A program made the position numbers and the translations under genes. Positions 1 through 64,000 of a DNA stretch of 64,000 nt are shown here, piece by piece. Position 1 is the first letter of the stretch. The number at the start of each line of letters is the position of its first letter. The notes beneath the pieces were generated by a model that did no database searches, was not told where the DNA came from, and worked only from the letters and a program-made list of their open reading frames with translations. Source of the DNA: Clostridium sp. Marseille-P3244 (lineage in GTDB: Bacteria > Bacillota > Clostridia > Lachnospirales > Lachnospiraceae); NCBI RefSeq assembly GCF_900120155.1, contig NZ_LT635549.1, forward strand, positions 2,388,688-2,452,687, written 5' to 3'.

Positions 1-893
1 AGCGAGAGGGCAAGGCTTTCTCCCGCCTGCGCCGCCTGTTCTGCCGCTGCATGTACGGTTCCCATCCGCAGCTCCTTTTCGCCCTCTTCGCAGTACATTC
101 CGGTGAGCATCACCTCTGCCCCTTTCACAACGGCGTAAGCCGCGTTGGGAGAGGTACAGCCTCCGCCCAGCGTGCGTATGAACTGCCGCTCTGCCGCCGC
201 AGCCGTATGGCTGTCAGGATCGTCCAGCCGTCCCAGCAGCGCTCTTAAGGCTTTGTCCTCCCGCCTTCCCTGCACCGCGAGGATGCCCTGCCCCGCCGCG
301 GGAAGCATCTCGTCAAGAGAGAGATATCGCCCGATGAGTGATTCCATCCCCAGCCGCTTCAGGCCGGCAGCAGCCAGTACCGTGGCGTCATATCCCTCTG
401 TCTCCAGTTTCCGGATCCGGGTCTGGACGTTTCCCCTTATCCCCCGGCAGACACATCCGGGGAAAATCCGCTCCAGCTGAAGCGCCCGCCTCCTGCTGGA
501 TGTGCCGATGACAAAAGATTCTCCGGGACGGAAGCCTTCCCCCGCCCCCTCTTTTGATCCGGCCCGGTACAGGAGCACGTCCCGGGGATCCCCTCTTCTG
601 CCAAAGGCAAGGATCGGGAGAGCTTCATTTTCTTCCACCGGCATGTCTTTCAGACTGTGCACGGCCAGGTCGATCCTCCCGGAGGCAAGCGCCTGATCCA
701 GCTCCTTTACAAACAGGCCTTTTCCTCCGATCCGTTCAAGACTCTGATCCAGGATCCGGTCCCCCGCGGTCTTCATGGTAACGATCTCCACCCGGATATC
801 CGGCCGTTCTGCCCGGATCAGATCCCGGATGATCTCCGTCTGCCTTACGGCAAGTGCACTTTCTCTGCTTCCGATCCTTATTACAGACTGCAT
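1..893 (-). CDS. hemC: Hydroxymethylbilane synthase (porphobilinogen deaminase), 3' end cut by window edge
   Basis: This enzyme condenses four porphobilinogens into hydroxymethylbilane, the tetrapyrrole precursor of the corrin ring. The minus-strand reading begins MQSVIRIGSRESALAVRQTE, the family N-terminus. It continues with HSLKDMP, GTSSRRRALQL and GRGIRGNVQTR-like segments. GGGCTSPNAAY holds the cysteine that carries the dipyrromethane cofactor. The reading frame stays open to the window edge (about 297 codons; the family is about 310), so only the last residues are missing. The start ATG overlaps the end of cbiP by 13 nt, so hemC is the distal gene of the cobalamin operon seen here. A fusion with a downstream domain cannot be excluded. 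Confidence 0.93.
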   Translation of the reverse strand, partial: MQSVIRIGSRESALAVRQTEIIRDLIRAERPDIRVEIVTMKTAGDRILDQSLERIGGKGLFVKELDQALASGRIDLAVHSLKDMPVEENEALPILAFGRRGDPRDVLLYRAGSKEGAGEGFRPGESFVIGTSSRRRALQLERIFPGCVCRGIRGNVQTRIRKLETEGYDATVLAAAGLKRLGMESLIGRYLSLDEMLPAAGQGILAVQGRREDKALRALLGRLDDPDSHTAAAAERQFIRTLGGGCTSPNAAYAVVKGAEVMLTGMYCEEGEKELRMGTVHAAAEQAAQAGESLALS

Positions 894-2398
894 GGCGCTT
901 CCATTCCTTTCTCTATGATCCGGTACACTGCCTCCATATCCAGGTTCTCCCGGATGATGTCTGCCAGCTGTTCATACTGTTCCTCCTTGTGGGCTTTCCA
1001 GTCCGCCGCCTGTATCTTCGACGGATCCAGCCCCTTCTCGCTCAGCAGTCCGGCCACGAAGCCCTCCGCCGCCTCTGCCGAGTCGAAGATCCCGTGGACA
1101 TAGCAGCCGTATACACTGCCGCGCTGGGCGCCGTCCACGCCGCATCCCTGCCCTTTCATATCGAGGAGCGGATGTGCCCCGTCTTCCGGAGTGGTCCTCC
1201 CCATGTGGATCTCATATCCTTCATACTCTGCCCCGCTTAATCCGGACAGGATCCCGGACAGCTTCCGGAATCTTCCCTGCACTCTTGTTCTTTTCTTTTC
1301 CTGCGTGAACACAGTGGATACCGGGAGCAGCCCCAGCCCGGCCGTCTCTCCTGAGTGCTCCGCCCCCTGGGGATCTGCGATCTTCGTCCCCAGCATCTGA
1401 TAGCCTCCGCAGATGCCAAACACGGTCCTGCCCTGCTCCGCATGGCGCAGGATCTTCGCCTCCAGTCCGTTCTGCCGCATCCAGAGAAGATCTCCGATGG
1501 TGTCCTTTGTTCCCGGGAGGATGACCGCGTCAGGAGCGCCGAACTCTTTGGCGGAAGAGACGTATCTCACCCGGATCTGCTCCACGGCCTCCAGAGGGGC
1601 AAAATCGGTGAAATTGGAGATCCGGGGCAGCCGGATCACCGCCACATCCACAAGGAATGACTCCCGCTGCCTTTTGAACCGCTCGGACAGACTGTCCTCC
1701 TCGTCCAGGTCCAGATGAAAATAGGGGATCACTCCCAGCACCGGTATTCCGGTCCTCTCTTCCAGCATATCCAGCCCCGGCTTTAAGATGGAGCGGTCGC
1801 CCCGGAACTTGTTGATCACGGTCCCCTTGATCCGGGCCCGTTCATCCCTTTCCATCAGCTCCGCCGTCCCCAGAATCTGGGCAAAAACGCCGCCCCGGTC
1901 GATATCTCCCGTCAGAAGTACCGGCGCGTCCAAAAGCTCTGCCAGCCCCATATTTACGATGTCATCCTGCCGCAGATTGATCTCTGCCGGGCTTCCCGCC
2001 CCTTCAATGACGACCACATCGCACCGGTTTGCCAGCTTATGATAGGCGTCCAGGATCCAGGGAATATACTCCTTCTTCTTCCTGTAATATTCCACCGCGG
2101 ACATCATCCCCACCGGCTTTCCGTTTAAGATCACCTGGGATCCTGTGTCACTGGTGGGTTTTAACAAAATGGGATTCATGGCTGCCTCCGGCTCGACCCC
2201 GGCGGCTTCAGCCTGCATCACCTGTGCCCGCCCCATCTCCAGCCCGTTGGCTGTAATGAAAGAATTGAGCGCCATGTTCTGGGATTTAAAGGGCATGACG
2301 CGGTACCCGTCCTGCAGAAGCACCCGGCACAGCCCGGCTGTCAGAACGCTCTTTCCCACATTTGACATGGTTCCCTGTATCATGATCGGTCTGGCCAT
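881..2398 (-). CDS. cbiP: Cobyric acid synthase CbiP/CobQ
   Basis: This ATP- and glutamine-dependent amidase adds amide groups at positions b, d, e and g of adenosylcobyrinic a,c-diamide in the cytoplasm. The 505-residue protein opens with MIQGTMSNVGKSVLTAGL, a dethiobiotin-synthetase-like P-loop. The C-terminal half is a class I glutaminase: the nucleophile Cys lies in VFGICGGYQMLG and the His in CYVHGIFDS. Its length is typical. It overlaps cobD upstream and hemC downstream, which indicates translational coupling. Confidence 0.97.
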   Translation of the reverse strand: MARPIMIQGTMSNVGKSVLTAGLCRVLLQDGYRVMPFKSQNMALNSFITANGLEMGRAQVMQAEAAGVEPEAAMNPILLKPTSDTGSQVILNGKPVGMMSAVEYYRKKKEYIPWILDAYHKLANRCDVVVIEGAGSPAEINLRQDDIVNMGLAELLDAPVLLTGDIDRGGVFAQILGTAELMERDERARIKGTVINKFRGDRSILKPGLDMLEERTGIPVLGVIPYFHLDLDEEDSLSERFKRQRESFLVDVAVIRLPRISNFTDFAPLEAVEQIRVRYVSSAKEFGAPDAVILPGTKDTIGDLLWMRQNGLEAKILRHAEQGRTVFGICGGYQMLGTKIADPQGAEHSGETAGLGLLPVSTVFTQEKKRTRVQGRFRKLSGILSGLSGAEYEGYEIHMGRTTPEDGAHPLLDMKGQGCGVDGAQRGSVYGCYVHGIFDSAEAAEGFVAGLLSEKGLDPSKIQAADWKAHKEEQYEQLADIIRENLDMEAVYRIIEKGMEAPCSL

Positions 2399-3492
2399 TC
2401 TGCACGCTCCTTTCCGCCTGTGTTCTCTCTTTCACCGGCTTCCCCGGCAGGGTGCTCCTGAAGAATCTCCTCCAGCGCCTTTAACAGCCGGCCGTTCTCC
2501 TGTTCTGTGCGCACCGCGATCCGGTACCAGCCTTTCCCCAGCCCCCGGTAATCGGAGCAGTCACGGATCAGGATGCCCCTCTGTGCAAATTCCCGGAACA
2601 GGTCATATTCGCTGTACAGAAGGATATAATTGGCCTGGGAGGGAATATAGTCAACCCCCAGTCCGGCCAGGGCATTTTCCAGTCTCTGCCGCTGCTCTCG
2701 GACCAGCACTCTTGTCCGCTCCACTCTCCCGTCATCCTCCAGCGCCGCCAGGGCGGCCTCCTGGGCCGGGACTGACACGCTCCAGGGCTGGGAGGCGCCT
2801 TCCATCCGTCTTATAAGATCCGGATCCGAAGAGATTCCGTATCCCAGCCGCAGTCCGGGCATGGCATGGAGCTTCGTAAAGCTTCTCAGGAGAAACAGTT
2901 TCCGGAAACGAGGAGCCTCTTTTCTGAGAGAGAAGGACTCTTCCTCCGGGAGGAACCCCATGAAACACTCATCCAGGACAAACCGGATCCCCAGATCCTC
3001 ACACCGCTCCGCCGTCCGGACCAGGATCTCTCTTTTTGTCACCCGGCCTGCCGGATTGGAAGGCGCGCACAGAAAGAGCATGTCCATCCCCCCGTCCAGC
3101 CTGTCCGGAAATTCCTCCGTGATACAGAACAGATCCTTTTTCTCCGTCTCATAATACTCGATCCCGCAGCCTGCCGCCTGAAGAGCTTTTTCATATTCAG
3201 AAAACGCAGGGACCGCTACAAGGGCCCTCTTTGGCTTCTCCGCCAGCGCCAGAGTATAGATCAGGTCTGCCGCCCCGTTTCCGAACAGGAGAGAACCGCC
3301 GGGCACATCCAGCTTTTCTGCCAGCCTTGCCCGAAGTCTCCGGCACCTGATATCGGGATAGGCCTCCATGTGCCGCACCCCTTCCTCTGCCGCGCGCAGC
3401 ACCCTTCCGGAAGGCCCCAGAGGATTTACGTTGACCGAAAAATCCAGCATGCCCTGATAGGTATAAATATCTCCTCCGTGTACCGTTCTCAT
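2380..3492 (-). CDS. cobD: Threonine-phosphate decarboxylase CobD (PLP aminotransferase fold)
   Basis: It decarboxylates L-threonine O-3-phosphate to (R)-1-amino-2-propanol phosphate, the linker that CbiB attaches to cobyric acid. The 370-residue protein starts MRTVHGGDIYTYQGMLDFS, followed by NVNPLGPSG, which is typical of CobD. The PLP lysine is in LLRSFTKLHAMPGLRLGYG. It belongs to the class I/II aminotransferase fold, and a histidinol-phosphate aminotransferase is the main alternative. Its place between cbiB and cbiP, with an 18-nt overlap onto cbiP, supports CobD. The last ~20 residues are hydrophilic and look like a dispensable tail. Confidence 0.93.
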   Translation of the reverse strand: MRTVHGGDIYTYQGMLDFSVNVNPLGPSGRVLRAAEEGVRHMEAYPDIRCRRLRARLAEKLDVPGGSLLFGNGAADLIYTLALAEKPKRALVAVPAFSEYEKALQAAGCGIEYYETEKKDLFCITEEFPDRLDGGMDMLFLCAPSNPAGRVTKREILVRTAERCEDLGIRFVLDECFMGFLPEEESFSLRKEAPRFRKLFLLRSFTKLHAMPGLRLGYGISSDPDLIRRMEGASQPWSVSVPAQEAALAALEDDGRVERTRVLVREQRQRLENALAGLGVDYIPSQANYILLYSEYDLFREFAQRGILIRDCSDYRGLGKGWYRIAVRTEQENGRLLKALEEILQEHPAGEAGERENTGGKERAEWPDRS

Positions 3493-3519
3493 CGGTTCTT
3501 CCTCCCTGTTTCCGCCGTT

Positions 3520-4491
3520 TTACATCAACAGCCCTGCCGCCGTCCGGATCCCTCCGAACACGGCCAGCATCAATACCGCTGTCACATACATCAGACGTCC
3601 TGCCCGGGGAATATCCTCCGGCTCAATGGGCCGCAGGGCATCCCCGATCTGTTCCTTCTGATATCGTTTTCCGAAATAAAAAGCGTCTCCCGCCAGCCTT
3701 ACGCCCAGCGCCCCGGCACAGACAGACTCTGTCTGCGCCGCGTTGGGGCTGGCGTGTTTTCTCCGGTCCCTCTTCCAGATCTTCCGGGCGCCTTTTCCGT
3801 TCATCCCGGTCAGATACGCCGCCGCGATCATAAACACCGCGGTGACCCGGGCCGGGATGTAATTGAAGAGATCATCCATCCCGGCGGGAATCCGACCGAA
3901 CCGAAGATATCTGTCATTCTTATATCCGACCATGGAATCCATGGTGTTCACTGCCTTGTACAGAAATCCCAGCGGCGCTCCCCCCAGCAGCAGGAAGAGC
4001 AGAGGTGCCGTTACGCCGTCAGACGTGTTCTCCGCCACCGTCTCCACGGCTGCCCGGTTCACTTCCTCCTTCGTCAGGTTCTCTGTATCCCTTCCCACGA
4101 TCATGGACACAGCCCTGCGGGAGCCTTCCAGATCCCCGGCCTTCAGCCTGTCATATACTTTCATGCTCTCGTTCCACAGACTGCGCGCCGCCAGGATCTG
4201 ATAACACCAGAACGCCTCCAGGGCAAAACACAGGGCCGGATGGACCCGACGGGCCCCGTACAGGATTCCCAGCGGAATAAGAAAAAAAGTCCCCGCCACC
4301 AGGATCCACATCACAGCGCCGGCCGCGGCAGGATGGCTTCTCCCGGGGCCTCTTCGCAACAGGGCCTCTAAAGCTGAGATCTCTTTCCCGATCAGCCGGA
4401 CCGGATGGTACAGCCAGACCGGATCTCCCAGGATCAGATCCAGGAGAAATCCTGCGGCACAGGCCGCAGATACAATCAATCCGTCATTCAA
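3520..4491 (-). CDS. cbiB: Adenosylcobinamide-phosphate synthase CbiB
   Basis: This integral membrane enzyme joins aminopropanol phosphate to adenosylcobyric acid. I place the start at a TTG, giving a 323-residue protein beginning (M)NDGLIVSAACAAGFLLDLI. An AAGGAG lies 9 nt upstream of it, and the frame further upstream only overlaps cobS and matches nothing. The family signature DPVWLYHPVRLIGK follows directly. NTSDGVTAPLLF and TMDSMVGYKNDRY are further conserved segments, with several membrane helices. It begins 17 nt after the cobS stop. Confidence 0.93.
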   Translation of the reverse strand: MNDGLIVSAACAAGFLLDLILGDPVWLYHPVRLIGKEISALEALLRRGPGRSHPAAAGAVMWILVAGTFFLIPLGILYGARRVHPALCFALEAFWCYQILAARSLWNESMKVYDRLKAGDLEGSRRAVSMIVGRDTENLTKEEVNRAAVETVAENTSDGVTAPLLFLLLGGAPLGFLYKAVNTMDSMVGYKNDRYLRFGRIPAGMDDLFNYIPARVTAVFMIAAAYLTGMNGKGARKIWKRDRRKHASPNAAQTESVCAGALGVRLAGDAFYFGKRYQKEQIGDALRPIEPEDIPRAGRLMYVTAVLMLAVFGGIRTAAGLLM

Positions 4492-4508
4492 TCCTTCCGT
4501 CTCCTTTT

Positions 4509-5291
4509 CTATCCTGTAAGCACTGCCCCCGCCAGCATGGCCAGCTCGCAAAGCTGCAGAAAATATCCTGCCAGATCCCCTGTGGTTCCTCCAAACTGCC
4601 GTCTGCAGAGTCCATAGTAATACACGTACACCGCCCCGGCAAGAGCCAGCATCATGCATCCCTGCCTCCAGTCCGCAAGGATCATTCCTGCCGCGCCCAG
4701 AAGGAGCCAAACGGCAAGGATCAGGCGGACCGTTCCTTTCTGCGCCTTTTCCTGGAAGGTCCGCAGCAATCCCCGTTTCTTCGCGGGAGGAAAACTGACT
4801 GCCGCGATCCCGCTCAGCGCCCTGGATACCGGAAAGATCAGGGCGGTCAGGATCAGGATCCGCCGCGGATCTTCCTTTCCCGGGATCTCGCTTAAGAGGG
4901 CGAAGACGGCGAGGAAATAGCAGCACAGTCCGATCACGGCAAACGCCCCTGTATGCGGATCCTCCATGATGGCAAGTCTGCTCTCCCGGTCTTTGTGGGA
5001 GCTCAGCGCGTCAACGGTATCGGCGAATCCGTCCAGATGGATCCCTCCGGTGACCGCTGCGGGGATCAGGGTCATCACCGCAGCGAAAAGCAGCGCTCCG
5101 GCTGTGGTATATTCCAGGATCAGACTTCCCGCCAGAAGCTCTGCCGCGCCGATGAACACCCCCACTGCCGGGAAGAAACCCATCGCATACTTCATATTTT
5201 TTTCCTCCCACTCCACTCTGGGCACCGGAATCCTGGAATACATAGAAATGGCCACTGCCATCGCCTTTAAGATCGTCATATCCTGCCTCAC
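4509..5291 (-). CDS. cobS: Adenosylcobinamide-GDP ribazoletransferase (cobalamin synthase) CobS
   Basis: This membrane enzyme joins GDP-cobinamide to alpha-ribazole (phosphate), the last assembly step of cobalamin. The 260-residue protein shows the family N-terminus with SRIPVPRVEWEEKNMKYA and the acidic metal-binding segment GGIHLDGFADTVDALSSHKDR. Hydrophobic helices follow. It overlaps the cobT stop by 4 nt (ATGA), so the two are likely co-translated. The guanylyltransferase CobU/CobY that makes its substrate is not in this window. Confidence 0.96.
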   Translation of the reverse strand: MRQDMTILKAMAVAISMYSRIPVPRVEWEEKNMKYAMGFFPAVGVFIGAAELLAGSLILEYTTAGALLFAAVMTLIPAAVTGGIHLDGFADTVDALSSHKDRESRLAIMEDPHTGAFAVIGLCCYFLAVFALLSEIPGKEDPRRILILTALIFPVSRALSGIAAVSFPPAKKRGLLRTFQEKAQKGTVRLILAVWLLLGAAGMILADWRQGCMMLALAGAVYVYYYGLCRRQFGGTTGDLAGYFLQLCELAMLAGAVLTG

Positions 5292-6346
5292 CTGAATTCT
5301 TTATATTCTTCGATGTGGATGTCCGCAAATGTCGCCATCTCCCGGTAAACGGACAGCCCCATCTCCAGAAGCGGCAGTACAGCCACCGCGCCGCTGCCCT
5401 CTCCCAGCGTCATGTTACAGTCAAGGAACGGGGACAGCCCCAGCGCGTCCAGAACCATCCCTCCTGCCGGTTCCCCGGACCGGTGGGACGGCAGCATATA
5501 ATCTGCCGCGTCCGGCGCCATCCGTGCGGCGCAGAGAGCGCCCACCGAGGAGATAAATCCGTCGACCACCACGGGAATGTGGTATATGGCGCCGCCCAGA
5601 AATACTCCGGCCAGTCCCGCAATATCCAGTCCTCCCACCTTTGAGAGCACATCCAGGACATCTTCCCGGCGGGGTTGGTGAAGCCGGATGGCCCGGCGGA
5701 TCGTTTCCGTCTTTCTGCGCAGTCCCTGGTCACTCAAACCGGCCCCCCGGCCTGTCACTTTCTCCGGATCACAGTCCAGCAGGACAGAGGCCACGGCGCT
5801 GCTGGTGGTGGTGTTCCCGATGCCCATCTCCCCGGTGGCCAGGATGTCATATCCCTGCTCCGAGAGTTCTCCGGCCAGCCGGATCCCGGTCAGAACGGCC
5901 TGCTCTGCCTGCTCTCTTGTCATGGCCGGCTCCCGTGCCATATTCCGGGTGCCGAAGGCCACCTTATACTCCGGCTTCGTAAGCCCGGGCACATCCACTG
6001 CCATGCCGATGTCCACGGGAAAAAGGTCCGCCCCCGCCACTTCAGACATCATACACACGCTTGCCGCATGCCGCGTGAAATTTTCCGCCACGACAGCCGT
6101 TACTTCCTGTCCGGTCTGGGTCACTCCTTCTTCCACCACCCCGTTGTCCGCGCACAGGATCACCAGTCCTTTTTTCTTAAGCACAACATCCGCAGTTTTG
6201 CGGATACCGGCGATCCGGATCACCGCGTCCTCCAGCTTCCCCAGGCTGAACAAAGGCTTTGCCACCGATTTCCAGCGCTTCCCGGCCTGCTCCATGGCGG
6301 CCGCATCAGCGCCTTTGATCTTTCCCAGTATTTCTTCCAATTTCAT
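5288..6346 (-). CDS. cobT: Nicotinate-nucleotide:dimethylbenzimidazole phosphoribosyltransferase CobT
   Basis: It activates the lower-ligand base to its alpha-ribotide. The ATG is chosen because GGGGAGG lies 7 nt upstream and the protein then starts MKLEEILGKIKGADAAAMEQ (352 residues, the usual size). Conserved parts include LVILCADNGVVEEGVTQ, GEMGIGNTTTSSAVA and a C-terminal LGEGSGAVAVLPL with the catalytic Glu region. It sits 1 nt after cbiA and overlaps cobS. The base actually used cannot be told from sequence; no bluB or bza genes are seen here. Confidence 0.96.
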   Translation of the reverse strand: MKLEEILGKIKGADAAAMEQAGKRWKSVAKPLFSLGKLEDAVIRIAGIRKTADVVLKKKGLVILCADNGVVEEGVTQTGQEVTAVVAENFTRHAASVCMMSEVAGADLFPVDIGMAVDVPGLTKPEYKVAFGTRNMAREPAMTREQAEQAVLTGIRLAGELSEQGYDILATGEMGIGNTTTSSAVASVLLDCDPEKVTGRGAGLSDQGLRRKTETIRRAIRLHQPRREDVLDVLSKVGGLDIAGLAGVFLGGAIYHIPVVVDGFISSVGALCAARMAPDAADYMLPSHRSGEPAGGMVLDALGLSPFLDCNMTLGEGSGAVAVLPLLEMGLSVYREMATFADIHIEEYKEFR

Positions 6347-6347
6347 C

Positions 6348-7871
6348 TCAGTACCTCCCCGGACAGCCTGTCTTCTCCCTGCCATCCCTTACGCTCTGTC
6401 TCCATGTCCCGCACCGGCCGGCAAACCGGCCGGCGAAAGCGGGAAGAGACGGAAGATAAAGGTGAGGAAATCCGGCGAACAGATTCCCTTCTGCCCGGAT
6501 ACATCGCCAGCTTCGCCTCCCGTCCGGCTTTTCGGCTACACAGCTTTTCGCTTCGGCGGTGCTGTCCCAATAGTGGAACTCATGTCCCCGGATTGTCTCC
6601 CCCGGCAGAAGATAGCTTTCGGTACCTTCTGCCTCGGATTCCCCGGAAAGTCGGATCTTCACATATCCGAACTGCTTCAGGCCCGTCCCGGGATAAGCGC
6701 TGCCTTTTACCACGCCCGCCATGGGCCAGTCCCGGCCCTCTCTGTCCCGGATCGTCTCGTGAAGATACAGATATCCTCCACATTCCGCCAGACAGGGCAT
6801 TCCGGCCCCCAGAGCCTTCCGGACGTCCCGGAACATCTCTTTTCTCTCTGACAGTTCCCGGGCGTACAGTTCCGGATATCCGCCGCCCAGGATCAGCCCG
6901 TCCAGATCCTCCGGCAGCCTGTCATCTGAAAGCGGACTGAACGGGATGATCTCACAACCCAGACTGCGGAGCAGTTCCAGATTTTCCGGATAGGAAAAGC
7001 AGAATGCCGCATCCCGGGCCACGCCGATCCTCAGGCGATCCGGCCGGATGGACGGGATCTTCCCATCTTTTGTATCCCTGCCCTTCTCCTCTGTCCTCTC
7101 CCGGCACTTTCCGATGGCGTTCTTTCCGCCTCCGGCATTTCCCGGGTATCCCGCCAGTTCCAAGATCCGGTCCAGTTCCACAGTTCCCGAAAGAATCTGG
7201 CCCGCCCGGGCCATCTGTTCTTTCAGGCTGCGGATCTCCTGAGGAGTCACCAGCCCCAGATGACGGCTCTCGAAATGAAAGGCCTCATCCGTCGGGATCC
7301 GGCCCAGCACCGGAATCTTATACCCCATCCGGTCCAGTTCCCTCTCCAGCATGGACTTCATTCCAGGATAACGGGCTTCAGAGACCTGATTTAACAAAAT
7401 ACCTTTAATGGAACTGTCCGGCCGGTGTCCGGCCATGCCTGCGGCCACTGCCGCAAGGGAGAGCGCCGCTCCCCGGCAGGGAAGGATCAGTATAACAGGC
7501 AGTCCCAGAGTCCGGGCCATATCGTAGGAGCTGGCTTCCCAGGAGTCCACGGACAGGCCGTCATAATATCCCATGACTCCCTCCGTAATCACCAGATCCG
7601 CCCCGGTCCCGTGACGGACGTATCCTTCTTTCAGCTCCTCCCTGCCGGAGAAGAACAGATCCAGATTTCTGGAATCCAGTCCCAGCACTTCCCGGTGGAA
7701 CATGGGGTCAATATAGTCCGGACCGCATTTGCACGCCTTTACCTTCAGTCCCCGGTCCCGGAAAGCCGCCATCAGGGCACAGGATACCGCCGTCTTCCCG
7801 CTCCCGCTGGCAGGCGCCGCGATCAGGAAACCCGGAACCGCCGCCCCTGTATTGCTGTCCTGTGTCCTCAT
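6348..7871 (-). CDS. cbiA: Cobyrinate a,c-diamide synthase CbiA
   Basis: It amidates the a and c carboxylates of cobyrinate using glutamine and ATP, the first amidation step of the anaerobic pathway. From the ATG that overlaps the cbiET stop (ATGA), the protein has 507 residues. The N-terminal P-loop is APASGSGKTAVSCALMAAF and the C-terminal glutaminase Cys is in MPCLAECGGYLYLHE. FAGFPHLYLPS is the family C-terminal motif. An open frame runs on upstream inside cbiET, but only the overlapping start gives a family-like N-terminus. An internal stretch after the ATPase domain is rich in Lys, Gly and Arg and looks like a loose linker. Confidence 0.95.
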   Translation of the reverse strand: MRTQDSNTGAAVPGFLIAAPASGSGKTAVSCALMAAFRDRGLKVKACKCGPDYIDPMFHREVLGLDSRNLDLFFSGREELKEGYVRHGTGADLVITEGVMGYYDGLSVDSWEASSYDMARTLGLPVILILPCRGAALSLAAVAAGMAGHRPDSSIKGILLNQVSEARYPGMKSMLERELDRMGYKIPVLGRIPTDEAFHFESRHLGLVTPQEIRSLKEQMARAGQILSGTVELDRILELAGYPGNAGGGKNAIGKCRERTEEKGRDTKDGKIPSIRPDRLRIGVARDAAFCFSYPENLELLRSLGCEIIPFSPLSDDRLPEDLDGLILGGGYPELYARELSERKEMFRDVRKALGAGMPCLAECGGYLYLHETIRDREGRDWPMAGVVKGSAYPGTGLKQFGYVKIRLSGESEAEGTESYLLPGETIRGHEFHYWDSTAEAKSCVAEKPDGRRSWRCIRAEGNLFAGFPHLYLPSLPAFAGRFAGRCGTWRQSVRDGREKTGCPGRY

Positions 7872-9109
7872 TCCTTTCCACCTCCCGCGGAAAAGATATA
7901 AACCGGATTCATTCCCGTCATCAGATGATGCGTTCCTGCCTGCCTTGCCCGTGAGACGGTCATCTGGGTGACTTCCAGCTGTTCCAGAAGTCCTGCCTTC
8001 TCCGCCTGCATTACCTCCTCCACAGTCTCCAGAGAAACGGCATTGATCACGATCCGGGCCTGTGGATTTTTCCGCCGCACTTCCTGAAGGATCTCTCTTA
8101 ACCGGCCGGAGCTTCCCCCGATAAACACATGGGTGGGCGGCTCCACATCTCTCAGGGCTTCCGGAGCTTCTCCCTCTATGATACGGATTCCGTCTGCCCG
8201 AAACTTCCTTCGATTCTCCTGCAGGAGCCGGACCGCTTCCGGGACTTTTTCCACCGCGTATACCCGGATGCACTCCCCTGACAGGGCGGCCTCCACCGAG
8301 ACAGACCCGGTGCCTGCCCCTACGTCATAGACCACTGCCATATCCTCCAGTTCCAGCCGGGCGATGCTGACCGCCCGTACCTCTTCCTTGGTCATGGGCA
8401 CGTCCCCCCGGATGAACTCCCGGTCCCTTCTGTGAGGGCCGCGGCGCAGACAGGGAGACGGATTGATGACAAAGACAGCGCAAAGTCCGTCCAGATCCTG
8501 TTCCCGGAAATCTCCCGGATGCCCGGACAGGATCTGTTCATCCGGATAGGCAAGCCTTCTGCCCACATACAGGATCACGTCCCCGAACCCGTATTCCCGC
8601 AGGCCCTCCAGCAGTCTTTTTCCGGAATCGCTGCCGCCCAGCAGCAGAAAGGTTTTGCTGTTCTGATCCACCATGCGGATAAAATTCCCCTCGGTTCCGT
8701 GAAGACTTGCCAGAACCGCGTCTTCCCAGGAGATCCCCAGCCGGGCTGCCAGATAAGCAGGCGTGGAGACTCCCGGAATAATCTCGGTCTCAAACCGGTC
8801 CGGCCGCCGGAAGAACGCTTTTCTTAACTTTTCCGCCCCGCTGAAAAATCCCGGATCCCCGGACAGGAGCACAGCCGCGTCCCGGTATTCGCCGTGTGTT
8901 TCCAGGAAAGAAACGATCCGGTCTGCCCGGTATTCCTCAAACTCCGGTTTCCGGGGCAGCTCCGGGATCTGCCGGGCGCACTGGAGCATCCGTCCGGCTC
9001 CGATCAGGCAGCTGCTCTCCCGGATCCTTTTCTCCGCCTGAGGCGTCAGCAGATCCGGCGTTCCTGTTCCGATCCCGATCAGGGCTATTTTCTGTCTGTT
9101 CTCATACAT
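7868..9109 (-). CDS. cbiET: Fused precorrin-6Y methyltransferase/decarboxylase CbiE-CbiT
   Basis: A fusion of two enzymes. Residues 1 to about 200 are the CbiE tetrapyrrole methylase (IALIGIGTGTPDLLTPQAE, then LLSGDPGFFSG) for C5 methylation. From about residue 215 onward lies CbiT (EEVRAVSIARLELEDMAVVYD, then VGAGTGSVSVEAAL), a Rossmann methyltransferase for C15 methylation and C12 decarboxylation. The 413-residue length equals the usual CobL/CbiET fusion. It overlaps cbiH by 8 nt upstream and cbiA by 4 nt downstream. Confidence 0.95.
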   Translation of the reverse strand: MYENRQKIALIGIGTGTPDLLTPQAEKRIRESSCLIGAGRMLQCARQIPELPRKPEFEEYRADRIVSFLETHGEYRDAAVLLSGDPGFFSGAEKLRKAFFRRPDRFETEIIPGVSTPAYLAARLGISWEDAVLASLHGTEGNFIRMVDQNSKTFLLLGGSDSGKRLLEGLREYGFGDVILYVGRRLAYPDEQILSGHPGDFREQDLDGLCAVFVINPSPCLRRGPHRRDREFIRGDVPMTKEEVRAVSIARLELEDMAVVYDVGAGTGSVSVEAALSGECIRVYAVEKVPEAVRLLQENRRKFRADGIRIIEGEAPEALRDVEPPTHVFIGGSSGRLREILQEVRRKNPQARIVINAVSLETVEEVMQAEKAGLLEQLEVTQMTVSRARQAGTHHLMTGMNPVYIFSAGGGKE

Positions 9110-9833
9110 CTTTGTACCCCCTGGGCGTCACCATTCTTCCCTCCAGTTCCACTGTGCCGGAATTCCCGATGAATACCGTGGTAAACATATCTGCCGGTGT
9201 GTCCCTCAGCTGTTCCAGCGAAAGGATACGGCAGGACTCCTCTTCTCTTCCGATATTCTGCACGATCCCGCAGACATTCTCCGGCTTCCGGTACTCCAGA
9301 AGGATCTCACAGGCTTTTCGCAGATGATCTGCCCGCCTTCTGCTGGAAGGATTGTACAGGCAGATCACAAAATCCGCCCCGCCGGCCGCCCGGAGACGTT
9401 TTTCTATCACTTCCCATGGCGTCAGCAGATCGCTCAGGCTGATAACCGCGAAATCATGCATCAGCGGTGCTCCTAAAAGCGCCGCTCCGCTGATGGCCGC
9501 CGTAACCCCCGGTACGATCTCGATCCCGATCCCGGGATAGTCCCTCCCAAGAGCGCAGATTAGCCCTGCCATACCGTACACGCCTGCGTCGCCGCTGCAC
9601 ACCATGGCCACGTCGACACCCTTTTTTGCCTCCTCGAAAGCCATGCGACAACGCTCTGTCTCCCTCCGCATGGGAGTGCTCAGGAATCGTTTGTCCGGGA
9701 ACATCTCCCGGATCAGATCAATATAAACCGTATACCCGATAATGACCGGACAGTGTTCCAGCACTTCTCTTGCCCGGACCGTCATCTCATCCGGGGCTCC
9801 GGGACCCAGGCCCGTCACATAGATCTTGCTCAT
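9102..9833 (-). CDS. cbiH: Cobalt-precorrin-3 C17-methyltransferase CbiH
   Basis: This SAM-dependent tetrapyrrole methylase performs the ring-contracting C17 methylation. The 243-residue protein starts MSKIYVTGLGPGAPDEMTVR and carries MVCSGDAGVYGMAGL and EIVPGVTAAISGAALLGAPL. ICLYNPSSRRRADHL is typical of the CobJ/CbiH subgroup rather than CbiF or CbiL. No cbiG is fused to it, unlike in some clostridia. It lies 12 nt after cbiF. Confidence 0.94.
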   Translation of the reverse strand: MSKIYVTGLGPGAPDEMTVRAREVLEHCPVIIGYTVYIDLIREMFPDKRFLSTPMRRETERCRMAFEEAKKGVDVAMVCSGDAGVYGMAGLICALGRDYPGIGIEIVPGVTAAISGAALLGAPLMHDFAVISLSDLLTPWEVIEKRLRAAGGADFVICLYNPSSRRRADHLRKACEILLEYRKPENVCGIVQNIGREEESCRILSLEQLRDTPADMFTTVFIGNSGTVELEGRMVTPRGYKDV

Positions 9834-9845
9834 TGTTTCTCTCCC

Positions 9846-10604
9846 TTATTTCTTTTCCACCTTCCGGAACTCTGTTGAAAAGGAAGGGTCATAGAGTCTG
9901 GATCTGTCATATTCCCCTTCCAGAATACGCCCGATGACGATCAGCGCTGTCTTGGAAATCTTCTCTATCTCCGCAGTCTCCGCCAGCGTCTCTACCGTAC
10001 ACCGCAGCACCTTCTCCTGGGGCCAGCTGGCTTTATATACAATGGCCGCGGGAGTGTCCGGAGCATATCCTCCGGATATCAGTTCCTCCGACAGCTGTTC
10101 CAGCATCCCGGCGCTCAGGAAAATGACCATGGTGGCCTGATGAACGGCAAAGCTTCGGATGGATTCCCGCTCCGGCACAGGAGTCCTTCCCGCCATCCGG
10201 GTGATGACCACTGACTGAGACACCCCGGGAAGTGTATACTCTGCGCCCAGAGCCGCCGCCGCGCCGCAGAAAGAACTGACACCCGGGCATACCTCCCAGG
10301 CGATCCCCTGCTCTTTCAGCGCATCCATCTGTTCTTTCACTGCCCCGTAGAGGGAAGGATCCCCGGTGTGGAGACGCACGATCTCCTTCCCCGCCCGGTC
10401 TCCTGAAAACATGACCTCCAGGACTTCCTCCAGGGTCATTTCCGCGCTGTTATAGATCTCGCATCCCTCCCGGCACAAAGACAGAAGTCCCGGATTGACA
10501 AGAGAACCCGCGTAAATGACAATATCCGCCTTCTCAAGAAGGCGCTGTCCCCGGACTGTGATCAGGTCTTTCGCTCCCGGCCCGGCTCCCACAAATGTGA
10601 TCAT
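9846..10604 (-). CDS. cbiF: Cobalt-precorrin-4 C11-methyltransferase CbiF
   Basis: This SAM-dependent methylase acts at C11 of the corrin precursor. The 252-residue protein has MITFVGAGPGAKDLITVRGQ at the N-terminus. IVIYAGSLVNPGLL and LHTGDPSLYGAVKEQMD are diagnostic of the CobM/CbiF group, and VCPGVSSFCGAAAALGAEYT follows. Its start overlaps the cbiL stop by 4 nt (ATGA). Confidence 0.95.
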   Translation of the reverse strand: MITFVGAGPGAKDLITVRGQRLLEKADIVIYAGSLVNPGLLSLCREGCEIYNSAEMTLEEVLEVMFSGDRAGKEIVRLHTGDPSLYGAVKEQMDALKEQGIAWEVCPGVSSFCGAAAALGAEYTLPGVSQSVVITRMAGRTPVPERESIRSFAVHQATMVIFLSAGMLEQLSEELISGGYAPDTPAAIVYKASWPQEKVLRCTVETLAETAEIEKISKTALIVIGRILEGEYDRSRLYDPSFSTEFRKVEKK

Positions 10605-11377
10605 GATCCTGCTCCCTTCTTTTTTCTCTCCTTTGCCACTACCAGGGAATAGTATCCTGCGTCTTCCGGTATCTCTTCCGCCGAGAAAAAGACACGCTCT
10701 CTGTCCATCCCGCAGTTCTCCACCATTCCCACATCCAGCTCCTGTCCGGTCAGAAGGCGCTTTACCTCCGCCATATTTCTTCCGGCTTTCATCAGCACCT
10801 TCGTCCCCTTCAGGGCAAGTCCGGCTTCGATGTCATAGGATGCCGGCAGGATATGCAGTTCTTCCCGGTTCTCAGCCAGTGCCATGTCCATCCGGGCCGC
10901 CGCTGCGCAGAAAGACGGAACACCTGCCGCCAGTGCCGTGGGAAATCCCTTGTTCTTCAGCCGCTTATGGATATACATACAGGTGGAATACAGCGTCGGA
11001 TCACCCAGGGTCAGGAAGACCACATCCTTCCCCTGCTCCAGGACCCCGGCCACAAACTCTGCTCCCTTGTCATGGATCTCTTTGAGCGTCTCCCGGTCTT
11101 TGATCATCGGCATAGGCAGGAAAATCTTCGGCTTTGAGGAGATCTCCGGCACTGCCTGAAGCGCAGTCTGATAAGCCGCACAGCCCGCCAGATACCCATT
11201 TAGCCCTCTGCTGCCGGTTTCCTCCGGTTCCTTCCACGCAAGTGCCGGTTCTGTAAAATTTCTGTCTGACACCGGGATTGCCAGCACATCACACTCCCGG
11301 ATCAGCCTCACCGCGGACAGTGTCAGCAGGCCCGGATCTCCGGGCCCTACCCCTGCCCCTGTAAATCTTCCTGTCAT
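10601..11377 (-). CDS. cbiL: Cobalt-precorrin-2 C20-methyltransferase CbiL
   Basis: It methylates C20 of cobalt-precorrin-2 with SAM. The ATG at 11,377 gives 258 residues starting MTGRFTGAGVGPGDPGLLTL, the family N-terminus. An in-frame ATG 42 nt upstream would add a basic, low-complexity leader of no family likeness. LTLGDPTLYSTCMYIHKRL and AAGVPSFCAAAARM are CbiL-type. The chosen ATG overlaps the stop of a 17-codon mini-ORF that itself overlaps the cbiD stop. Confidence 0.94.
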   Translation of the reverse strand: MTGRFTGAGVGPGDPGLLTLSAVRLIRECDVLAIPVSDRNFTEPALAWKEPEETGSRGLNGYLAGCAAYQTALQAVPEISSKPKIFLPMPMIKDRETLKEIHDKGAEFVAGVLEQGKDVVFLTLGDPTLYSTCMYIHKRLKNKGFPTALAAGVPSFCAAAARMDMALAENREELHILPASYDIEAGLALKGTKVLMKAGRNMAEVKRLLTGQELDVGMVENCGMDRERVFFSAEEIPEDAGYYSLVVAKERKKKGAGS

Positions 11378-11427
11378 CCTTTCTCTGTCATCCTTTCTCT
11401 GTCGTCCGTTTCCCGGCATCCTGTCAT
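11374..11427 (-). CDS. 17-codon mini-ORF bridging cbiD and cbiL
   Basis: The reading MTGCRETDDRERMTEKG starts at an ATG overlapping the cbiD TGA and ends at a TGA overlapping the cbiL ATG. It is preceded by AGAAAGG. The surrounding DNA has three copies of AGAAAGGATGACAG, so it probably arose by tandem duplication of the cbiL start region. Its likely effect is to pass ribosomes from cbiD to cbiL; a function for the peptide itself is not suggested. Confidence 0.35.
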   Translation of the reverse strand: MTGCRETDDRERMTEKG

Positions 11428-12605
11428 CCTTTCTCCGATATCCTGGTGGCTTCCTGCCGGATCCGTTCCAGCAGGCAGTCCGATCCTTTGGTCTTCCCCA
11501 GGATTCCTTCTTCCGGTGTGAACACCACTGCTCCCACCTGCAGCTGCTGCCCGGCCCTCTGGCTCAGATGAAACCCGATCCGCTCCGTCACGGTCTTCAT
11601 CACGGGCACCAACATCTGCTTCTCTTTCAGGATCCCGAAGGCCTCCGCTGTGCTGACACAGTCCATAAGCCGACACACGGTCTCCCGGCCGGCTCCGGCC
11701 ATAGCCGCGTGGGATGCCAGCACTTCCATCCGGCAGTCCGCCTGCCTGGAATGAGTATTCATCACTCCTGCCGCCAGCTTCACGAATTTTCCCGCGTGCC
11801 CCGCCAGGAGGAGTCCTTTCATCCCCAGGATCCTCGCGTCATCAATGGCCTCGCCGATATAGTTGCTGCATTTTACGGCGTCTTTCTCCTCGATATGGAG
11901 AACGTCTCTTAAAAATTCCATCCCGTAATTTCCGGGGACTGCAAGACAATATGTATGTCCCTGCTCTTTTCGCATCTTCATCTCCAGCCAGATGGTATCT
12001 GTCAGTGCCTTCTCACTCATGGGTTCCACGATCCCGGTAGTGCCCAGGACCGACAGCCCACCCCGGATCCCCAGCCGGGGATTAAACGTGAGCAGAGCTG
12101 TCTTTTCTCCCTCCGGAATGGAGATGGTGACCCTGACCCGGCCCTGATATCCATAGCGGGAACAGATCTGGCTTACTTCCTGCCCGATCATCCTGCGGGG
12201 CACCGGATTGATGGCTGCCTGTCCCACGGACTGCTCCAGTCCCGGTCCTGTGACGCGCCCCACCCCGGCTCCGCCGTCAATGAGCACCTGCCCCTCACAA
12301 AAGCACAGTTCTTCCACTCTGCCCTCTGCCAGCCGTTCTACTCTGGCAAAGATCAACAGCCCGTCGGTGACATCCGGATCATCCCCGCTGTATTTTCTTA
12401 TCCCACATTCCACAAAGTCTGCTGTCCTCGTGATCTTCTCTACCTCCAGGCAGAGCCGGATGCCCGCGGGGGTCGTCAGCTGTACCTGCGGGATCTCTTC
12501 CCCGGAAAACAGCATCCGGGCGGATGCCTTTGCCGCGGCCGCCGCGCAGCTCCCGGTAGTATATCCCAACCGGAGCCCAAAGCGGGTTCTTCCGATCTCC
12601 ATCAT
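11424..12605 (-). CDS. cbiD: Cobalt-precorrin-5B C1-methyltransferase CbiD
   Basis: It methylates C1 in the anaerobic pathway and marks that pathway as the cobalt-early route. The ATG with GGAGG 7 nt upstream gives 393 residues beginning MMEIGRTRFGLRLGYTTGSC, the CbiD signature. GGAGVGRVTGPGLEQSVGQAA and NPVPRRMI also match, each within the family's conserved first half. The frame stays open further upstream but only overlaps the preceding gene. Confidence 0.95.
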   Translation of the reverse strand: MMEIGRTRFGLRLGYTTGSCAAAAAKASARMLFSGEEIPQVQLTTPAGIRLCLEVEKITRTADFVECGIRKYSGDDPDVTDGLLIFARVERLAEGRVEELCFCEGQVLIDGGAGVGRVTGPGLEQSVGQAAINPVPRRMIGQEVSQICSRYGYQGRVRVTISIPEGEKTALLTFNPRLGIRGGLSVLGTTGIVEPMSEKALTDTIWLEMKMRKEQGHTYCLAVPGNYGMEFLRDVLHIEEKDAVKCSNYIGEAIDDARILGMKGLLLAGHAGKFVKLAAGVMNTHSRQADCRMEVLASHAAMAGAGRETVCRLMDCVSTAEAFGILKEKQMLVPVMKTVTERIGFHLSQRAGQQLQVGAVVFTPEEGILGKTKGSDCLLERIRQEATRISEKG

Positions 12606-12622
12606 GCGCAGCCCTCCTTCCG

Positions 12623-13087
12623 TCATCTGTTCCGGATCAGGCAGATCAGCCAGAAAGCAATATCTCCCAGAGTCAGTATCAGAGTGACCGGCAGAAACCA
12701 TCCCGGAAGGGGTCCTCCAGTAGATGTATTGACTGTCAGATAGGACAGGACAGCCACCATGGCCAGCTTCAGTGTCCCGATCATATATTTCAGGATCCGG
12801 TAGACCCGGGCGCTGTTTTCCGGCGTGACACTGACCCCGGTATTCCACATGGCCGGATGCCTGCTCAGCAATGTGATGAACAGGTACAGGATCCACGTTA
12901 CGGCCAGCGGAAAGAAGATCTCCCCCTTGGATCCCCAGCGGTCGATCTCTCCGGCCGCATTATAGTGCATCGGGATCTGGTCCGGGAAAAAGCTCCACCC
13001 GGCCAGGACATAGATCGTCACCCCTGCCAGGATCACCAGGCAGAGCACTTCGATCGCGATATCAATTCTGTTCCTTGGGATCTTCAT
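12623..13087 (-). CDS. DUF1648-domain membrane protein
   Basis: A 154-residue protein with about four hydrophobic segments. WSFFPDQIPMHYNAAGEIDR followed by WGSK is the DUF1648 motif, found in SdpI-like and other small membrane proteins of Firmicutes. It lacks the larger SdpI C-terminal part, so immunity to a toxin is not implied. It lies inside the cobalamin operon, 17 nt before cbiD, and so is probably co-transcribed. Role unknown. Confidence 0.8.
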   Translation of the reverse strand: MKIPRNRIDIAIEVLCLVILAGVTIYVLAGWSFFPDQIPMHYNAAGEIDRWGSKGEIFFPLAVTWILYLFITLLSRHPAMWNTGVSVTPENSARVYRILKYMIGTLKLAMVAVLSYLTVNTSTGGPLPGWFLPVTLILTLGDIAFWLICLIRNR

Positions 13088-13147
13088 GAGTCTTCACCTC
13101 GCTATTCCACAAAATCGTCAAATCCGCACAATGTCCAAAACTTCATT

Positions 13148-13603
13148 TTAGAGTTCTTCCAGCATCTGCGCCGGATTCTCAGCCGCTTTGACCTTTCCGA
13201 ATGCCCGGATGATAATTCCCTCCTCATCGATCAGATAGGTCGTCCTCACAACACCCATAGTCTTTCTGCCATACATGTTTTTTTCCTTCCACACATCATA
13301 GGCCTGGATACAGGTCAGTTCCGGATCAGACAGAAGGGGAAACGGCAGGCCGTACTTCTCCTCAAATTTCTTGTGGGAAGCCACGCTGTCTTTGCTCACT
13401 CCGATCACCACCGCGCCCTTCTCTGTAAACTGGGGATATCGTTCCCCGAACCCGCACGCCTGTTTTGTGCAGCCGGGCGTATTATCCTTCGGGTAAAAAT
13501 ACAGGACCACCTTCCTGCCCCTGTATTCCTCCAGAGTGTGGGTCTGTCCATTCTGATCCGGCAGTTCAAAAGCCGGCGCTTTTGTTCCTACTTCCAGCAT
13601 CAT
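13148..13603 (-). CDS. bcp: Thioredoxin-dependent thiol peroxidase, Bcp/PrxQ type
   Basis: This cytoplasmic peroxiredoxin reduces hydroperoxides. The 151-residue protein has FYPKDNTPGCTKQACGFGER, giving a peroxidatic Cys and a second Cys five residues later, the BCP/PrxQ arrangement. The N-terminal AFELPDQNGQTHTLEEYRG is typical. It is one of four non-cobalamin genes between cbiK and cbiD. Protection of oxygen-labile cobalt intermediates is an attractive but unproven link. Confidence 0.95.
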   Translation of the reverse strand: MMLEVGTKAPAFELPDQNGQTHTLEEYRGRKVVLYFYPKDNTPGCTKQACGFGERYPQFTEKGAVVIGVSKDSVASHKKFEEKYGLPFPLLSDPELTCIQAYDVWKEKNMYGRKTMGVVRTTYLIDEEGIIIRAFGKVKAAENPAQMLEEL

Positions 13604-13618
13604 TTCTTCCTCCTTTTT

Positions 13619-13990
13619 TTAATTCATCTGTACAGGCGCTCCTACCTCAATGAGATTTCCGTCAGGATCATAGAATCGGATGGTTCTCTGTCCCCAGGGC
13701 TCTTCCCGCAGCCTGTTTACATATTGTATGGTTTTGTCATAGCTGTCCAGTTTTTCCTGAAATCCCCGGATATCAGTCTCTTCAAAGTAAAGTTCTGCCG
13801 CATTGTGATACAAAACTGCCTCCTTCCGGGTCAGCCTTTCCCAGATCGAAACTTCCTGAAGGACCAGTCCTTCCGTCAGGATCACATTACCGTCATGATC
13901 CAATACAACATCAAGTCCAAACAACTCTTTGTAAAATCTTTTTGACCGCTCCATATCCTTTACCACGATCAGGATATTTTTCAGCTTCAT
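13619..13990 (-). CDS. Glyoxalase/VOC-family protein
   Basis: A 123-residue, single-module vicinal-oxygen-chelate protein. The ATG is set by GGAGG upstream and gives MKLKNILIVVKDMERSKRFY at the N-terminus. The C-terminal RFYDPDGNLIEVG is the usual VOC ending with a metal-ligand Glu. Substrate unknown. Its start overlaps the upstream acetyltransferase stop by 4 nt. Confidence 0.88.
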   Translation of the reverse strand: MKLKNILIVVKDMERSKRFYKELFGLDVVLDHDGNVILTEGLVLQEVSIWERLTRKEAVLYHNAAELYFEETDIRGFQEKLDSYDKTIQYVNRLREEPWGQRTIRFYDPDGNLIEVGAPVQMN

Positions 13991-14469
13991 ACCTTCGGCT
14001 CCTCCTGTGCTCTGCTGTCCGGCATGCCCTGTGCCCCGGACGTTTTCTTCCACTCCATGATATACTCCGCCTCTCCGGTCTCCGGATCGATATCCTCTTT
14101 TTGGATCGTGAAGTCTTCCCGCCGGTAGAATCTGACCGCCCTGCGGTTTTTCTGGTAAACATGTAAGGTCAGCCCGGAACGGATCTTTTTTACAAAATCC
14201 AGCAGCTGCTTTCCTGCCCCCTGTGACCGGGCTTTTCTTCGGACAAAAATCCCTTCTATATGATCCCCGTTCAGCCCGATAAATCCCAGGATTTCCGTGA
14301 ACTTCTGTTCCTCCAGAACATACACTTCCGCCTGGGGAAGCATCTCCCCCACCTGGGCAAAATGTTCCTCCCAGTACGCTGAAGGGATAAAATCATGGGC
14401 CTCCGTGTTTGACTCCAGCCAGATCCGCATTACAGCATCTATATCTGTTTCCTGAAATTTTCTGATCAT
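13987..14469 (-). CDS. GNAT-family N-acetyltransferase
   Basis: The ATG at 14,469 gives 160 residues starting MIRKFQETDIDAVMRIWLES, a standard GNAT N-terminus. VRRKARSQGAGKQLLDFVKK is the acetyl-CoA pyrophosphate-binding loop (R/QxxGxG/A). A TTG 33 nt upstream is also open but adds unlike residues. Substrate unknown. It lies 29 nt after cbiK in the cobalamin operon. Confidence 0.9.
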   Translation of the reverse strand: MIRKFQETDIDAVMRIWLESNTEAHDFIPSAYWEEHFAQVGEMLPQAEVYVLEEQKFTEILGFIGLNGDHIEGIFVRRKARSQGAGKQLLDFVKKIRSGLTLHVYQKNRRAVRFYRREDFTIQKEDIDPETGEAEYIMEWKKTSGAQGMPDSRAQEEPKV

Positions 14470-14498
14470 ATCCTCCGTTTCCTTCCTGTCACTCCGGG

Positions 14499-15281
14499 TC
14501 AAACCGTGTCTTCACTTTCTGCCTCTTCGATGTGTTCCATGAAAATCTTCCGGATCCCGGAAAACTCTCCCAGCCCTTTCATGATCACCCTCACGTCGTA
14601 CCCTTTCTCTTCCAGACGACTCTTCCAGGAATCCTCTTCCCCGGCCATGTCATTTTGGGCATGATCCCCCGCCACCAGCATGAATGGCATCAGGGCAGTC
14701 TTTTTCTTTCCAGATATCTCCAGCTTTGTCATTACATTTTTGAGCTCCGGGAAGTTCTCCACAGTACCCACCAGCACCTGCTCATAGCCGAGGGCATGGA
14801 AGGTATATTCCAGTGTAGGGTAGGCGGAATTTGCATGGTGGTCTGTCCCGTGTCCCATAAGCACCAGCATCTCTCCCTCTTCCAGCTTCGTTTGTCCCAT
14901 CACCGCGTGAACTGCTTTCTTATAATCCTCCACACTGCTCAGCAGCGGCCTTCCTGCCCGGATTCGCCGAAACAGGCCCCTGTGTTCCCTCAGATCTTCC
15001 ATCATCCGGTCATTCTCCACACCGTTGATGATATGGGTGGGCTGGACAATCACATCCTCTATGCCTTCTGCCGCCATGCGTTTCAGCGCCTCTTCCACGG
15101 TGTCTACCTTCCGGTTTTCCCGGCTCTTAAGTTTCCGGATGATCATATGACTTGTAAATGCCCGGTATACACGCCGGTCGGGAAAAGTTTCCGCGGCTTC
15201 TCTCTCGATCACGCCGATCGTCCGATCCAGTGTATCCAGATAACTGGTCCCGAAACTCACAATCAGAATCCCTTTGTTCAT
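14499..15281 (-). CDS. cbiK: Sirohydrochlorin cobaltochelatase CbiK
   Basis: It inserts Co2+ into sirohydrochlorin, the committed step of the early-cobalt route. The ATG with AGGAGG 8 nt upstream gives 260 residues starting MNKGILIVSFGTSYLDTLDR. VIVQPTHIINGVEND and LVLMGHGTDHHANSAYPTLE contain the metal-binding His residues of the class II chelatase CbiK family. Another ATG at 15,311 overlaps the cbiO stop. It follows the cobalt transporter genes. Confidence 0.95.
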   Translation of the reverse strand: MNKGILIVSFGTSYLDTLDRTIGVIEREAAETFPDRRVYRAFTSHMIIRKLKSRENRKVDTVEEALKRMAAEGIEDVIVQPTHIINGVENDRMMEDLREHRGLFRRIRAGRPLLSSVEDYKKAVHAVMGQTKLEEGEMLVLMGHGTDHHANSAYPTLEYTFHALGYEQVLVGTVENFPELKNVMTKLEISGKKKTALMPFMLVAGDHAQNDMAGEEDSWKSRLEEKGYDVRVIMKGLGEFSGIRKIFMEHIEEAESEDTV

Positions 15282-15307
15282 TTCTGCGTCCTCCTGTTCT
15301 GCAGTGG

Positions 15308-16159
15308 TCATGATACAGTCCCCGCACATAAAAACTGTTCCAGCTCTTCCAGATTCCGGGGCGGAGCTTCTTCTGAAAGGATCCGTTCCCGCTTCTTCAT
15401 ATTCTCCCATATCCGCAGCACCGCAGGCATTTCCAGTCCCGCAGCCTCAAGCGCGGCGCGGTCGGAAAATACCTGGAGAGGCGTTCCCTGCCGGATCACT
15501 CTGCCTTCCTGCATCAGAATGATCTCATCTGCCCAGCTGTATGCGTAGTCCACGTCATGGGTCGCCATAAGGACCGTGATCCCCTTCTCTGTCAGCCCTT
15601 CCGTGATCTCTCTTACTTTTTTCCTGTGTTTCGGATCAAGGGAAGACGCCGGCTCATCCAGTATCATCACTTCCGGATGCATAACAAGAATGTCCGCAAT
15701 GGCCACCAGTTTCTTCTCGCCGCCGCTGAGAGCGTGCGCCGGACGGTCCTGAAAAGACATAATCCCCAGTTCCCTGATCACCTGCTCTACTTCCCGCCGG
15801 GCCTGTTCTTCCTCTGTTCCTAAATTGAGGATCCCGAAGGAGATTTCCTGATACACACTGGCAGAAAACAGCTGGTTGTCCGGCTCCTGAAAGACCACGC
15901 CCACTCTGCGCCGTACATCCATAAGCCCTCTGCGCGTGTATTCGATCGGTTTTCCGCCGATCCGGATCTCTCCGCTGTCCGGCCTGCGTATTCCGTTCAG
16001 GCAGAGGAACAGGGTGGATTTTCCGGAGCCGTTCCCGCCCATGAAGGCCGTCCTGGATCCCCGGCGCAGTCTGAGATCTACGTGATCCAGCGCTTTTTGC
16101 GTGCCGCCCTCATAAGTATAACAGAGCCCTTCTGTCTCTACGATCCAGTCCTTCTCCAT
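15308..16159 (-). CDS. cbiO: Cobalt ECF transporter ATPase CbiO
   Basis: ATP-binding subunit of the CbiMNQO cobalt importer, on the inner face of the membrane. The 283-residue protein has Walker A GGNGSGKSTLF, signature ALSGGEKKLVAIA, Walker B EVMILDEPAS and a switch His in MATHDVDYAYSW. It follows cbiQ after 68 nt. Confidence 0.97.
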   Translation of the reverse strand: MEKDWIVETEGLCYTYEGGTQKALDHVDLRLRRGSRTAFMGGNGSGKSTLFLCLNGIRRPDSGEIRIGGKPIEYTRRGLMDVRRRVGVVFQEPDNQLFSASVYQEISFGILNLGTEEEQARREVEQVIRELGIMSFQDRPAHALSGGEKKLVAIADILVMHPEVMILDEPASSLDPKHRKKVREITEGLTEKGITVLMATHDVDYAYSWADEIILMQEGRVIRQGTPLQVFSDRAALEAAGLEMPAVLRIWENMKKRERILSEEAPPRNLEELEQFLCAGTVS

Positions 16160-16227
16160 GATCTGCTCCTCTCATTACTTTTCCTATTATACCTCATATT
16201 GAATGTTCCCGCTACAGAACCGGAATG

Positions 16228-16992
16228 TTATCCTGCCACAGCCAGACCGACGGCCGCCAGTGCGAACAGCACAATCAGAGCGATCTCTTTTTTCCTTGGC
16301 GGACGCTCCTGTGACAGTACACGAATCCTCCCGTCATAACAACGCGACTCCATCGCATCATAAAGGGCGTTGGCCCGTTTCAGCGCAAGGACAAAAAGCG
16401 CCGCGCCCATACCTCCAAAAGACCGGATCCTTGTCCGGAAATTTCTGTTTCCCAGTCTTGATTCCTGAGCAGTCATAATAGCTGACGCCGTCTCCAGAAA
16501 TACGAAAATGAACCGGTAGATCAGAAGCATCAGTTCAATAATCAGAGCTGGAAGGTGCAGTTTCTTAAGCACCTCCAGAATATCTGTCATCGTTGTATTC
16601 AGCGCCAAAAAATAGAGACAGGCCACCGAGGCCATCGCGGTGGTGCACAGCCGGGCACCCTCTTTTATGGAGGCAAAACTCCCGGTAATGTACCAGCCTC
16701 CTACAGGAATTGCAAAGGCGTCCAGAGGTGTCCTGCCTACATCGATAAAAAGCGCCAGCGTCCCCGCAAGTAAAAATGCCCCGGGAATCAGCAGCAGTTT
16801 AATGTACCGGGACACAGGAATCTTCCCGATTCTCACGGTCAGAATCCCGTTCACTGCAAACACAAACATCGCTGCAAGATAAGACCGGCTTACAATACAG
16901 ATCACCAGCCCAAGCAGAGTATATGCACACTTTTCTGCCGCGTTGACATATCTCAATCCGGACTGATAACAAAGCTTGTCAATGATAATCAT
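16228..16992 (-). CDS. cbiQ: Cobalt ECF transporter T component CbiQ
   Basis: Transmembrane coupling subunit of the cobalt importer. The 254-residue protein has several hydrophobic helices. The C-terminal region has ANALYDAMESRCYDGRIR, which carries the AxxxRC-like motif that contacts CbiO. It overlaps cbiN by 14 nt. Confidence 0.95.
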   Translation of the reverse strand: MIIIDKLCYQSGLRYVNAAEKCAYTLLGLVICIVSRSYLAAMFVFAVNGILTVRIGKIPVSRYIKLLLIPGAFLLAGTLALFIDVGRTPLDAFAIPVGGWYITGSFASIKEGARLCTTAMASVACLYFLALNTTMTDILEVLKKLHLPALIIELMLLIYRFIFVFLETASAIMTAQESRLGNRNFRTRIRSFGGMGAALFVLALKRANALYDAMESRCYDGRIRVLSQERPPRKKEIALIVLFALAAVGLAVAG

Positions 16993-17296
16993 CTTTTTTC
17001 ATCCATTTTCTGCGCTCTACGAAACGGCCCATAAAAAACGCAATCACTCCGACTCCGATCCCGGTCTGCACGCAGAAGATCAGGCTCTCAATCTCTCCCG
17101 GAATCTCTCCGCCCAGCGCTTTTTCCAATACCGGAACAGCCCATGGTTCATACTCTCCACTGATCTCCTCTACCATCACACTCCCTGCGTCGTCGGAGCC
17201 TCCGAACTCTGCTCCTCTCAATGCCGCAAGCGGGATCACAGTAATCAATACTACAATAATAAGAAGAAGGATAACTGTCTTCGCATTTTTGGACAT
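16979..17296 (-). CDS. cbiN: Cobalt transport protein CbiN
   Basis: Small accessory subunit of the cobalt importer. The 105-residue protein has an N-terminal helix, an extracytoplasmic loop with FGGSDDAGSVMVEEI and EPWAVPVLEKALGGEIPGEI, then a second helix. This topology is diagnostic of CbiN. It begins directly after the cbiM stop and overlaps cbiQ. Confidence 0.94.
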   Translation of the reverse strand: MSKNAKTVILLLIIVVLITVIPLAALRGAEFGGSDDAGSVMVEEISGEYEPWAVPVLEKALGGEIPGEIESLIFCVQTGIGVGVIAFFMGRFVERRKWMKKDDYH

Positions 17297-18055
17297 TTAT
17301 ATTCCCTCCTTACTTTCACGAATAAAACCGATCATTTTTAGTTCCGGACCCGCGTAGGTTTCCAGACCGATCACGATAACCACCGTAAGGATTCCTTCAA
17401 TCACGGCAAGCGGAAGCTGTGTCGGAGCGAACACTCCCAGAAATTTTAACACGGAAGCAGCTACTCCACCCGTTTCTGACGGGTATGCGACAGCCAGCTG
17501 AATGCTTGTCACACAGTAAGTAAACAAATCCCCTGCAAAAGCGGCCAGAAAAACGCCTGTCCTACGGTTTATCCCCAGTTTCCGGCACAGCCTGTACAAC
17601 CCGAAAGATACAACGGGCCCGGCAATGGCCATGGAGAATGTATTGGCACCCAGCGTTGTAAGCCCCCCGTGAGCCAGAAGCAGAGCCTGAAAGAGCAGGA
17701 CGATGATACCCAGTATGCTGACAGCTGACGGGCCGAACAGAATCGCCCCCAGCCCGGTTCCCGTCATATGGGAACAGCTTCCGGTGACTGAGGGGATCTT
17801 CAGTGATGAGATCACAAAAATAAAAGCCCCTGCCATGGCGATCAGGGTAATATTTCTGCGGTTTTCCATTATTTTGTTTTTCAGTGAAATAAAACCTGCA
17901 ATCAGAAACGGCAGGCAGACGGCTCCCCACGCCACGCAGTAGCCTGCGCTCAGGTAGCCTTCCATGATGTGCATCGCGTGCGAAACAGGCACGACAGCAG
18001 ACATCGCGGCAATCGCGATGGATGCTTTGATCAGATTCTTTTCTGATGTTTTCAT
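17297..18055 (-). CDS. cbiM: Cobalt ECF transporter substrate-binding component CbiM
   Basis: Membrane S component that binds Co2+. The 252-residue protein has an N-terminal signal-like segment ending in SHA, followed by [16 protein letters not shown]. In CbiM the processed N-terminal Met-His forms the metal site. [19 protein letters not shown] and [19 protein letters not shown] are conserved. It is the first gene after the riboswitch leader and has an AAAGGAGG ribosome-binding site. Confidence 0.97.
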
Positions 18056-18083
18056 TTTTTCCTCCTTTTGTGACGATTTTTAA

Positions 18084-18189
18084 GTATGCCGCCGTTCTGG
18101 GAAAAACAGAAAACGCCATACTCTGTGAAAGTGGGAATTTCCTCCCATCTGATATTTCCGGCGCCACAAAAAAGAGATTTGCGGCATAC
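18084..18189 (-). promoter_or_regulatory. Candidate expression platform of the cobalamin riboswitch
   Basis: GTATGCCGC (18,084-18,092) and GCGGCATAC (18,181-18,189) are a perfect 9-bp inverted repeat. The copy nearer the aptamer can also pair with the GTGGCGCCGG region near 18,150-18,170. This gives two exclusive foldings close to the cbiM ribosome-binding site. No clear U-run terminator is seen, so translational or anti-anti-type control is more likely. This is inference from complementarity only. Confidence 0.4.
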
Positions 18190-18225
18190 ACCGGTCATAT
18201 CCCCGTAACCTCCAGACCCGGTTAA

Positions 18226-18455
18226 AAGTGAATATTCTGACTTAGGCGTCATCACAGACATCCCGCCTTCCCACAGGCTTGCCGCCCACAGTGACCTTCC
18301 GCTTTCCGGCTTTTGTCGTTTGGGACAAAAGACGCATCGCAGAAATGGGATGCTGCTCTTCCAATACAGCAACGGGTATTGTGCAGGATTCTCACCTGCT
18401 TCCTCGGCGGCCCTGCGCGTTTCGCACAGCAGCCACATTCTTTTAACCTGTATGC
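18226..18455 (-). promoter_or_regulatory. Cobalamin riboswitch (intercistronic, before cbiM)
   Basis: Read on the minus strand, the leader has GCAGGTGAGAATCCTGC (the conserved AGAATC region). Then comes the B12-box-like GGTCACTGTGGG, followed by GCCTGTGGGAAGGCGGG and GACGCCTAAGTCAGAATA, in the order of the cobalamin family. Adenosylcobalamin binding would shut off the cbi genes. The element starts only about 15 nt after the cobO stop, leaving no room for a separate promoter between them. Edges are approximate. Confidence 0.93.
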
Positions 18456-18467
18456 CGGATCTGGCTT

Positions 18468-18995
18468 TCAGTACTCAATCCCTTCTCTCGCCCGGATGCC
18501 CCGGTCGAAGGGATGTTTCACCTTGCGTATCTCTGACACATAATCTGCCAGTTCCACAAGACGGTCATCCGGATCCCGTCCCGTAAGGACGACCTCCAGA
18601 CTGTCAGGTTTCTCTTTCAGGAACGAAAGCGCTTCCTCCCGGGGAATCAGCCCGTACTGCCAGGCTGCCATAAATTCATCCATGACCAGGACGCCATACG
18701 CTTCATCGGATATCCGCCCGAGAATTTCCTTCCACAGATCTCTGTAGGTTCTCCCCGCTTCTTCCTTTTCCTCTTCATTCAGTCTGTAAAAGAAACCATA
18801 CACTTTATCCAGATGGATGACATCGATCTCCGGAATTGCGTCCAGTACGTTCAGTTCTCCCGAATCCTCATTCTTCAGGAAACGGGCAAAAAGAACCTTC
18901 TCGCCCCGTCCTGCCGCACGCACGGCAAGCCCCACCGCAGCCGAGGTCTTTCCTTTGCCGTCGCCACAGTAGATATGGATCAGTCCCTGGATCAT
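18468..18995 (-). CDS. cobO: Corrinoid adenosyltransferase CobO/BtuR
   Basis: It transfers the adenosyl group of ATP to Co(I) corrinoids. The 175-residue protein starts MIQGLIHIYCGDGKGKTSAA, with the P-loop GDGKGKTS of the CobA/CobO family. YGVLVMDEFMAAWQYGLI is the Walker B-like region, and VLTGRDPDDRLVELADYVSE is conserved. It lies upstream of the riboswitch and so may escape its control while still being transcribed into the cbi genes. Confidence 0.95.
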   Translation of the reverse strand: MIQGLIHIYCGDGKGKTSAAVGLAVRAAGRGEKVLFARFLKNEDSGELNVLDAIPEIDVIHLDKVYGFFYRLNEEEKEEAGRTYRDLWKEILGRISDEAYGVLVMDEFMAAWQYGLIPREEALSFLKEKPDSLEVVLTGRDPDDRLVELADYVSEIRKVKHPFDRGIRAREGIEY

Positions 18996-19027
18996 ATATA
19001 CTCATCCTTTCTGTCAAGTTCCCATCC

Positions 19028-19056
19028 ATTCTATCACACCCTTTCTTCCATGGCAA
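19028..19056 (-). promoter_or_regulatory. Promoter of cobO (and possibly the whole cbi operon)
   Basis: TTGCCA (19,051-19,056) and TAGAAT (19,028-19,033) are separated by 17 bp on the minus strand, about 30 nt before the cobO start. It lies 14 bp inside the edge of the mobile island, so it is still intact. Confidence 0.6.
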
Positions 19057-19121
19057 GGCGCCGGAATAAGCATGGCATCCCCCCAAAAATGAAATTTTAA
19101 ATTCCACCTCCCCCAGGGGGA

Positions 19122-20572
19122 GTAGCGTTTACTTCTGCACAGTTGATATTTACTCTTTCATACATCCATGGTATGGTTATCTCTCCTTCTGACAGCAGTA
19201 GAAGGAGGCTCATCATGAGTAAATATATTCCTGGTAACCAAAAACACCTTACCCTTGAAAACCGTATCTATATTGAAAACGAACTGAATAAAGGCACTTC
19301 CTTTAAGGATATTGCCAGGTTCCTGTGTAAGGATCCGACCACAATCTCTAAAGAAGTCAGAGCTCACCGTCTCTCAGACTGGTATCACAAAGGGACTTTC
19401 TATAATGCCAAAAACTTCTGCATTCACCGCTTTCACTGTAAGAAGACGAACGCCTGCGGAAAGATTGTCCTCTGCGGAATCAAATGCGCATCCTGTCCTA
19501 CCTGCAACCAAACCTGCAGAAACTTTGAAAAAGAGCGCTGCGTCAGGCTTGACCGGGCTCCCTATGTCTGCAACGGCTGTACGAAAAAAATCAATCACTG
19601 CACGATTGCCCACAAATACTCTTATAACGCCAGGTTCGCTGACAGGAAATACCGGGAAAAACTCCGGGATTCCAGAGCAGGGATCAACACGACTAAACGG
19701 GAGCTTCACAAAAAGGATCAGATCATTTCCCCGCTGATCGAACAGGGACAGTCTCCCTATCATATCCTGACAAACCACCCGGAACTGGACATGTCCGTCC
19801 GTACCCTGTATTCGTACCTTGACCAGGGGCTCTTTACGGCCAGGAACATAGATCTGAAGCGGAAGGTCCATTTCAAGCCAAGAAAGTGCCATAAAACACA
19901 GATCACGGACAGGGCAGTCTTTACCAACCGATCCTATCGTGACTTCTGTTCCCTTTCCCTTACAGGCTATGTCCAAATGGATACGGTTCATTCTTCCAGG
20001 GAATCAAAAAAGACCCTGCTGACCATGTTTTTCACCCAAGAAAAACTCTTCCTTGCTTTTCTGATGAACCGCTGCACGAAAGGCGCTGTCCGTCTTGTTT
20101 TTGACCGTCTGGAAAAGCGTATGGGAACCTATGAATTCGCTTCCGTGTTTGAATATATCCTGACGGACCGGGGCTCTGAATTTGGTGATCCGGATGCTTT
20201 GGAAACCGGAGTGGACGGAATACAGCGTTCCAGCATTTATTACTGTGACCCGATGCAGAGTGGGCAGAAGGGCGGATTGGAACAGGCACATACGATGCTG
20301 CGGATGATCCTCCCAAAAGGACCCAGTTTTGAATTCCTTACGCAATGGGACGTAAACCTGATTGTGAATCATATCAATTCCACACCAAGGGAAAGCCTGG
20401 GTGGAAGGACGCCATACAGCGTCGCGTTGGAAGCACTTGGAGAAGAGGTCTTAAACGCGTTTCAGCTTAGACCGATTGCCCCGGATGAGGTAAATCTGAC
20501 GCCTAAGCTGATCCGCTTTAACCACTAATCAACTGATCGAAATCTGCTGTCAGACTGGAAGTAAACGTTTCA
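19122..20572 (+). mobile_element. IS30-family insertion sequence
   Basis: One transposase gene is flanked by short terminal inverted repeats. GTAGCGTTTACTTC lies at about 19,122-19,135. GAAGTAAACGTTT, whose reverse complement resembles it, lies at about 20,558-20,570. No clear target duplication is seen. A perfect 15-bp palindrome (CTCCCCCAGGGGGAG) touches the left end and may be the target. Ends are approximate. Confidence 0.75.
19215..20528 (+). CDS. IS30-family transposase
   Basis: DDE-type transposase. The ATG with GAAGGAGG upstream gives 437 residues, starting MSKYIPGNQKHLTLENRIYI. The N-terminus has a helix-turn-helix with DIARFLCKDPTTISKEVRAH. A Cys-rich segment (about residues 75-130) follows, as in some clostridial IS30 members. 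The catalytic core includes GYVQMDTVHSS, ILTDRGSEFGDP and the C-terminal NHINSTPRESLGGRTPY. The frame is intact and the element may be active. Confidence 0.95.
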   Translation: MSKYIPGNQKHLTLENRIYIENELNKGTSFKDIARFLCKDPTTISKEVRAHRLSDWYHKGTFYNAKNFCIHRFHCKKTNACGKIVLCGIKCASCPTCNQTCRNFEKERCVRLDRAPYVCNGCTKKINHCTIAHKYSYNARFADRKYREKLRDSRAGINTTKRELHKKDQIISPLIEQGQSPYHILTNHPELDMSVRTLYSYLDQGLFTARNIDLKRKVHFKPRKCHKTQITDRAVFTNRSYRDFCSLSLTGYVQMDTVHSSRESKKTLLTMFFTQEKLFLAFLMNRCTKGAVRLVFDRLEKRMGTYEFASVFEYILTDRGSEFGDPDALETGVDGIQRSSIYYCDPMQSGQKGGLEQAHTMLRMILPKGPSFEFLTQWDVNLIVNHINSTPRESLGGRTPYSVALEALGEEVLNAFQLRPIAPDEVNLTPKLIRFNH

Positions 20573-20812
20573 CATTTTTTAGATGTGGCCGGTGGAATTC
20601 AGTCATGCACACTGTATTCCAGCGGTCCGTTTCCCATGCCCAGAAATCAAGTATTTTTCGATGAGTTTAGCTAATTATAACAGAAAACAGGAGATTTTGC
20701 TTAAAAATCCCCTGTAAAATCTGCAAAAAATAAAGTATGGTGGAATTGATATGCTCCCCTTTAGGTAGACAGTTGAAATAGTAAAACTGTTTATCTAGAA
20801 GGGAGTTTTATT

Positions 20813-21490
20813 ATGCCTAGAGGAATATTACCAGAAGTGAAACTGCAGGCTGTAAAAGATTACATTTCAGGAAACGGATCCCATCTCTCTCACGCACGTG
20901 AACTTGGAGTGAGTAAAACCGTTTTTACTAGATGGGTTAACAAGTATAAAACATTCGGAGAATCCGCTTTCATCAGAACAGGTCACAATCAATCTTATCC
21001 AGCCTCCTTTAAAAAAGATGTTGTTGAAGCGTATCTAAACGGAGAAGGATCTTACTGGGAACTGGCAGTTACCTATAACATTCCTGCCGAAACTACAATC
21101 AGACAGTGGGTTTTGAAGTATAATGGACATGAGAAGCTGAAAGCTTCCGGAACAGGAGGAAATGCTATCATGACCAAAGGAAGAAAAACCACCTTCGATG
21201 AACGGGTTGAAATCGTGCAATACTGCATCGCTCATGATCATAATTATGCCAAGACAGCAGAACAGTTTGAGATTTCTTACCAACAGGCACGTAATTATAC
21301 GATAAAATATGAGAAGCAGGGAGTGGAGGCTCTTCGTGACCGGCGAGGAAGGCGAAAACCAGAAGAGGAAATGTCAGAACTCGAAAAACTGCGGGCCGAA
21401 AATCGGATTTTGCGGGCCGAAAAAGAGCACGCACAAATGGAGGCGGACTTCTTAAAAAAACTTGCAGAAATCGAAAGGAGGCGGGGCTGA
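20813..21490 (+). CDS. IS3-family OrfA (DNA-binding part of transposase)
   Basis: A 225-residue protein starting MPRGILPEVKLQAVKDYISG, with two helix-turn-helix units (about residues 1-60 and 65-160) and a C-terminal coiled coil/leucine zipper. Near its end A7 at 21,454-21,460, within TTAAAAAAACTT, is a -1 slippery site. Shifting there leads to KEAGLSRQRNKPIYQVIKEE in the orfB frame, which makes the OrfAB transposase. Confidence 0.93.
   Translation: MPRGILPEVKLQAVKDYISGNGSHLSHARELGVSKTVFTRWVNKYKTFGESAFIRTGHNQSYPASFKKDVVEAYLNGEGSYWELAVTYNIPAETTIRQWVLKYNGHEKLKASGTGGNAIMTKGRKTTFDERVEIVQYCIAHDHNYAKTAEQFEISYQQARNYTIKYEKQGVEALRDRRGRRKPEEEMSELEKLRAENRILRAEKEHAQMEADFLKKLAEIERRRG
21454..21460 (+). 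other. Programmed -1 frameshift site of the IS3 element
   Basis: A run of seven A within TTA AAA AAA CTT of orfA. The -1 frame stays open from here into orfB. This matches the way IS3 elements make their fused OrfAB transposase. Confidence 0.75.
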
Positions 21491-21519
21491 GCCGGCAAAG
21501 GAACAAACCCATTTATCAG

Positions 21520-22389
21520 GTGATCAAAGAGGAACATGAAGAACACCATTACTCAATCCGGTCTTTATGTAAACTTGGCGGCATTACAAGAGCAGCTTAC
21601 TACAAATGGCTGAACCGTATAGAGACAGCAAATGACCGGCTGAACAAACAGATTTCCGACCGGTTGGAAGCAATCCATCAAGAACATCCTGACATGGGAT
21701 ATCGGAGATTGAATGATAAACTCCGTCACGATAATGGCATCAAAGTAAATGATAAGAGGATCCTGCGTATATGCAGGAAACAGCAGATAAGGTCAAACTT
21801 GAAATATCGTTATGACGGCTGTACAAGACCATCGAAAAATCCAGCTTTTATAGCAGAAAATATTTTAAACAGAGATTTTCATGCAGATGGTCTGAACAAG
21901 AAATGGGTAACTGATGTAACAGAGTTTAAGTATGGCACTTCATTTGACCATATCCATAAGCTATACCTGAGTGTGATTCTGGACTTATGTGATCATCGTC
22001 CAGTTGCATATGTGTTAAGTGATCACAATAACAATCAGCTTATATTTGATACTTTCGATCAGGCAGTAAGAAATAATCCGGGAGTTCATCCAATCTTTCA
22101 TAGTGACCGGGGTTTCCAATACACTTCCCGCGTGTTTCACCAAAAGCTAATAGACGCGGGAATGACACAGAGCATGTCCCGAGTAGCACACTGTACGGAT
22201 AATGGGCCTATGGAAGGATTCTGGGGGATACTAAAACGCGAAATGTATTATGGGAGGAAGTATCATACCAGAGAGGAACTTGTACAAGCGATAATGGCAT
22301 ATATAGACTATTACATAAATGACCGCCCGCAAAGGTGCCTTGATGTATTAACACCGTTTGAATTTCATGAACGGTTATTAGCCGCATAA
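21520..22389 (+). CDS. IS3-family OrfB (catalytic part of transposase)
   Basis: A DDE integrase core, in the -1 frame relative to orfA and continuous with it upstream of the listed GTG. Seen are the HTH_21-like HPDMGYRRLNDKLRHDNGI, then NKKWVTDVTEFKYG with the first Asp, PIFHSDRGFQYTSRVFHQKL with the second, and CTDNGPMEGFWGILKREMY with the Glu. The stop codon lies inside the 9-bp CCGCATAAA target duplication of the inserted IS256 element, so the protein is complete. Confidence 0.94.
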   Translation: MIKEEHEEHHYSIRSLCKLGGITRAAYYKWLNRIETANDRLNKQISDRLEAIHQEHPDMGYRRLNDKLRHDNGIKVNDKRILRICRKQQIRSNLKYRYDGCTRPSKNPAFIAENILNRDFHADGLNKKWVTDVTEFKYGTSFDHIHKLYLSVILDLCDHRPVAYVLSDHNNNQLIFDTFDQAVRNNPGVHPIFHSDRGFQYTSRVFHQKLIDAGMTQSMSRVAHCTDNGPMEGFWGILKREMYYGRKYHTREELVQAIMAYIDYYINDRPQRCLDVLTPFEFHERLLAA

Positions 22390-22390
22390 A

Positions 22391-23878
22391 AGAGACCGTT
22401 TCAAGTTTTGTGTAAACTAAAAAACTGATATAAGATATGTCATTAGTTACTTTGGGCAGAGCCAATTTTTTGAGGTTCTGCCCTTGCTTGTATTATAATG
22501 CAGTTTCCAGACATGTCAAGCAGGGCTGGCTAATCCAGCCCTCTCAGACGGGAAGCTGCTTATAATCCGGATAGTCTTTCTTCAAAGAAAATCTCCAGCT
22601 GCGAATGGATCTGCCCCCAATCCTGCCGGTGGCCTGTCCATTTTTTCGTGATATCCATCATGGCTAAATACAGCATTTTTAAGAGACTCTCATCAGAAGG
22701 AAACACTGTCTTAGATTTTGTGACCTTTCGGAGCTGGCGGTTAAATCCCTCGATTGCATTGGTGGTATAGATCAGACGGCGGATCGCTTCCGGGTACTTA
22801 AAATAAGTCGAAAGATTCGCCCAGTTATCTTTCCAGGATTTCGCTATTTTCGGGTATTTTCCGCTCCATTTGTCATCAAAGCTGTCCAGCTCTGCTAATG
22901 CGATTTCTTCTGTTGGAGCTGCATATACACGTTTCAGATCAGCCATCAGGGGCTTGATCTCCTTATAGGAAACGAACTTCGTGGTATTCCGAATCTGATG
23001 AATGATACATTGCTGGATTTCTGTCTGGGGAAATACCGCCTCAATTGCCTGAGGAAATCCTGTCAGCCCATCCACACATGCAATTAGGATATCTTCTACT
23101 CCGCGGTTCCTTAGCCCGTTCAAAATAGAAAGCCAGAATTTCGCGCTTTCATTTTGTCCAACATACATGCCAAGCACGTCTTTATGTCCTTCCATGTCAA
23201 TCCCAATGGCGCTATAAACTGCACGTCTTACAATCCGTCCTTCATTGCGCACATGATAATGGATGGCATCCATGAAAACCACAGCATAAATTTCTTCCAA
23301 TGGTCTTTCCTGCCATTCTTTCACAATGGGAAGAATCTTATCCGTGATCCGGCTAATGGTGCTGTCAGAGATTTCGATGTCGTACAGTTCACGCATATGG
23401 CTTTCAATATCATTTGTGGTCATTCCTTTGGCATACATGGAGATGATCTTTTCCTCCATGTCCTGAGTGACGGTATTCTGGTATTTCTTGACAATCTGCG
23501 GTTCAAACCCGCCTTTCCTGTCCCTGGGGATGTCGATTTCCATGTCTCCATAGCTGGTATGCATTGTCTTCTGAGAATGTCCATTTCTGGAATTATCCGT
23601 TTCCTTGTTACGATAATCATACTTAGAATAGCCTAATTCCTCGTCCATCTCCTGGTCCAGAGCACCTTCCAGAATGATGGACATCATATCCCGCATGATG
23701 GAGTTAACATCTGTCCCATCTTTGACTTTAACATTGTTTTCTTTCATGTAGTTACCCATCATTTCTCGAAGGGCTGCTTTTTGTGGGGTATCCTTTTTTC
23801 TTGCCATAAAATAAACCTCCAAACTGGTAAGTCTATCTTACATCAGTTTGAAGGTTTACACAAACTTTGGGATACTCC
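22391..23878 (-). mobile_element. IS256-family insertion sequence inside the IS3 element
   Basis: CCGCATAAA at 22,382-22,390 is repeated at 23,879-23,887, a 9-bp target duplication as expected for IS256. The ends share CAAGTTTTGTGTAAAC (left, from 22,402) and CAAAGTTTGTGTAAAC (right, reverse complement). Related ACTGATRTAAGATA follows inside both ends. The transposase lies on the minus strand. Confidence 0.88.
22560..23807 (-). CDS. IS256/Mutator-family transposase
   Basis: Start chosen by GGAGG 8 nt upstream; 415 residues beginning MARKKDTPQKAALREMMGNY. The catalytic residues fall in AVVFMDAIHYHV, LIACVDGLTGFPQAIEAVFP and IYTTNAIEGFNRQLRK. The usual CIIHQIRNTTKFV is present. The frame is intact. 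Confidence 0.96.
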   Translation of the reverse strand: MARKKDTPQKAALREMMGNYMKENNVKVKDGTDVNSIMRDMMSIILEGALDQEMDEELGYSKYDYRNKETDNSRNGHSQKTMHTSYGDMEIDIPRDRKGGFEPQIVKKYQNTVTQDMEEKIISMYAKGMTTNDIESHMRELYDIEISDSTISRITDKILPIVKEWQERPLEEIYAVVFMDAIHYHVRNEGRIVRRAVYSAIGIDMEGHKDVLGMYVGQNESAKFWLSILNGLRNRGVEDILIACVDGLTGFPQAIEAVFPQTEIQQCIIHQIRNTTKFVSYKEIKPLMADLKRVYAAPTEEIALAELDSFDDKWSGKYPKIAKSWKDNWANLSTYFKYPEAIRRLIYTTNAIEGFNRQLRKVTKSKTVFPSDESLLKMLYLAMMDITKKWTGHRQDWGQIHSQLEIFFEERLSGL

Positions 23879-24028
23879 CGCATAAATGATTGCCCGGCAC
23901 AAACCGGGCAATACAAAAATTTTATATTTTTTTCATTGTCTACTTGACGGGTAGCACACCAAATTTACCTCTTCACTGGAATTTAAAATTTCAATTTAGC
24001 GCATGGCATCCCCCGGGTAATCCACACT

Positions 24029-24063
24029 TATAAAAATACCGGTCTCCCTTTTCGGAGACCGGC
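24029..24063 (-). terminator. Intrinsic terminator after the first NlpC/P60 gene
   Basis: On the minus strand GCCGGTCTCC and GGAGACCGGT form a 10-bp stem with a 6-nt loop, followed by ATTTTTAT. It lies about 110 nt after the stop codon, next to the island edge. Confidence 0.85.
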
Positions 24064-24170
24064 TTCGTTTCCGCAGTTAACTGCTGCTCTTTTTTACAAT
24101 TCTATCAACTTTAAATATAAATCTCCCTGACCGCACTGACAGAATAAAAACAGTTCAGCAGGGTTCCCTC

Positions 24171-25220
24171 TTAGTACCTTACATAAATCATACCGCTCTG
24201 CACCGATCCGATTATGACGCCGATGCCATAATCCGCACAGTGGATCATCAGACCGTCCCCTATGTATATTCCACAGTGACCTGCATTCACACATACATCA
24301 CCGGGCTGAGGATCACTTACCTGGGTCCAGCTCAAGAACGTATATGTATTTCCCAGCCTCTGATACTGTCCGGTCAGACAGTATGCCACGAATCCGGAAC
24401 AGTCAAAAAGGCCCGGACTGCATGCCCCCATACTGTACTCTGCTCTTCCAAGCCAGCTGTACGCACGGTCAACAATGGCATTCCCTGTTACCTCATCATA
24501 AGATGGCTCTGAATAGGAAGGACTCCCGTCATTTCCCGCAGTCTCATCGGTACCGCTGTTTCCGCTGTTCTCCGCGGCAGCCGCTTCTTCTTCCGCCTTC
24601 CGTTCTTCCTCTGCTTTTCTTGCGGCTTCCTGGATCAGCTCATCCAGATTATCTATTTCATCCTGCTTGGAAGAGATCGTTTCTGTCAAAGTCGCCTGCT
24701 GCGCCTCATACTCTGCTTCCGTCGCCTTCAGATTTTCCAGCTCTGTCTCAAGCTTTGTCTGAAGATCTTCGATCTCTGTCACTGTATCCGCATATTCCTG
24801 GAGCTGTTCCCTGTCATATTCATGAACCTGCTGAGAATACTCCGCCTGAGAGAGCATATCCGTAATATCCCCTGAGGTCAGCACCTTTTCCATAGTAGCC
24901 GTGCCGCTCCCTGACTCATACATATACTTGATACGGAGCTTCATAGCCTCGTACTGCTCCTCTTTCTTTGCTTCAGCAACTTCTAAATCTTCCTGTGCCT
25001 GTGTGATCTCCTGTCCGGTATTGATCAGCTCGGTCTCCAGCTCACTGGCCCTGATGATCAGCTCATCCAGCTCCTCTTGAAGATCTCCCAGCTCATCCTG
25101 CGCGCTGGCTTTCTGTTCTTCCAGTTCATCCTGCGTCGGCTCGGCTAATACCGGGGTCACGGACAGTGAACAGACAAGAGCAGTTGCCAGCAACATCCTG
25201 CGTATTCTTTTCAAATTCAT
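24171..25220 (-). CDS. Secreted coiled-coil NlpC/P60 peptidoglycan hydrolase (copy A)
   Basis: Predicted secreted D,L-endopeptidase that cuts peptidoglycan stem peptides. The 349-residue protein has a signal peptide ending near TPVLAEPTQ. A long coiled coil (about residues 28-205) contains YMYESGSGTATMEKVLTSGD, typical of the PcsB/SagA-like N-domain. A low-complexity Ser/Gly/Glu linker follows. The C-terminal NlpC/P60 domain has the Cys in GLFDCSGFVAYCL and the His in NAGHCGIYIGDGLMIH. It is paralogous to the next gene. A host-immunity role as for SagA is possible but inferred. Confidence 0.93.
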   Translation of the reverse strand: MNLKRIRRMLLATALVCSLSVTPVLAEPTQDELEEQKASAQDELGDLQEELDELIIRASELETELINTGQEITQAQEDLEVAEAKKEEQYEAMKLRIKYMYESGSGTATMEKVLTSGDITDMLSQAEYSQQVHEYDREQLQEYADTVTEIEDLQTKLETELENLKATEAEYEAQQATLTETISSKQDEIDNLDELIQEAARKAEEERKAEEEAAAAENSGNSGTDETAGNDGSPSYSEPSYDEVTGNAIVDRAYSWLGRAEYSMGACSPGLFDCSGFVAYCLTGQYQRLGNTYTFLSWTQVSDPQPGDVCVNAGHCGIYIGDGLMIHCADYGIGVIIGSVQSGMIYVRY

Positions 25221-25282
25221 CTTTTCACCTTTTTATAAGTTTTCTTCAGCATTTCTACAGCATTTTCCTTAATATGTTATAA

Positions 25283-25311
25283 ATTATAATAAACTTCCGC
25301 CAAAATATCAA
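25283..25311 (-). promoter_or_regulatory. Promoter of NlpC/P60 copy A
   Basis: TTGATA (25,306-25,311) and TATAAT (25,283-25,288) with a 17-bp spacer on the minus strand. Just upstream is AATATTACGAGAATGTTAAA, closely similar to the block before copy B (AATATATTACAAAAATGTTA). This suggests shared control by one regulator. Confidence 0.75.
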
Positions 25312-25460
25312 TCAATTTTTAACATTCTCGTAATATTTCACAAAATAAACATATCTACAAAAAAGCGCTTGGCCTTACCATAATGGAGATCGTCCCTGCC
25401 AAATAAGCTTGCTCCTTTTCGGGACACAGAAAAACCAGTTATTGAACCGGAGCCATATGT

Positions 25461-25493
25461 GAAAAAGGGCCCTGTGGCTAAAACACAGGGCTC
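25461..25493 (-). terminator. Intrinsic terminator after NlpC/P60 copy B
   Basis: On the minus strand GCCCTGTG and CACAGGGC form an 8-bp stem with a 7-nt loop, followed by CCTTTTTC. It separates the two paralogues into independent transcripts. Confidence 0.82.
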
Positions 25494-25520
25494 TTAAAAT
25501 ATCTCTCAAAATTATTTTAT

Positions 25521-26555
25521 TTAATAACGAACATAGATCATCCCGCTCTGCACCGGCCCGATCTTCACCACATCGCCCGGCTGAGGCGCATGGATCATCT
25601 GGCCGTTTCCAATATAGATGCCACAGTGTTCCCAGTTCACACAGATATCGCCTGGCTGGGGATCACTCACCTGCGGATATCCCATAAAAGTATATGTAGT
25701 ACCGAGACGACTGTAACTTCCTGTCAGACAGTAACCCACAAGTCCGGAACAGTCAAAAGAACTGGGGCCGGTAGCCGCCCACACATAGGGCAGTCCGAGA
25801 CATCCGTACGCGCGGTCGACAACGATATTCCCTGTCACTGCATTGTAGGGCGGAGCTGTGTAATTACCGCCTCCTGAAGACACTGTACCGCTATTATTGT
25901 TATTCGCAGCCGCAGCTGCCGCTTCCGCAGCTCTACGCTCTTCTTCCGCTTTTCTCGCAGCCTCCTGGATCATCTCATCCAGATTGTCTATTTCATCCTG
26001 CTTGGAGGAGATCGTCTCTGTCAATGTTGCCTGCTGAGCCTCGTATTCCGCTTCCGTTGCCTTCAGATTTTCCATCTCTGTCTCCAGCTTTGTGTGAAGA
26101 TCCTCGATCTCTGTCACAGTATTCGCATATTCCTGAAGCTGGGCCCGGTCATACTCATGTACTTTCTGCGAATATTCGGCCTGGGACACCATATCTGAAA
26201 AATCACCGGATGTCAGCACCTTCTCCATAGTAGCTGTACCGCTGCCCGATTCATACATATACTTGATGCGAAGCTTCATGGCCTCGTACTGCTCTTCCTT
26301 CTTCGCCTCGGCCTCTTCCAGGTCTTCCTCCGCCTGCAGGATCTCTTCACCGGTGCTGATCAGTTCTGTCTCCAGCTCATTGGCCTTCGCGATCAGAGTG
26401 TCAAGCTCTGTCTGAAGGTCGCTCAGTTCACTCTGGGCTGCTGCCTTCTGATCTTCCAGCTCCTCCTGCGTCGGCTCCGCCAGAACAGGAGTAACAGCCA
26501 GCGAACAGGTAAGAGCTGCTGCCAGGCATGCGCTATGTACCTTTTTAAATTTCAT
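25521..26555 (-). CDS. Secreted coiled-coil NlpC/P60 peptidoglycan hydrolase (copy B)
   Basis: Paralogue of the downstream gene, with the same layout. The ATG is set by AAAGGTG; 344 residues starting MKFKKVHSACLAAALTCSLA, a signal peptide. The coiled coil runs over about residues 28-205, followed by an Ala/Asn/Ser-rich linker. The NlpC/P60 domain has PSSFDCSGLVGYCLTGSY with the Cys and NWEHCGIYIGNGQMIHAP with the His. The coiled-coil halves of the two copies are nearly identical while the linkers differ, so the duplication is fairly recent or has undergone conversion. Confidence 0.94.
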   Translation of the reverse strand: MKFKKVHSACLAAALTCSLAVTPVLAEPTQEELEDQKAAAQSELSDLQTELDTLIAKANELETELISTGEEILQAEEDLEEAEAKKEEQYEAMKLRIKYMYESGSGTATMEKVLTSGDFSDMVSQAEYSQKVHEYDRAQLQEYANTVTEIEDLHTKLETEMENLKATEAEYEAQQATLTETISSKQDEIDNLDEMIQEAARKAEEERRAAEAAAAAANNNNSGTVSSGGGNYTAPPYNAVTGNIVVDRAYGCLGLPYVWAATGPSSFDCSGLVGYCLTGSYSRLGTTYTFMGYPQVSDPQPGDICVNWEHCGIYIGNGQMIHAPQPGDVVKIGPVQSGMIYVRY

Positions 26556-26603
26556 TTTTTCACCTTTCCCTATTTTATTATTTATGTCCCCACATATATT
26601 TGC

Positions 26604-26632
26604 ATAATACAACAGAAAGAAGGTTTTTTCAA
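26604..26632 (-). promoter_or_regulatory. Proximal promoter of NlpC/P60 copy B
   Basis: TTGAAA (26,627-26,632) and TATTAT (26,604-26,609) with a 17-bp spacer, about 50 nt before the start codon. Confidence 0.7.
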
Positions 26633-26642
26633 CAATATTCCC

Positions 26643-26664
26643 AAAAAAACCGCGCCTGCGGGGT
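26643..26664 (-). terminator. Weak terminator-like hairpin between the two copy B promoters
   Basis: CCGCAGGCGCGG followed by seven T on the minus strand. The stem is only about 4-5 bp. It may end gltBD transcription or attenuate the distal promoter. Confidence 0.4.
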
Positions 26665-26697
26665 AAATCATCTCTCCAGTTATCTGTTATGTAATGA

Positions 26698-26726
26698 ATT
26701 ATAATAAATTTCTATCAGAAATTCAA
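26698..26726 (-). promoter_or_regulatory. Distal promoter of NlpC/P60 copy B
   Basis: TTGAAT (26,721-26,726) and TATAAT (26,698-26,703) with a 17-bp spacer. The region matches the copy A promoter, including the upstream TGTTAAAAAT. Confidence 0.6.
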
Positions 26727-26752
26727 TATATTTTTAACATTTTTGTAATATA

Positions 26753-28348
26753 TTACTGGACTGACAGATTTGTATACCCCATCAGGCTTTCATCCACTTC
26801 TTTGGCGGCCTCCCGCCCCTCGCGTATGGCCCATACCACCAGGGACTGTCCTCTGTGCATGTCCCCGGCTGTAAATACCCGTTCTGCGCTGGTGGCATAC
26901 CGGCCCGCCTCCGTCTTCACATTGGTCCGTTCATTGACCTCCACGCCGAAAGCTCCGGTCACATAGCTCTCGCTCCCCAGAAAGCCCGCCGCGATCAGGA
27001 CCAGATCCGCTTCCACGGTGTACTCGCTCCCCGGGATTTCCACCATTGCCATCCGGCCTGTCTTCTCGTCCTTTCTGCTCTCCAGTTTTACCAGCACGGC
27101 TTTACAGACTTTTCCCCTTTTATCCTTGATGAATTCCTTCACTGTCGTTGTGTACACCCGGGGATCCTGTCCGAACACTGCGATGGCTTCCTGCTGTCCG
27201 TAGTCGGTCTTGCACACTTTGGGCCACTCCGGCCAGGGATTGTTCTCTGCCCTTGTATCCGGGGCCTTCGGCATCATCTCCAGCTGAAGGACGGATCTGG
27301 CTCCATGGCGGATGGCGGTCCCCACGCAGTCATTTCCGGTATCCCCGCCGCCAATGACGATGACATGTTTCCCCGCCGCCGAAATAAAACTTCCCTTTTT
27401 CAGCAGAGACACCGCTGTCCCGTTCTGAGGTGATGTCTTCACCGACTGCGTCCCGTCTCCGGACTGTCCCACGTCTTCTGAGGCGGCGTCCGGCGCAGCC
27501 GGCTTTCCGTCCTTCCACAGTGCTTTTGTCGTAGATTTCAGGAAATCCACGGCAAAATAAATTCCTTCCGCGTCCCGTCCCGGCACCTTGATGTCCCTGG
27601 GATTCGACGCCCCGCAGGCCAGGATGACCCGGTCAAACTCTTTCAGCAGCTGAGACGGCTTTATGTCCTTCCCCACATTGCAGTTCAGCCGGAAAGTGAT
27701 CCCTTCCTCTTCCATAATGCTGATCTTGCGGTCAATGTACTGTTTCTCCAGCTTCATGTTCGGAATTCCGTAGCGCAGAAGCCCTCCCGGCTTGTCCTCC
27801 CGCTCGAACACCGTCACAGTGTGCCCCCGCCGGTTCAGAAGATCCGCGGCCGCAAGTCCGGACGGACCGCTCCCGATGACTGCCACCTTCTTGCCCGTAC
27901 GCACCTTCGGGGGACGGGCCTTCGCGTATCCTTTCTCATAGGCGTTCTCGATGATGGCGTACTCATTGCCCTTTGTGGCCACCGGTTCCTGATTCAGGCC
28001 GCAGGTACAGGCATTCTCACAGAGGGCCGGGCAGACCCTGGACGTAAATTCCGGGAAGTTGTTTGTCTTGGCAAGGCGGTAGTATGCCTCCTCCCAGTTC
28101 CCATTGTAGATCAGATCATTCCACTCCGGCACCAGATTGTGGAGCGGGCAGCCGCTGGCCATGCCCATCAGGTTCAGGCCGGACTGACAGAACGGAACGC
28201 CGCACGCCATACAGCGGGCTCCCTGAAGTTCCTGCTCTTCTTTTGAAAGAGGCGTGTAGAACTCGTTAAAATGTCTGATCCGCTCAAGCGGTGCTTCCGC
28301 TGTTTTATCTCTTCTCGCGTAATCCAAAAATCCTGTCGGTTTTCCCAT
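26753..28348 (-). CDS. gltD: Glutamate synthase small subunit GltD (NADPH-type)
   Basis: Electron-input subunit of glutamate synthase. It passes electrons from NAD(P)H through FAD and Fe-S clusters to GltB. The 531-residue protein has N-terminal Fe-S cysteines (CMACGVPFCQSG, CPALCENACTCG), an FAD-binding VAVIGSGPSGLAAADLLNRR and an NAD(P)-binding VIVIGGGDTGNDCVGTA. It carries an internal acidic linker near residues 285-325. It lies 12 nt after gltB in one operon. Confidence 0.96.
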   Translation of the reverse strand: MGKPTGFLDYARRDKTAEAPLERIRHFNEFYTPLSKEEQELQGARCMACGVPFCQSGLNLMGMASGCPLHNLVPEWNDLIYNGNWEEAYYRLAKTNNFPEFTSRVCPALCENACTCGLNQEPVATKGNEYAIIENAYEKGYAKARPPKVRTGKKVAVIGSGPSGLAAADLLNRRGHTVTVFEREDKPGGLLRYGIPNMKLEKQYIDRKISIMEEEGITFRLNCNVGKDIKPSQLLKEFDRVILACGASNPRDIKVPGRDAEGIYFAVDFLKSTTKALWKDGKPAAPDAASEDVGQSGDGTQSVKTSPQNGTAVSLLKKGSFISAAGKHVIVIGGGDTGNDCVGTAIRHGARSVLQLEMMPKAPDTRAENNPWPEWPKVCKTDYGQQEAIAVFGQDPRVYTTTVKEFIKDKRGKVCKAVLVKLESRKDEKTGRMAMVEIPGSEYTVEADLVLIAAGFLGSESYVTGAFGVEVNERTNVKTEAGRYATSAERVFTAGDMHRGQSLVVWAIREGREAAKEVDESLMGYTNLSVQ

Positions 28349-28360
28349 CTTAAGCGCCTC

Positions 28361-31300
28361 CTATTTCCCATTCTTTACCATGTTGAATGCTTCGATCTTG
28401 GCTTTTTCTCTGCTTAGTCCCTTTTCCTCCATCTGGATGATCGCGGACATCATCTTTTCATAATCTTCCGGAATGATCTTCTTGAACTTCGGCAGATATT
28501 CCGAGAAATGATCCAGGATCCGCTTGCCCACTTCTGAATTTGTATAGGACACATGCTCCTGTATCATCCCCTTTAATTCCTGCACGTCGTATTTGTCCGT
28601 AACGCGCCGGATCTTTACCATATCCTTGTTGACCCTTGTGTAGAGCGTGCTGTCCATATCCAGTACATAGGCGATGCCGCCGCTCATTCCCGCGGCGAAG
28701 TTCTTGCCCACCTGTCCCAGGATGACCACGCATCCTCCGGTCATATATTCACAGCCGTGGTCTCCCACGCCTTCCACCACTGCATGTACTCCGGAATTGC
28801 GAACGCAGAATCTCTCACCGGCCACGCCGCTGATGTATGCCTTCCCGCTGGTAGCTCCGTAAAAGGCGACATTGCCGATGATGATGTTTTCATCTGATTT
28901 AAATGTGGCACTTTTGGGGGGATAGACGATCAGCTTGCCGCCGGACAGCCCTTTCCCGAAATAATCGTTGCTGTCCCCCGTCAGTTCCAGCGTCAGCCCT
29001 TTCGGGATAAATGCCCCGAAGCTCTGGCCGCCGGCGCCTTTGCACTTGATCACGAAGCTGTCCTCTTCCAGCCCGTCAGGATATCTCTTTGTGATCTCGG
29101 AGCCGAAGATCGTGCCGAATGTACGGTCCGTGTTTGTCACATCCACTTCCAGGCCTCTCTTCTGTCCCTTCTCAAGGGCGGGGAGAAGCTGCTTTACGAG
29201 AACCCGTTCATCCAGTGTCTTCTCCAGCTCAAAATTGAAGACTTTCTTGGGGTCAAAGATCATGCCCTTCTTCTGCTTCGCGTACGGGTTGGAAAGGATC
29301 CGGCTCAGATCCAGCGACGCCGCACGCCTGGACGTGGGATGGTCTTTTACCTTCAGAAGATCGGTCCGTCCCACCAGCTCGTCTACCGTGCGCACGCCCA
29401 GCCGGGCCATATATTCTCTCAGCTCTTCCGCGATAAACTTCATAAAATTCATGACATATTCCGGTTTCCCGGCAAAGCGCTTCCGAAGTTCCGGATTCTG
29501 TGTGGCCACGCCAACCGGACAGGTGTCCAGATTGCAGACGCGCATCATCACACACCCCATCGTCACCAGAGGCGCCGTGGCAAATCCGAATTCCTCCGCT
29601 CCCAGAAGCGCGGCGATGGCCACGTCCCGTCCGCTCATCAGCTTGCCGTCCGTCTCGATGCGCACCCGCTCCCGCAGGCCGTTCTGGATCAGAGTCTGAT
29701 GGGTCTCGGACAGTCCCAGCTCCCAGGGAAGTCCCGCGTTCTGGATGGAACTTCTGGGCGCCGCTCCTGTCCCGCCGTCGTAGCCGGAGATCAGGATCAC
29801 GCCTGCTCCCGCCTTGGCCACGCCCGCGGCCACCGTGCCGACTCCTGCTTCAGACACAAGCTTTACGGAGATCCTGGCGTCTTTGTTTGCGTTTTTGCAG
29901 TCATAGATCAGCTGTGCCAGGTCCTCGATGGAGTAGATGTCATGGTGAGGCGGCGGAGAGATCAGGCTGACGCCCGGTGTGGAGTGCCTGGTCTTCGCGA
30001 TCCAGGGATACACCTTGCCTCCCGGGAGATGTCCGCCCTCACCGGGCTTCGCTCCCTGGGCCATCTTGATCTGGATCTCCCGGGCGCTCACCAGATATCT
30101 GGATGTGACGCCGAACCGGCCGGAAGCCACCTGCTTGATGGCAGAACTGCGGTCCGTGCCGAGGCGCTCGATCTCCTCTCCTCCTTCACCGGAGTTTGAT
30201 TTCCCATGCAGACGGTTCATAGCAAGGGCCAGGGTCTCATGGGCTTCCTTGGAGATGGATCCATACGACATGGCCCCTGTCTTAAACCGGGTCACAATGG
30301 AGTCCACACTTTCCACTTCTTCAATGGGCACGCCTTTCTTGGGATAATTGAAATCCAGCTGTCCCCGCAGGTTGATCTTCTCTCCCTCTTCATCCACCAT
30401 ACGGGTATACTCCTTGAACATTTGATAGTCGCCCCGCCTTGTCGACTGCTGGAGCATGTGGATCGTCTGGGGGTTGTATAGATGTTCCTCCCCGCCGCTC
30501 TTGTATTTGTGCCGTCCCACGCTGTCCAGCGTCATGTCGCTGTCCAGCCCCAGCGGGTCAAAGGCCTGGGTATGGAAGGCGGTATAGTCCTCCGCGATCT
30601 CCTCGATGCCGATCCCGCCTACACGGCTTACAGTATCAGTAAAATACTGGTCGATAAACTCTTTCTTCAGGCCCACTGCCTCAAAGATCTTGGCGCCCTG
30701 ATAAGACTGGATCGTGGAGATCCCCATCTTGGACGCGATCTTGATGATCCCGTGGATCACCGCGCTGTTGTAGTCGTCCACCGCCGCGTAATAGTCCTTG
30801 TGGAGCAGCCTTGACTGGATCAGCTGGCGGATGGACTCATGGGCCAGATACGGGTTGATGGCGCAGGCGCCGTATCCCAGAAGAGTGGCAAAATGGTGCA
30901 CCTCCCGGGGCTCCCCGCTTTCCAGGATCATGGCCACAGAAGTCCTTTTCTTCGTCCGAACCAGATGCTGCTGCAGGCCGGATACAGCCAGAAGAGACGG
31001 GATCGCCACATGGTACTCGTCCATCTCCCGGTCGGTCAGGATCAGGATATTGGCTCCCTCGCGGATCACTCTGTCTACCTCCACGAAGAGGTATTCGATG
31101 GCTTTCTCCAGGCTTGTGTTCTTATAATAGGTGATCGGGATCTCCGCCACCTGAAATCCTTCCACATCCATATTTTTGATCTTCAGAAGATCCGTGTTGG
31201 TCAGGATGGGGTTATTGACCCGGAGCATCTTGCAGTTTTCTTCTTTCTTTTCCAGAAGGTTTCCGTCCTTGCCCACATAGATCACCGTGGAGGTGACGAT

Positions 31301-32893
31301 CTCCTCGCGGATGGCGTCAATGGGCGGATTGGTCACCTGGGCAAACAACTGTTTGAAATATCCGAACAGCGGCTGCCGTTTCTCTGAAAGCACGGACAGC
31401 GGCGTATCCACTCCCATGGCCGCGATCCCTTCCGCCCCGTTCTTCGCCATCGTCAGGATCGAAGTCTTGACATCCTCGTAGGCATAGCCGAAGGCCTTCT
31501 GGAGACGGGTACATTCTTCTTTCGTATATGTGGGAATGTCCTTGTTCGGGATCGGAAGATCCTTCAGCTGGATCAGGTTGCTGTCCAGCCACTCACCGTA
31601 AGGCTCCTCGTTGGCATATTTTTCTTTCAGCTCCTCATCGTCGATCACTCTCCCGGCAACCGTGTCCACCAGAAGCATCTTGCCGGGGTGGAGACGCTCT
31701 TTGACCAGGATCTTTGAAGGATCGATATCCAGGACACCGACTTCCGACGAAAGGATCAGATTGTCATCGTCTGTAATATAATACCGGGAAGGACGCAGTC
31801 CGTTCCTGTCCAGCACGGCTCCCATCACGTCTCCGTCGGAGAACAGGATCGAGGCGGGGCCGTCCCAGGGCTCCATCATCGTCGCATAATACTGATAGAA
31901 GTCTTTTTTGTTCTGGGACATGCTGCGGTTGTTGACCCACGGTTCCGGAATGGCGATCATCACCGCAAGAGGAAGCTCCATGCCGCTCATGACCATGAAT
32001 TCCAGGGCATTGTCAAGCATGGCCGAATCAGAACCGGAGGTGTTGATCGCCGGAAGCACTTTGTGCAGCTCTCCTTTCAGACAGCCTGCCTCCATCGTCT
32101 CCTCACGGGCCCGCATCTTGTCCGCATTTCCCCGGATCGTATTGATCTCACCGTTGTGCACGATAAAACGATTGGGATGGGCTCTCTGCCAGCTGGGCGC
32201 GGTATTGGTGCTGAAACGGGAATGGACCATGGCTATGGCAGACTCATAGTCCTCATCCTGAAGATCCGCGAAAAACTGGCGGAGCTGTCCTACCAGGAAC
32301 ATTCCCTTATACACGATCGTACGGCTGGAGAGGGAGACCACATACGTGTTGTCACTGCTCTGCTCAAAAACCCGGCGCACCACATACAGCCTGCGGTCAA
32401 AGGGCAGACCCTTTTCCATATTTTTCGGCCGCTCAATGAAAGCCTGCATGATACAGGGCATGCAATCCAGAGCAGTCTTCCCCAGCGCTTCCGGATGGAT
32501 CGGTACTTCTCTCCAGCCCAGGAAATTCAGGCCTTCTTTTTTCACGATCACCTCAAAAATATTCTTGGCCTGGCTGCGTTTCAGCTCATCCTGAGGGAGG
32601 AAGAACATCCCCACGCCGTAATCCCGCTCTCCCTTGAGCCGGATCCCCAAAGGCTGACAGACCTTCCGGAAAAATTTATGAGAGATCTGCAGAAGGATCC
32701 CGACTCCGTCTCCGGTTCTGCCCTCTGCGTCCTTCCCGGCTCTGTGTTCCAGGTGCTCTACGATCTCAAGGGCCCCGGCAACTGTGCTGTGGCTCTTCCT
32801 GCCCTTGATGTTCACGATCGCGCCGATCCCGCAGTTATCATGTTCAAAACTCTCACTGTACAGACCCTGCGGTGTTTTCTCTGATCTTTTCAT
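28361..32893 (-). CDS. gltB: Glutamate synthase large subunit GltB
   Basis: It converts glutamine and 2-oxoglutarate to two glutamates. The 1510-residue protein matches the family length. A 20-residue propeptide precedes HDNCGIGAIV, whose Cys becomes the N-terminal nucleophile of the class II amidotransferase domain. The central and FMN-binding synthase domains include the 3Fe-4S motif VCNLDTCPVGVATQ and PGEGGHLPGGKV. The C-terminal beta-helix GXGXG domain (about residue 1240 onward) has GGKLIVYPPK and GGCVVILGQ. It is the first gene of the gltBD pair. Confidence 0.98.
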   Translation of the reverse strand: MKRSEKTPQGLYSESFEHDNCGIGAIVNIKGRKSHSTVAGALEIVEHLEHRAGKDAEGRTGDGVGILLQISHKFFRKVCQPLGIRLKGERDYGVGMFFLPQDELKRSQAKNIFEVIVKKEGLNFLGWREVPIHPEALGKTALDCMPCIMQAFIERPKNMEKGLPFDRRLYVVRRVFEQSSDNTYVVSLSSRTIVYKGMFLVGQLRQFFADLQDEDYESAIAMVHSRFSTNTAPSWQRAHPNRFIVHNGEINTIRGNADKMRAREETMEAGCLKGELHKVLPAINTSGSDSAMLDNALEFMVMSGMELPLAVMIAIPEPWVNNRSMSQNKKDFYQYYATMMEPWDGPASILFSDGDVMGAVLDRNGLRPSRYYITDDDNLILSSEVGVLDIDPSKILVKERLHPGKMLLVDTVAGRVIDDEELKEKYANEEPYGEWLDSNLIQLKDLPIPNKDIPTYTKEECTRLQKAFGYAYEDVKTSILTMAKNGAEGIAAMGVDTPLSVLSEKRQPLFGYFKQLFAQVTNPPIDAIREEIVTSTVIYVGKDGNLLEKKEENCKMLRVNNPILTNTDLLKIKNMDVEGFQVAEIPITYYKNTSLEKAIEYLFVEVDRVIREGANILILTDREMDEYHVAIPSLLAVSGLQQHLVRTKKRTSVAMILESGEPREVHHFATLLGYGACAINPYLAHESIRQLIQSRLLHKDYYAAVDDYNSAVIHGIIKIASKMGISTIQSYQGAKIFEAVGLKKEFIDQYFTDTVSRVGGIGIEEIAEDYTAFHTQAFDPLGLDSDMTLDSVGRHKYKSGGEEHLYNPQTIHMLQQSTRRGDYQMFKEYTRMVDEEGEKINLRGQLDFNYPKKGVPIEEVESVDSIVTRFKTGAMSYGSISKEAHETLALAMNRLHGKSNSGEGGEEIERLGTDRSSAIKQVASGRFGVTSRYLVSAREIQIKMAQGAKPGEGGHLPGGKVYPWIAKTRHSTPGVSLISPPPHHDIYSIEDLAQLIYDCKNANKDARISVKLVSEAGVGTVAAGVAKAGAGVILISGYDGGTGAAPRSSIQNAGLPWELGLSETHQTLIQNGLRERVRIETDGKLMSGRDVAIAALLGAEEFGFATAPLVTMGCVMMRVCNLDTCPVGVATQNPELRKRFAGKPEYVMNFMKFIAEELREYMARLGVRTVDELVGRTDLLKVKDHPTSRRAASLDLSRILSNPYAKQKKGMIFDPKKVFNFELEKTLDERVLVKQLLPALEKGQKRGLEVDVTNTDRTFGTIFGSEITKRYPDGLEEDSFVIKCKGAGGQSFGAFIPKGLTLELTGDSNDYFGKGLSGGKLIVYPPKSATFKSDENIIIGNVAFYGATSGKAYISGVAGERFCVRNSGVHAVVEGVGDHGCEYMTGGCVVILGQVGKNFAAGMSGGIAYVLDMDSTLYTRVNKDMVKIRRVTDKYDVQELKGMIQEHVSYTNSEVGKRILDHFSEYLPKFKKIIPEDYEKMMSAIIQMEEKGLSREKAKIEAFNMVKNGK

Positions 32894-32927
32894 GACTGCT
32901 CTCCTCTCCTTTTTGCTTTATGAAATG

Positions 32928-32956
32928 ACTATACACGAATTTTTTCCGTTTGTAAA
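32928..32956 (-). promoter_or_regulatory. Promoter of gltBD
   Basis: TTTACA (32,951-32,956) and TATAGT (32,928-32,933) with a 17-bp spacer on the minus strand, about 35 nt before the gltB ATG. Confidence 0.7.
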
Positions 32957-32968
32957 CTAAAAAACTCC

Positions 32969-33023
32969 TCGAATTATCTGATAATTCGACTATTTTATAA
33001 TTTTAATATTATTATCTGATAAT
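32969..33023. promoter_or_regulatory. Twin palindromic operator upstream of gltBD
   Basis: A 21-bp palindrome at 32,969-32,989 has arms TCGAATTATC and GATAATTCGA around one T. A second ATTATCTGATAAT lies at 33,011-33,023. The shared core is ATTATCTGATAAT. The centres are 38 bp apart and sit upstream of the -35 element, a position that suits an activator. The T-N11-A shape is compatible with a LysR-type protein such as GltC, but the binder is unknown. Confidence 0.55.
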
Positions 33024-33093
33024 TTATGCATATATAAAAGTCAGGAATAATTTCTATAATACAAATTTATCCTTGAAAATCCTTGATTTTATA

Positions 33094-33127
33094 ATAAAAA
33101 ATATGGCAGAAGATCTCTCCTGCCATA
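33094..33127 (-). terminator. Intrinsic terminator after the CPBP protease gene
   Basis: On the minus strand TATGGCAG and CTGCCATA form an 8-bp stem with a 10-nt loop, followed by TTTTTTATT. Confidence 0.85.
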
Positions 33128-33199
33128 CACAATTTCAAATTGTTTTTTTATCAGAACAAACACAAAGCTTCTCCTTTCCCCTGCTGCCGGGGCTTATTA

Positions 33200-34120
33200 C
33201 TACCGGAACATATCCAGGGGATCCGGCTTGTCCGGAGGTGTTTCTTTTTCCTTTGGCCCTTCCATTCTCTGGATCAGCACAAATACAGCCGAACAGATAA
33301 ACGCGCCTCCGATCGAAGCTCCTGCCATCCTCATCGGATCTGTCCCCAGCCATGTGAACACACCTGCCGCCGTAAATATCACGGAAGCACAGTTCACAAC
33401 GATATGGAGAAACAGCGGCGCCCGGAAGGAATTGTACTTTTCATAGAGATAGGAAAGCATCAGCCCCAGAAGGAAGGTGTATATCATCTGCGTCATATTG
33501 GTATGCATCAGACAAAAGAGCAGTGAAGAACACAAAGCCGAATACCAGAATCCCTGTGTTTCCCGGAAACGCTTAAATAAAATTCCCCGGAACATCAGTT
33601 CCTCAGCCACCGGCACCACGATCCCCAGAACCAGGATCTGCATCGGGAATCCGGCAGAATACATCACCTGGGCTGTCTGCTCATACTGAGCATCTGAAAA
33701 TGCCGCCTGCGCCATGACCATCAGGCAGGTCGCCGCGATACAGCCTGCGATCCCGAACAGCAGGATCTTCCAGTAAGAGTACAGGGGAGCCTTTTTCCCC
33801 GGCGCGATGCCGGCTGCCTTCTCTTTTTTTCTGTCTCTTCCAAACAGGATCCCCGTCAGCACAAGGGTACACAGAGATGAGATCCCCATGATCTCCACCT
33901 GGTATTTCAACATGGCTTCCACAGCCGGCTCCAGGGCGTTCATATAGATCTCTGACAGATCCCGCGTCCCGGACTGTATGGCATCCATATATGCCCGCAT
34001 GATATACGGAAAGCTGATCACAGTCTGGGCCAGAGTCTGGACCACCCACTGGATCCCCAGATAGGCAAGCAGGGGGCCTGCCAGCCTCCAGAAAGAACTC
34101 TTTCTCCGAACCTGATTCAT
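33200..34120 (-). CDS. CPBP-family intramembrane metalloprotease
   Basis: A 306-residue protein with about seven to eight membrane helices. The ATG with GGAGG 7 nt upstream is used; it overlaps the upstream gene by 4 nt. The ABI/CAAX protease motifs are VPVAEELMFRGILFKRF (EExxxR), LFCLMHTNMTQM (FxxxH-like) and LFLHIVVNCAS with the third His. It belongs to the Rce1-like family; the substrate is unknown. The C-terminal tail is short and charged. Confidence 0.93.
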   Translation of the reverse strand: MNQVRRKSSFWRLAGPLLAYLGIQWVVQTLAQTVISFPYIMRAYMDAIQSGTRDLSEIYMNALEPAVEAMLKYQVEIMGISSLCTLVLTGILFGRDRKKEKAAGIAPGKKAPLYSYWKILLFGIAGCIAATCLMVMAQAAFSDAQYEQTAQVMYSAGFPMQILVLGIVVPVAEELMFRGILFKRFRETQGFWYSALCSSLLFCLMHTNMTQMIYTFLLGLMLSYLYEKYNSFRAPLFLHIVVNCASVIFTAAGVFTWLGTDPMRMAGASIGGAFICSAVFVLIQRMEGPKEKETPPDKPDPLDMFR

Positions 34121-35370
34121 CGCAATTCCTCCGCTTTCTCCAGAAACCACTTTCTGATCTCGTCTTCTTCTCCGACCGCTGTTCCCTGGACCATCCCGGC
34201 CTTTCCTCCGCCGCGTCCCTGGAATGTGCTGTTCAGATCCTTTGCCAGAGGACGCACGTCTATATCTCTGCTCCCTATAACATAACGACATACCTTCTCC
34301 GGCCGCGCCCCTTTTTTCTCTCCCGTCCTTTTCTCTTTTCCCGCTTTGCTCACCGAGCCGCTTTCCGGATGGAACACCGCGCACAGGCTGTGTCCGGAAT
34401 CCAGCGCCGCATTCATGAGCAGGCGCATGGACTCCCCTTTAATATCTTCAGTAAATATGCAGACCGCATCCTCCCCTTCCGGGATCCGCTCTGCCTCATA
34501 CCTGATCAGCTTCTTTTCCTTTTCTCCCAGTTCATATTTCACGGCGCTGCACTCTTCCTTCAGGCGGCGGACTCCCTCCGCCGTCTCATTGTCTTTCGCA
34601 CAGAGCATCGCGCAGATCTCTTTTTCCTGCCGCTGTTTCAGCGCATAGTCCGCCAGCGCGCGCACGCCGCAGAGCATGGTCACCCGGGCTCCCCCTTTAT
34701 AGCGCTGCACGTTCGTCAGTTTGATCACTCCGATCTCTCCGGTATAAGCCACATGAGGAGCGCAACAGGCGCACCTGTCATAACCCGGGATCACGATGAT
34801 CCTGACCTGTCCCTCGATCTCGATCTTGCTCCGGTACTCCATCTGCGCCAGTTCTTCTCTCGGTGGATAAATTGTCTCTACCTTCAGATTCTTCCAGACG
34901 GCACGGTTCGCTTCAAGCTCGATCTCAGAGAGCTGCTCCTCCGTGATCTCTCCGTTAAAATCCATGGTACAGTCTTCACTTCCCAGATGGAAGCCGACAT
35001 TATCATACCCGAACCGGGCATGTACCAGGCCGGACACAATGTGTTCTCCTGTGTGCTGCTGCATCTTCATAAAACGCTCTTCCCAGTCGATGCTTCCCTC
35101 GACCTGAGCTCCGTCTTCCAGCGGGCCGTCCGTAAAATGGATGACTCTGCCGTCTTCCTCCTGCACATCCGTCACCCGGACGCCGCCGAGAATACCTGTA
35201 TCCGCATACTGGCCTCCGCCCTCCGGAAAAAAGGCCGTCCGGTCAAGTTCCACCCGATATCCTGTCCTTCCGGCGGCCTGATCCGCTTTATCCGCTTCCC
35301 CGCAGGCCAGAACCCGGGCCTCAAACGCCGCCAGATGGCTGTCCTGGTAAAATAGTTTCTCTGTCATCAT
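34117..35370 (-). CDS. Alanyl-tRNA editing protein, AlaX-L type with DHHA1 domain
   Basis: It hydrolyses mischarged Ser/Gly-tRNA(Ala) in trans. The 417-residue protein has the AlaRS-like N-terminus TAFFPEGGGQYADTGIL, the zinc/active-site HxxxH in MQQHTGEHIVSGLVHARFG and the second metal pair in CACCAPHVAYTGEIG. The C-terminal half ends with a DHHA1-like FQGRGGGKAGMVQG motif. It overlaps the argS stop by 1 nt and is probably co-expressed with it. Confidence 0.93.
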   Translation of the reverse strand: MMTEKLFYQDSHLAAFEARVLACGEADKADQAAGRTGYRVELDRTAFFPEGGGQYADTGILGGVRVTDVQEEDGRVIHFTDGPLEDGAQVEGSIDWEERFMKMQQHTGEHIVSGLVHARFGYDNVGFHLGSEDCTMDFNGEITEEQLSEIELEANRAVWKNLKVETIYPPREELAQMEYRSKIEIEGQVRIIVIPGYDRCACCAPHVAYTGEIGVIKLTNVQRYKGGARVTMLCGVRALADYALKQRQEKEICAMLCAKDNETAEGVRRLKEECSAVKYELGEKEKKLIRYEAERIPEGEDAVCIFTEDIKGESMRLLMNAALDSGHSLCAVFHPESGSVSKAGKEKRTGEKKGARPEKVCRYVIGSRDIDVRPLAKDLNSTFQGRGGGKAGMVQGTAVGEEDEIRKWFLEKAEELR

Positions 35371-37136
35371 TACATCCTTTCCGGCGCTTCAAATCCAAGC
35401 AGATCGATACAGGTTTCAAGCACCCGTTTCGTCAGGATCAGCAACGCGATATACCCGGCCCTTCTGTCCTCATCTTCCTCGGAGAGGATCTTTGTCTCAT
35501 GATAGAATTTATTGAACTCGTTGGCCAGCTCATATAGATACGCGCAGAGCTTATGGGGCGCTGTCTCCCCATACACAGCCTCAAAAACATCGTTGAATTT
35601 CAGCACCTGCAGCATAAGAGCCTTTTCATATTCATTGGACGCGGGCCTTACTTTCAGCCCGTCAAGGCTCCCTCCCGTCTCCTGGTACTTATTCAGGATG
35701 GACTTGATCCGCACGATCGTATACAGGATATAAGGCCCTGTATTCCCCTCAAATGACGTAAACCGGTCGACGTCGAAAACATAGTCCTTCGACGCCTGAT
35801 TAGACAGATCGCCGTATTTGATGGCGGCCAGACCCACGATCTGTGCCGTCCGCTCCGCCTCTTCCTCCTCCACGGTGCGGTTATCCATGATCTTCTTATA
35901 CATTTCTTCATTGATCTCACGGATCAGATTCTCCAGGCGCATCACACCGCCTTCCCGGGTCTTAAAGGGCCTTCCGTCCCTGCCGTTCATCGTCCCGAAC
36001 CCGAGAAATGTAAGTTTTGTCTCTCCGGGAACGATCCCCGTCTTCCTGGCGCAGCGGAACACCTGTGTAAAATGCAGCTCCTGCCGCTTGTCCACCACAT
36101 AAATGATCTCGTCAGGATCATAGTCAGCCTCCCTCTCTACCAGAGTGGCCAGATCGGTCGTATCATACAGCGCCGCCCCGTCGGACTTTAAGATCATGCA
36201 GGGAGGCACTTCCATGTTGTCGGTCTCCTCCTGCACATCCACCACAAGGGCTCCCTCATCGTAGCGTGCGTACCCTTTATCCTTCAGCATCTGCACCATT
36301 TCCGGAATATATTTCTGGGCGTCGGACTCTCCTTTCCAGAGATCAAATTCTACATTGAGCTTCTCATAGTTCTTCTTCAGATCCGCCACAGACACATTCA
36401 TAATATGGTTCCAGACCGCCCGGTATCCCCGGTTTCCGCTCTGCAGCAGATACGTGGCATGGAGCGCCTCTTCCCGGTACTCCTCATTCTCCTTCGCATA
36501 TGCGCTGGCGGTTGGATAGATCTCTTCCAGTTCATTGATGGTAAACGGCGCCTCCCAGGGATACTCCCCTTCATAGGAATCATCAAAATAGGGAAGATCC
36601 GGCTGGCGCTTCTTCAGCTCAGTAATGATCAGTCCCATCTGATATCCCCAGTCTCCAAGATGGATATCTCCGATCACCCGATGCCCTTTGAACCGGGCGA
36701 TCCGCTTCACGCTCTCCCCGATAATGGCAGAACGCAGATGCCCCACATGGAGCGGCTTGGCCACATTCGGGCCGCCGTAATCGATCATGATGGTCCTGGG
36801 GTCTTCCGCCGTTTCCACTCCCAGCTTCTCATCCTCCGCCATCTCGTTCAGGTAGGCCGCCGCCTGTTCCGCTGACAGCTTCAGGTTAATGAATCCCGGC
36901 TTCACCACGTCCACCGACTCAAAATACACGCTGTCCTTCAGATTCGCGGCCACATCCTCCGCGATCAGGAACGGAGCCTTTTTATATTTTTTCGCCCCGG
37001 CCATAGCGCCGTTGCACTGATATTCACAGAGATCCGGGCGGTTCGAAAGAGTCACCTTTGCCAGTTCTTCGTCATATCCTGCCCTGGAAAAAGCATCCCG
37101 CATCTCTGTCGTGATCAGATCCAATAACGTCTTCAA
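35370..37136 (-). CDS. argS: Arginyl-tRNA synthetase
   Basis: Class I synthetase that charges tRNA(Arg). I place the start at a TTG, 11 nt after AAAGGAG, giving 588 residues with (M)KTLLDLITTEMRDAFSRAG. The GTG 12 nt upstream directly abuts the ribosome-binding site. The HIGH motif is NVAKPLHVGHLRSAIIGE. The KMSK-like site is degenerate, as is common in ArgS (GRPFKTREGG). The C-terminal DALR anticodon domain ends the protein. Confidence 0.96.
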   Translation of the reverse strand: MKTLLDLITTEMRDAFSRAGYDEELAKVTLSNRPDLCEYQCNGAMAGAKKYKKAPFLIAEDVAANLKDSVYFESVDVVKPGFINLKLSAEQAAAYLNEMAEDEKLGVETAEDPRTIMIDYGGPNVAKPLHVGHLRSAIIGESVKRIARFKGHRVIGDIHLGDWGYQMGLIITELKKRQPDLPYFDDSYEGEYPWEAPFTINELEEIYPTASAYAKENEEYREEALHATYLLQSGNRGYRAVWNHIMNVSVADLKKNYEKLNVEFDLWKGESDAQKYIPEMVQMLKDKGYARYDEGALVVDVQEETDNMEVPPCMILKSDGAALYDTTDLATLVEREADYDPDEIIYVVDKRQELHFTQVFRCARKTGIVPGETKLTFLGFGTMNGRDGRPFKTREGGVMRLENLIREINEEMYKKIMDNRTVEEEEAERTAQIVGLAAIKYGDLSNQASKDYVFDVDRFTSFEGNTGPYILYTIVRIKSILNKYQETGGSLDGLKVRPASNEYEKALMLQVLKFNDVFEAVYGETAPHKLCAYLYELANEFNKFYHETKILSEEDEDRRAGYIALLILTKRVLETCIDLLGFEAPERM

Positions 37137-37169
37137 TTTCTTCCACACTCCTTTGTCCGTATGAATGTT

Positions 37170-37198
37170 ATTCTATCATGTCTGCCGCCTGACAGCAA
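37170..37198 (-). promoter_or_regulatory. Promoter of argS
   Basis: TTGCTG (37,193-37,198) and TAGAAT (37,170-37,175) with a 17-bp spacer on the minus strand. The 330-bp imperfect palindrome begins about 30 bp upstream. Confidence 0.6.
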
Positions 37199-37229
37199 GA
37201 TGAATCTGGGTTTGCCGGGGGATTCAGAA

Positions 37230-37563
37230 CCCGCCGGAGGGAATGGCAAAGTGGAAGGATCCGAAAAAGCTGCACATTGGAAAAACGTATTCTGCGGCGA
37301 CAGAACAGGTGTCCCTTGCTCCGTTCCGGAATCCGGGAAAACATAAAGGGACTTCAGCTCCGCCTAAAAACAAGGGAGGCCGATGGGCAACTCGCATTCG
37401 CTCAGACAATCCCATCGGCCTCCCTGACGGCGGAGACTGAATCCCTTAAGTTTTTCCTGCGGATTCCTCCAAAGTCGCCGGTCCACCTGCCTGCCGCCGC
37501 AGAAAGGCCTTTCCGTCCGCCGCTCTTTCCCCTCCCTCCGCTCTATCCATCCCCTCCGGCGTA
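37230..37563. repeat. Long imperfect inverted repeat (about 165 bp per arm) between argS and corA
   Basis: The centre is a perfect 14-bp stem: GGGAGGCCGATGGG (37,374-37,387) and CCCATCGGCCTCCC (37,411-37,424) around a 23-nt loop. Outward, further blocks pair with small bulges: CTCCGCC with GGCGGAG, GGGACTTCAG with CTGAATCCC, and GGAATCCG, TTCTGCGGCG, CAGGTG and CGCCGGAGGG with their complements on the other side. The symmetry stops near 37,230 and 37,563. Short ATG-led frames exist on both strands, but neither resembles a known protein. It may be a MITE-like element or a long hairpin RNA. Confidence 0.75.
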
Positions 37564-37569
37564 AAGACC

Positions 37570-38050
37570 CTGTGCAAGGGGAGCTGTATTGGGGAAAATA
37601 ACATTTCAGGGCACCAGACATATGCATCCGCCTTCTGGCGTATACCTCTCCTGGGGCGTGATCGTTGATATGGCCGAGGGCGTTCCCCTTGCACTGGGCC
37701 CTTAAATCGCGAGATTGTGGAGGATAAGGGGATGTTTGTCAGGAGCGGAGAATGTGCTGATCGGAAGAGACAGCCGAGGAAAGGGTCGGCTGCAGAAGCC
37801 GTGTATCGGCATGGAGCGTTCCGAATACACCTGGCGCTCCTTGTTAAGAAACTGAAGTGGGAGTCCCTCTGGACGATCACTTCGGTTTCTGTTACAAGGA
37901 CTCCAGGGGATGAGGTAGAGCGGGCCGGAACGGCGCTGCAGCTGATCCTTTCCACGGCGTCCTTTTCTGATCATATCATTTTCTGTTCCTGCCGGACACA
38001 TCCTTATCCCACAACAATCTCAGATTTGCCCTTAAAGGATGTGTTTCTTT
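37570..38050 (+). other. Non-coding, hairpin-rich stretch; candidate structured RNA
   Basis: No protein frame with family likeness is seen. Complementary segments are dense. GTGCAAGGGGA (near 37,571) pairs with TCCCCTTGCAC (near 37,685). CAGCCGA pairs with TCGGCTG near 37,775-37,795. GAAACTGAAGTG pairs with CACTTCGGTTTC near 37,848-37,892. ACACATCCTT (37,996-38,005) pairs with AAGGATGTGT (38,035-38,044), followed on the plus strand by TTTCTTTTTG, which is terminator-like and reaches into the end of corA. Strand is assigned from that ending only. It matches no RNA family I recognise. Confidence 0.3.
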
Positions 38051-38943
38051 TTGAAGATGATCACGCAGGCCAGTATGACAACGATGCTCAGCACGATTAC
38101 CCCGGGATATCCGTTTTCAAGCCCCGGCATATCCTTGAAGTTCATGCCGTACCACCCGGTGATCAGGGTCAGCGGGAAGAAGATCGTGGAGATCACGGTC
38201 AGATACTGCATATTACTGTTCTGTCTGGCGTCGATCTGGGCCTGACAGGCTTCTTTTACCTGCTGGGCATATTCCAGAAGGTGGCTGGTCCGGCTCATCA
38301 GTCGGTCTGCCCGGTCAGTAAGAGTACCGAAATATTTCAGATGCTTTTTCAGGAAAAACCCGTTTTCGTTTTCTTCCAGTTCCTTGCTCAGGTCCATAAT
38401 CTCATCATAATAGCTGCGCAGGTTCAGAAGTTCTCTGCGGATCGGCATCAGCCTGCTCTGGAAATTGGCAATGTGCTCCTGGCTGACATCCTCCTCCATG
38501 CGCAGCAGCCTTCTCTCATAGGCCACAAGCATCTCCAGATCCCGGCTCATAAATTCAGCGATATAATTGTATAAAAACCTCTCTTTCGTCTCCCCCTGAT
38601 GGGTCCGCTTCTGCTGGATCCTGTGGATGAGCCGGATCGTAAAATCCTCATCGTCTACGATCACGATGTTTGTGCGGTTGACAAAAAAGTACATCCGGTA
38701 TCGGCTTCCCAGCACATCCAGAAGCTTGGGGATGCACAGTGTCCCTACCACACAGTCCTGCTGATTCTCCAGCCTGCAGAACCCGATCTTGGAAATCTGG
38801 ATCTCGTTTTCATAGATGATACCCGCTTTTGCCAGGATTCCTTCCGCGTGCCGGGAATCCGTAACAAAAACTGCCGGACCGGGATCTGCTTCCCAGTCCG
38901 CCAGTTCCATTGGCATCAGTTGTTCTCCGAATTTGAATATCAT
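38032..38943 (-). CDS. CorA-family divalent metal transporter
   Basis: Predicted Mg2+/Co2+ channel of the inner membrane. The 303-residue protein has a long alpha/beta and helical cytoplasmic part, then two C-terminal helices. TLITGWYGMNFKDMPGLENG holds the GMN signature at the pore loop, and the lysine-rich C-terminus KKKHIL is typical. It lies downstream of ppk1. The family cannot be narrowed to Mg, Co or Zn from sequence. Confidence 0.94.
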   Translation of the reverse strand: MIFKFGEQLMPMELADWEADPGPAVFVTDSRHAEGILAKAGIIYENEIQISKIGFCRLENQQDCVVGTLCIPKLLDVLGSRYRMYFFVNRTNIVIVDDEDFTIRLIHRIQQKRTHQGETKERFLYNYIAEFMSRDLEMLVAYERRLLRMEEDVSQEHIANFQSRLMPIRRELLNLRSYYDEIMDLSKELEENENGFFLKKHLKYFGTLTDRADRLMSRTSHLLEYAQQVKEACQAQIDARQNSNMQYLTVISTIFFPLTLITGWYGMNFKDMPGLENGYPGVIVLSIVVILACVIIFKKKHIL

Positions 38944-39004
38944 ATTATCACCCTGCTGTCATTTCATTCTGTTCTCCGGGGCTGCCGTATGCCCGCCATT
39001 CACT

Positions 39005-41068
39005 TCACTCCGCCGCCTGGCCTCTGGCCGCTGCTCTGTCATAGGCTTCCTGATACAGCTGTTCCTGCGCGTTGACAGGTTCGCCCTCGCATTTTCTCAG
39101 AGTATAATTTCCCTCTGCGTCTTCTTCTCTGGCCTTCTTATTGTCTCTCAGCATCAGATCAAAGATGCCGCGGACACGCTGTTTTATCTTCCCGGAATAG
39201 ACCGGAGCCGCCACTTCGACTCTCTTGACGGTATTTCTTGTCATAAAATCCGCGGAACCGATATAATATTTCGCTCTCTCTCCGCATCCGAAGATGTAGA
39301 TCCTGGAATGTTCAAGAAATCTTCCCACAATGCTGATAACGTGGATATTTTCCGTCTGTCCTTCCACGCCCGGGATCAGACAGCAGATGCCTCTCACGAT
39401 CATATCGATGCGCACTCCCGCGCAGGAAGCTTCCACCAGTTTATCGATGATCCTCTTGTCTGTCAGAGAGTTCAGCTTCAGGCCGATATAGGTCTCTTCC
39501 CCGTTCCGGGCGCGTCTGATCTCTTCGTCGATCATGTCCGTCACTTTAGACTGAAGGCACTTCGGCGCCACAAGCAGGTGCTCTGTCTCTTCCACGATCT
39601 CTCCCTTGGTCAGCGCCTGGAACACCCGGGCCGCCTCCATTCCGATCTGCTCATTAGCGGTCATAAGCGACAGGTCCGTATAGAGTCTTGCTGTCTTTTC
39701 GTTGTAGTTGCCGGTTCCGATCTGAGTGATATACTCGATCCCGTCCTCGCCCCGGCGCGTGATCAGGCACAGCTTGGAGTGGACCTTATATCCCTCCAGT
39801 CCATATATGATCTGACATCCTGCCTTCTCCAGCATCCGGGACCAGCGGATGTTGTTTTCCTCATCAAAACGGGCCCGCAGTTCCACCAGCACGACCACTT
39901 CTTTCCCGTTTTCCGCCGCCTCGCAGAGAGCCTCGATGACTTTGCTCTGTTTTGCCAGACGGTACAGGGTCATCTTGATGGAGATCACATGGTCGTCCTC
40001 TGCCGCCTCGTTCAGCATGTTCAGGAACGGACGGATAGATTCATAGGGATAGGACAGGAACCGGTCCTCCTCCCGGATCTGCTCCAATATGCTTTTTCCG
40101 TCCCTGAAATCCGATGATTTCTGGGGAACTCTCTTCTCATAGAAAAGCTCCGGATTCATCCGCAGGAGATCCTGGATCTGGAAAATAAAAGATACATCCA
40201 GCGGGGCTTTGCTGCGGAATACGCGGGACGGCGTGATTTCCAGATATCTGCACAGAGTCTCTACCACGTTCCCGTCGATCTCTCTTGACATATCCAGCCG
40301 GACCGGAGAAAGTTTCTTTCTTTCCTTCATGAGATCCGCCATAAATTCCCGGTAATCCAGATCTTCGTCATAGAGCGCGTCCGCGTCGATATCGGCATTT
40401 CTTACAACACGGATGAGAGACTTTCCTTTCACCTTATAGCCTTTAAACACCTCTCCGATATAGTGGAGGATCAGTTCCTCGGACAGCATATATCTGCCTT
40501 TGCCCCCGGGAAGCTCGATCAGTCGCTCCAGCATGTTGTTGGTGCATGGGATGATCCCCAGCCGCTCCTTGCCGTTTTTCGTCTCCAGCACCACTACGGC
40601 GTAGATCTCTTTGTTACGGAGGAAGGGAAACGGCTGGCGCTTTCCTACAACAGTAGGCGAACTCAGAGGCAGGATATCCTGTTTAAAATACTGTTCCAGA
40701 TATTTCTTTTCCTCAGCATCCGCATCCTGGAAACGGATCAGCTCGATCCCGTATCCGGCCACCTTCTCCATAAGATTTTCATAAGCCTCGTCTTTTCTCT
40801 TGTTCAGACGCTTCACTTCTTTTAAGATCGCCTTGATCTGCTCTTCTGCCGTCATGTTTGTCTTATTGTCCCGGATCTTCTGGTTGAGCAGCATCTGATC
40901 CTGGAGCGACCCCACACGCACCATAAAGAATTCGTCCAGATTGCTCTGATAGATCGAGATAAATGACATCCGCTCACAGAGGGGCACCTCGTGGTTCTCC
41001 GCCTCCTCCAGCACCCTCTCATTGAATTTCAGCCAGGACAGTTCCCTGTTCATATAAATCGTTCCCAT
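39005..41068 (-). CDS. ppk1: Polyphosphate kinase 1
   Basis: It makes inorganic polyphosphate from ATP reversibly. The ATG after AAGGAGG gives 687 residues starting MGTIYMNRELSWLKFNERVL, the Ppk1 N-domain. The catalytic His regions are YKVHSKLCLITRR and RFLEHSRIYIFGCGERAKYY. RARFDEENNIRWSRMLEKAG is conserved. No ppx is adjacent. Confidence 0.97.
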   Translation of the reverse strand: MGTIYMNRELSWLKFNERVLEEAENHEVPLCERMSFISIYQSNLDEFFMVRVGSLQDQMLLNQKIRDNKTNMTAEEQIKAILKEVKRLNKRKDEAYENLMEKVAGYGIELIRFQDADAEEKKYLEQYFKQDILPLSSPTVVGKRQPFPFLRNKEIYAVVVLETKNGKERLGIIPCTNNMLERLIELPGGKGRYMLSEELILHYIGEVFKGYKVKGKSLIRVVRNADIDADALYDEDLDYREFMADLMKERKKLSPVRLDMSREIDGNVVETLCRYLEITPSRVFRSKAPLDVSFIFQIQDLLRMNPELFYEKRVPQKSSDFRDGKSILEQIREEDRFLSYPYESIRPFLNMLNEAAEDDHVISIKMTLYRLAKQSKVIEALCEAAENGKEVVVLVELRARFDEENNIRWSRMLEKAGCQIIYGLEGYKVHSKLCLITRRGEDGIEYITQIGTGNYNEKTARLYTDLSLMTANEQIGMEAARVFQALTKGEIVEETEHLLVAPKCLQSKVTDMIDEEIRRARNGEETYIGLKLNSLTDKRIIDKLVEASCAGVRIDMIVRGICCLIPGVEGQTENIHVISIVGRFLEHSRIYIFGCGERAKYYIGSADFMTRNTVKRVEVAAPVYSGKIKQRVRGIFDLMLRDNKKAREEDAEGNYTLRKCEGEPVNAQEQLYQEAYDRAAARGQAAE

Positions 41069-41189
41069 ATTCTCCTCCTTTGTGACCAAGTTTCACAAAA
41101 CGGACGGGGTTATGAATTTCCCGCTCCTGTTCTTATTTTTCTTATTTTATCTTACACTTTCCTGTATCAATAATCAACGGAGGGTTCGC

Positions 41190-42563
41190 CTAAAGCCTCC
41201 GTACCGCCTCCAGCGCAAGCGATGACCGTTCGCATTCTTCAGCGGCCATGGTGATCTGCCAGCAGAGACTGCTTCCCTTCATATGCTCTGAAGCGTAGCT
41301 CAGCCCGTTGGTCCGTTCATCCAGAAACGGCCGGTCGATCTGGTTGGGGTCTCCCAGCAGGATGATCTTTGTGTCCTTCCCCGCTCTTGTAATGATCCCC
41401 TTGATCTGATCGGGCGTCGTATTCTGCGCCTCGTCGATAATGAGATAAGTTTTCACAATGGAGCGTCCCCGTATGTAGTTGAGGGCTTCCGCCTGAATGA
41501 TCTTCCGGGCAAAGATCTCATCCACTTTCCCCTTCAGTTCCTCTTCATCCTGATATCGCTCTTCTTCACTGGAATCGATGAGCTGTTCCAGATTGTCGAT
41601 AACCGGGCGCATGAGGGGCGAGATCTTCTCCTGCTCATCTCCGGGAAGGAAACCGATGTCGTCGTCGAACTGAGCGTTTGGCCTGCAGATCAGGATCCGC
41701 CTGTATTCTCCCGTCGGATGGTTCAGAAGTTTCTCAAGGCCTACCGCCAGAGAATAAAATGTCTTGCTCGTCCCGGCCATCCCCTTTACGATGACAAGAG
41801 GAGCCTTCTCCGCGGGCTGCATAAGCGCTTCCTGGAGAAAATACTGGCCTGCGTTTCTCGGGGAAATCCCGTAAGGGGAACTCTTTCGGTACTCCAGCTT
41901 CCGGATCACGCCGTTTTCCACCCGGCCAAGCTGCGTCTTCCTGTCAGACTGGTCTGCCCGGAGGATGACAAACTGATTCTCTTCCAGTTTCGGGACATAG
42001 CTTTCGCCTCCTGCGTCCAGCATGTACACCTGATCCACCGGAACCCCTTTCTTTTTAAACGTCTTAAACGCCTCCTCGGGCACATACAGCTCGCATCTCC
42101 CGCTGTACTGGTTTTCATGTTCCAGCACCTGATCTGTTGTGAAATCTTCCGCGCAAAGCCCCAGGATCTGGGCTTTGATCCTGAGCAGAAGATCTTTTGT
42201 GACAAGGATGACCTGCTCCACATTTGCTTCGGAAAGCCCCAGACAGACTCTCAGGATCCGGTTATCCGCCACTTCATCGGACAGATCTTCGGGCAGCCTG
42301 ACATTGACAAAATTCTTTTCCACCCGGAGGCATCCCCCGTTTTCCAGAGGCACCCCTTTTAAAAGATCGCCTTTCTGCCGCAGCTGTTCCAGATACCGGA
42401 TGACCCGGCGGGCATTCGCCCCAATCTCGCCTTCTGCCTTTTTAAAATGATCCAGTTCCTCAAGGACCACCATGGGCAGCACCACAGAATTGTCTTCAAA
42501 ACTCTCAATGGCGTAGGGAGCCTGAAGCAAGATATTGGTGTCTACTACATAAATTTTTATCAT
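41190..42563 (-). CDS. PIN-PhoH fusion ATPase/ribonuclease (PhoH2/YlaK type)
   Basis: The ATG at 42,563 gives 457 residues starting MIKIYVVDTNILLQAPYAIE. Residues 1-140 form a PIN domain with the acidic residues VVDTN, VLEELDHFKK and VTKDLLLR. From about residue 225 lies the PhoH domain with Walker A VIVKGMAGTSKTFYSLAVG and Walker B TYLIIDEAQNTTPDQIKG. Members of this fusion family act as RNA helicase/RNase. A frame extension upstream is unlike the family. Confidence 0.94.
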   Translation of the reverse strand: MIKIYVVDTNILLQAPYAIESFEDNSVVLPMVVLEELDHFKKAEGEIGANARRVIRYLEQLRQKGDLLKGVPLENGGCLRVEKNFVNVRLPEDLSDEVADNRILRVCLGLSEANVEQVILVTKDLLLRIKAQILGLCAEDFTTDQVLEHENQYSGRCELYVPEEAFKTFKKKGVPVDQVYMLDAGGESYVPKLEENQFVILRADQSDRKTQLGRVENGVIRKLEYRKSSPYGISPRNAGQYFLQEALMQPAEKAPLVIVKGMAGTSKTFYSLAVGLEKLLNHPTGEYRRILICRPNAQFDDDIGFLPGDEQEKISPLMRPVIDNLEQLIDSSEEERYQDEEELKGKVDEIFARKIIQAEALNYIRGRSIVKTYLIIDEAQNTTPDQIKGIITRAGKDTKIILLGDPNQIDRPFLDERTNGLSYASEHMKGSSLCWQITMAAEECERSSLALEAVRRL

Positions 42564-42658
42564 ATGGTTTCCTCTCTGTTTTCTCATTGATATATGTAGT
42601 CTATTGTATAATAAAGCGTGACGCCATGGGATAAGAAAAATGTTAAATATATGTAAAA

Positions 42659-42707
42659 CTGCCGGATCCACGCGTTTTTCCCTGTCGGGACAGCCCGGAT
42701 CCGGCAG
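42659..42707 (-). terminator. Intrinsic terminator after the racemase gene
   Basis: CTGCCGGATCC and GGATCCGGCAG form an 11-bp perfect stem around a 27-nt loop, followed on the minus strand by TTTTAC. The plus-strand side reads CTTTTCTG, so it may work both ways. Confidence 0.7.
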
Positions 42708-42781
42708 CTTTTCTGTCGCTTTCTTACTGTCTTCTTACTGCTTTCTTACTTCTGTTTCCGTATGTTCCATACTTTTTCCGT

Positions 42782-43900
42782 TTATACTTCCAGCCTGGTG
42801 AGGCGCTCCCCCAGCCGGCTGAGGATCTCATTGGAGATGGTGTCCGCCTGTTCCGCCATTTCCTCCGCCGTCAATACAAGCTCTCCCGACCTTCCGATAA
42901 AGACCGCTTCATCCCCCGGCGCCGTACAGGGGATGTCCGTCACATCCGCTGTCAGCTGATCCATACAGATCCGTCCGATGACGGGCGCCTTCTGCCCCCG
43001 GATCAACACGTATCCCCTGTTGGAAAGATTCCGGGGGATCCCGTCCGCATATCCGGCTGCTATGATAGCTATCTTCCGTTCATCTCTAGCCGTATAGGTT
43101 AGTCCATATCCCGCCGATTCTCCCCGGGACAATTTCTTCACACATTCTACCCGCGCTTTCAGTGACAGAACCGGGCGCAGAGAGACATCCACCAGAACCT
43201 GATCCGACGGCGAGCTTAAGACTCCGTACAGGGCGATCCCCGGACGGGCACAGTCAAACCGCTCCTCCGGATAGTTCAGGATACCGTAGCTCCCCTGAAT
43301 GTGTGTTTCAAATCCCCGGATCCCTCTCCCGCGCAGCTGCCCTGCAAGCTTCCGGAATGACCGGAACTGCCGGCGGGTATAACATTTCTCTTCCTCTGTA
43401 CTTCCGTCGGAAACACAGAGATGAGAAAACATTCCCGTCACTCGCAGATTCGGAAAGGACCATACCGCCGCCACTGCATCCGGATCCTCTGCCGGAATCC
43501 CCAGCCGGTGCATTCCCGTATCCACTCCTACATGGACAAAGACAGGCCTGCCGTATCGGGACAGTCTGCGGGCATACCCGGCGTCCACCACAGTCTGTGT
43601 AAGCTGATATTCGCCAAGCTCATGGAACAGTTCCGGATCTGTATATCCCAGGATCAGGATCTGTCCGGTGATCCCGGCCTGGCGGAGCCGGATCCCCTCT
43701 TCCACAGACGCCACGCAGAAATCCCGGATCCCCTGTTCCTGCAGGATGCGGGATACAAGAATATCTCCGTGCCCGTAGGCATTTGCTTTCACCGCAGGCA
43801 TCAGCCTGCAGCTGTCTCCTGCGATCCTGCGGAACTCTTCTGTATTGTGGATCAGATTTTTCCTGCTGATCTCAGCCCAGGCCCTGCCTTCTTTGTACAT
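42782..43900 (-). CDS. alr: Alanine/serine racemase, soluble (vanT-like position)
   Basis: PLP enzyme producing D-alanine or D-serine. 372 residues from the ATG with GGAGG 9 nt upstream; an ATG two codons earlier is also possible. The PLP lysine is in LMPAVKANAYGHGDILVSR. The second catalytic Tyr lies in ESAGYGLTYTARD, and RICMDQLTADVT is conserved. It is the third gene after the VanG-type ligase and VanXY-type peptidase, where VanT serine racemase lies in vanG operons. It lacks the N-terminal membrane domain of VanT. D-Ser production is inferred. Confidence 0.92.
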   Translation of the reverse strand: MYKEGRAWAEISRKNLIHNTEEFRRIAGDSCRLMPAVKANAYGHGDILVSRILQEQGIRDFCVASVEEGIRLRQAGITGQILILGYTDPELFHELGEYQLTQTVVDAGYARRLSRYGRPVFVHVGVDTGMHRLGIPAEDPDAVAAVWSFPNLRVTGMFSHLCVSDGSTEEEKCYTRRQFRSFRKLAGQLRGRGIRGFETHIQGSYGILNYPEERFDCARPGIALYGVLSSPSDQVLVDVSLRPVLSLKARVECVKKLSRGESAGYGLTYTARDERKIAIIAAGYADGIPRNLSNRGYVLIRGQKAPVIGRICMDQLTADVTDIPCTAPGDEAVFIGRSGELVLTAEEMAEQADTISNEILSRLGERLTRLEV

Positions 43901-44441
43901 CTGCATACTCCTCCAGTACGATCTTCTGCTCCGTCATGATCACGGAATGGGGCAGCCCTACATACCGGAAATGCCACGGCTCGGCTCCGATCCCGGTCAC
44001 TGGTTCTTTTCCTTTCGGATACCTTTCGATAAATCCATAATAAGGCGCCTTCTTCCGAAATTCTCCGCATATTCCGGTGTATGGGAAACTGGGACAGATA
44101 AAGTCGATCTCCTCCGTATTTTCCGCCAGGTCTATGGCAAGCCCCGTCTCATGTTCGCTGCATCCCGGCAGCGCGACAAATTTTCTGGCAAACGCCTCCC
44201 CTCTCTCCCCGGCCGTCTCCCTCCAGATCTTCCGCTGTTCCTGTCTGGAACGCCAGCCGCTCACCGGGACAATGGCGCCTCCGCTTCGGATATCCCGCAG
44301 CAGGGCCTTAAGCGCCTCCGCGGCCGGACGTGCCATCCGGACATCCGGATAGTCCTCCGAAACACAGACAAGTTCTTCTTCCTTCACAGAATATCTGAGA
44401 GGATTCCTCGCATTGACAAGTACAAGAGCGTCTTCTGTCAT
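43872..44441 (-). CDS. vanXY: D,D-carboxypeptidase/dipeptidase of the VanY/VanXY family (M15)
   Basis: Zinc peptidase that removes D-Ala-ended dipeptides or terminal D-Ala. The 189-residue protein has the zinc motif GCSEHETGLAIDLAEN (SxHxxGxAxD) and the catalytic/zinc EPWHFRYVGLPHS. VSGWRSRQEQRKIW is the family N-motif. No signal peptide is seen, so it acts in the cytoplasm like VanXY. It overlaps the ligase by 4 nt and the racemase by about 30 nt, as one operon. Confidence 0.88.
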   Translation of the reverse strand: MTEDALVLVNARNPLRYSVKEEELVCVSEDYPDVRMARPAAEALKALLRDIRSGGAIVPVSGWRSRQEQRKIWRETAGERGEAFARKFVALPGCSEHETGLAIDLAENTEEIDFICPSFPYTGICGEFRKKAPYYGFIERYPKGKEPVTGIGAEPWHFRYVGLPHSVIMTEQKIVLEEYADVQRRQGLG

Positions 44442-45541
44442 TTTTCCACCTCCCGCTTTGTCTCCATCTCGATCAGACGGCTGATCAATGCCCTGAAAGA
44501 TATGCCCGCCGCCTTCAGCATCCCCGGATAACGGCTGTGTGCGGTAAACCCGGGAATGGTATTGACTTCGTTAAAGTAGATCTTTCCCTCCGGCGTAAGA
44601 AACATGTCCACTCTGGCAAAATCCCGGCACTTCAGCGCCCGGTATATAACGGCCGCGGCATGCCGGATCTCATCCGCCTTTTCCCTGGAAATGCGGGCGG
44701 GGACATGGATATCGGAAGTTTTCAGTGTGTATTTTTCTTCATAGTCAAAGAATCCTTCCGACAGCTCGATTTCATCCACTTCTCCGATGGTCAGGGTTTC
44801 ATTTCCCAGCACCGCGCATCCGACCTCGAATCCTCTGACCTCCTCCTCGAGAAGCACTTCCCGGTCATGCTCAAAAGCTGCCTCCACCGCAGGGAGCAGT
44901 TCCTCCGGAGCGCAGACCTTTGTAATGCCAAAGGAAGAGCCGGCGCGCACAGGCTTGACAAACAGCGGATATCCCAGTTTCTCTCCGGATGCCGCCACTT
45001 CTTTTGCGTCGTAAGGCTTTGTGATGACAGCGGAGTCCGCCACCGCAACGCCGGCCGCGGCCGCAACACGGTGAGCCAGCTCTTTGTCCATCCCTGCCGC
45101 AGAAGGAAGAACGCCGCACCCGATGACCGGAATATCGGCCAGTTCCAGCATACCCTGTACTGTACCGTCCTCCCCGTTTTTCCCATGCAGGACCGGAAAC
45201 GCCGCATCCACGGAAATCACGTCTGGTTTCCCTGCTTCCAGAAAACACAGTCCATGGACGGTCCGGTCTGTAGACACGTATACCGGCGTACAGGTCTCCT
45301 CAGAATACCATCTGTCCTCCGGGATCATTTCCGGCTCTCCCCGGTACAGATACCACTGCCCCGTGTCCCGGCAGATGCCGATCATCAGCACTTCATAAAG
45401 CGCCGTGTCAATGTTCGTAATGACCGCGTAGGCGGACTGGAGGGAGACCTCGTACTCCGTGGAACATCCCCCGAACAGGACCGCGATCTTCTTTTTCCCG
45501 CCGGTTTTCTCATTGCCGATTTCCTGATTGCTGCTTTTCAT
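44438..45541 (-). CDS. vanG: VanG-type D-alanine:D-serine (or D-alanine) ligase
   Basis: ATP-grasp ligase that makes the depsipeptide/dipeptide end of peptidoglycan precursors. The ATG after AAAGGAG gives 367 residues. KIAVLFGGCSTEYEVSLQSA, FPVLHGKNGEDGTVQGMLEL, FVKPVRAGSSFGITKV, VDEIELSEGFFDYEEKYTLK and FNEVNTIPGFTAHSRYP follow the Enterococcus VanG protein closely. The omega-loop EKYTLKT is VanG-like rather than VanA-like. D-Ser use is inferred; a plain D-Ala-D-Ala ligase remains possible. Confidence 0.9.
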   Translation of the reverse strand: MKSSNQEIGNEKTGGKKKIAVLFGGCSTEYEVSLQSAYAVITNIDTALYEVLMIGICRDTGQWYLYRGEPEMIPEDRWYSEETCTPVYVSTDRTVHGLCFLEAGKPDVISVDAAFPVLHGKNGEDGTVQGMLELADIPVIGCGVLPSAAGMDKELAHRVAAAAGVAVADSAVITKPYDAKEVAASGEKLGYPLFVKPVRAGSSFGITKVCAPEELLPAVEAAFEHDREVLLEEEVRGFEVGCAVLGNETLTIGEVDEIELSEGFFDYEEKYTLKTSDIHVPARISREKADEIRHAAAVIYRALKCRDFARVDMFLTPEGKIYFNEVNTIPGFTAHSRYPGMLKAAGISFRALISRLIEMETKREVEK

Positions 45542-45897
45542 TTGTATCTTCTCCTTTTCCAGATCTTTGACAGACGCCGTCCGACTCACTGCGATCAGCG
45601 CCGGCGCAGCTGTCCTCTATATAAAAAGAATAGACTTGCGGGATTAATGTTTTTGAAGGAACTGGTGATATTTTTATTGATAAATCTTTAAGATTTTTTT
45701 AATCGACAAGAGATTTCTTAAAATACGGTGCATTGCCTCGCCTTCAGGCTCCATTACCCATTGTTAGATTTATGCCAAATAAATAGTGGCGTTATGCTTA
45801 TAATTCGTCAATCATATTCAGCATATTGTTCACATATAATATTCGTTATAGTAATATTCATTTATAGAGATGAAATAATGAATTTGGGCTTAAAAGA

Positions 45898-45918
45898 AGC
45901 CAGAAAAATCTGGCTTTA
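45898..45918. terminator. Terminator-like hairpin
   Basis: AGCCAGA and TCTGGCT flank AAAA, with TTTA after it on the plus strand and a T-rich run on the minus strand as well. It lies between the van-like cluster leader and the small plus-strand genes. The remaining stretch 45,605-45,897 is A+T-rich and I see no gene in it. Confidence 0.5.
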
Positions 45919-45928
45919 TAATTGAGCT

Positions 45929-46141
45929 ATGATAATTATATTGAATAAAACAGAAATAGCGCTCCTGATCAATACAGAAATACATTTCGAGCGGAAAAAA
46001 GAGTACAGCGATGATGAGGCATTTGATTTGCTGGATAAAGTTTATGAGAGAGAGGTATTTTTTGTGCAGGATGGTAACAGTCAGAAAGCAGCTGCCTATG
46101 CCGACCTTGCAGATAAAATTCAGGAGCAAATACCTGACTGA
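45929..46141 (+). CDS. Hypothetical 70-residue protein
   Basis: It begins MIIILNKTEIALLINTEIHF and ends ADLADKIQEQIPD. The sequence is acidic and helical, with balanced codon use unlike a shadow frame. No signal or membrane segment is seen. The ribosome-binding site is weak. It lies just upstream of the candidate type I toxin on the same strand and in the same low-G+C patch, so it may be acquired DNA. Function unknown. Confidence 0.5.
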   Translation: MIIILNKTEIALLINTEIHFERKKEYSDDEAFDLLDKVYEREVFFVQDGNSQKAAAYADLADKIQEQIPD

Positions 46142-46263
46142 TACAAGCAAAATACCGAATAGACGGTCGAAAATTCAACGGCTGCACATTGACAATAATA
46201 TACTTACCCAGGGAGCCGATGAGACGCTATACCAGCCACCCAGCAGAAAGGGGGTTGGTGCTT

Positions 46264-46350
46264 ATGATAACATGGTCTGACTTATTCAGCTTTGTCATTA
46301 TGCTTTGCGCAGTTATTACCCTTGTTCTCAATAACAGACGCAAAAAATAG
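46264..46350 (+). CDS. 28-residue membrane peptide, candidate type I toxin (holin-like)
   Basis: The reading is MITWSDLFSFVIMLCAVITL followed by VLNNRRKK. One hydrophobic helix ends in a basic tail, as in Fst/TxpA/holin-like toxin peptides. An AAAGGGGG ribosome-binding site lies about 10 nt upstream. The 3' end and untranslated tail overlap a convergent small RNA. Its 5' leader is complementary to its own 3' region, as in type I toxin mRNAs. Confidence 0.6.
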   Translation: MITWSDLFSFVIMLCAVITLVLNNRRKK

Positions 46351-46435
46351 CGCCCCCACTCTGGTAAAGTAAGGCGCTATTAGCAGTACATATTGCCGGG
46401 TGGCCAGGTGTACGCTGGCTATCGGCTCCCTTGTT
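46341..46435 (-). ncRNA. Candidate antisense antitoxin RNA of the 28-residue toxin
   Basis: A near-perfect promoter lies on the minus strand: TTGACA (46,465-46,470), 17 bp, TATAAT (46,442-46,447). The expected transcript starts near 46,435. It ends after the stem AATAGCGCC (46,373-46,381 as template) and GGCGCTATT (46,346-46,354 as template), followed by T6. It is therefore about 95 nt long and covers the toxin stop codon and 3' tail. Confidence 0.6.
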
Positions 46436-46441
46436 AAGTAT

Positions 46442-46470
46442 ATTATAGACAATATTTCAATATGTGTCAA
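46442..46470 (-). promoter_or_regulatory. Promoter of the candidate antitoxin RNA
   Basis: TTGACA and TATAAT with a 17-bp spacer, consensus in all twelve bases. The sense leader near 46,194 has a related -10 (AATAAT) but a poor -35, so the antisense RNA should be made in excess. Confidence 0.7.
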
Positions 46471-46516
46471 ATGATATCTCCCATTGATCCCCGCCGTTCC
46501 TGGGCAGGATCTTATT

Positions 46517-47734
46517 TTACAGGTCAATCTTCAGGTTCTGTTCCTTGATATTATGCCTTCTGGCATATCCGGACAGGATCATCGTCAGAGCCCCGTCTCC
46601 GGTAATGTTGCACGCTGTACCGAAGCTGTCCTGGAGAGCGAAGATCGTCAGCATCAGAGCTGTCCCGCTCTCATCGAAGCCAAGCACCCCGGTGATCAGT
46701 CCCAGAGAAGCCATCACGGTACCTCCGGGAACACCCGGCGCGCCAATGGCAAATACGCCCAGCAGAAGACAGAACAGGATCATGGTCCCCAGGGAGGGCA
46801 TGGATCCATAGAGGATCTGCGACACGGTCATAACAAAAAACACTTCTGTCAGCACAGAGCCGCACAGATGAATGTTGGCGAACAGCGGGATCCCAAAATC
46901 CACCATGTCGTCCCGCAGCGGAGGTTCAGACTTTTTCGCGCAGCGGAGCGCCACCGCCAGCGTCGCTGCAGAGGACATCGTCCCCACTGCCGTGATGTAA
47001 GCCGGACCATAATTTTTAATTACATCCAGCGGATTGCTCCTGGAATAGATCCCTGCCGTAATGTACAGTACTGCCATCCAGATAAAGTGTCCGGCCATAA
47101 CGATCAGGATGATCTTAAGGAATACCGGAAGCTGTCTGGTAATCGCCCCTTCATAGGAAAGGGCGCAGAATGTAAATCCGATAAACACCGGAAGTACCGG
47201 GATCACCACCCTTGTGACGATCTCCAGCACGATCTTCTGGAACTCTTCCAGAAAGCGTGTCGTCACCTCCGCTTTGGTCCATGTCGCCGCCAGCCCTACA
47301 AGGACAGATAATACCAGCGCGCTCATCACGGACATGATCTCCGGGATCTCAAGCTCAAAGATAACCTCCGGCAGCTCTTTCAGGCCATCCACTGTGGACA
47401 CGATCGATAAATGCGGGATAATGCCGTATCCTGCCGCCATGGACAGAAGCGCCGCAAGAATGGATGAGACATACGCGCAGAAGATCGCCACGCCCAGCAT
47501 CCTCGACGCGCTGCGGCCCAGCCTTGTGATCGAAGGCGCAATAAAACCTATGATGATCAGCGGAACACAGAAATTAATCAGTTCCGACAGGATGAATTTA
47601 ACAGTTACGACTATATTCATCACGGCGTCCCCGGCAGTTTTTACAGATTCCATGCCTGCCAGCTGCCCGATGATGATCCCGATCACCACTCCCAGAAGCA
47701 GTTTGAACGGAAGACTGCTGAATATCTTTTTCAT
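46517..47734 (-). CDS. Sodium:dicarboxylate/amino acid symporter (DAACS family)
   Basis: A membrane symporter for Glu, Asp, Ser/Thr or a dicarboxylate. The 405-residue protein has about eight helices. It starts MKKIFSSLPFKLLLGVVIGI and has the serine-rich hairpin region AVGTMSSAATLAVALRC, PLFANIHLCGSVLTEVFF, GAPGVPGGTVMASLGLI and DSFGTACNITGDGAL. It stands as a single gene. Exact substrate unknown. Confidence 0.93.
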   Translation of the reverse strand: MKKIFSSLPFKLLLGVVIGIIIGQLAGMESVKTAGDAVMNIVVTVKFILSELINFCVPLIIIGFIAPSITRLGRSASRMLGVAIFCAYVSSILAALLSMAAGYGIIPHLSIVSTVDGLKELPEVIFELEIPEIMSVMSALVLSVLVGLAATWTKAEVTTRFLEEFQKIVLEIVTRVVIPVLPVFIGFTFCALSYEGAITRQLPVFLKIILIVMAGHFIWMAVLYITAGIYSRSNPLDVIKNYGPAYITAVGTMSSAATLAVALRCAKKSEPPLRDDMVDFGIPLFANIHLCGSVLTEVFFVMTVSQILYGSMPSLGTMILFCLLLGVFAIGAPGVPGGTVMASLGLITGVLGFDESGTALMLTIFALQDSFGTACNITGDGALTMILSGYARRHNIKEQNLKIDL

Positions 47735-47935
47735 ATAAACTCCTCTCTCCCTCTTGTATCAGACTGTCCGGGGCCTTCCGGCTCCGGCAGGAGATACTTC
47801 GGATAAGTAATATGGACTAATTATAATCAATATATACTCATATAGCAAGACATATCATCTGCAATCATCTGCTGCCGCTCATCGCGAAACATAAGCCGGC
47901 AGCACATAGACGACACACAGGCAGCCCGCGCTGCG

Positions 47936-48580
47936 TCAACTGGGAAAATCAAAGGTATGATCCTCGATCTGTAAGTCTTCATAATCCCGTTCCGTTAATT
48001 CCCGTTCATAATAGTTTCGCCGTACCCAGGTCTGCATAACAACATCGTACAGTATATAATTCTGATACTCTTTTATATCCTGTTCTGTCACCCCACACTC
48101 ATCCAGAAGTTTTCGGATGGCTTCCCCTTCTGTATGATATGTTCCATCATCTTTTCCGTCTTCTGACTCCTCATACATTTCCAGGGGTTTTAAAATAAGT
48201 GTTTGATCTTCGTGTTGATAATCCATAAACATATTAATTTGCACTGTATCGGATATTCGGATTACATTATCAATTTCAATACCATGTTCATCGTTCGGAA
48301 GGAATAAACTAACCTCAAAATTATCTCTTAAGAATTCTTGTTTATAAGGTATATAAAATCCTTTAATAAACTCAATTTGACCGCTTACAGAATCATACGT
48401 AACAATTTCCAGTTCCTTCACTTTTTTAAATTCCGAATATCCGCCTTCCTTAATACTTGCACGATACATATCTTCCATCACATTTCCCTTCCCAAATAAA
48501 CCACAACCCATAATACCTGTTATTATACATATCAGTAAAATACATATATACCATCTGTTTCTTTTCCCAGTTTTACCCAT
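47936..48580 (-). CDS. TipC-like immunity lipoprotein
   Basis: A 214-residue protein with a signal sequence and lipobox IITGIMGCGLFG, so it is probably anchored outside the membrane. Then come GGYSEFKKVKELEIVTYDSV and IEFIKGFYIPYKQEFLRDNF. The order and size resemble TipC immunity proteins, which block TelC-type LXG toxins in streptococci. It starts directly after the LXG gene stop, with AAGGAGAG inside that gene. The assignment rests on context plus family likeness; no search was run. Confidence 0.65.
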   Translation of the reverse strand: MGKTGKRNRWYICILLICIITGIMGCGLFGKGNVMEDMYRASIKEGGYSEFKKVKELEIVTYDSVSGQIEFIKGFYIPYKQEFLRDNFEVSLFLPNDEHGIEIDNVIRISDTVQINMFMDYQHEDQTLILKPLEMYEESEDGKDDGTYHTEGEAIRKLLDECGVTEQDIKEYQNYILYDVVMQTWVRRNYYERELTERDYEDLQIEDHTFDFPS

Positions 48581-50171
48581 TTAATTACTCTCTCCTTCAT
48601 CAATCTTCTTTAATCTCGCCAGAAAATCATAAGTCTCTTCATAAACCTTATTATTTTTCAGGTCATCCAAATCTTTTATCCCGTTTCCATTTGGATCATT
48701 AAATTCAATTCTTTCAAACACAGCGGCCTCTACTTCTTCATACGGATTATTTTTCAGGAACTCTTTTGTACGACCTGCATTTTCTCCCTGGGGATCTTTA
48801 CTGATATCCGAATAATACTCATTGACCGCGTCTGCCAGCCTCGTCTTTTTCGTTACTCTTTTAGCAATATTGTCTGCATCCAGATCTGCAATATAATCAT
48901 CTTCTCCAAAAGAGGTTTTATATTCATCTCCTTTATAGACAGCATCTCCGAGCCATCCGACAATATCTTTTCGTTCGCCTTTTGTTGCCCATGACATACC
49001 CTGAGCGCCCCAGTTATTCCAAACATTATCAACTTTATGGCCTTTATCTATTAAATTAGCAGAAACTGTATACATCATATGTGAAAAATCTTCTTTTGAA
49101 CCCATTTGAATATAAAGTTGTTTATAAAAATCTTTGTACTCACTATCGGAATAGCTTCTTCCCATTGCTTGCTCCATTGTTTTTTCCATTCATTAAAATG
49201 TTCCTTATTTTTTCTTGAAAGCATTTCTAATCCATTATAACTGTATTGCTCTGGATCGCTGGTCATAAAATGCTGCAGACGCACCATCTGACGTATGTAT
49301 TTATAATCTCCTTCGCTCAATCCCAGCTTTTTACAGAAGAACTCTTCTTCCTCGTCATATTTATAAGCCCAGCCGGCGCCTTTCCTCCATGCATGCGTTT
49401 CTACCGAAAAGAACAGGATTTTTACCGGTTTATCATTATAGTCCCCAATTGGCTGATCGCTCTGACAAAATACCAGTCTCTTTCCTTCTGAGGCAGATCC
49501 GCATACAGCTTCTGGACGGCTTCGTATATATCCCACAGGATATCGACCGTCCGGTCATCGAACCCGAACTGTTCTTTCATATTCTTTTTAAACATTTCTT
49601 CCGTAGTCCCGCTGCCTTTCGTGCTCAGCGGCAGGACTTTTACTCCCAGAGTACTGTCATAGACTGCTGTGTGCAGCAGATTTACGGCCTGCTGCATGGC
49701 GGACACGTCAACCCCCGAATATACGCTGCCGCTGGCAGACACAAAGGCATAGAGCCGCTCCAGCTTGTTCCGCCGGTTCTGCTCCAGTTCCGCCAGAAGG
49801 CCCTCATAGGCATACAGCTGCAGCCTCTCTGCCATCCCGCGAAGATACTGAATCTGGTTCAGCTGGTCGATCAGGACATCTTCATTGACTTCCGACTCTC
49901 CCGGCAGATATTCATCGAGCAGGGCGATATGCTGCTCATTCGCCCGCATGAATTCCCGTATAACCGTCTTCTGAGCGCGCACCGCGGCAAGATGTCCCCG
50001 CTGCATATAGTCTTTGGAAGCAGTATATGCTTCACCCTGCAGTCCTTCTTCTCCTGCGTATGAGGCAATGCTCTCCTCATATGGAACGGCCAGCTCCATC
50101 ATCTCCGCGAGCCTTTTATTTAGTGCTCTCAGGCCGGCTTCCAGCTCATAAGTCCTTACATAATATCCCAT
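48581..50171 (-). pseudogene. LXG polymorphic toxin (TelC-like), broken by two single-base frameshifts
   Basis: The three fragments (49,422-50,171; about 49,190-49,440; 48,581-49,180) join into one protein of about 530 residues if one G is added in the G4 run at 49,443-49,446 and one A in the A6 run at 49,180-49,185. The N-terminal ~215 residues form a helical LXG domain (MGYYVRTYELEAGLRALNK, with LQG). The C-terminal domain has MMYTVSANLIDKGHKVDNVW and the Asp-rich GEDDYIADLDADNI, like the TelC lipid II phosphatase. Such toxins leave by the Esx (type VII) system. It could be a real pseudogene, a phase-variable gene or an assembly error. Confidence 0.75.
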
Positions 50172-50261
50172 TCAGGTTCCCCCTTCCCTGTTCCTGATCC
50201 GTTTTACCGGTGTTTTCCAGACATGTTTCAGCCGCGTCTTATGTGTCCGCCGATTCTCCCG

Positions 50262-50532
50262 TCACTGTGCTGGATCTTCTTCCAGCTGGCGAAGCTTCCG
50301 CATTTTTTCTTCACAGGTATCCTCCTTCTGCATCCGGAGCCGTGCCATCTCTGCGTCCAGTCTCTCCTGTTCCTCTCTGAACTGTTCCTCTGTCCGGAGC
50401 CCGGCGGCTGCCGCCTGTTCATTTGCATAGAAAAAGAACGCGCTCTCACCTTCCCCGGCGGTTTCGGCCAGCCGGGAACAGAGCTCGTCCAGATCTTTTT
50501 CATATTCTGTTATCCTTGATCACCCCCGCCAT
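50262..50532 (-). CDS. LXG-associated small helical protein (Lap2/DUF5082-like), start disrupted
   Basis: The body reads ITEYEKDLDELCSRLAETAG and ends RQLEEDPAQ; it is almost fully helical and acidic. In frame, no usable start exists: a stop codon lies three codons before the ATA. An ATG at 50,532 (MAGVIK) would join it if one base of CCTT at 50,514-50,517 were removed, giving MAGVIKITEYEKDL. It lies between the two other LXG-locus genes, where Lap2 partners sit. A third frameshift or an unusual start is likely. Confidence 0.5.
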
Positions 50533-50540
50533 CTTGTGGA

Positions 50541-50828
50541 TCACAGCCGCGCTTCTGTCTGCCGGTTCGCACTGCCCATCCGATGATCTGCCTCATCAAA
50601 AAACACAGCCAGCGATTTGATCTGTCTGCTGTCCTCCAGCGCTGCCGCGCCATAGTCGGATATCCCGCGGCTGATCTCCTCGATGACTGTGTTTACCTGC
50701 TGACATCCGGGCGCGTTGCTCCCTGTAACAAAAGGCAGTATGACCTGGGTATAATTGCTGATCCCGGCGCTCACCTTCGCACTGTGTGTTTCTGCAGTCT
50801 GCACATCACTTTTCAGTATATGACTCAT
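50541..50828 (-). CDS. LXG-associated WXG100-like protein (Lap1/TIGR04197/DUF5344-like)
   Basis: A 95-residue helical protein beginning MSHILKSDVQTAETHSAKVS and ending RMGSANRQTEARL. Small proteins of this type precede LXG toxins and help export them through the type VII secretion machine. The start has GAGGAGG 7 nt upstream. It is the first gene of the locus; no ess/yuk genes are in the window. Confidence 0.75.
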   Translation of the reverse strand: MSHILKSDVQTAETHSAKVSAGISNYTQVILPFVTGSNAPGCQQVNTVIEEISRGISDYGAAALEDSRQIKSLAVFFDEADHRMGSANRQTEARL

Positions 50829-50978
50829 ATTTTGCCCTCCTCATATCCCGTCTCCCGGTCTGACGACCTTCCTATGCTATTATATCACATTTGGTTAATA
50901 TTAACAGATAAAATTATGTTTTATGATATAAAAACAGAAAATTCAGCGATTGATACCGAATGATTTTATCAGTGCAAT

Positions 50979-51845
50979 CTACCGATAATCCAGATATTCC
51001 ATAAACCGCCTGACCGCCAGGGATTCTCCTCTTTTTGACTTCCAGGCCAGCCCGATATTGCGATAGGAAGGGATCTCCAGCTCCCGGACCGCCAGATGAT
51101 AGGGCGTGCGCTTCAGGATCAGCTCCGGAAGAATACTGACCCCCAGGCCGCTCTCCACCATGGCCATAATGGCATAGTCGTCCCATGTAGTAAAATGCAC
51201 CTTCGGGCTCACACCGCTGCGCTCGAATATTTCCGATATTTCCGCTTTTCCTCCCTTTTCCATAAGCAGGAAAGGTTCATTTCCCAGCGCACTGACAGGT
51301 ATTTTTTCAAGGGCCGAAAGGGGATGGTCCTCCGGGAGGACGACCAGAAGCCTGTCCTGTTCCAGGAACAAGGTCTCCAGCTCCGCGCCGGCCGGAAGCC
51401 GGAGGAAACCGCAGTCCACCCGGCCTTCCAGAATCCAGGTTTCGATCTCTGTGTAATCTCCCAGCAGAAGTTCATAGTCGACGGCAGGATATTCTTTCTG
51501 AAATTCCCGGATAATGTTGGGCAGCCAGTGGGTCGCTACACTGGAAAATGCGCCGATCCGGATAAGTCCGGAACGCAGGCCGTTGATCTCATCCACTTCC
51601 GCCTGCAGTTTTTCATACTCCTGACAGACATTTCTTGCATACGGAAGGAGACGGATCCCGTCGCCTGTCAGATTCACCCCGCCTCTGCCGCGCTCCAGCA
51701 GAGTCACATTCCATTCCGATTCCAGATCTTTGATCATCCTGCTGATGCCGGACTGAGAGTAATTGAGCAGTTCTGCCGCTTTCGTGAAGCTGCCGCACTC
51801 TACTGTCTTTACAAATGCCAGGTATTTCTGGATGTTCATATCCAT
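50979..51845 (-). CDS. LysR-family transcriptional regulator
   Basis: The ATG is chosen 8 nt after AAGGAG; an ATG further upstream abuts the ribosome-binding site. The 288 residues begin MDMNIQKYLAFVKTVECGSF, followed by a winged helix-turn-helix with AAELLNYSQSGISRMIKDLE. The C-terminal effector domain includes VDYELLLGDYTEIETWILEG and LPEDHPLSAL. It is transcribed away from proB, and its target is not known. Confidence 0.95.
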   Translation of the reverse strand: MDMNIQKYLAFVKTVECGSFTKAAELLNYSQSGISRMIKDLESEWNVTLLERGRGGVNLTGDGIRLLPYARNVCQEYEKLQAEVDEINGLRSGLIRIGAFSSVATHWLPNIIREFQKEYPAVDYELLLGDYTEIETWILEGRVDCGFLRLPAGAELETLFLEQDRLLVVLPEDHPLSALEKIPVSALGNEPFLLMEKGGKAEISEIFERSGVSPKVHFTTWDDYAIMAMVESGLGVSILPELILKRTPYHLAVRELEIPSYRNIGLAWKSKRGESLAVRRFMEYLDYR

Positions 51846-52004
51846 TTTTCTCATCTCCTTAATGAAACTCTATATATCTGTTTTTATTATGTTTTTCATG
51901 ATAAACATTCACTTTTGTAATTTATAAATCTATGATACGATAGTCCGGTAGATCAGTCAAATAAAATCATGGAAAATAAAGGATAATAGGAAAAGGAGAA
52001 GATC

Positions 52005-52811
52005 ATGGGACTTTACAACAACAGGATCGTAGTGAAGGTAGGCACATCCACCCTCACCAACGACGCGGGAAAAAGTGACTTGAGGGCCACAGACCGGCTC
52101 GTATGTACACTCTCGGACATCCACAACATGGGATATGAGGTCATCCTCGTATCGTCAGGCGCCATCGCGGTGGGCAGAAATAAGCTGAACATGCAGTCCA
52201 GGCCGGACAGTATGCGGATGAAGCAGGCGGCCGCGGCCGTCGGACAGTGCAGCCTGATGTACCTGTATGATAAATTTTTCGGGGATTACGACAAGACAGT
52301 GGCGCAGATCCTGCTGAATGCCGAGGATATCGAGCAGGAAGAGAAAAAGGAAAACCTGACCAACACGTTCAATGCTCTGCTGGAGATGGGCATCATCCCC
52401 ATCGTCAACGAGAATGACTCTGTAAGCTATACCGAGATCGAATCCGAAGACCGGCTCTTCGGAGACAACGACATGCTCTCCGCGGTAGTCGCCGTTCTCT
52501 GCCGGGCAAGGCGGCTGGTCATCCTGTCTGATATCGACGGTTTTTATGACAGTGATCCCCGGCTCTATCCCAACGCCAGGCTGATCGAACAGATCGATCA
52601 CATTGATGAGAGCATCAGCTCCCTGGCCGGAGGCGCCGGAAGCCGGCGCGGCACAGGCGGTATGCGGACCAAAGTGCAGGCGGCTCAGCTGGCTACCTCC
52701 CAGGGGATCGATACGATCGTCACCAACGGGAAACGCCCGGAAGCCCTGTACGATATCATCCGCGGCGTACATGCCGGAACTCTCTTTACCGGGAAAAGTG
52801 AAAACAGATAA
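52005..52811 (+). CDS. proB: Glutamate 5-kinase
   Basis: First enzyme of proline synthesis, phosphorylating glutamate. The 268-residue protein has RIVVKVGTSTLTN, LVSSGAIAVGRNKL, PIVNENDSVSYTEIESED and GTGGMRTKVQAAQLATSQG. It is the short form without the C-terminal PUA domain. AAAAGGAG lies upstream. proA is not adjacent. It is the only ordinary metabolic gene on the plus strand here. Confidence 0.97.
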   Translation: MGLYNNRIVVKVGTSTLTNDAGKSDLRATDRLVCTLSDIHNMGYEVILVSSGAIAVGRNKLNMQSRPDSMRMKQAAAAVGQCSLMYLYDKFFGDYDKTVAQILLNAEDIEQEEKKENLTNTFNALLEMGIIPIVNENDSVSYTEIESEDRLFGDNDMLSAVVAVLCRARRLVILSDIDGFYDSDPRLYPNARLIEQIDHIDESISSLAGGAGSRRGTGGMRTKVQAAQLATSQGIDTIVTNGKRPEALYDIIRGVHAGTLFTGKSENR

Positions 52812-52813
52812 AA

Positions 52814-52883
52814 TGTGAAAAAACTGTGAACGGGGACGTGTACCTTTTAAAAGGTACACGTCCCCGTTCACAGTTTTTTCACA
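52814..52883. repeat. 70-bp perfect palindrome between proB and carB (bidirectional terminator)
   Basis: The two 35-bp arms are exact reverse complements, centred at 52,848/52,849. The core is GGTACACGTCCCCGTTC with its mirror, and A6/T6 runs lie in each arm. The carB stop codon lies inside the right arm, and the proB stop is 2 bp outside the left arm. It can end both convergent transcripts. Confidence 0.9.
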
Positions 52884-55800
52884 CTTTCGCGATATCGATC
52901 AGTGTCAGTTTCTTGATATCTGTATTCTCCAGGCTGGTGATCAGCGCCCTGGCGGTATCGATAGCCGTCAGCACGTTCACGCCTGTCTCTATGGCATTCC
53001 GGCGGATGACGAACCCGTCTTTGGAGTGTTCTGCTCCCTGTGCCGGAATATCGATGACGAGGTCGATCTTATGTCCCAGGATCAGGTCCAGAAGGTTCGG
53101 CGACTCCTGCTCGATCTTCCGGACTGCCGTTGCCTTCACGCCCGCCTCATTGAGCGCCCGGGCTGTCCCGGCAGTGGCGAAGATACGGTATCCGATGGCC
53201 GCGAACCTGCGTCCGATCTCCAGAGCCTCTTCTTTGTCTTCATCCCGCACGGTCATGATCATATTGTTGAATTTCGGAAGCCGGATGCCTGCTCCGAGAA
53301 ACGCCTTGTACAGCGCTTCGTCAAAGGTCCCGGCGATCCCCAGGCATTCTCCGGTGGACTTCATCTCCGGTCCCAGACTGATGTCCGCGCCCCGGATCTT
53401 TTCAAAGGAGAACACCGGCATCTTGACCGCCACATAATCTGCCTCCGGCTGAAGTCCCGGTGTGTACCCCAGCTCCCGGATCTTCTTTCCGATGATCACC
53501 TGAGTGGCCAGCGGTACGATGGGAATCCCTGTCACCTTGCTGATGTAGGGCACGGTCCGGCTGGATCTGGGATTGACTTCGATGACGTACACATCTTCTT
53601 CCCCGCAGACGATGAACTGGATATTGATCATCCCGATCACATGGAGGGATTTTGCCAGCCTTCTGGTGTACTCCGCGATCTTTGCCCTGGCTCCCGCTGT
53701 CAGGCTCTGAGCCGGATACACGGAAATACTGTCGCCGGAATGGATCCCTGCCCGCTCGATATGCTCCATGATGCCTGGGATCAGAATATCCGTTCCATCG
53801 CAGACTGCGTCCACCTCGATCTCCTTGCCCTGAAGATATTTGTCCACCAGGATGGGGTGATCCTGCGCGATCCGGTTGATGATGCCGATGAACTGGTCAA
53901 TGTCATTGTCATTGATGGCAATCTGCATCCCCTGTCCTCCCAGCACATAGGAGGGACGCACCAGCACTGGATATCCCAGACGGTTTGCCACTTCTTTGGC
54001 CTCCTCTGCCGTAAATACAGTTCCGCCCGTCGGGCGCGGGATCTGGCACTCTTCCAGGATCTCATCGAAGAGCTCCCGGTCCTCGGCTTTGTCCACGTTC
54101 TCCGCGGAAGTTCCCAGGATCGGCACGCCCATCTTCATAAGCGCTTCTGTCAGCTTGATGGCGGTCTGTCCCCCGAACTGGACCACCGCCCCGTCGGGCT
54201 TCTCAATATCGACGATGCTTTCCACATCCTCCGGCGTAAGAGGCTCAAAATACAGCTTGTCCGCAATGTCAAAGTCCGTACTCACCGTCTCCGGATTGTT
54301 GTTGACAATGATCGTCTCGTATCCTTCTTTTGCAAAGGCCCAGGTACAGTGTACAGAACAGAAATCGAACTCGATGCCCTGCCCGATCCGGATCGGTCCG
54401 GACCCGAGGACAAGGACTTTCTTCCGGTCTCTTGTCTCTTCGACTTCATTTTCGCTGCCGTATACCGAATAATAGTAGGGCGTCTCCGCAGCGAACTCGG
54501 CAGCGCAGGTATCCACGATCTTGTAGGCTGCCACAATGCCGTTCTCATGACGCATGTCGTGGATCTCCCTCTCATCCTTCCCGGTCAGCCGGGCGATCAC
54601 ATTGTCCGGGAACTCGATGCGCTTTGCCTCTTTCAGCAGCTCCGGCGTGAGTTCCTGCGTCTTTAGGGCCTGCTCCATCTCCGCGATGATCGCCAGCTTG
54701 TCGATAAACCAGCGGTCGATCTTCGTAATATCGTATAGTGTATCATAGTCCACGCCCCTGCGGATCGCCTCCGCAATCCTCCAGATGCGCATATCGTCCA
54801 CAATGGCCAGCTGTTCCATCAGATCGTCCATAGAAAGTTCTGAGAAATCATAGGACAGCAGGCAGTCCACATGCTGCTCCAGGGACCGGATGGCCTTCAT
54901 CAGCGCGCCTTCAAAATTATCACAGATGCTCATGACCTCGCCCGTAGCCTTCATCTGCGTCGTCAGCGTCCGTTTGGCGCTGATAAATTTGTCAAAAGGA
55001 AGGCGGGGAAATTTCACGACTACATAGTCCAGCATCGGTTCAAAACTGGCGTACGTCTTCTTCGTGATCGCGTTTTTGATCTCGTCCAGCGTATACCCCA
55101 GGGCGATCTTTGCCGCCACCTTGGCGATCGGATATCCGGTTGCCTTGGAAGCCAGGGCGGAAGAACGGCTCACACGGGGATTCACCTCGATCACACAGTA
55201 TTCGAAAGTATCCGGATTCAGGGCATACTGCACGTTGCACCCGCCGGTAATGTTCAGTTCACTGATAATGTTCAGCGCGGAAGTACGCAGCATCTGGTAT
55301 TCCTTGTCTCCCAGCGTCTGGGACGGCGCCACAACGATGCTGTCTCCTGTATGCACGCCCACCGGATCGATATTTTCCATGTTGCAGACCGTAATGCAGT
55401 TCCCTTTTCCGTCCCGCATCACTTCATACTCGATCTCCTTCCAGCCGGCGATACACCGCTCCACAAGCACCTGCCCCACACGGGACAGCCGCAGACCGTT
55501 CTCCAGGATCTCCACCAGCTGATGAGGATCATGGGCGATCCCGCCGCCGCTTCCGCCTAGAGTATAAGCCGGGCGGAGCACCACCGGATAGCCGATCTTA
55601 TTGGCAAAGGCCAGTCCGTCGTCCACATTTTCCACTACAAGAGACGCTGCCACCGGCTCCCCGATCTTCTCCATCGTGGCCTTGAACTCCAGACGGTCCT
55701 CAGCCTTTTTGATGGTCTCGGATGTGGTGCCGATGAGACGGACGCCGTTTTCCTTTAAAAATCCGGCTTCCTCCAGCTCCATGGCAAGATTCAGGCCGGC

Positions 55801-56079
55801 CTGTCCTCCCAGCGTCGGAAGCACGCTGTCAGGTCTTTCTTTTAAAATGAGCTGCTCCACCACTTCCACAGTCAGCGGTTCAATATATACCCGGTCCGCA
55901 ATGTCCTTGTCTGTCATGATGGTGGCCGGGTTGGAGTTCAGAAGCACCACCTCAAGCCCTTCCTCTTTCAGAGAACGGCATGCCTGGGTTCCCGCATAGT
56001 CAAACTCCGCCGCCTGCCCGATGACGATAGGGCCGGAACCGATCACCAGAACTTTCCTGATACTTAAATCTCTTGGCAT
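52879..56079 (-). CDS. carB: Carbamoyl-phosphate synthase large subunit
   Basis: It makes carbamoyl phosphate from bicarbonate, ammonia and ATP for arginine and pyrimidine synthesis. The 1066 residues match the family. Two ATP-grasp halves are seen, each starting with KVLVIGSGPIVIGQAAEFDY or KVLVLGSGPIRIGQGIEFDF. YVLGGQGMQIAIND and ACIDTLG-type contacts are in place. The C-terminal MGS-like allosteric domain has IGYRIFATAGTARALNEAGV. Its start overlaps the carA stop by 1 nt. Confidence 0.98.
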   Translation of the reverse strand: MPRDLSIRKVLVIGSGPIVIGQAAEFDYAGTQACRSLKEEGLEVVLLNSNPATIMTDKDIADRVYIEPLTVEVVEQLILKERPDSVLPTLGGQAGLNLAMELEEAGFLKENGVRLIGTTSETIKKAEDRLEFKATMEKIGEPVAASLVVENVDDGLAFANKIGYPVVLRPAYTLGGSGGGIAHDPHQLVEILENGLRLSRVGQVLVERCIAGWKEIEYEVMRDGKGNCITVCNMENIDPVGVHTGDSIVVAPSQTLGDKEYQMLRTSALNIISELNITGGCNVQYALNPDTFEYCVIEVNPRVSRSSALASKATGYPIAKVAAKIALGYTLDEIKNAITKKTYASFEPMLDYVVVKFPRLPFDKFISAKRTLTTQMKATGEVMSICDNFEGALMKAIRSLEQHVDCLLSYDFSELSMDDLMEQLAIVDDMRIWRIAEAIRRGVDYDTLYDITKIDRWFIDKLAIIAEMEQALKTQELTPELLKEAKRIEFPDNVIARLTGKDEREIHDMRHENGIVAAYKIVDTCAAEFAAETPYYYSVYGSENEVEETRDRKKVLVLGSGPIRIGQGIEFDFCSVHCTWAFAKEGYETIIVNNNPETVSTDFDIADKLYFEPLTPEDVESIVDIEKPDGAVVQFGGQTAIKLTEALMKMGVPILGTSAENVDKAEDRELFDEILEECQIPRPTGGTVFTAEEAKEVANRLGYPVLVRPSYVLGGQGMQIAINDNDIDQFIGIINRIAQDHPILVDKYLQGKEIEVDAVCDGTDILIPGIMEHIERAGIHSGDSISVYPAQSLTAGARAKIAEYTRRLAKSLHVIGMINIQFIVCGEEDVYVIEVNPRSSRTVPYISKVTGIPIVPLATQVIIGKKIRELGYTPGLQPEADYVAVKMPVFSFEKIRGADISLGPEMKSTGECLGIAGTFDEALYKAFLGAGIRLPKFNNMIMTVRDEDKEEALEIGRRFAAIGYRIFATAGTARALNEAGVKATAVRKIEQESPNLLDLILGHKIDLVIDIPAQGAEHSKDGFVIRRNAIETGVNVLTAIDTARALITSLENTDIKKLTLIDIAKV

Positions 56080-57149
56080 TATTTCGCTCCTCCCATCATC
56101 TCAATGAATCTGTCAAACAGGTATCCGGAATCCTGAGGCCCGGGACATGCCTCCGGATGGAACTGAACGGTAAAGATATTTTTCCCCACATAGGAAAGTC
56201 CCTCGTTGGTGCCGTCATTTACATTGACAAAAGCCGGCGCGGCCACTGCGGGGTCAATACTCTTATCATCCACCACATACCCATGGTTCTGGGATGAGAT
56301 GTAGACTCTCCCCGTAGCCAGGTCTTTCACCGGATGATTGCCGCCTCTGTGGCCGTATTTTAATTTATGGGTAGACGCGCCTGTGGCAAGAGCCATAAGC
56401 TGATGTCCGAGACAGATGGCGAAGATCGGGATGTCTGTGTTGTACAGTTTTCTGATTTCTTCTATGACAGATGTACAGTCCGCCGGGTCTCCGGGGCCGT
56501 TAGAAAGCATGATGCCGTCAGGATCTGATGAAATGATCTCTTCCGCGGTGGTGTGAGCCGGATAAACGGTCACTTCACAGCCGCGGCTGTTTAAAGATTT
56601 CGCGATATTGTTCTTTGCCCCAAGGTCCAGAAGAGCCACCCGCTTCCCTGTTCCTTCAAGCACGTATTTTTCTCTGCATGTCACTTTGGAGACAACGTCC
56701 CCTACCCTGTATTCTTTCAGTCTGGGAAGGATTTCATTCAGATCATACTCCTCATTGATGGTGATCATGCCATTCATGGTCCCTTTCTCCCGCAGGATCT
56801 TGGTAAGAGCCCGGGTGTCGATCCCCGCGATGCCGGGAATGTCCTGCCCTTTCAGGAAATCCTGTATGGTGCCCTGGCACCGGAAATTGCTGGGCATCCT
56901 GGAAAGCTCCCGGACAATATAGCCGTCCGGCCACGCCCTTCCCGATTCCATGTCCGGCGTGATGCCGTAATTCCCGATCAGCGGATATGTCATGACGACC
57001 GCCTGTCCCGCGTAGGAGGGATCCGTCAGCACTTCCAGATAGCCTGTCATCGAAGTGTTGAACACGATCTCGCTGATGCAGTCCCTTGTGGAGCCAATGC
57101 TTGTCCCGGTAAATACAGTACCGTCTTCCAATATTAGAAATGCCTTCAT
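56079..57149 (-). CDS. carA: Carbamoyl-phosphate synthase small subunit
   Basis: Glutaminase subunit that supplies ammonia to CarB. The 356 residues start MKAFLILEDGTVFTGTSIGS. The nucleophile Cys is in PIFAICLGHQLMALATGAST, and the His in FTVQFHPEACPGPQD. GGNHPVKDLATGRVYISSQN is conserved. Confidence 0.98.
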   Translation of the reverse strand: MKAFLILEDGTVFTGTSIGSTRDCISEIVFNTSMTGYLEVLTDPSYAGQAVVMTYPLIGNYGITPDMESGRAWPDGYIVRELSRMPSNFRCQGTIQDFLKGQDIPGIAGIDTRALTKILREKGTMNGMITINEEYDLNEILPRLKEYRVGDVVSKVTCREKYVLEGTGKRVALLDLGAKNNIAKSLNSRGCEVTVYPAHTTAEEIISSDPDGIMLSNGPGDPADCTSVIEEIRKLYNTDIPIFAICLGHQLMALATGASTHKLKYGHRGGNHPVKDLATGRVYISSQNHGYVVDDKSIDPAVAAPAFVNVNDGTNEGLSYVGKNIFTVQFHPEACPGPQDSGYLFDRFIEMMGGAK

Positions 57150-57237
57150 CTGTCCACCCTTTCCTTTTGTAAATTACATAGTAAAGGCACTCTTGGAGTC
57201 TTTCCGTCCAGAGCGCCCTCGTTCTCAAATTGTAAAT

Positions 57238-57266
57238 ATTGTACTACAACTGATCTTATATTTCAA
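57238..57266 (-). promoter_or_regulatory. Promoter of carAB
   Basis: TTGAAA (57,261-57,266) and TACAAT (57,238-57,243) with a 17-bp spacer. The ~85-nt leader has a hairpin (GGCGCTCT with AGAGTGCC, about 57,185-57,225) followed by only TTT; pyrimidine attenuation is possible but the U run is weak. Confidence 0.65.
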
Positions 57267-57291
57267 CACCAATTTTCCTGACTTATTTCCC

Positions 57292-58551
57292 TCAGCTTCC
57301 GTAATCCCAGAACACCATGATCTTATTGTGGGTCTCATCCTCGATATAGGTATACTTCACGCTTTCCAGCCCGTAGACAGAAGCCAGAGTCCGGGCAGCC
57401 TTCGGGAACAGATCCTCTTTCATCACAGCCGCGGCCCCGGCATACACTTCCCGGGACGGGAATTTGCACAGGAACATCTCTTCCCCCGCATAAATGCTGC
57501 TGTTCATCGCCTCAAGGATGATCTGGGCGTCAAAAGAGTCATAGTACAGCCCGTTCAGCCTGTAATAATCCAGGTCATTGGAATCACAGACAGGATAGGC
57601 CACCTCCCGGGACGGCGTATGGTCCAGCAGGATCACCTCATCCGTGCAGCAGAGATAATCATAGTTGATGATATTCTCCGGCAGTTCCTCCCCTGTCTCA
57701 GCGGACAGAAATACCGGATCCCCGAACGTCACATCCATCTGATAATATGCTTCCCCGCAGTTTACAATATTCCACGCATGGGACTCCTGTCCCTGGGCTG
57801 TCCCCACCACATAGATGCACTCGATCCCCAGTTCTCCCAGAAGGTACTGGGCGGCCCGGGAATACCCGGCGCATACCGATCTTCCTCCTGCCAGAGCACT
57901 GTAGATATTCTGATTGTCCGGCGCCGTCTCGTCATAGTCCACCGTCTCGATCAGATACTCGTAAACATACCGGATCTTGTCATACTCAGACATCCCGGAA
58001 GCGACTTCCTCCATACAGGCGGACACCGCCTCATCGATCCGGAGCTGTTTCTCAGCCTTTTCTTCCGGCGTACAGGTATAATCCGGGCAGAATTCTGTAT
58101 GGTCGTCATAGACTGTCATCCGGGAGCTTCCCGCACACCAGAAAAGTTCCGGGCGGTCATACAGCAGGTATTCATAGATCTTTTCCGGCCGGTCCTCCCG
58201 GCCCGCATGAAGAAGGATGCTTTCTTCCATGTTTCGGACGCCCTGCAGCAGTTCCCGGTAAATGAGCTGTTCTTCTTCTCCCAGCTGGAGGTAATAAAAA
58301 TCACTCTCTGACTCTTCCGCCGTGACTGTCAGCTCCGGAAATTCCGTTTCCTGACGGATCGTGGCATTGACTGTCTCCTCCACGGTTTCATCCAGCGCCG
58401 CTCTCAGCGCGCTGCCAATCTGCCTGAATGTGCCGGGCAGGACAAGGCTGCCAAGGACCATGACTCCCGCGGCGGCTGCCAGGATACACAGGCAGCCGGT
58501 CAGCCGGAAACGCCTCTTTCTTCTCTTTCTTCTCCGATCTCTGTCTGGCAT
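57292..58551 (-). CDS. Membrane-anchored transglutaminase-like protein
   Basis: A 419-residue protein with a very basic N-terminus and one membrane helix (about residues 17-40), so most of it is outside the cell. The transglutaminase/protease-fold triad appears as the Cys in GGRSVCAGYSRAAQYLL, the His in GQESHAWNIVNCG and the Asp in YYQMDVTFGDPVF. Function unknown; a peptidase or protein-processing role is possible. Confidence 0.88.
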   Translation of the reverse strand: MPDRDRRRKRRKRRFRLTGCLCILAAAAGVMVLGSLVLPGTFRQIGSALRAALDETVEETVNATIRQETEFPELTVTAEESESDFYYLQLGEEEQLIYRELLQGVRNMEESILLHAGREDRPEKIYEYLLYDRPELFWCAGSSRMTVYDDHTEFCPDYTCTPEEKAEKQLRIDEAVSACMEEVASGMSEYDKIRYVYEYLIETVDYDETAPDNQNIYSALAGGRSVCAGYSRAAQYLLGELGIECIYVVGTAQGQESHAWNIVNCGEAYYQMDVTFGDPVFLSAETGEELPENIINYDYLCCTDEVILLDHTPSREVAYPVCDSNDLDYYRLNGLYYDSFDAQIILEAMNSSIYAGEEMFLCKFPSREVYAGAAAVMKEDLFPKAARTLASVYGLESVKYTYIEDETHNKIMVFWDYGS

Positions 58552-58583
58552 ATATCTCCTCTCTCTGTATTGGATGTATCATC

Positions 58584-59849
58584 TTACGTCAGTTCCGCGA
58601 TCCGGGACACCCCGACATAGATCTCGGATATCTTATACCATGTGGAGTAATCTACTTTTCCTGTCACCGGCAGGCCGAACACAGACTGGAATTTTCTCAC
58701 TGCCTCCGCCGTGGCGGGACCGTACACGCCGTCCGCGGTGATCCTGGGAAGGGCCGGATACGCGCCAGCGATCACATTGAGCTGTTCCTGCATCTGCCGG
58801 ACTTTCTCGCCGCTGGAGCCCTCCTCCAGAGTATACCCCGGCCAGGACGCGGGTATACCGGATATCTCCTCCGCAGTATTGATGTACATGTCATCTCCAT
58901 AGAAATACCGGAGGATCTCAATGGGAGAGTACCCCTGGTCGCCCAGTTCCTTCGAGCCCCATTGCGTCATCCAGTTGGGACAGGTCACCCGCCGCCCGTC
59001 GCAGTACTGCGTAAGGATCGGCTGCCGCACGTTGGGCCGGGAAAGATAATTGGCAAACAGTTCATCCACGATCACGGATATGGTATCATAGACGTTCCTC
59101 TCCGGGATCCATTTATGGTCAAATGCCGTTGAAGACGTGATCGTAAAATCATACCCCCGGTTCCGGTACCACTCCGTATACACCCGGTTCAAGGTAAACG
59201 ACATAATCGCCAGTACATTGGCGCGGATCGTATTGGCCGGCCAGGTAGCATAGATCTCGCTGGAGGCCACATTTTTAATATAGTCTTTGTACTTTACATA
59301 ATAGTTTGTGGCCGTCGAATCCCGGGGCGAACCGTTGTGGACGACGATATACTCCGGCACCACCACGCGGCTTAAGACGATCTCGCCGGTCTCGTTGACG
59401 GGCTTGATCTCATCTTCCGCGATCTTCGGGGGGTATTCTCCATATAAAGTATGAGCAGGGATGACGAATACCTCTTCCTCTTCCCTGCCCGTCTCGCTTG
59501 GCCGCATCCTGACATTCTGGATGGCTTTTACATTCGCAAGGATCTCGGCGCCGGCTATGCTCACCGGTTCAAATCCGGGCGCGCTGATATCCAGCGTATA
59601 CTCCGAATAGGGCTGCCTTTCATTATTGGGGTCCAGACTCCATTCTTCCGGAGGCGCGTCAAGATCCAGGATCTCCGTCTGCCCGGAAGAATCTGTCGAC
59701 ACCTGCTCCAGCGTGCTCTGGGGAACTCCTGTGTAAGAGATGGATATCCGGGCATCCGCCACAGGGCGCCCGCCCGCCGAGGAGGTCACATTGATCTGAA
59801 GCTGCCCTTTCTCTGTCGCCTCATCCTGCATTGCTCTTATATTGTTCAT
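58584..59849 (-). CDS. SpoIID-like protein with C-terminal peptidoglycan-binding domain
   Basis: The ATG with AGGAG 6 nt upstream gives 421 residues starting MNNIRAMQDEATEKGQLQIN. It has no signal peptide. Residues about 15-130 look like a beta-sandwich/carboxypeptidase-regulatory-like domain (LDISAPGFEPVSIAG). The middle has YIKNVASSEIYATWPANTIR and ANVLAIMSFTLNRVYTEWYR, as in SpoIID/LytB proteins. The end is a PG_binding_1 repeat (ITADGVYGPATAEAVRKFQS). A cell-wall or spore-cortex role is inferred. Confidence 0.85.
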   Translation of the reverse strand: MNNIRAMQDEATEKGQLQINVTSSAGGRPVADARISISYTGVPQSTLEQVSTDSSGQTEILDLDAPPEEWSLDPNNERQPYSEYTLDISAPGFEPVSIAGAEILANVKAIQNVRMRPSETGREEEEVFVIPAHTLYGEYPPKIAEDEIKPVNETGEIVLSRVVVPEYIVVHNGSPRDSTATNYYVKYKDYIKNVASSEIYATWPANTIRANVLAIMSFTLNRVYTEWYRNRGYDFTITSSTAFDHKWIPERNVYDTISVIVDELFANYLSRPNVRQPILTQYCDGRRVTCPNWMTQWGSKELGDQGYSPIEILRYFYGDDMYINTAEEISGIPASWPGYTLEEGSSGEKVRQMQEQLNVIAGAYPALPRITADGVYGPATAEAVRKFQSVFGLPVTGKVDYSTWYKISEIYVGVSRIAELT

Positions 59850-59903
59850 AGATGACTCCTGCATACAAATGATCTTTTTAATTATATATGCAGATCTTTC
59901 TCT

Positions 59904-60935
59904 TTAGAACAATTTCATAATATCGTTGTACATCACCACCACCATCAGCAGCATCAAAGCGGCAAATCCGATGAAATGCACCATTCCTTCCTTCTCCGGC
60001 GGCACCCGTTTGCGGCGCACTGCCTCGATGATCAGGAAGACAAGCCGCCCTCCGTCCAGAGCGGGAAGGGGCAGAAGATTCAGGATCCCCAGGTTGACTG
60101 TCAGGAGAGTCCCGAAATTCAGCATGCTCAGAAAGATGGCCGCTGCCCCGGCAGGAGCCGCGGATTCATAGACATCATTGACTACATTGACGATCCCCAC
60201 CGGACCGGACAGATCCTGGATCCCCGCCTGTCCTGTCACCAGCATCCGCAGACTGTCCACTGTGTAGTGGACCCAGTATTTGACTTTATAGATCCCATAC
60301 TGCATAGAACCCAGAAGTCCCGGCCTCTCGTAGTCCCCTCCCGCGACGCCGAGCCTGGGAGAGGTGTCTTCCTCCAGCTGTCTTGGTTCCAGCTCCACAG
60401 TGTATTCCTGCCCGTCTCTCTCATACACCACTTCATAGGGGGCCTCATCCGGATGCGTCAGAGTGTACAGATTCATATCATCCCAGGTATAGATATTGCG
60501 GCCGTTGATCTCCCTGATCACATCCCCTTCCTGAAGTCCCTGTTCCTCCGCGGAATAGCCGGGATCCACTCCTGTGATCGTGGGCGACACATATCCGGTG
60601 GACATGATCAGGATCACGCAGAAGATCCATGCCAGGATCAGATTGAACACAGGTCCTGCCGCGATGACCGACATCCGCGCCCAGACGGAACTTGCGTTAA
60701 AACTTCCTTCCGACATATCCTCCGCGTCGTCTTCTCCCATCATGCACGCGCCGCCGAAAGGAAGCAGTTTCACACAGAAAAATGTCTCCCCGAACTTCTT
60801 TCCGAACAGCGTGGGCCCCAGGCCCAGAGAAAATTCATCCACACGGATCCCGTTCTTTTTGGCCAGGAGAAAATGTCCCAGCTCATGAAAGATGATGATG
60901 AAACTAAATAGTAGGATCGCTATGATTATGCCCAT
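59904..60935 (-). CDS. rseP: Site-2-type zinc protease RseP
   Basis: Intramembrane metalloprotease that cleaves membrane-anchored regulators. The 343-residue protein has the zinc motif FHELGHFLLAKKNGI at residues 17-21, a PDZ domain (GLQEGDVIREINGRNIYTWD) and the second motif LLPLPALDGGRLVFLIIEA. It follows dxr by 3 nt, as in many bacteria. Confidence 0.96.
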   Translation of the reverse strand: MGIIIAILLFSFIIIFHELGHFLLAKKNGIRVDEFSLGLGPTLFGKKFGETFFCVKLLPFGGACMMGEDDAEDMSEGSFNASSVWARMSVIAAGPVFNLILAWIFCVILIMSTGYVSPTITGVDPGYSAEEQGLQEGDVIREINGRNIYTWDDMNLYTLTHPDEAPYEVVYERDGQEYTVELEPRQLEEDTSPRLGVAGGDYERPGLLGSMQYGIYKVKYWVHYTVDSLRMLVTGQAGIQDLSGPVGIVNVVNDVYESAAPAGAAAIFLSMLNFGTLLTVNLGILNLLPLPALDGGRLVFLIIEAVRRKRVPPEKEGMVHFIGFAALMLLMVVVMYNDIMKLF

Positions 60936-60938
60936 ATA

Positions 60939-62081
60939 TTACCACCTGTTTTTTATAAATTCATATGTTTCCTGCTCTGTCTTTAGTATCTCTTCTATCC
61001 CGGGGGCCTGGATATTCCTGTGGGCTTCCATGCACGCGCCGATGATCTCCGGGATCTGAAGATAGCGGATCTTCCCTTCCAGGAACATGGCCACCGCGCG
61101 CTCATTGGCGGCGTTGAACACGGTGGGAAGCGTTCCGCCTGCCCTGCCCGCCTCATAGGCCAGCTTTAAGCCGTAAAATGTTTCCATATCCGGTTTCTCA
61201 AATGTGATCCCGGACAGTGCGCCAAAGTCCAGCCGGTCTCCCGGCAGATACCGTCTCTCAGGATAATAAAGCGCGTACTGGATGGGCAGCTTCATATCCG
61301 GCGTCCCCAGCTGCGCGATCACCGCCCCGTCCTGATATTCCACCATGGAATGGATGATGCTCTGTGGCTGTACCACCACCTGGATCTGGTCTACAGAGAC
61401 GCCGAACAGCCACTTTGCCTCAATAACCTCCAGCCCTTTGTTCACCATGGTAGAAGAGTCGATCGTGATCTTCTTTCCCATGGACCAGTTGGGATGCTTC
61501 AAGGCATCCTCCACACGGACATCCGCCAGTTCTTCCTTCTTCTTTCCACGGAAAGGCCCCCCGGAAGCCGTCAGCAGGATCTTGTGCAGGGCTTTCTCCT
61601 GGCCTCCCTGAAGAGACTGAAAAACAGCGCTGTGCTCGCTGTCCACCGGAAGGATGGACACATGGTGTTCCTCTGCCATGGGCATGATGATATGTCCTGC
61701 CGTCACAAGCGTCTCTTTATTGGCCAGGGCAATATCTTTTCCTGCCCGGATCGCCTCGATCGTCGGAAGGATGCCGATCATTCCCACAATGGCCGTCACC
61801 AGGATCTCTGACTCCGGCTCTGCCGCCACTGCCAGCAGCCCGTCCATTCCGGACAGTACCTTTACTTCCATATCACGGACCCGGTCCTTTAACTCTGCCG
61901 CCCGTTCTTCCTTCCAGACAGCAGCGATCGCCGGACGGAATTCCCGGATCTGCTTCTCCAGCAGAGCGATATTGTTCCCTGCTGCCAGAGCTGTCACCTG
62001 TATATCCCCGTTATTCCTTACGATCTCCAGAGTCTGGGTCCCGATCGACCCGGTAGAGCCCAGGATACTGATCTTTTTCAT
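60939..62081 (-). CDS. dxr: 1-deoxy-D-xylulose 5-phosphate reductoisomerase
   Basis: Second step of the MEP isoprenoid pathway. The ATG with AGAGGAT 8 nt upstream gives 380 residues starting MKKISILGSTGSIGTQTLEI, an NADPH-binding motif. PVDSEHSAVFQSLQGG, TASGGPFRGKK and HPNWSMGKKITIDSSTMVNK are the family active-site segments. Confidence 0.98.
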   Translation of the reverse strand: MKKISILGSTGSIGTQTLEIVRNNGDIQVTALAAGNNIALLEKQIREFRPAIAAVWKEERAAELKDRVRDMEVKVLSGMDGLLAVAAEPESEILVTAIVGMIGILPTIEAIRAGKDIALANKETLVTAGHIIMPMAEEHHVSILPVDSEHSAVFQSLQGGQEKALHKILLTASGGPFRGKKKEELADVRVEDALKHPNWSMGKKITIDSSTMVNKGLEVIEAKWLFGVSVDQIQVVVQPQSIIHSMVEYQDGAVIAQLGTPDMKLPIQYALYYPERRYLPGDRLDFGALSGITFEKPDMETFYGLKLAYEAGRAGGTLPTVFNAANERAVAMFLEGKIRYLQIPEIIGACMEAHRNIQAPGIEEILKTEQETYEFIKNRW

Positions 62082-62110
62082 CTGTCTTATCCTCTTTTCT
62101 CTGCCCATGC

Positions 62111-62923
62111 TCACAGCAGGATGGCAAGATAGTATATGATGGGAGCTGTAAAAATGACACTGTCAAACCGGTCCAGGATCCCTCCGTGGCCCGGGATCAG
62201 CTTCCCGTAGTCCTTGATATTATGGCAGCGTTTGATGGCCGACGCCGCAAGATCGCCCACCTGGGAGATGGCGCCGCCCACTGCCCCGATAATGGCATAT
62301 TCCGCCGGACTCACTCCGGCCGTTCCCCAGTGATTGATGGCAAGGGCATAGAGCATGCCGATCAAAGCTGCGCCGGCAATACCTCCGATACCGCCTTCCA
62401 CTGACTTTTTGGGACTCAGTACCGGAGCCATCTTATGTTTCCCGATGAGCATCCCCACACAGTACGCGCAGGTGTCGCATCCCCAGGAACAGACAAAGAC
62501 CAGCCATACCGTGAACACGCCGCCGGGAAGATTTCTGGTCTGGTATATATAGGACAGCATTACAGCTACATAAAACAGGCCGAAGAACGCTGCCAGTATC
62601 TGCTGTGTATTGTATTTGGGATAGCCGAACACCAGAACCGCCATCTCGCAGACCAGGTATCCCATAAACAGCATCATAAACCATATATGACTGTCTCCCG
62701 GGAGCACAGATTCCAAATACACCAGGGTGTAATACCCCGCCGCGAAAATGTATCCCACGATCCCCGGCGGTTTCTTCTCGATCCCGAAGACCCGGTAGAG
62801 CTCCCACATCCCGATCAGACTGATAAGGAAAAGGACCCCAAACAATAGCTCCCCGCCGGTGATCACTGTTACCAGAGCGACAGCCACCAACAGGATCCCG
62901 CTTATCAAACGCGTCTTAAACAT
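62111..62923 (-). CDS. cdsA: Phosphatidate cytidylyltransferase
   Basis: Membrane enzyme making CDP-diacylglycerol. The ATG lies 7 nt after AGGAGG; the GTG two codons earlier is too close to it. The 270 residues carry about seven to eight helices. The C-terminal signature spans SQVGDLAASAIKRCHNIKDY and GKLIPGHGGILDRFDS. Confidence 0.97.
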   Translation of the reverse strand: MFKTRLISGILLVAVALVTVITGGELLFGVLFLISLIGMWELYRVFGIEKKPPGIVGYIFAAGYYTLVYLESVLPGDSHIWFMMLFMGYLVCEMAVLVFGYPKYNTQQILAAFFGLFYVAVMLSYIYQTRNLPGGVFTVWLVFVCSWGCDTCAYCVGMLIGKHKMAPVLSPKKSVEGGIGGIAGAALIGMLYALAINHWGTAGVSPAEYAIIGAVGGAISQVGDLAASAIKRCHNIKDYGKLIPGHGGILDRFDSVIFTAPIIYYLAILL

Positions 62924-62934
62924 ATTCACGCCTC

Positions 62935-63633
62935 CTATACGCCGCCGAAACGCCGGTGTCTGTGATTGTATTCTTCAATAGCCTTTTCCAGTTCTTCTTT
63001 CGTAAAGTCCGGCCACGGCACATCCGTAAAATAAAACTCTGAGTAAGCCAGCTGCCACAGCAGGTAATTGGAAAGTCTCTGCTCACCGCTTGTCCGGATC
63101 AGAAGATCCGGATCCGGTATATCATGGGTATCCAGGTAGGACTCGAAAACTGCCTCGTCGATCTTTCCCGGCTCCAGCTTTCCTTCCACACAGTCTGCCG
63201 CCATCTTTCTGGCCGCCCGCACCAGTTCATCCCTGCTGCCGTAATTCAGCGCAATGGTAAAATTCAGCCCGCCGTTGTTTACTGTGGACGCCTCCAGCTC
63301 CTGTATCCGGCTCTTGATATCCTCATCCAGAGGCGTGATATCACCGATGACCCGGATCTTCATATCATTTTTGGCCGCTGTCTTCAGACAGGTCTTCATA
63401 TAATTGCGCAGCAGGCCCATCAGCGCGGCGACCTCACTGTCCGGCCGGCTCCAGTTCTCTGTAGAAAAGGCGTAGACCGTCAGATATTTAATGCCCATCC
63501 GCCAGGCTTCCTCGCAGATCCGCTCCACATTTTTGCTTCCCTGGGCATGGCCGTAATTTCTCGGCATTCCCTTTGCCCTGGCCCACCGGCCGTTTCCGTC
63601 TAATATGATCGCAATATGCTGCGGTACTTTCAT
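62935..63633 (-). CDS. uppS: Isoprenyl transferase (undecaprenyl-diphosphate synthase)
   Basis: It makes the C55 lipid carrier for peptidoglycan. The 232-residue protein starts MKVPQHIAIILDGNGRWARA, with the Mg-binding Asp in DGNGRW. TVYAFSTENWSRP and DLLIRTSGEQRLSNYLLWQL, followed by AYSEFYFTDV, complete the family motifs. It is 11 nt before cdsA. Confidence 0.97.
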   Translation of the reverse strand: MKVPQHIAIILDGNGRWARAKGMPRNYGHAQGSKNVERICEEAWRMGIKYLTVYAFSTENWSRPDSEVAALMGLLRNYMKTCLKTAAKNDMKIRVIGDITPLDEDIKSRIQELEASTVNNGGLNFTIALNYGSRDELVRAARKMAADCVEGKLEPGKIDEAVFESYLDTHDIPDPDLLIRTSGEQRLSNYLLWQLAYSEFYFTDVPWPDFTKEELEKAIEEYNHRHRRFGGV

Positions 63634-63678
63634 TCTTTCTCCCTCTCAGATATTTTATTACTATTATTACCATTCGAT

Positions 63679-63710
63679 ACAAAAGGGAGCTTGAAATACA
63701 AAGCCCCCTT
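63679..63710 (-). terminator. Terminator-like hairpin between frr and uppS
   Basis: On the minus strand GGGGGCTT and AAGCTCCC (one G-U pair) form an 8-bp stem with an 8-nt loop, followed by TTTTG. It may reduce read-through into uppS. Confidence 0.6.
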
Positions 63711-63816
63711 CTGATATTTCCCCAGTGGTTCTTCACAGAATGTCCCTGGCGCGGCAGATCTTTCCCCGGGCCGGCCGGGCCTCATTTCTTAAAGTTCCGG
63801 TTATACAGAATTCCGG

Positions 63817-64000
63817 TTATACCGTCATGATCTCTTTAGATTTTGCTTCGACCATCTTGTCGATCTTCTCAATGTACTTATCTGTGATCTTCTGAAGCTC
63901 GTCTTCCAGATCCTTGATCCCGTCCTCCGAGATCTCGGTCCCTTTCAGCTTCTTAAACGCCACATTGCCGTCTCTGCGGATATTGCGGACAGCTACCTTG
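63817..64000 (-). CDS. frr: Ribosome recycling factor, 3' part (5' end outside window)
   Basis: The visible reading [20 protein letters not shown] and the end [14 protein letters not shown] are the Frr C-terminus. About 61 codons are inside the window and the rest lies beyond the right edge. Frr with EF-G splits the terminated ribosome. It is the expected neighbour of uppS. Confidence 0.95.

Follow-up and report, generated by a model that had tools for sequence, protein, structure and literature searches.

Described Type I Systems and the Present Locus

The available part of PMC6562991 describes systems like txpA and bsrG as known only in one Paenibacillus and a small number of Bacillus species. 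In the bsrG/SR4 pair, a YUNR loop of the toxin mRNA is stated there to be the first to contact the terminator loop of the antitoxin, and the processing of long inactive toxin mRNAs is given in the same text as known from Gram-negative bacteria. TxpA, BsrG and SprG1 are reported to be toxic (accessible sections of PMC6562991 and PMC8309996). TxpA-like and Fst-like sequences have been noticed in Clostridium bolteae, according to the accessible section of PMC6563280, and this TxpA-like sequence was the only item on type I modules in Lachnospiraceae that the literature search retrieved; the accessible text of PMC11318856 and PMC11264685 is not on this family. Within that search, whose scope left most subscription papers and T1TAdb outside, neither a description of the present subfamily nor the core letters of its peptide were found.

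The locus considered here lies in a window of 64,000 nucleotides, the whole stretch analysed, from Clostridium sp. Marseille-P3244 (contig NZ_LT635549.1). Positions 46188-46470 of the window hold a compact two-gene unit made up of a 28-aa ORF on the plus strand, a promoter and a terminator on the minus strand, and an inverted repeat. We read it as a type I toxin-antitoxin module from the superfamily that includes TxpA, BsrG, Hol_Tox and PepG1. It would represent a compact subfamily, centred on Lachnospiraceae, that stays under the cut-offs of Pfam and Rfam; we put the probability of this reading at about 0.8. An earlier sequence-only reading had proposed a type I module with a convergent antisense RNA; conservation and covariation support this proposal, the antisense RNA being predicted solely from its conserved promoter and terminator signals.

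Layout of the Unit and Its Inverted Repeat

The putative toxin promoter has a -10 element (AATAAT, 46194-46199, plus strand) that mirrors the antisense -10 across the inverted repeat and is without a recognisable -35. The plus strand then carries the 5' leader arm of a leader-tail clamp (46204-46221), which in helix S1 faces the 3' tail arm (46437-46420) and is mismatched in the window copy at 46207 and 46209. It is followed by an anti-Shine-Dalgarno arm (46231-46237), which pairs with 46253-46259 in helix S2 and is backed by covariation, RNAalifold and a wobble strand test. The Shine-Dalgarno (SD) region AAAGGGGG (46247-46259, plus strand), whose part 46253-46259 is the 3' arm of S2, stands at a spacing of nine bases from the start of the putative toxin ORF (46264-46350, plus strand; 28 aa), and the TAG stop of this ORF falls within the stem of the antisense terminator, whose U tract is supplied by the Lys-Lys codons. 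That terminator is hairpin S3 (46346-46381, both strands), in which 46346-46354 pairs with 46373-46381 at the stop around an 18-nt loop showing CUGG, a YUNR motif, on the sense strand. Tail hairpin S4 (46403-46419, both strands; 46403-46407 with 46415-46419), likewise seen by covariation and RNAalifold but with a wobble bias short of significance, precedes the tail arm of the clamp (46420-46437, plus strand), whose minus-strand reading supplies the predicted antisense RNA with its 5' end. This putative antitoxin RNA of about 95 nt would span 46340-46436 on the minus strand, with its ends placed by the terminator and by the promoter TTGACA-17-TATAAT (46442-46470, minus strand).

The near identity of the sense leader and the antisense start, remarked on in the sequence-only reading, is borne out by an inverted repeat of 33 nt and 88% complementarity that joins 46188-46220 with 46421-46453 and connects both 5' ends. 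Since the repeats are inverted, the toxin RNA and the antisense RNA start with the same sequence. The comparison with par/Fst-like systems made in that reading does not hold up. A par/Fst-type module would indeed have convergent overlapping RNAs with a terminator between them, but its direct repeats make both RNAs complementary, whereas the repeats here are inverted; moreover, no Fst model is among the peptide-profile matches of the window peptide and 70 family members, and the antisense terminator stem here includes the stop codon. We consider a par/Fst-type module extremely improbable.

The Peptide and Its Kinship

Translation confirms the 28-residue hydrophobic peptide with a basic tail (RRKK) that had been read from the window, and the peptide is single-copy in the own genome of 2.97 Mb. 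The consensus in relatives is MVTYSDLFxFVIMLCAVITLV followed by a variable stretch and KK, the latter standing at the C-terminus of 127 of 141 distinct peptides. Over codons 2-21 the median dN/dS is 0.16 (92 of 120 pairs usable, 28 saturated), and identity falls from 87% at second and 75% at first codon positions to 52% at third positions in the same 16 units. These values were computed on 16 alignment rows that had come from similarity searches only, a restriction made because pattern-selected loci are biased to the core letters. Judged by these substitution patterns, the peptide is under purifying selection and its reading frame, on whose conservation in relatives the sequence-only reading had made its proposal depend, is conserved. 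It is a small hydrophobic peptide with a charged C terminus that is kept as a protein, as is expected of a type I toxin.

The window peptide passed no Pfam or NCBIfam cut-off. Hol_Tox (PF16935, cut-off 23.3 bits) was not listed for it in a search whose HMMER filters remove most matches weaker than E 0.1, and neither was PepG1 (NF041589, cut-off 70 bits). At E ≤ 0.1, Hol_Tox matches 27 of 70 family members (best 1e-4) and PepG1 17 of 70 (best 0.0014), and a PHROG labelled holin matches 22 of 70. The best Hol_Tox score within the subfamily is 22.5 bits among ten proteins scanned; a distant relative found by the peptide profile (L217) reaches 30.2 bits against Hol_Tox, above the cut-off, and 26.8 bits (E 2.8e-6) against the 70 required for PepG1. 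A search of solved structures returned one chain, 7ns1 (E 0.18, labelled 'Snterotoxin A' in the table), which we take to be the S. aureus PepG1 peptide. Unrelated membrane families attain similar E-values, namely SidA in 6 of 70 members (best 0.002), Heimdall-CTERM in 9 of 70 and BcsF in 4 of 70; the Hol_Tox and PepG1 matches are therefore treated as leads, and for so short a membrane peptide weak profile hits prove little alone.

Some of the near models are not addiction toxins: besides SidA they include ComI (E 0.0013 in the family and 6.5e-5 for L217), all below cut-off. They would suit a small conserved hydrophobic membrane peptide, controlled by an antisense attenuator and harmless at its native level, such as a signalling or stress peptide. 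However, the strong antisense and weak sense promoters, the SD stem, the basic tail and the integrase neighbours (10 of 85) make up the usual set of a type I toxin-antitoxin module, and toxicity is reported for TxpA, BsrG and SprG1, which belong to the same superfamily, in the accessible sections of PMC6562991 and PMC8309996. A non-toxic peptide thus appears improbable to us.

Promoters and Terminators

The collection of relatives comprises 158 units after duplicate removal, including the window's own and one misplaced frame (L187). Subsets of 150 units with enough flank served for promoters, 151 for the repeat score, 147 for sense terminators and 145 for hairpins, and 143 units were reduced to 57 at 80% identity and then to 47 in alignment A1.

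The minus-strand consensus promoter named in the sequence-only reading (46470-46442) matches the consensus at 12 of 12 positions and is conserved in relatives. A 2-kb scan gave five sites of at least 9/12, the other four at 9/12 (shuffles: mean 3.4). The best antisense promoter scores at least 10/12 in 135 of 150 units, whereas the opposite strand of this region attains that score in 2 of 150. When each -10 was located before its -35 was sought, 141 of 150 units had a perfect antisense -10 and 134 of 150 an antisense -35 of at least 4/6. On the toxin side, a -10 of at least 5/6 is present in 133 of 150 units, and no -35 rises above background across the family (at least 4/6 in 25 of 150 units vs. 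20 of 150 with letters shuffled). Type I systems usually pair a strong antitoxin promoter with a weak toxin promoter.

The intrinsic terminator on the minus strand was also read correctly: a stem at 46374-46354 with a U tract overlaps the stop codon, the scan giving three terminator-like sites vs. 1.9 in shuffled sequence. A hairpin of at least 7 perfect pairs stands at the stop codon in 128 of the 145 units examined, and the remaining 17 gave no hairpin of that size. In nearly all hairpin-bearing units the stem starts before or within the stop codon, and the antisense U tract is the A tract coding for Lys-Lys (mean 6.1 A in 9). Conserved sequence signals thus point to an antisense RNA gene that overlaps the toxin gene and has its own promoter and terminator. 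For the sense RNA, a strict scan (a perfect stem of at least 5 and 6 T in 8) at ATG+190 to +320 found a terminator past the tail in 4 of 147 units (shuffled 0.4).

RNA Folding and Covariation

The plus-strand RNA 46203-46460 is predicted to fold with -90.4 kcal/mol vs. -69.8 ± 4.4 for shuffled sequence (z -4.6), its leader pairing with its tail; the folding of the antisense RNA alone is not unusual (z -1.5, 18 of 200 shuffles being as good). The four helices S1 to S4 were tested for covariation in A1, whose 47 units are at most 80% alike. Ten of the 57 units, with a visibly diverged or lost leader or tail, were omitted, which favours high pairing figures, and four rows without a recognisable leader arm (L182, L140, L083 and L088) were retained. 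The helices are paired in 90.9% of cells, compared with 82.2% for shuffled partners, and double-changed cells number 160 vs. 43.8 in shuffles and 18-32 in slid controls; the slid control flatters the structure because the latter was first drawn from the window sequence. Changes on both sides are seen in 29 of 39 pairs over the four helices. RNAalifold, given the same alignment only, returned the same four helices, S1 being interrupted in five columns, together with two further short helices inside the ORF.

In S1 the pair 46220-46421 is U-A in 20 units and A-U in 17, and 46219-46422 is A-U in 26, U-A in 9, G-C in 3 and C-G in 1, whereas 46207-46434 and 46209-46432 are mostly unpaired across units. 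The leader-to-tail pairing has a median predicted probability of 0.91 in the full-length RNA and exceeds 0.5 in 43 of 47 units, and the unpaired probability of 46209-46220 is calculated to drop from about 0.5 to 0.09 when the clamp forms. A clear leader-tail repeat is present in 137 of 151 units, the other 14 scoring below 24; shuffled tails attained the same repeat score in 1 of 151. By these comparisons the four helices covary, the leader with the 3' tail among them, and we consider the comparative evidence for the RNA fold to be strong. The folding of the toxin mRNA leader onto its 3' tail, as suggested by the sequence-only reading, is supported by conservation and covariation.

Which Strand Folds

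Where a G-U preserves a pair in one strand, the opposite strand has an A-C clash, so wobble changes can tell the strands apart. Events come from a parsimony count over a tree built for the 47 units, and the p values are uncorrected. Sense events outnumber antisense events by 40 to 12 in S1 (p 1e-4) and by 25 to 8 in the SD stem S2 (p 0.005), and the bias of S4, 10 to 3, is not significant (p 0.09). S3 shows the opposite, 7 to 18 (p 0.04), mostly owing to one pair (11 of 20 A-C cells at 46354-46373). Transitions in the ORF are balanced (C/T 244, A/G 221), which argues against a mutational cause of the bias. Among the 137 clear-repeat units, the leader-tail repeat has 609 sense-wobble and 161 antisense-wobble cells among its mismatches, a count in which fixed positions weigh heavily. 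The leader-tail and SD stems therefore appear to be placed in the sense RNA, where the clamp seems to be selected, and S3 appears to lean to the antisense RNA and to be selected mainly as the antisense terminator. If the clamp is selected in the sense RNA, that RNA must be transcribed through the antisense promoter.

These figures also bear on a different account of the same toxin-antitoxin module, in which the toxin mRNA ends at S3, a shared bidirectional terminator, and the leader-tail repeat works at the DNA level as a duplicated promoter with a shared regulator site that keeps the promoters alike. Both -10 elements do lie inside the repeat, hardly any later sense terminator is found, and many relatives have a sense U tract after S3, weaker than that of the antisense side (mean 5.2 T in 9 vs. 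6.1). In the window itself this tract is poor (3 T in 9), though. Moreover, the arms change together between loci, with two-sided changes in 12 of 18 leader-tail pairs, where one fixed site would be expected to stay the same, and their mismatches are biased to sense G-U in contrast to those of S3. An mRNA end at S3 is in our view unlikely, if the least unlikely of the alternatives, and a toxin mRNA that runs on into the tail and is closed by the clamp is preferred.

The predicted unpaired probability of the SD has medians of 0.44-0.47 wherever the RNA is made to end (just past the AUG, at the end of the ORF, behind S3 or behind the tail). As the SD is predicted to be equally exposed with or without the tail, the clamp would not mask it directly, and a direct SD mask in the manner of aapA or hok is not favoured by this thermodynamic prediction. 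The AUG is calculated to go from 0.42 to 0.08 unpaired once the ORF is present.

The S3 loop shows CUGG in 31 of 47 units vs. 2.3 in shuffled loops, and any YUNR in 46 of 47 vs. 33. Inspection of 20 loops by eye (46355-46372 in the window) revealed a three-base inner stem around a near-constant CUGGUAA; it varies and is often complementary (ACU/AGU, GUC/GAU, GGU/ACU), though AGC/ACU of L060 is not. This variable inner stem could set the specificity between copies.

Relation to the BsrG RNA

No Rfam family matches the unit at gathering thresholds. BsrG RNA (RF01412, gathering cut-off 55 bits) falls short of its threshold with 24.4 bits at 46221-46357, an E-value of 5e-4 for 351 bases. At E ≤ 0.1 it is seen in 2 of 8 family loci searched, the window unit and L028 (23.6 bits), and at E ≤ 1 in 2 of 8 distant loci (L232 and L216). 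In another family of the phylum, BsrG matches 8 of 54 genomes at E ≤ 0.001, none over the cut-off and the best at 44.8 bits; among five genomes there with peptide matches, the BsrG match coincides in position with the peptide in G863 and G998 but not in G693, G738 and G810.

The BsrG consensus RNA has an outermost 5'-3' helix, an SD stem and a final GC-rich hairpin. The present units share the SD stem and the outer helix between the 5' leader and the 3' part, and a terminator-like site after the 3' arm was found by the strict scan in only 4 of 147 units. Read against this model, the clamp is a BsrG-type feature, here located at the start of the antitoxin gene and lacking the final hairpin. By profile comparison the nearest relatives of the subfamily are the Hol_Tox/TxpA/PepG1 peptides and the BsrG RNA, and the subfamily is marked, as far as the sequence signals go, by the want of a recognisable toxin terminator and by an antitoxin promoter that abuts the 3' clamp arm of the toxin. 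The remark of the sequence-only reading that the peptide and the RNA match nothing it could name is therefore right at curated cut-offs and less so at the level of the superfamily.

Leader/Antisense Resemblance in Distant Loci

A set of 27 more distant loci comprised three of the same family (L216, L220 and L222) and 24 from elsewhere in the order, class or phylum. In 16 of the 27 the resemblance between leader and antisense side scores at least 30, compared with 0.6% of shuffles and 13% of mismatched locus pairs; L215, with a stop in frame, was left out. Wobble in these loci is 46:14. In some of them (e.g. L224, L225 and L227) the resemblance includes promoter sequence. As quite different leaders show it, the two arms appear to change together.

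Two Hol_Tox units of the own genome were considered apart from this set. One (L001, C3:426847) is a second unit of this design, with ACAACCG and GTGGYTGACCTC in common and a score of 30. The other (L002, C3:423593) has no leader/antisense resemblance (score 18) and looks like a broken remnant whose antisense side has been replaced by other sequence.

We tentatively suggest, as a possibility and no firmer than that, a role for these twin 5' ends in the subfamily and apparently in many distant relatives. The toxin transcript would run through the antitoxin promoter, the antitoxin RNA would start with a copy of the toxin leader, and the clamp would pair the leader with the complement of that start, so that the antitoxin would compete strand for strand with the leader and invade the clamp. 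Ribosomes might in addition be engaged by the purine-rich element that both 5' ends share, in parallel to what is reported for SprF1, and the specificity of the several copies in one genome might come from the co-evolving arms and the loop stems.

Distribution and Genomic Surroundings

The sample of the same family comprised 299 genomes, one per genus and with the own genome among them. Peptide matches at E ≤ 0.01 occur in 42 of these, and in 34 they also satisfy E ≤ 1e-4. At the DNA level 50 match at E ≤ 0.001, 32 of them over at least 100 bases, and the other 18 matches are short, mostly promoter ends or the stop-codon hairpin. The core pattern occurs in at least 118 stretches of named GTDB genomes. 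Among the matches listed, 50 of 80 GTDB titles name Lachnospiraceae and 14 carry other or vague names; a further 16 name genera (Blautia, Roseburia, Mediterraneibacter and others) that we take to be placed in Lachnospiraceae. Four genomes (G114, G264, G183 and G214) have three or four units each. A tandem of two units, related to each other yet distinct and separated by about 400 bases, was seen at L068 (G296:C1:255900-257900); one of them is akin to the window unit and the other has a MYVTYSDLF peptide. In wider samples, each with the own genome counted in, a 70-sequence peptide profile matches 19 of 391 genomes for the class and 11 of 398 for the phylum.

Nine viral contigs bear the core pattern, so some copies travel. 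As for a phage or plasmid gene, both were rejected: a search with the peptide gave a single match (E 3) among 50,697 phage records and no match up to E 10 among 72,556 plasmid records, and the peptide of the distant relative L232 matches nothing in either set at E ≤ 0.1. Flanking ORFs of relatives include Phage_integrase in 10 of 85 and HTH_3 in 8 of 85 (85 of 148 listed ORFs, aligned then scanned; the figures have no background rate), which suggests carriage of these copies on integrative elements.

The window unit itself stands in a chromosomal stretch between genes for a D-Ala-D-Ala-type ligase and a dicarboxylate symporter. Conserved synteny was rejected: in 241 fetched loci, many short or overlapping, the ligase is beside the unit only in L101, and the symporter and a 70-aa ORF in none. 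This ORF (45929-46141, plus strand) lies directly upstream of the unit on the same strand and has no Pfam or NCBIfam match. Genes for alanine racemase, a VanY-type carboxypeptidase and the D-Ala-D-Ala-type ligase follow in a row at 42782-45589 (minus strand), an order that to us recalls vanG-like clusters. Elsewhere in the window, 49422-50171 (minus strand) encodes a protein with an LXG domain (Pfam LXG 31.3 bits, cut-off 26.5), a domain usual in type VII-secreted proteins, and 18210-18459 (minus strand) is a cobalamin riboswitch (45.9 bits), the only Rfam match in the window at gathering thresholds.

In L137, two CRISPR-like repeats with a single 30-nt spacer (6228-6329) adjoin the promoter side of the unit. 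The repeats match Rfam CRISPR-DR22 with 31.7 bits, below the cut-off of 50, and the spacer matches the toxin leader not beyond shuffles. The layout recalls the C. difficile type I modules beside CRISPR arrays that the accessible section of PMC6563280 mentions. A scan for CRISPR-like arrays near units gave a single set of repeats, located in L155 at a distance of 2.8 kb from its unit; the scan required at least three copies and is thus blind to two-repeat arrays.

Proposed Mechanism and Comparison with Known Systems

In the proposed mechanism, the strong antisense promoter would keep the antitoxin RNA in excess. Its terminator loop would contact the complementary CUGG loop of the toxin mRNA, in the order known for bsrG/SR4, and pairing may then spread through the 3' tail and open the clamp, after which the duplex would be cut in an RNase III-like manner, as reported for txpA/RatA and bsrE/SR5. 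In the intact mRNA the clamp would close the 5' leader, probably protecting both ends and hiding the leader from the entry of ribosomes or nucleases. Once the antitoxin is lost, the toxin would be made and act at the membrane.

Compared with bsrG/SR4 of the B. subtilis prophage SPbeta, the unit is alike in the local SD stem, the outer 5'-3' helix, the convergent antisense RNA over the 3' part and the YUNR loop on the sense RNA (accessible part of PMC6562991). The bsrG Rfam model, however, ends in a GC-rich hairpin, read as the toxin terminator, of which the strict scan finds almost none in the present subfamily. The peptide has 28 aa here vs. 38 in bsrG, and the antitoxin would have about 95 nt, SR4 being 180 nt long. 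Furthermore, the SD stem of bsrG grows from 4 bp to 8 bp when SR4 binds, while here the predicted SD exposure is unaffected by removal of the tail. The txpA/RatA pair of the B. subtilis skin element likewise has a 3'-overlapping antisense RNA and a hydrophobic peptide; TxpA belongs to Hol_Tox, and PF16935 also matches in B. subtilis, whereas the present peptide is below the Pfam cut-off. In S. aureus sprG1/SprF1 (PepG1, NF041589), SprF1 has a purine-rich 5' end according to the accessible text of PMC8158120, as does the antisense RNA predicted here (AAGRGAG), but the present peptides stay below the PepG1 cut-off. With aapA/IsoA and hok/Sok the unit would share a toxin mRNA closed by a 5'-3' long-distance interaction (accessible text of PMC6733600); in those systems the closure hides the SD, and the mRNA becomes active through trimming at its 3' end, whereas the SD exposure predicted here is independent of the tail.

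These comparisons describe a type I toxin-antitoxin subfamily, unnamed in the libraries searched, in about one ninth of the sampled genera of Lachnospiraceae (34 of 299, peptide E ≤ 1e-4, own included), a family of abundant gut commensals. They also provide strand-resolved comparative evidence for a Gram-positive toxin mRNA being kept as a 5'-3' closed loop, the 3' arm of which would be the start of the toxin's own antitoxin gene. The role of the BsrG-type outer helix thereby becomes testable in many natural variants. In general, the module is most likely of BsrG/TxpA rather than par/Fst descent, and it appears to be frequent in its family.
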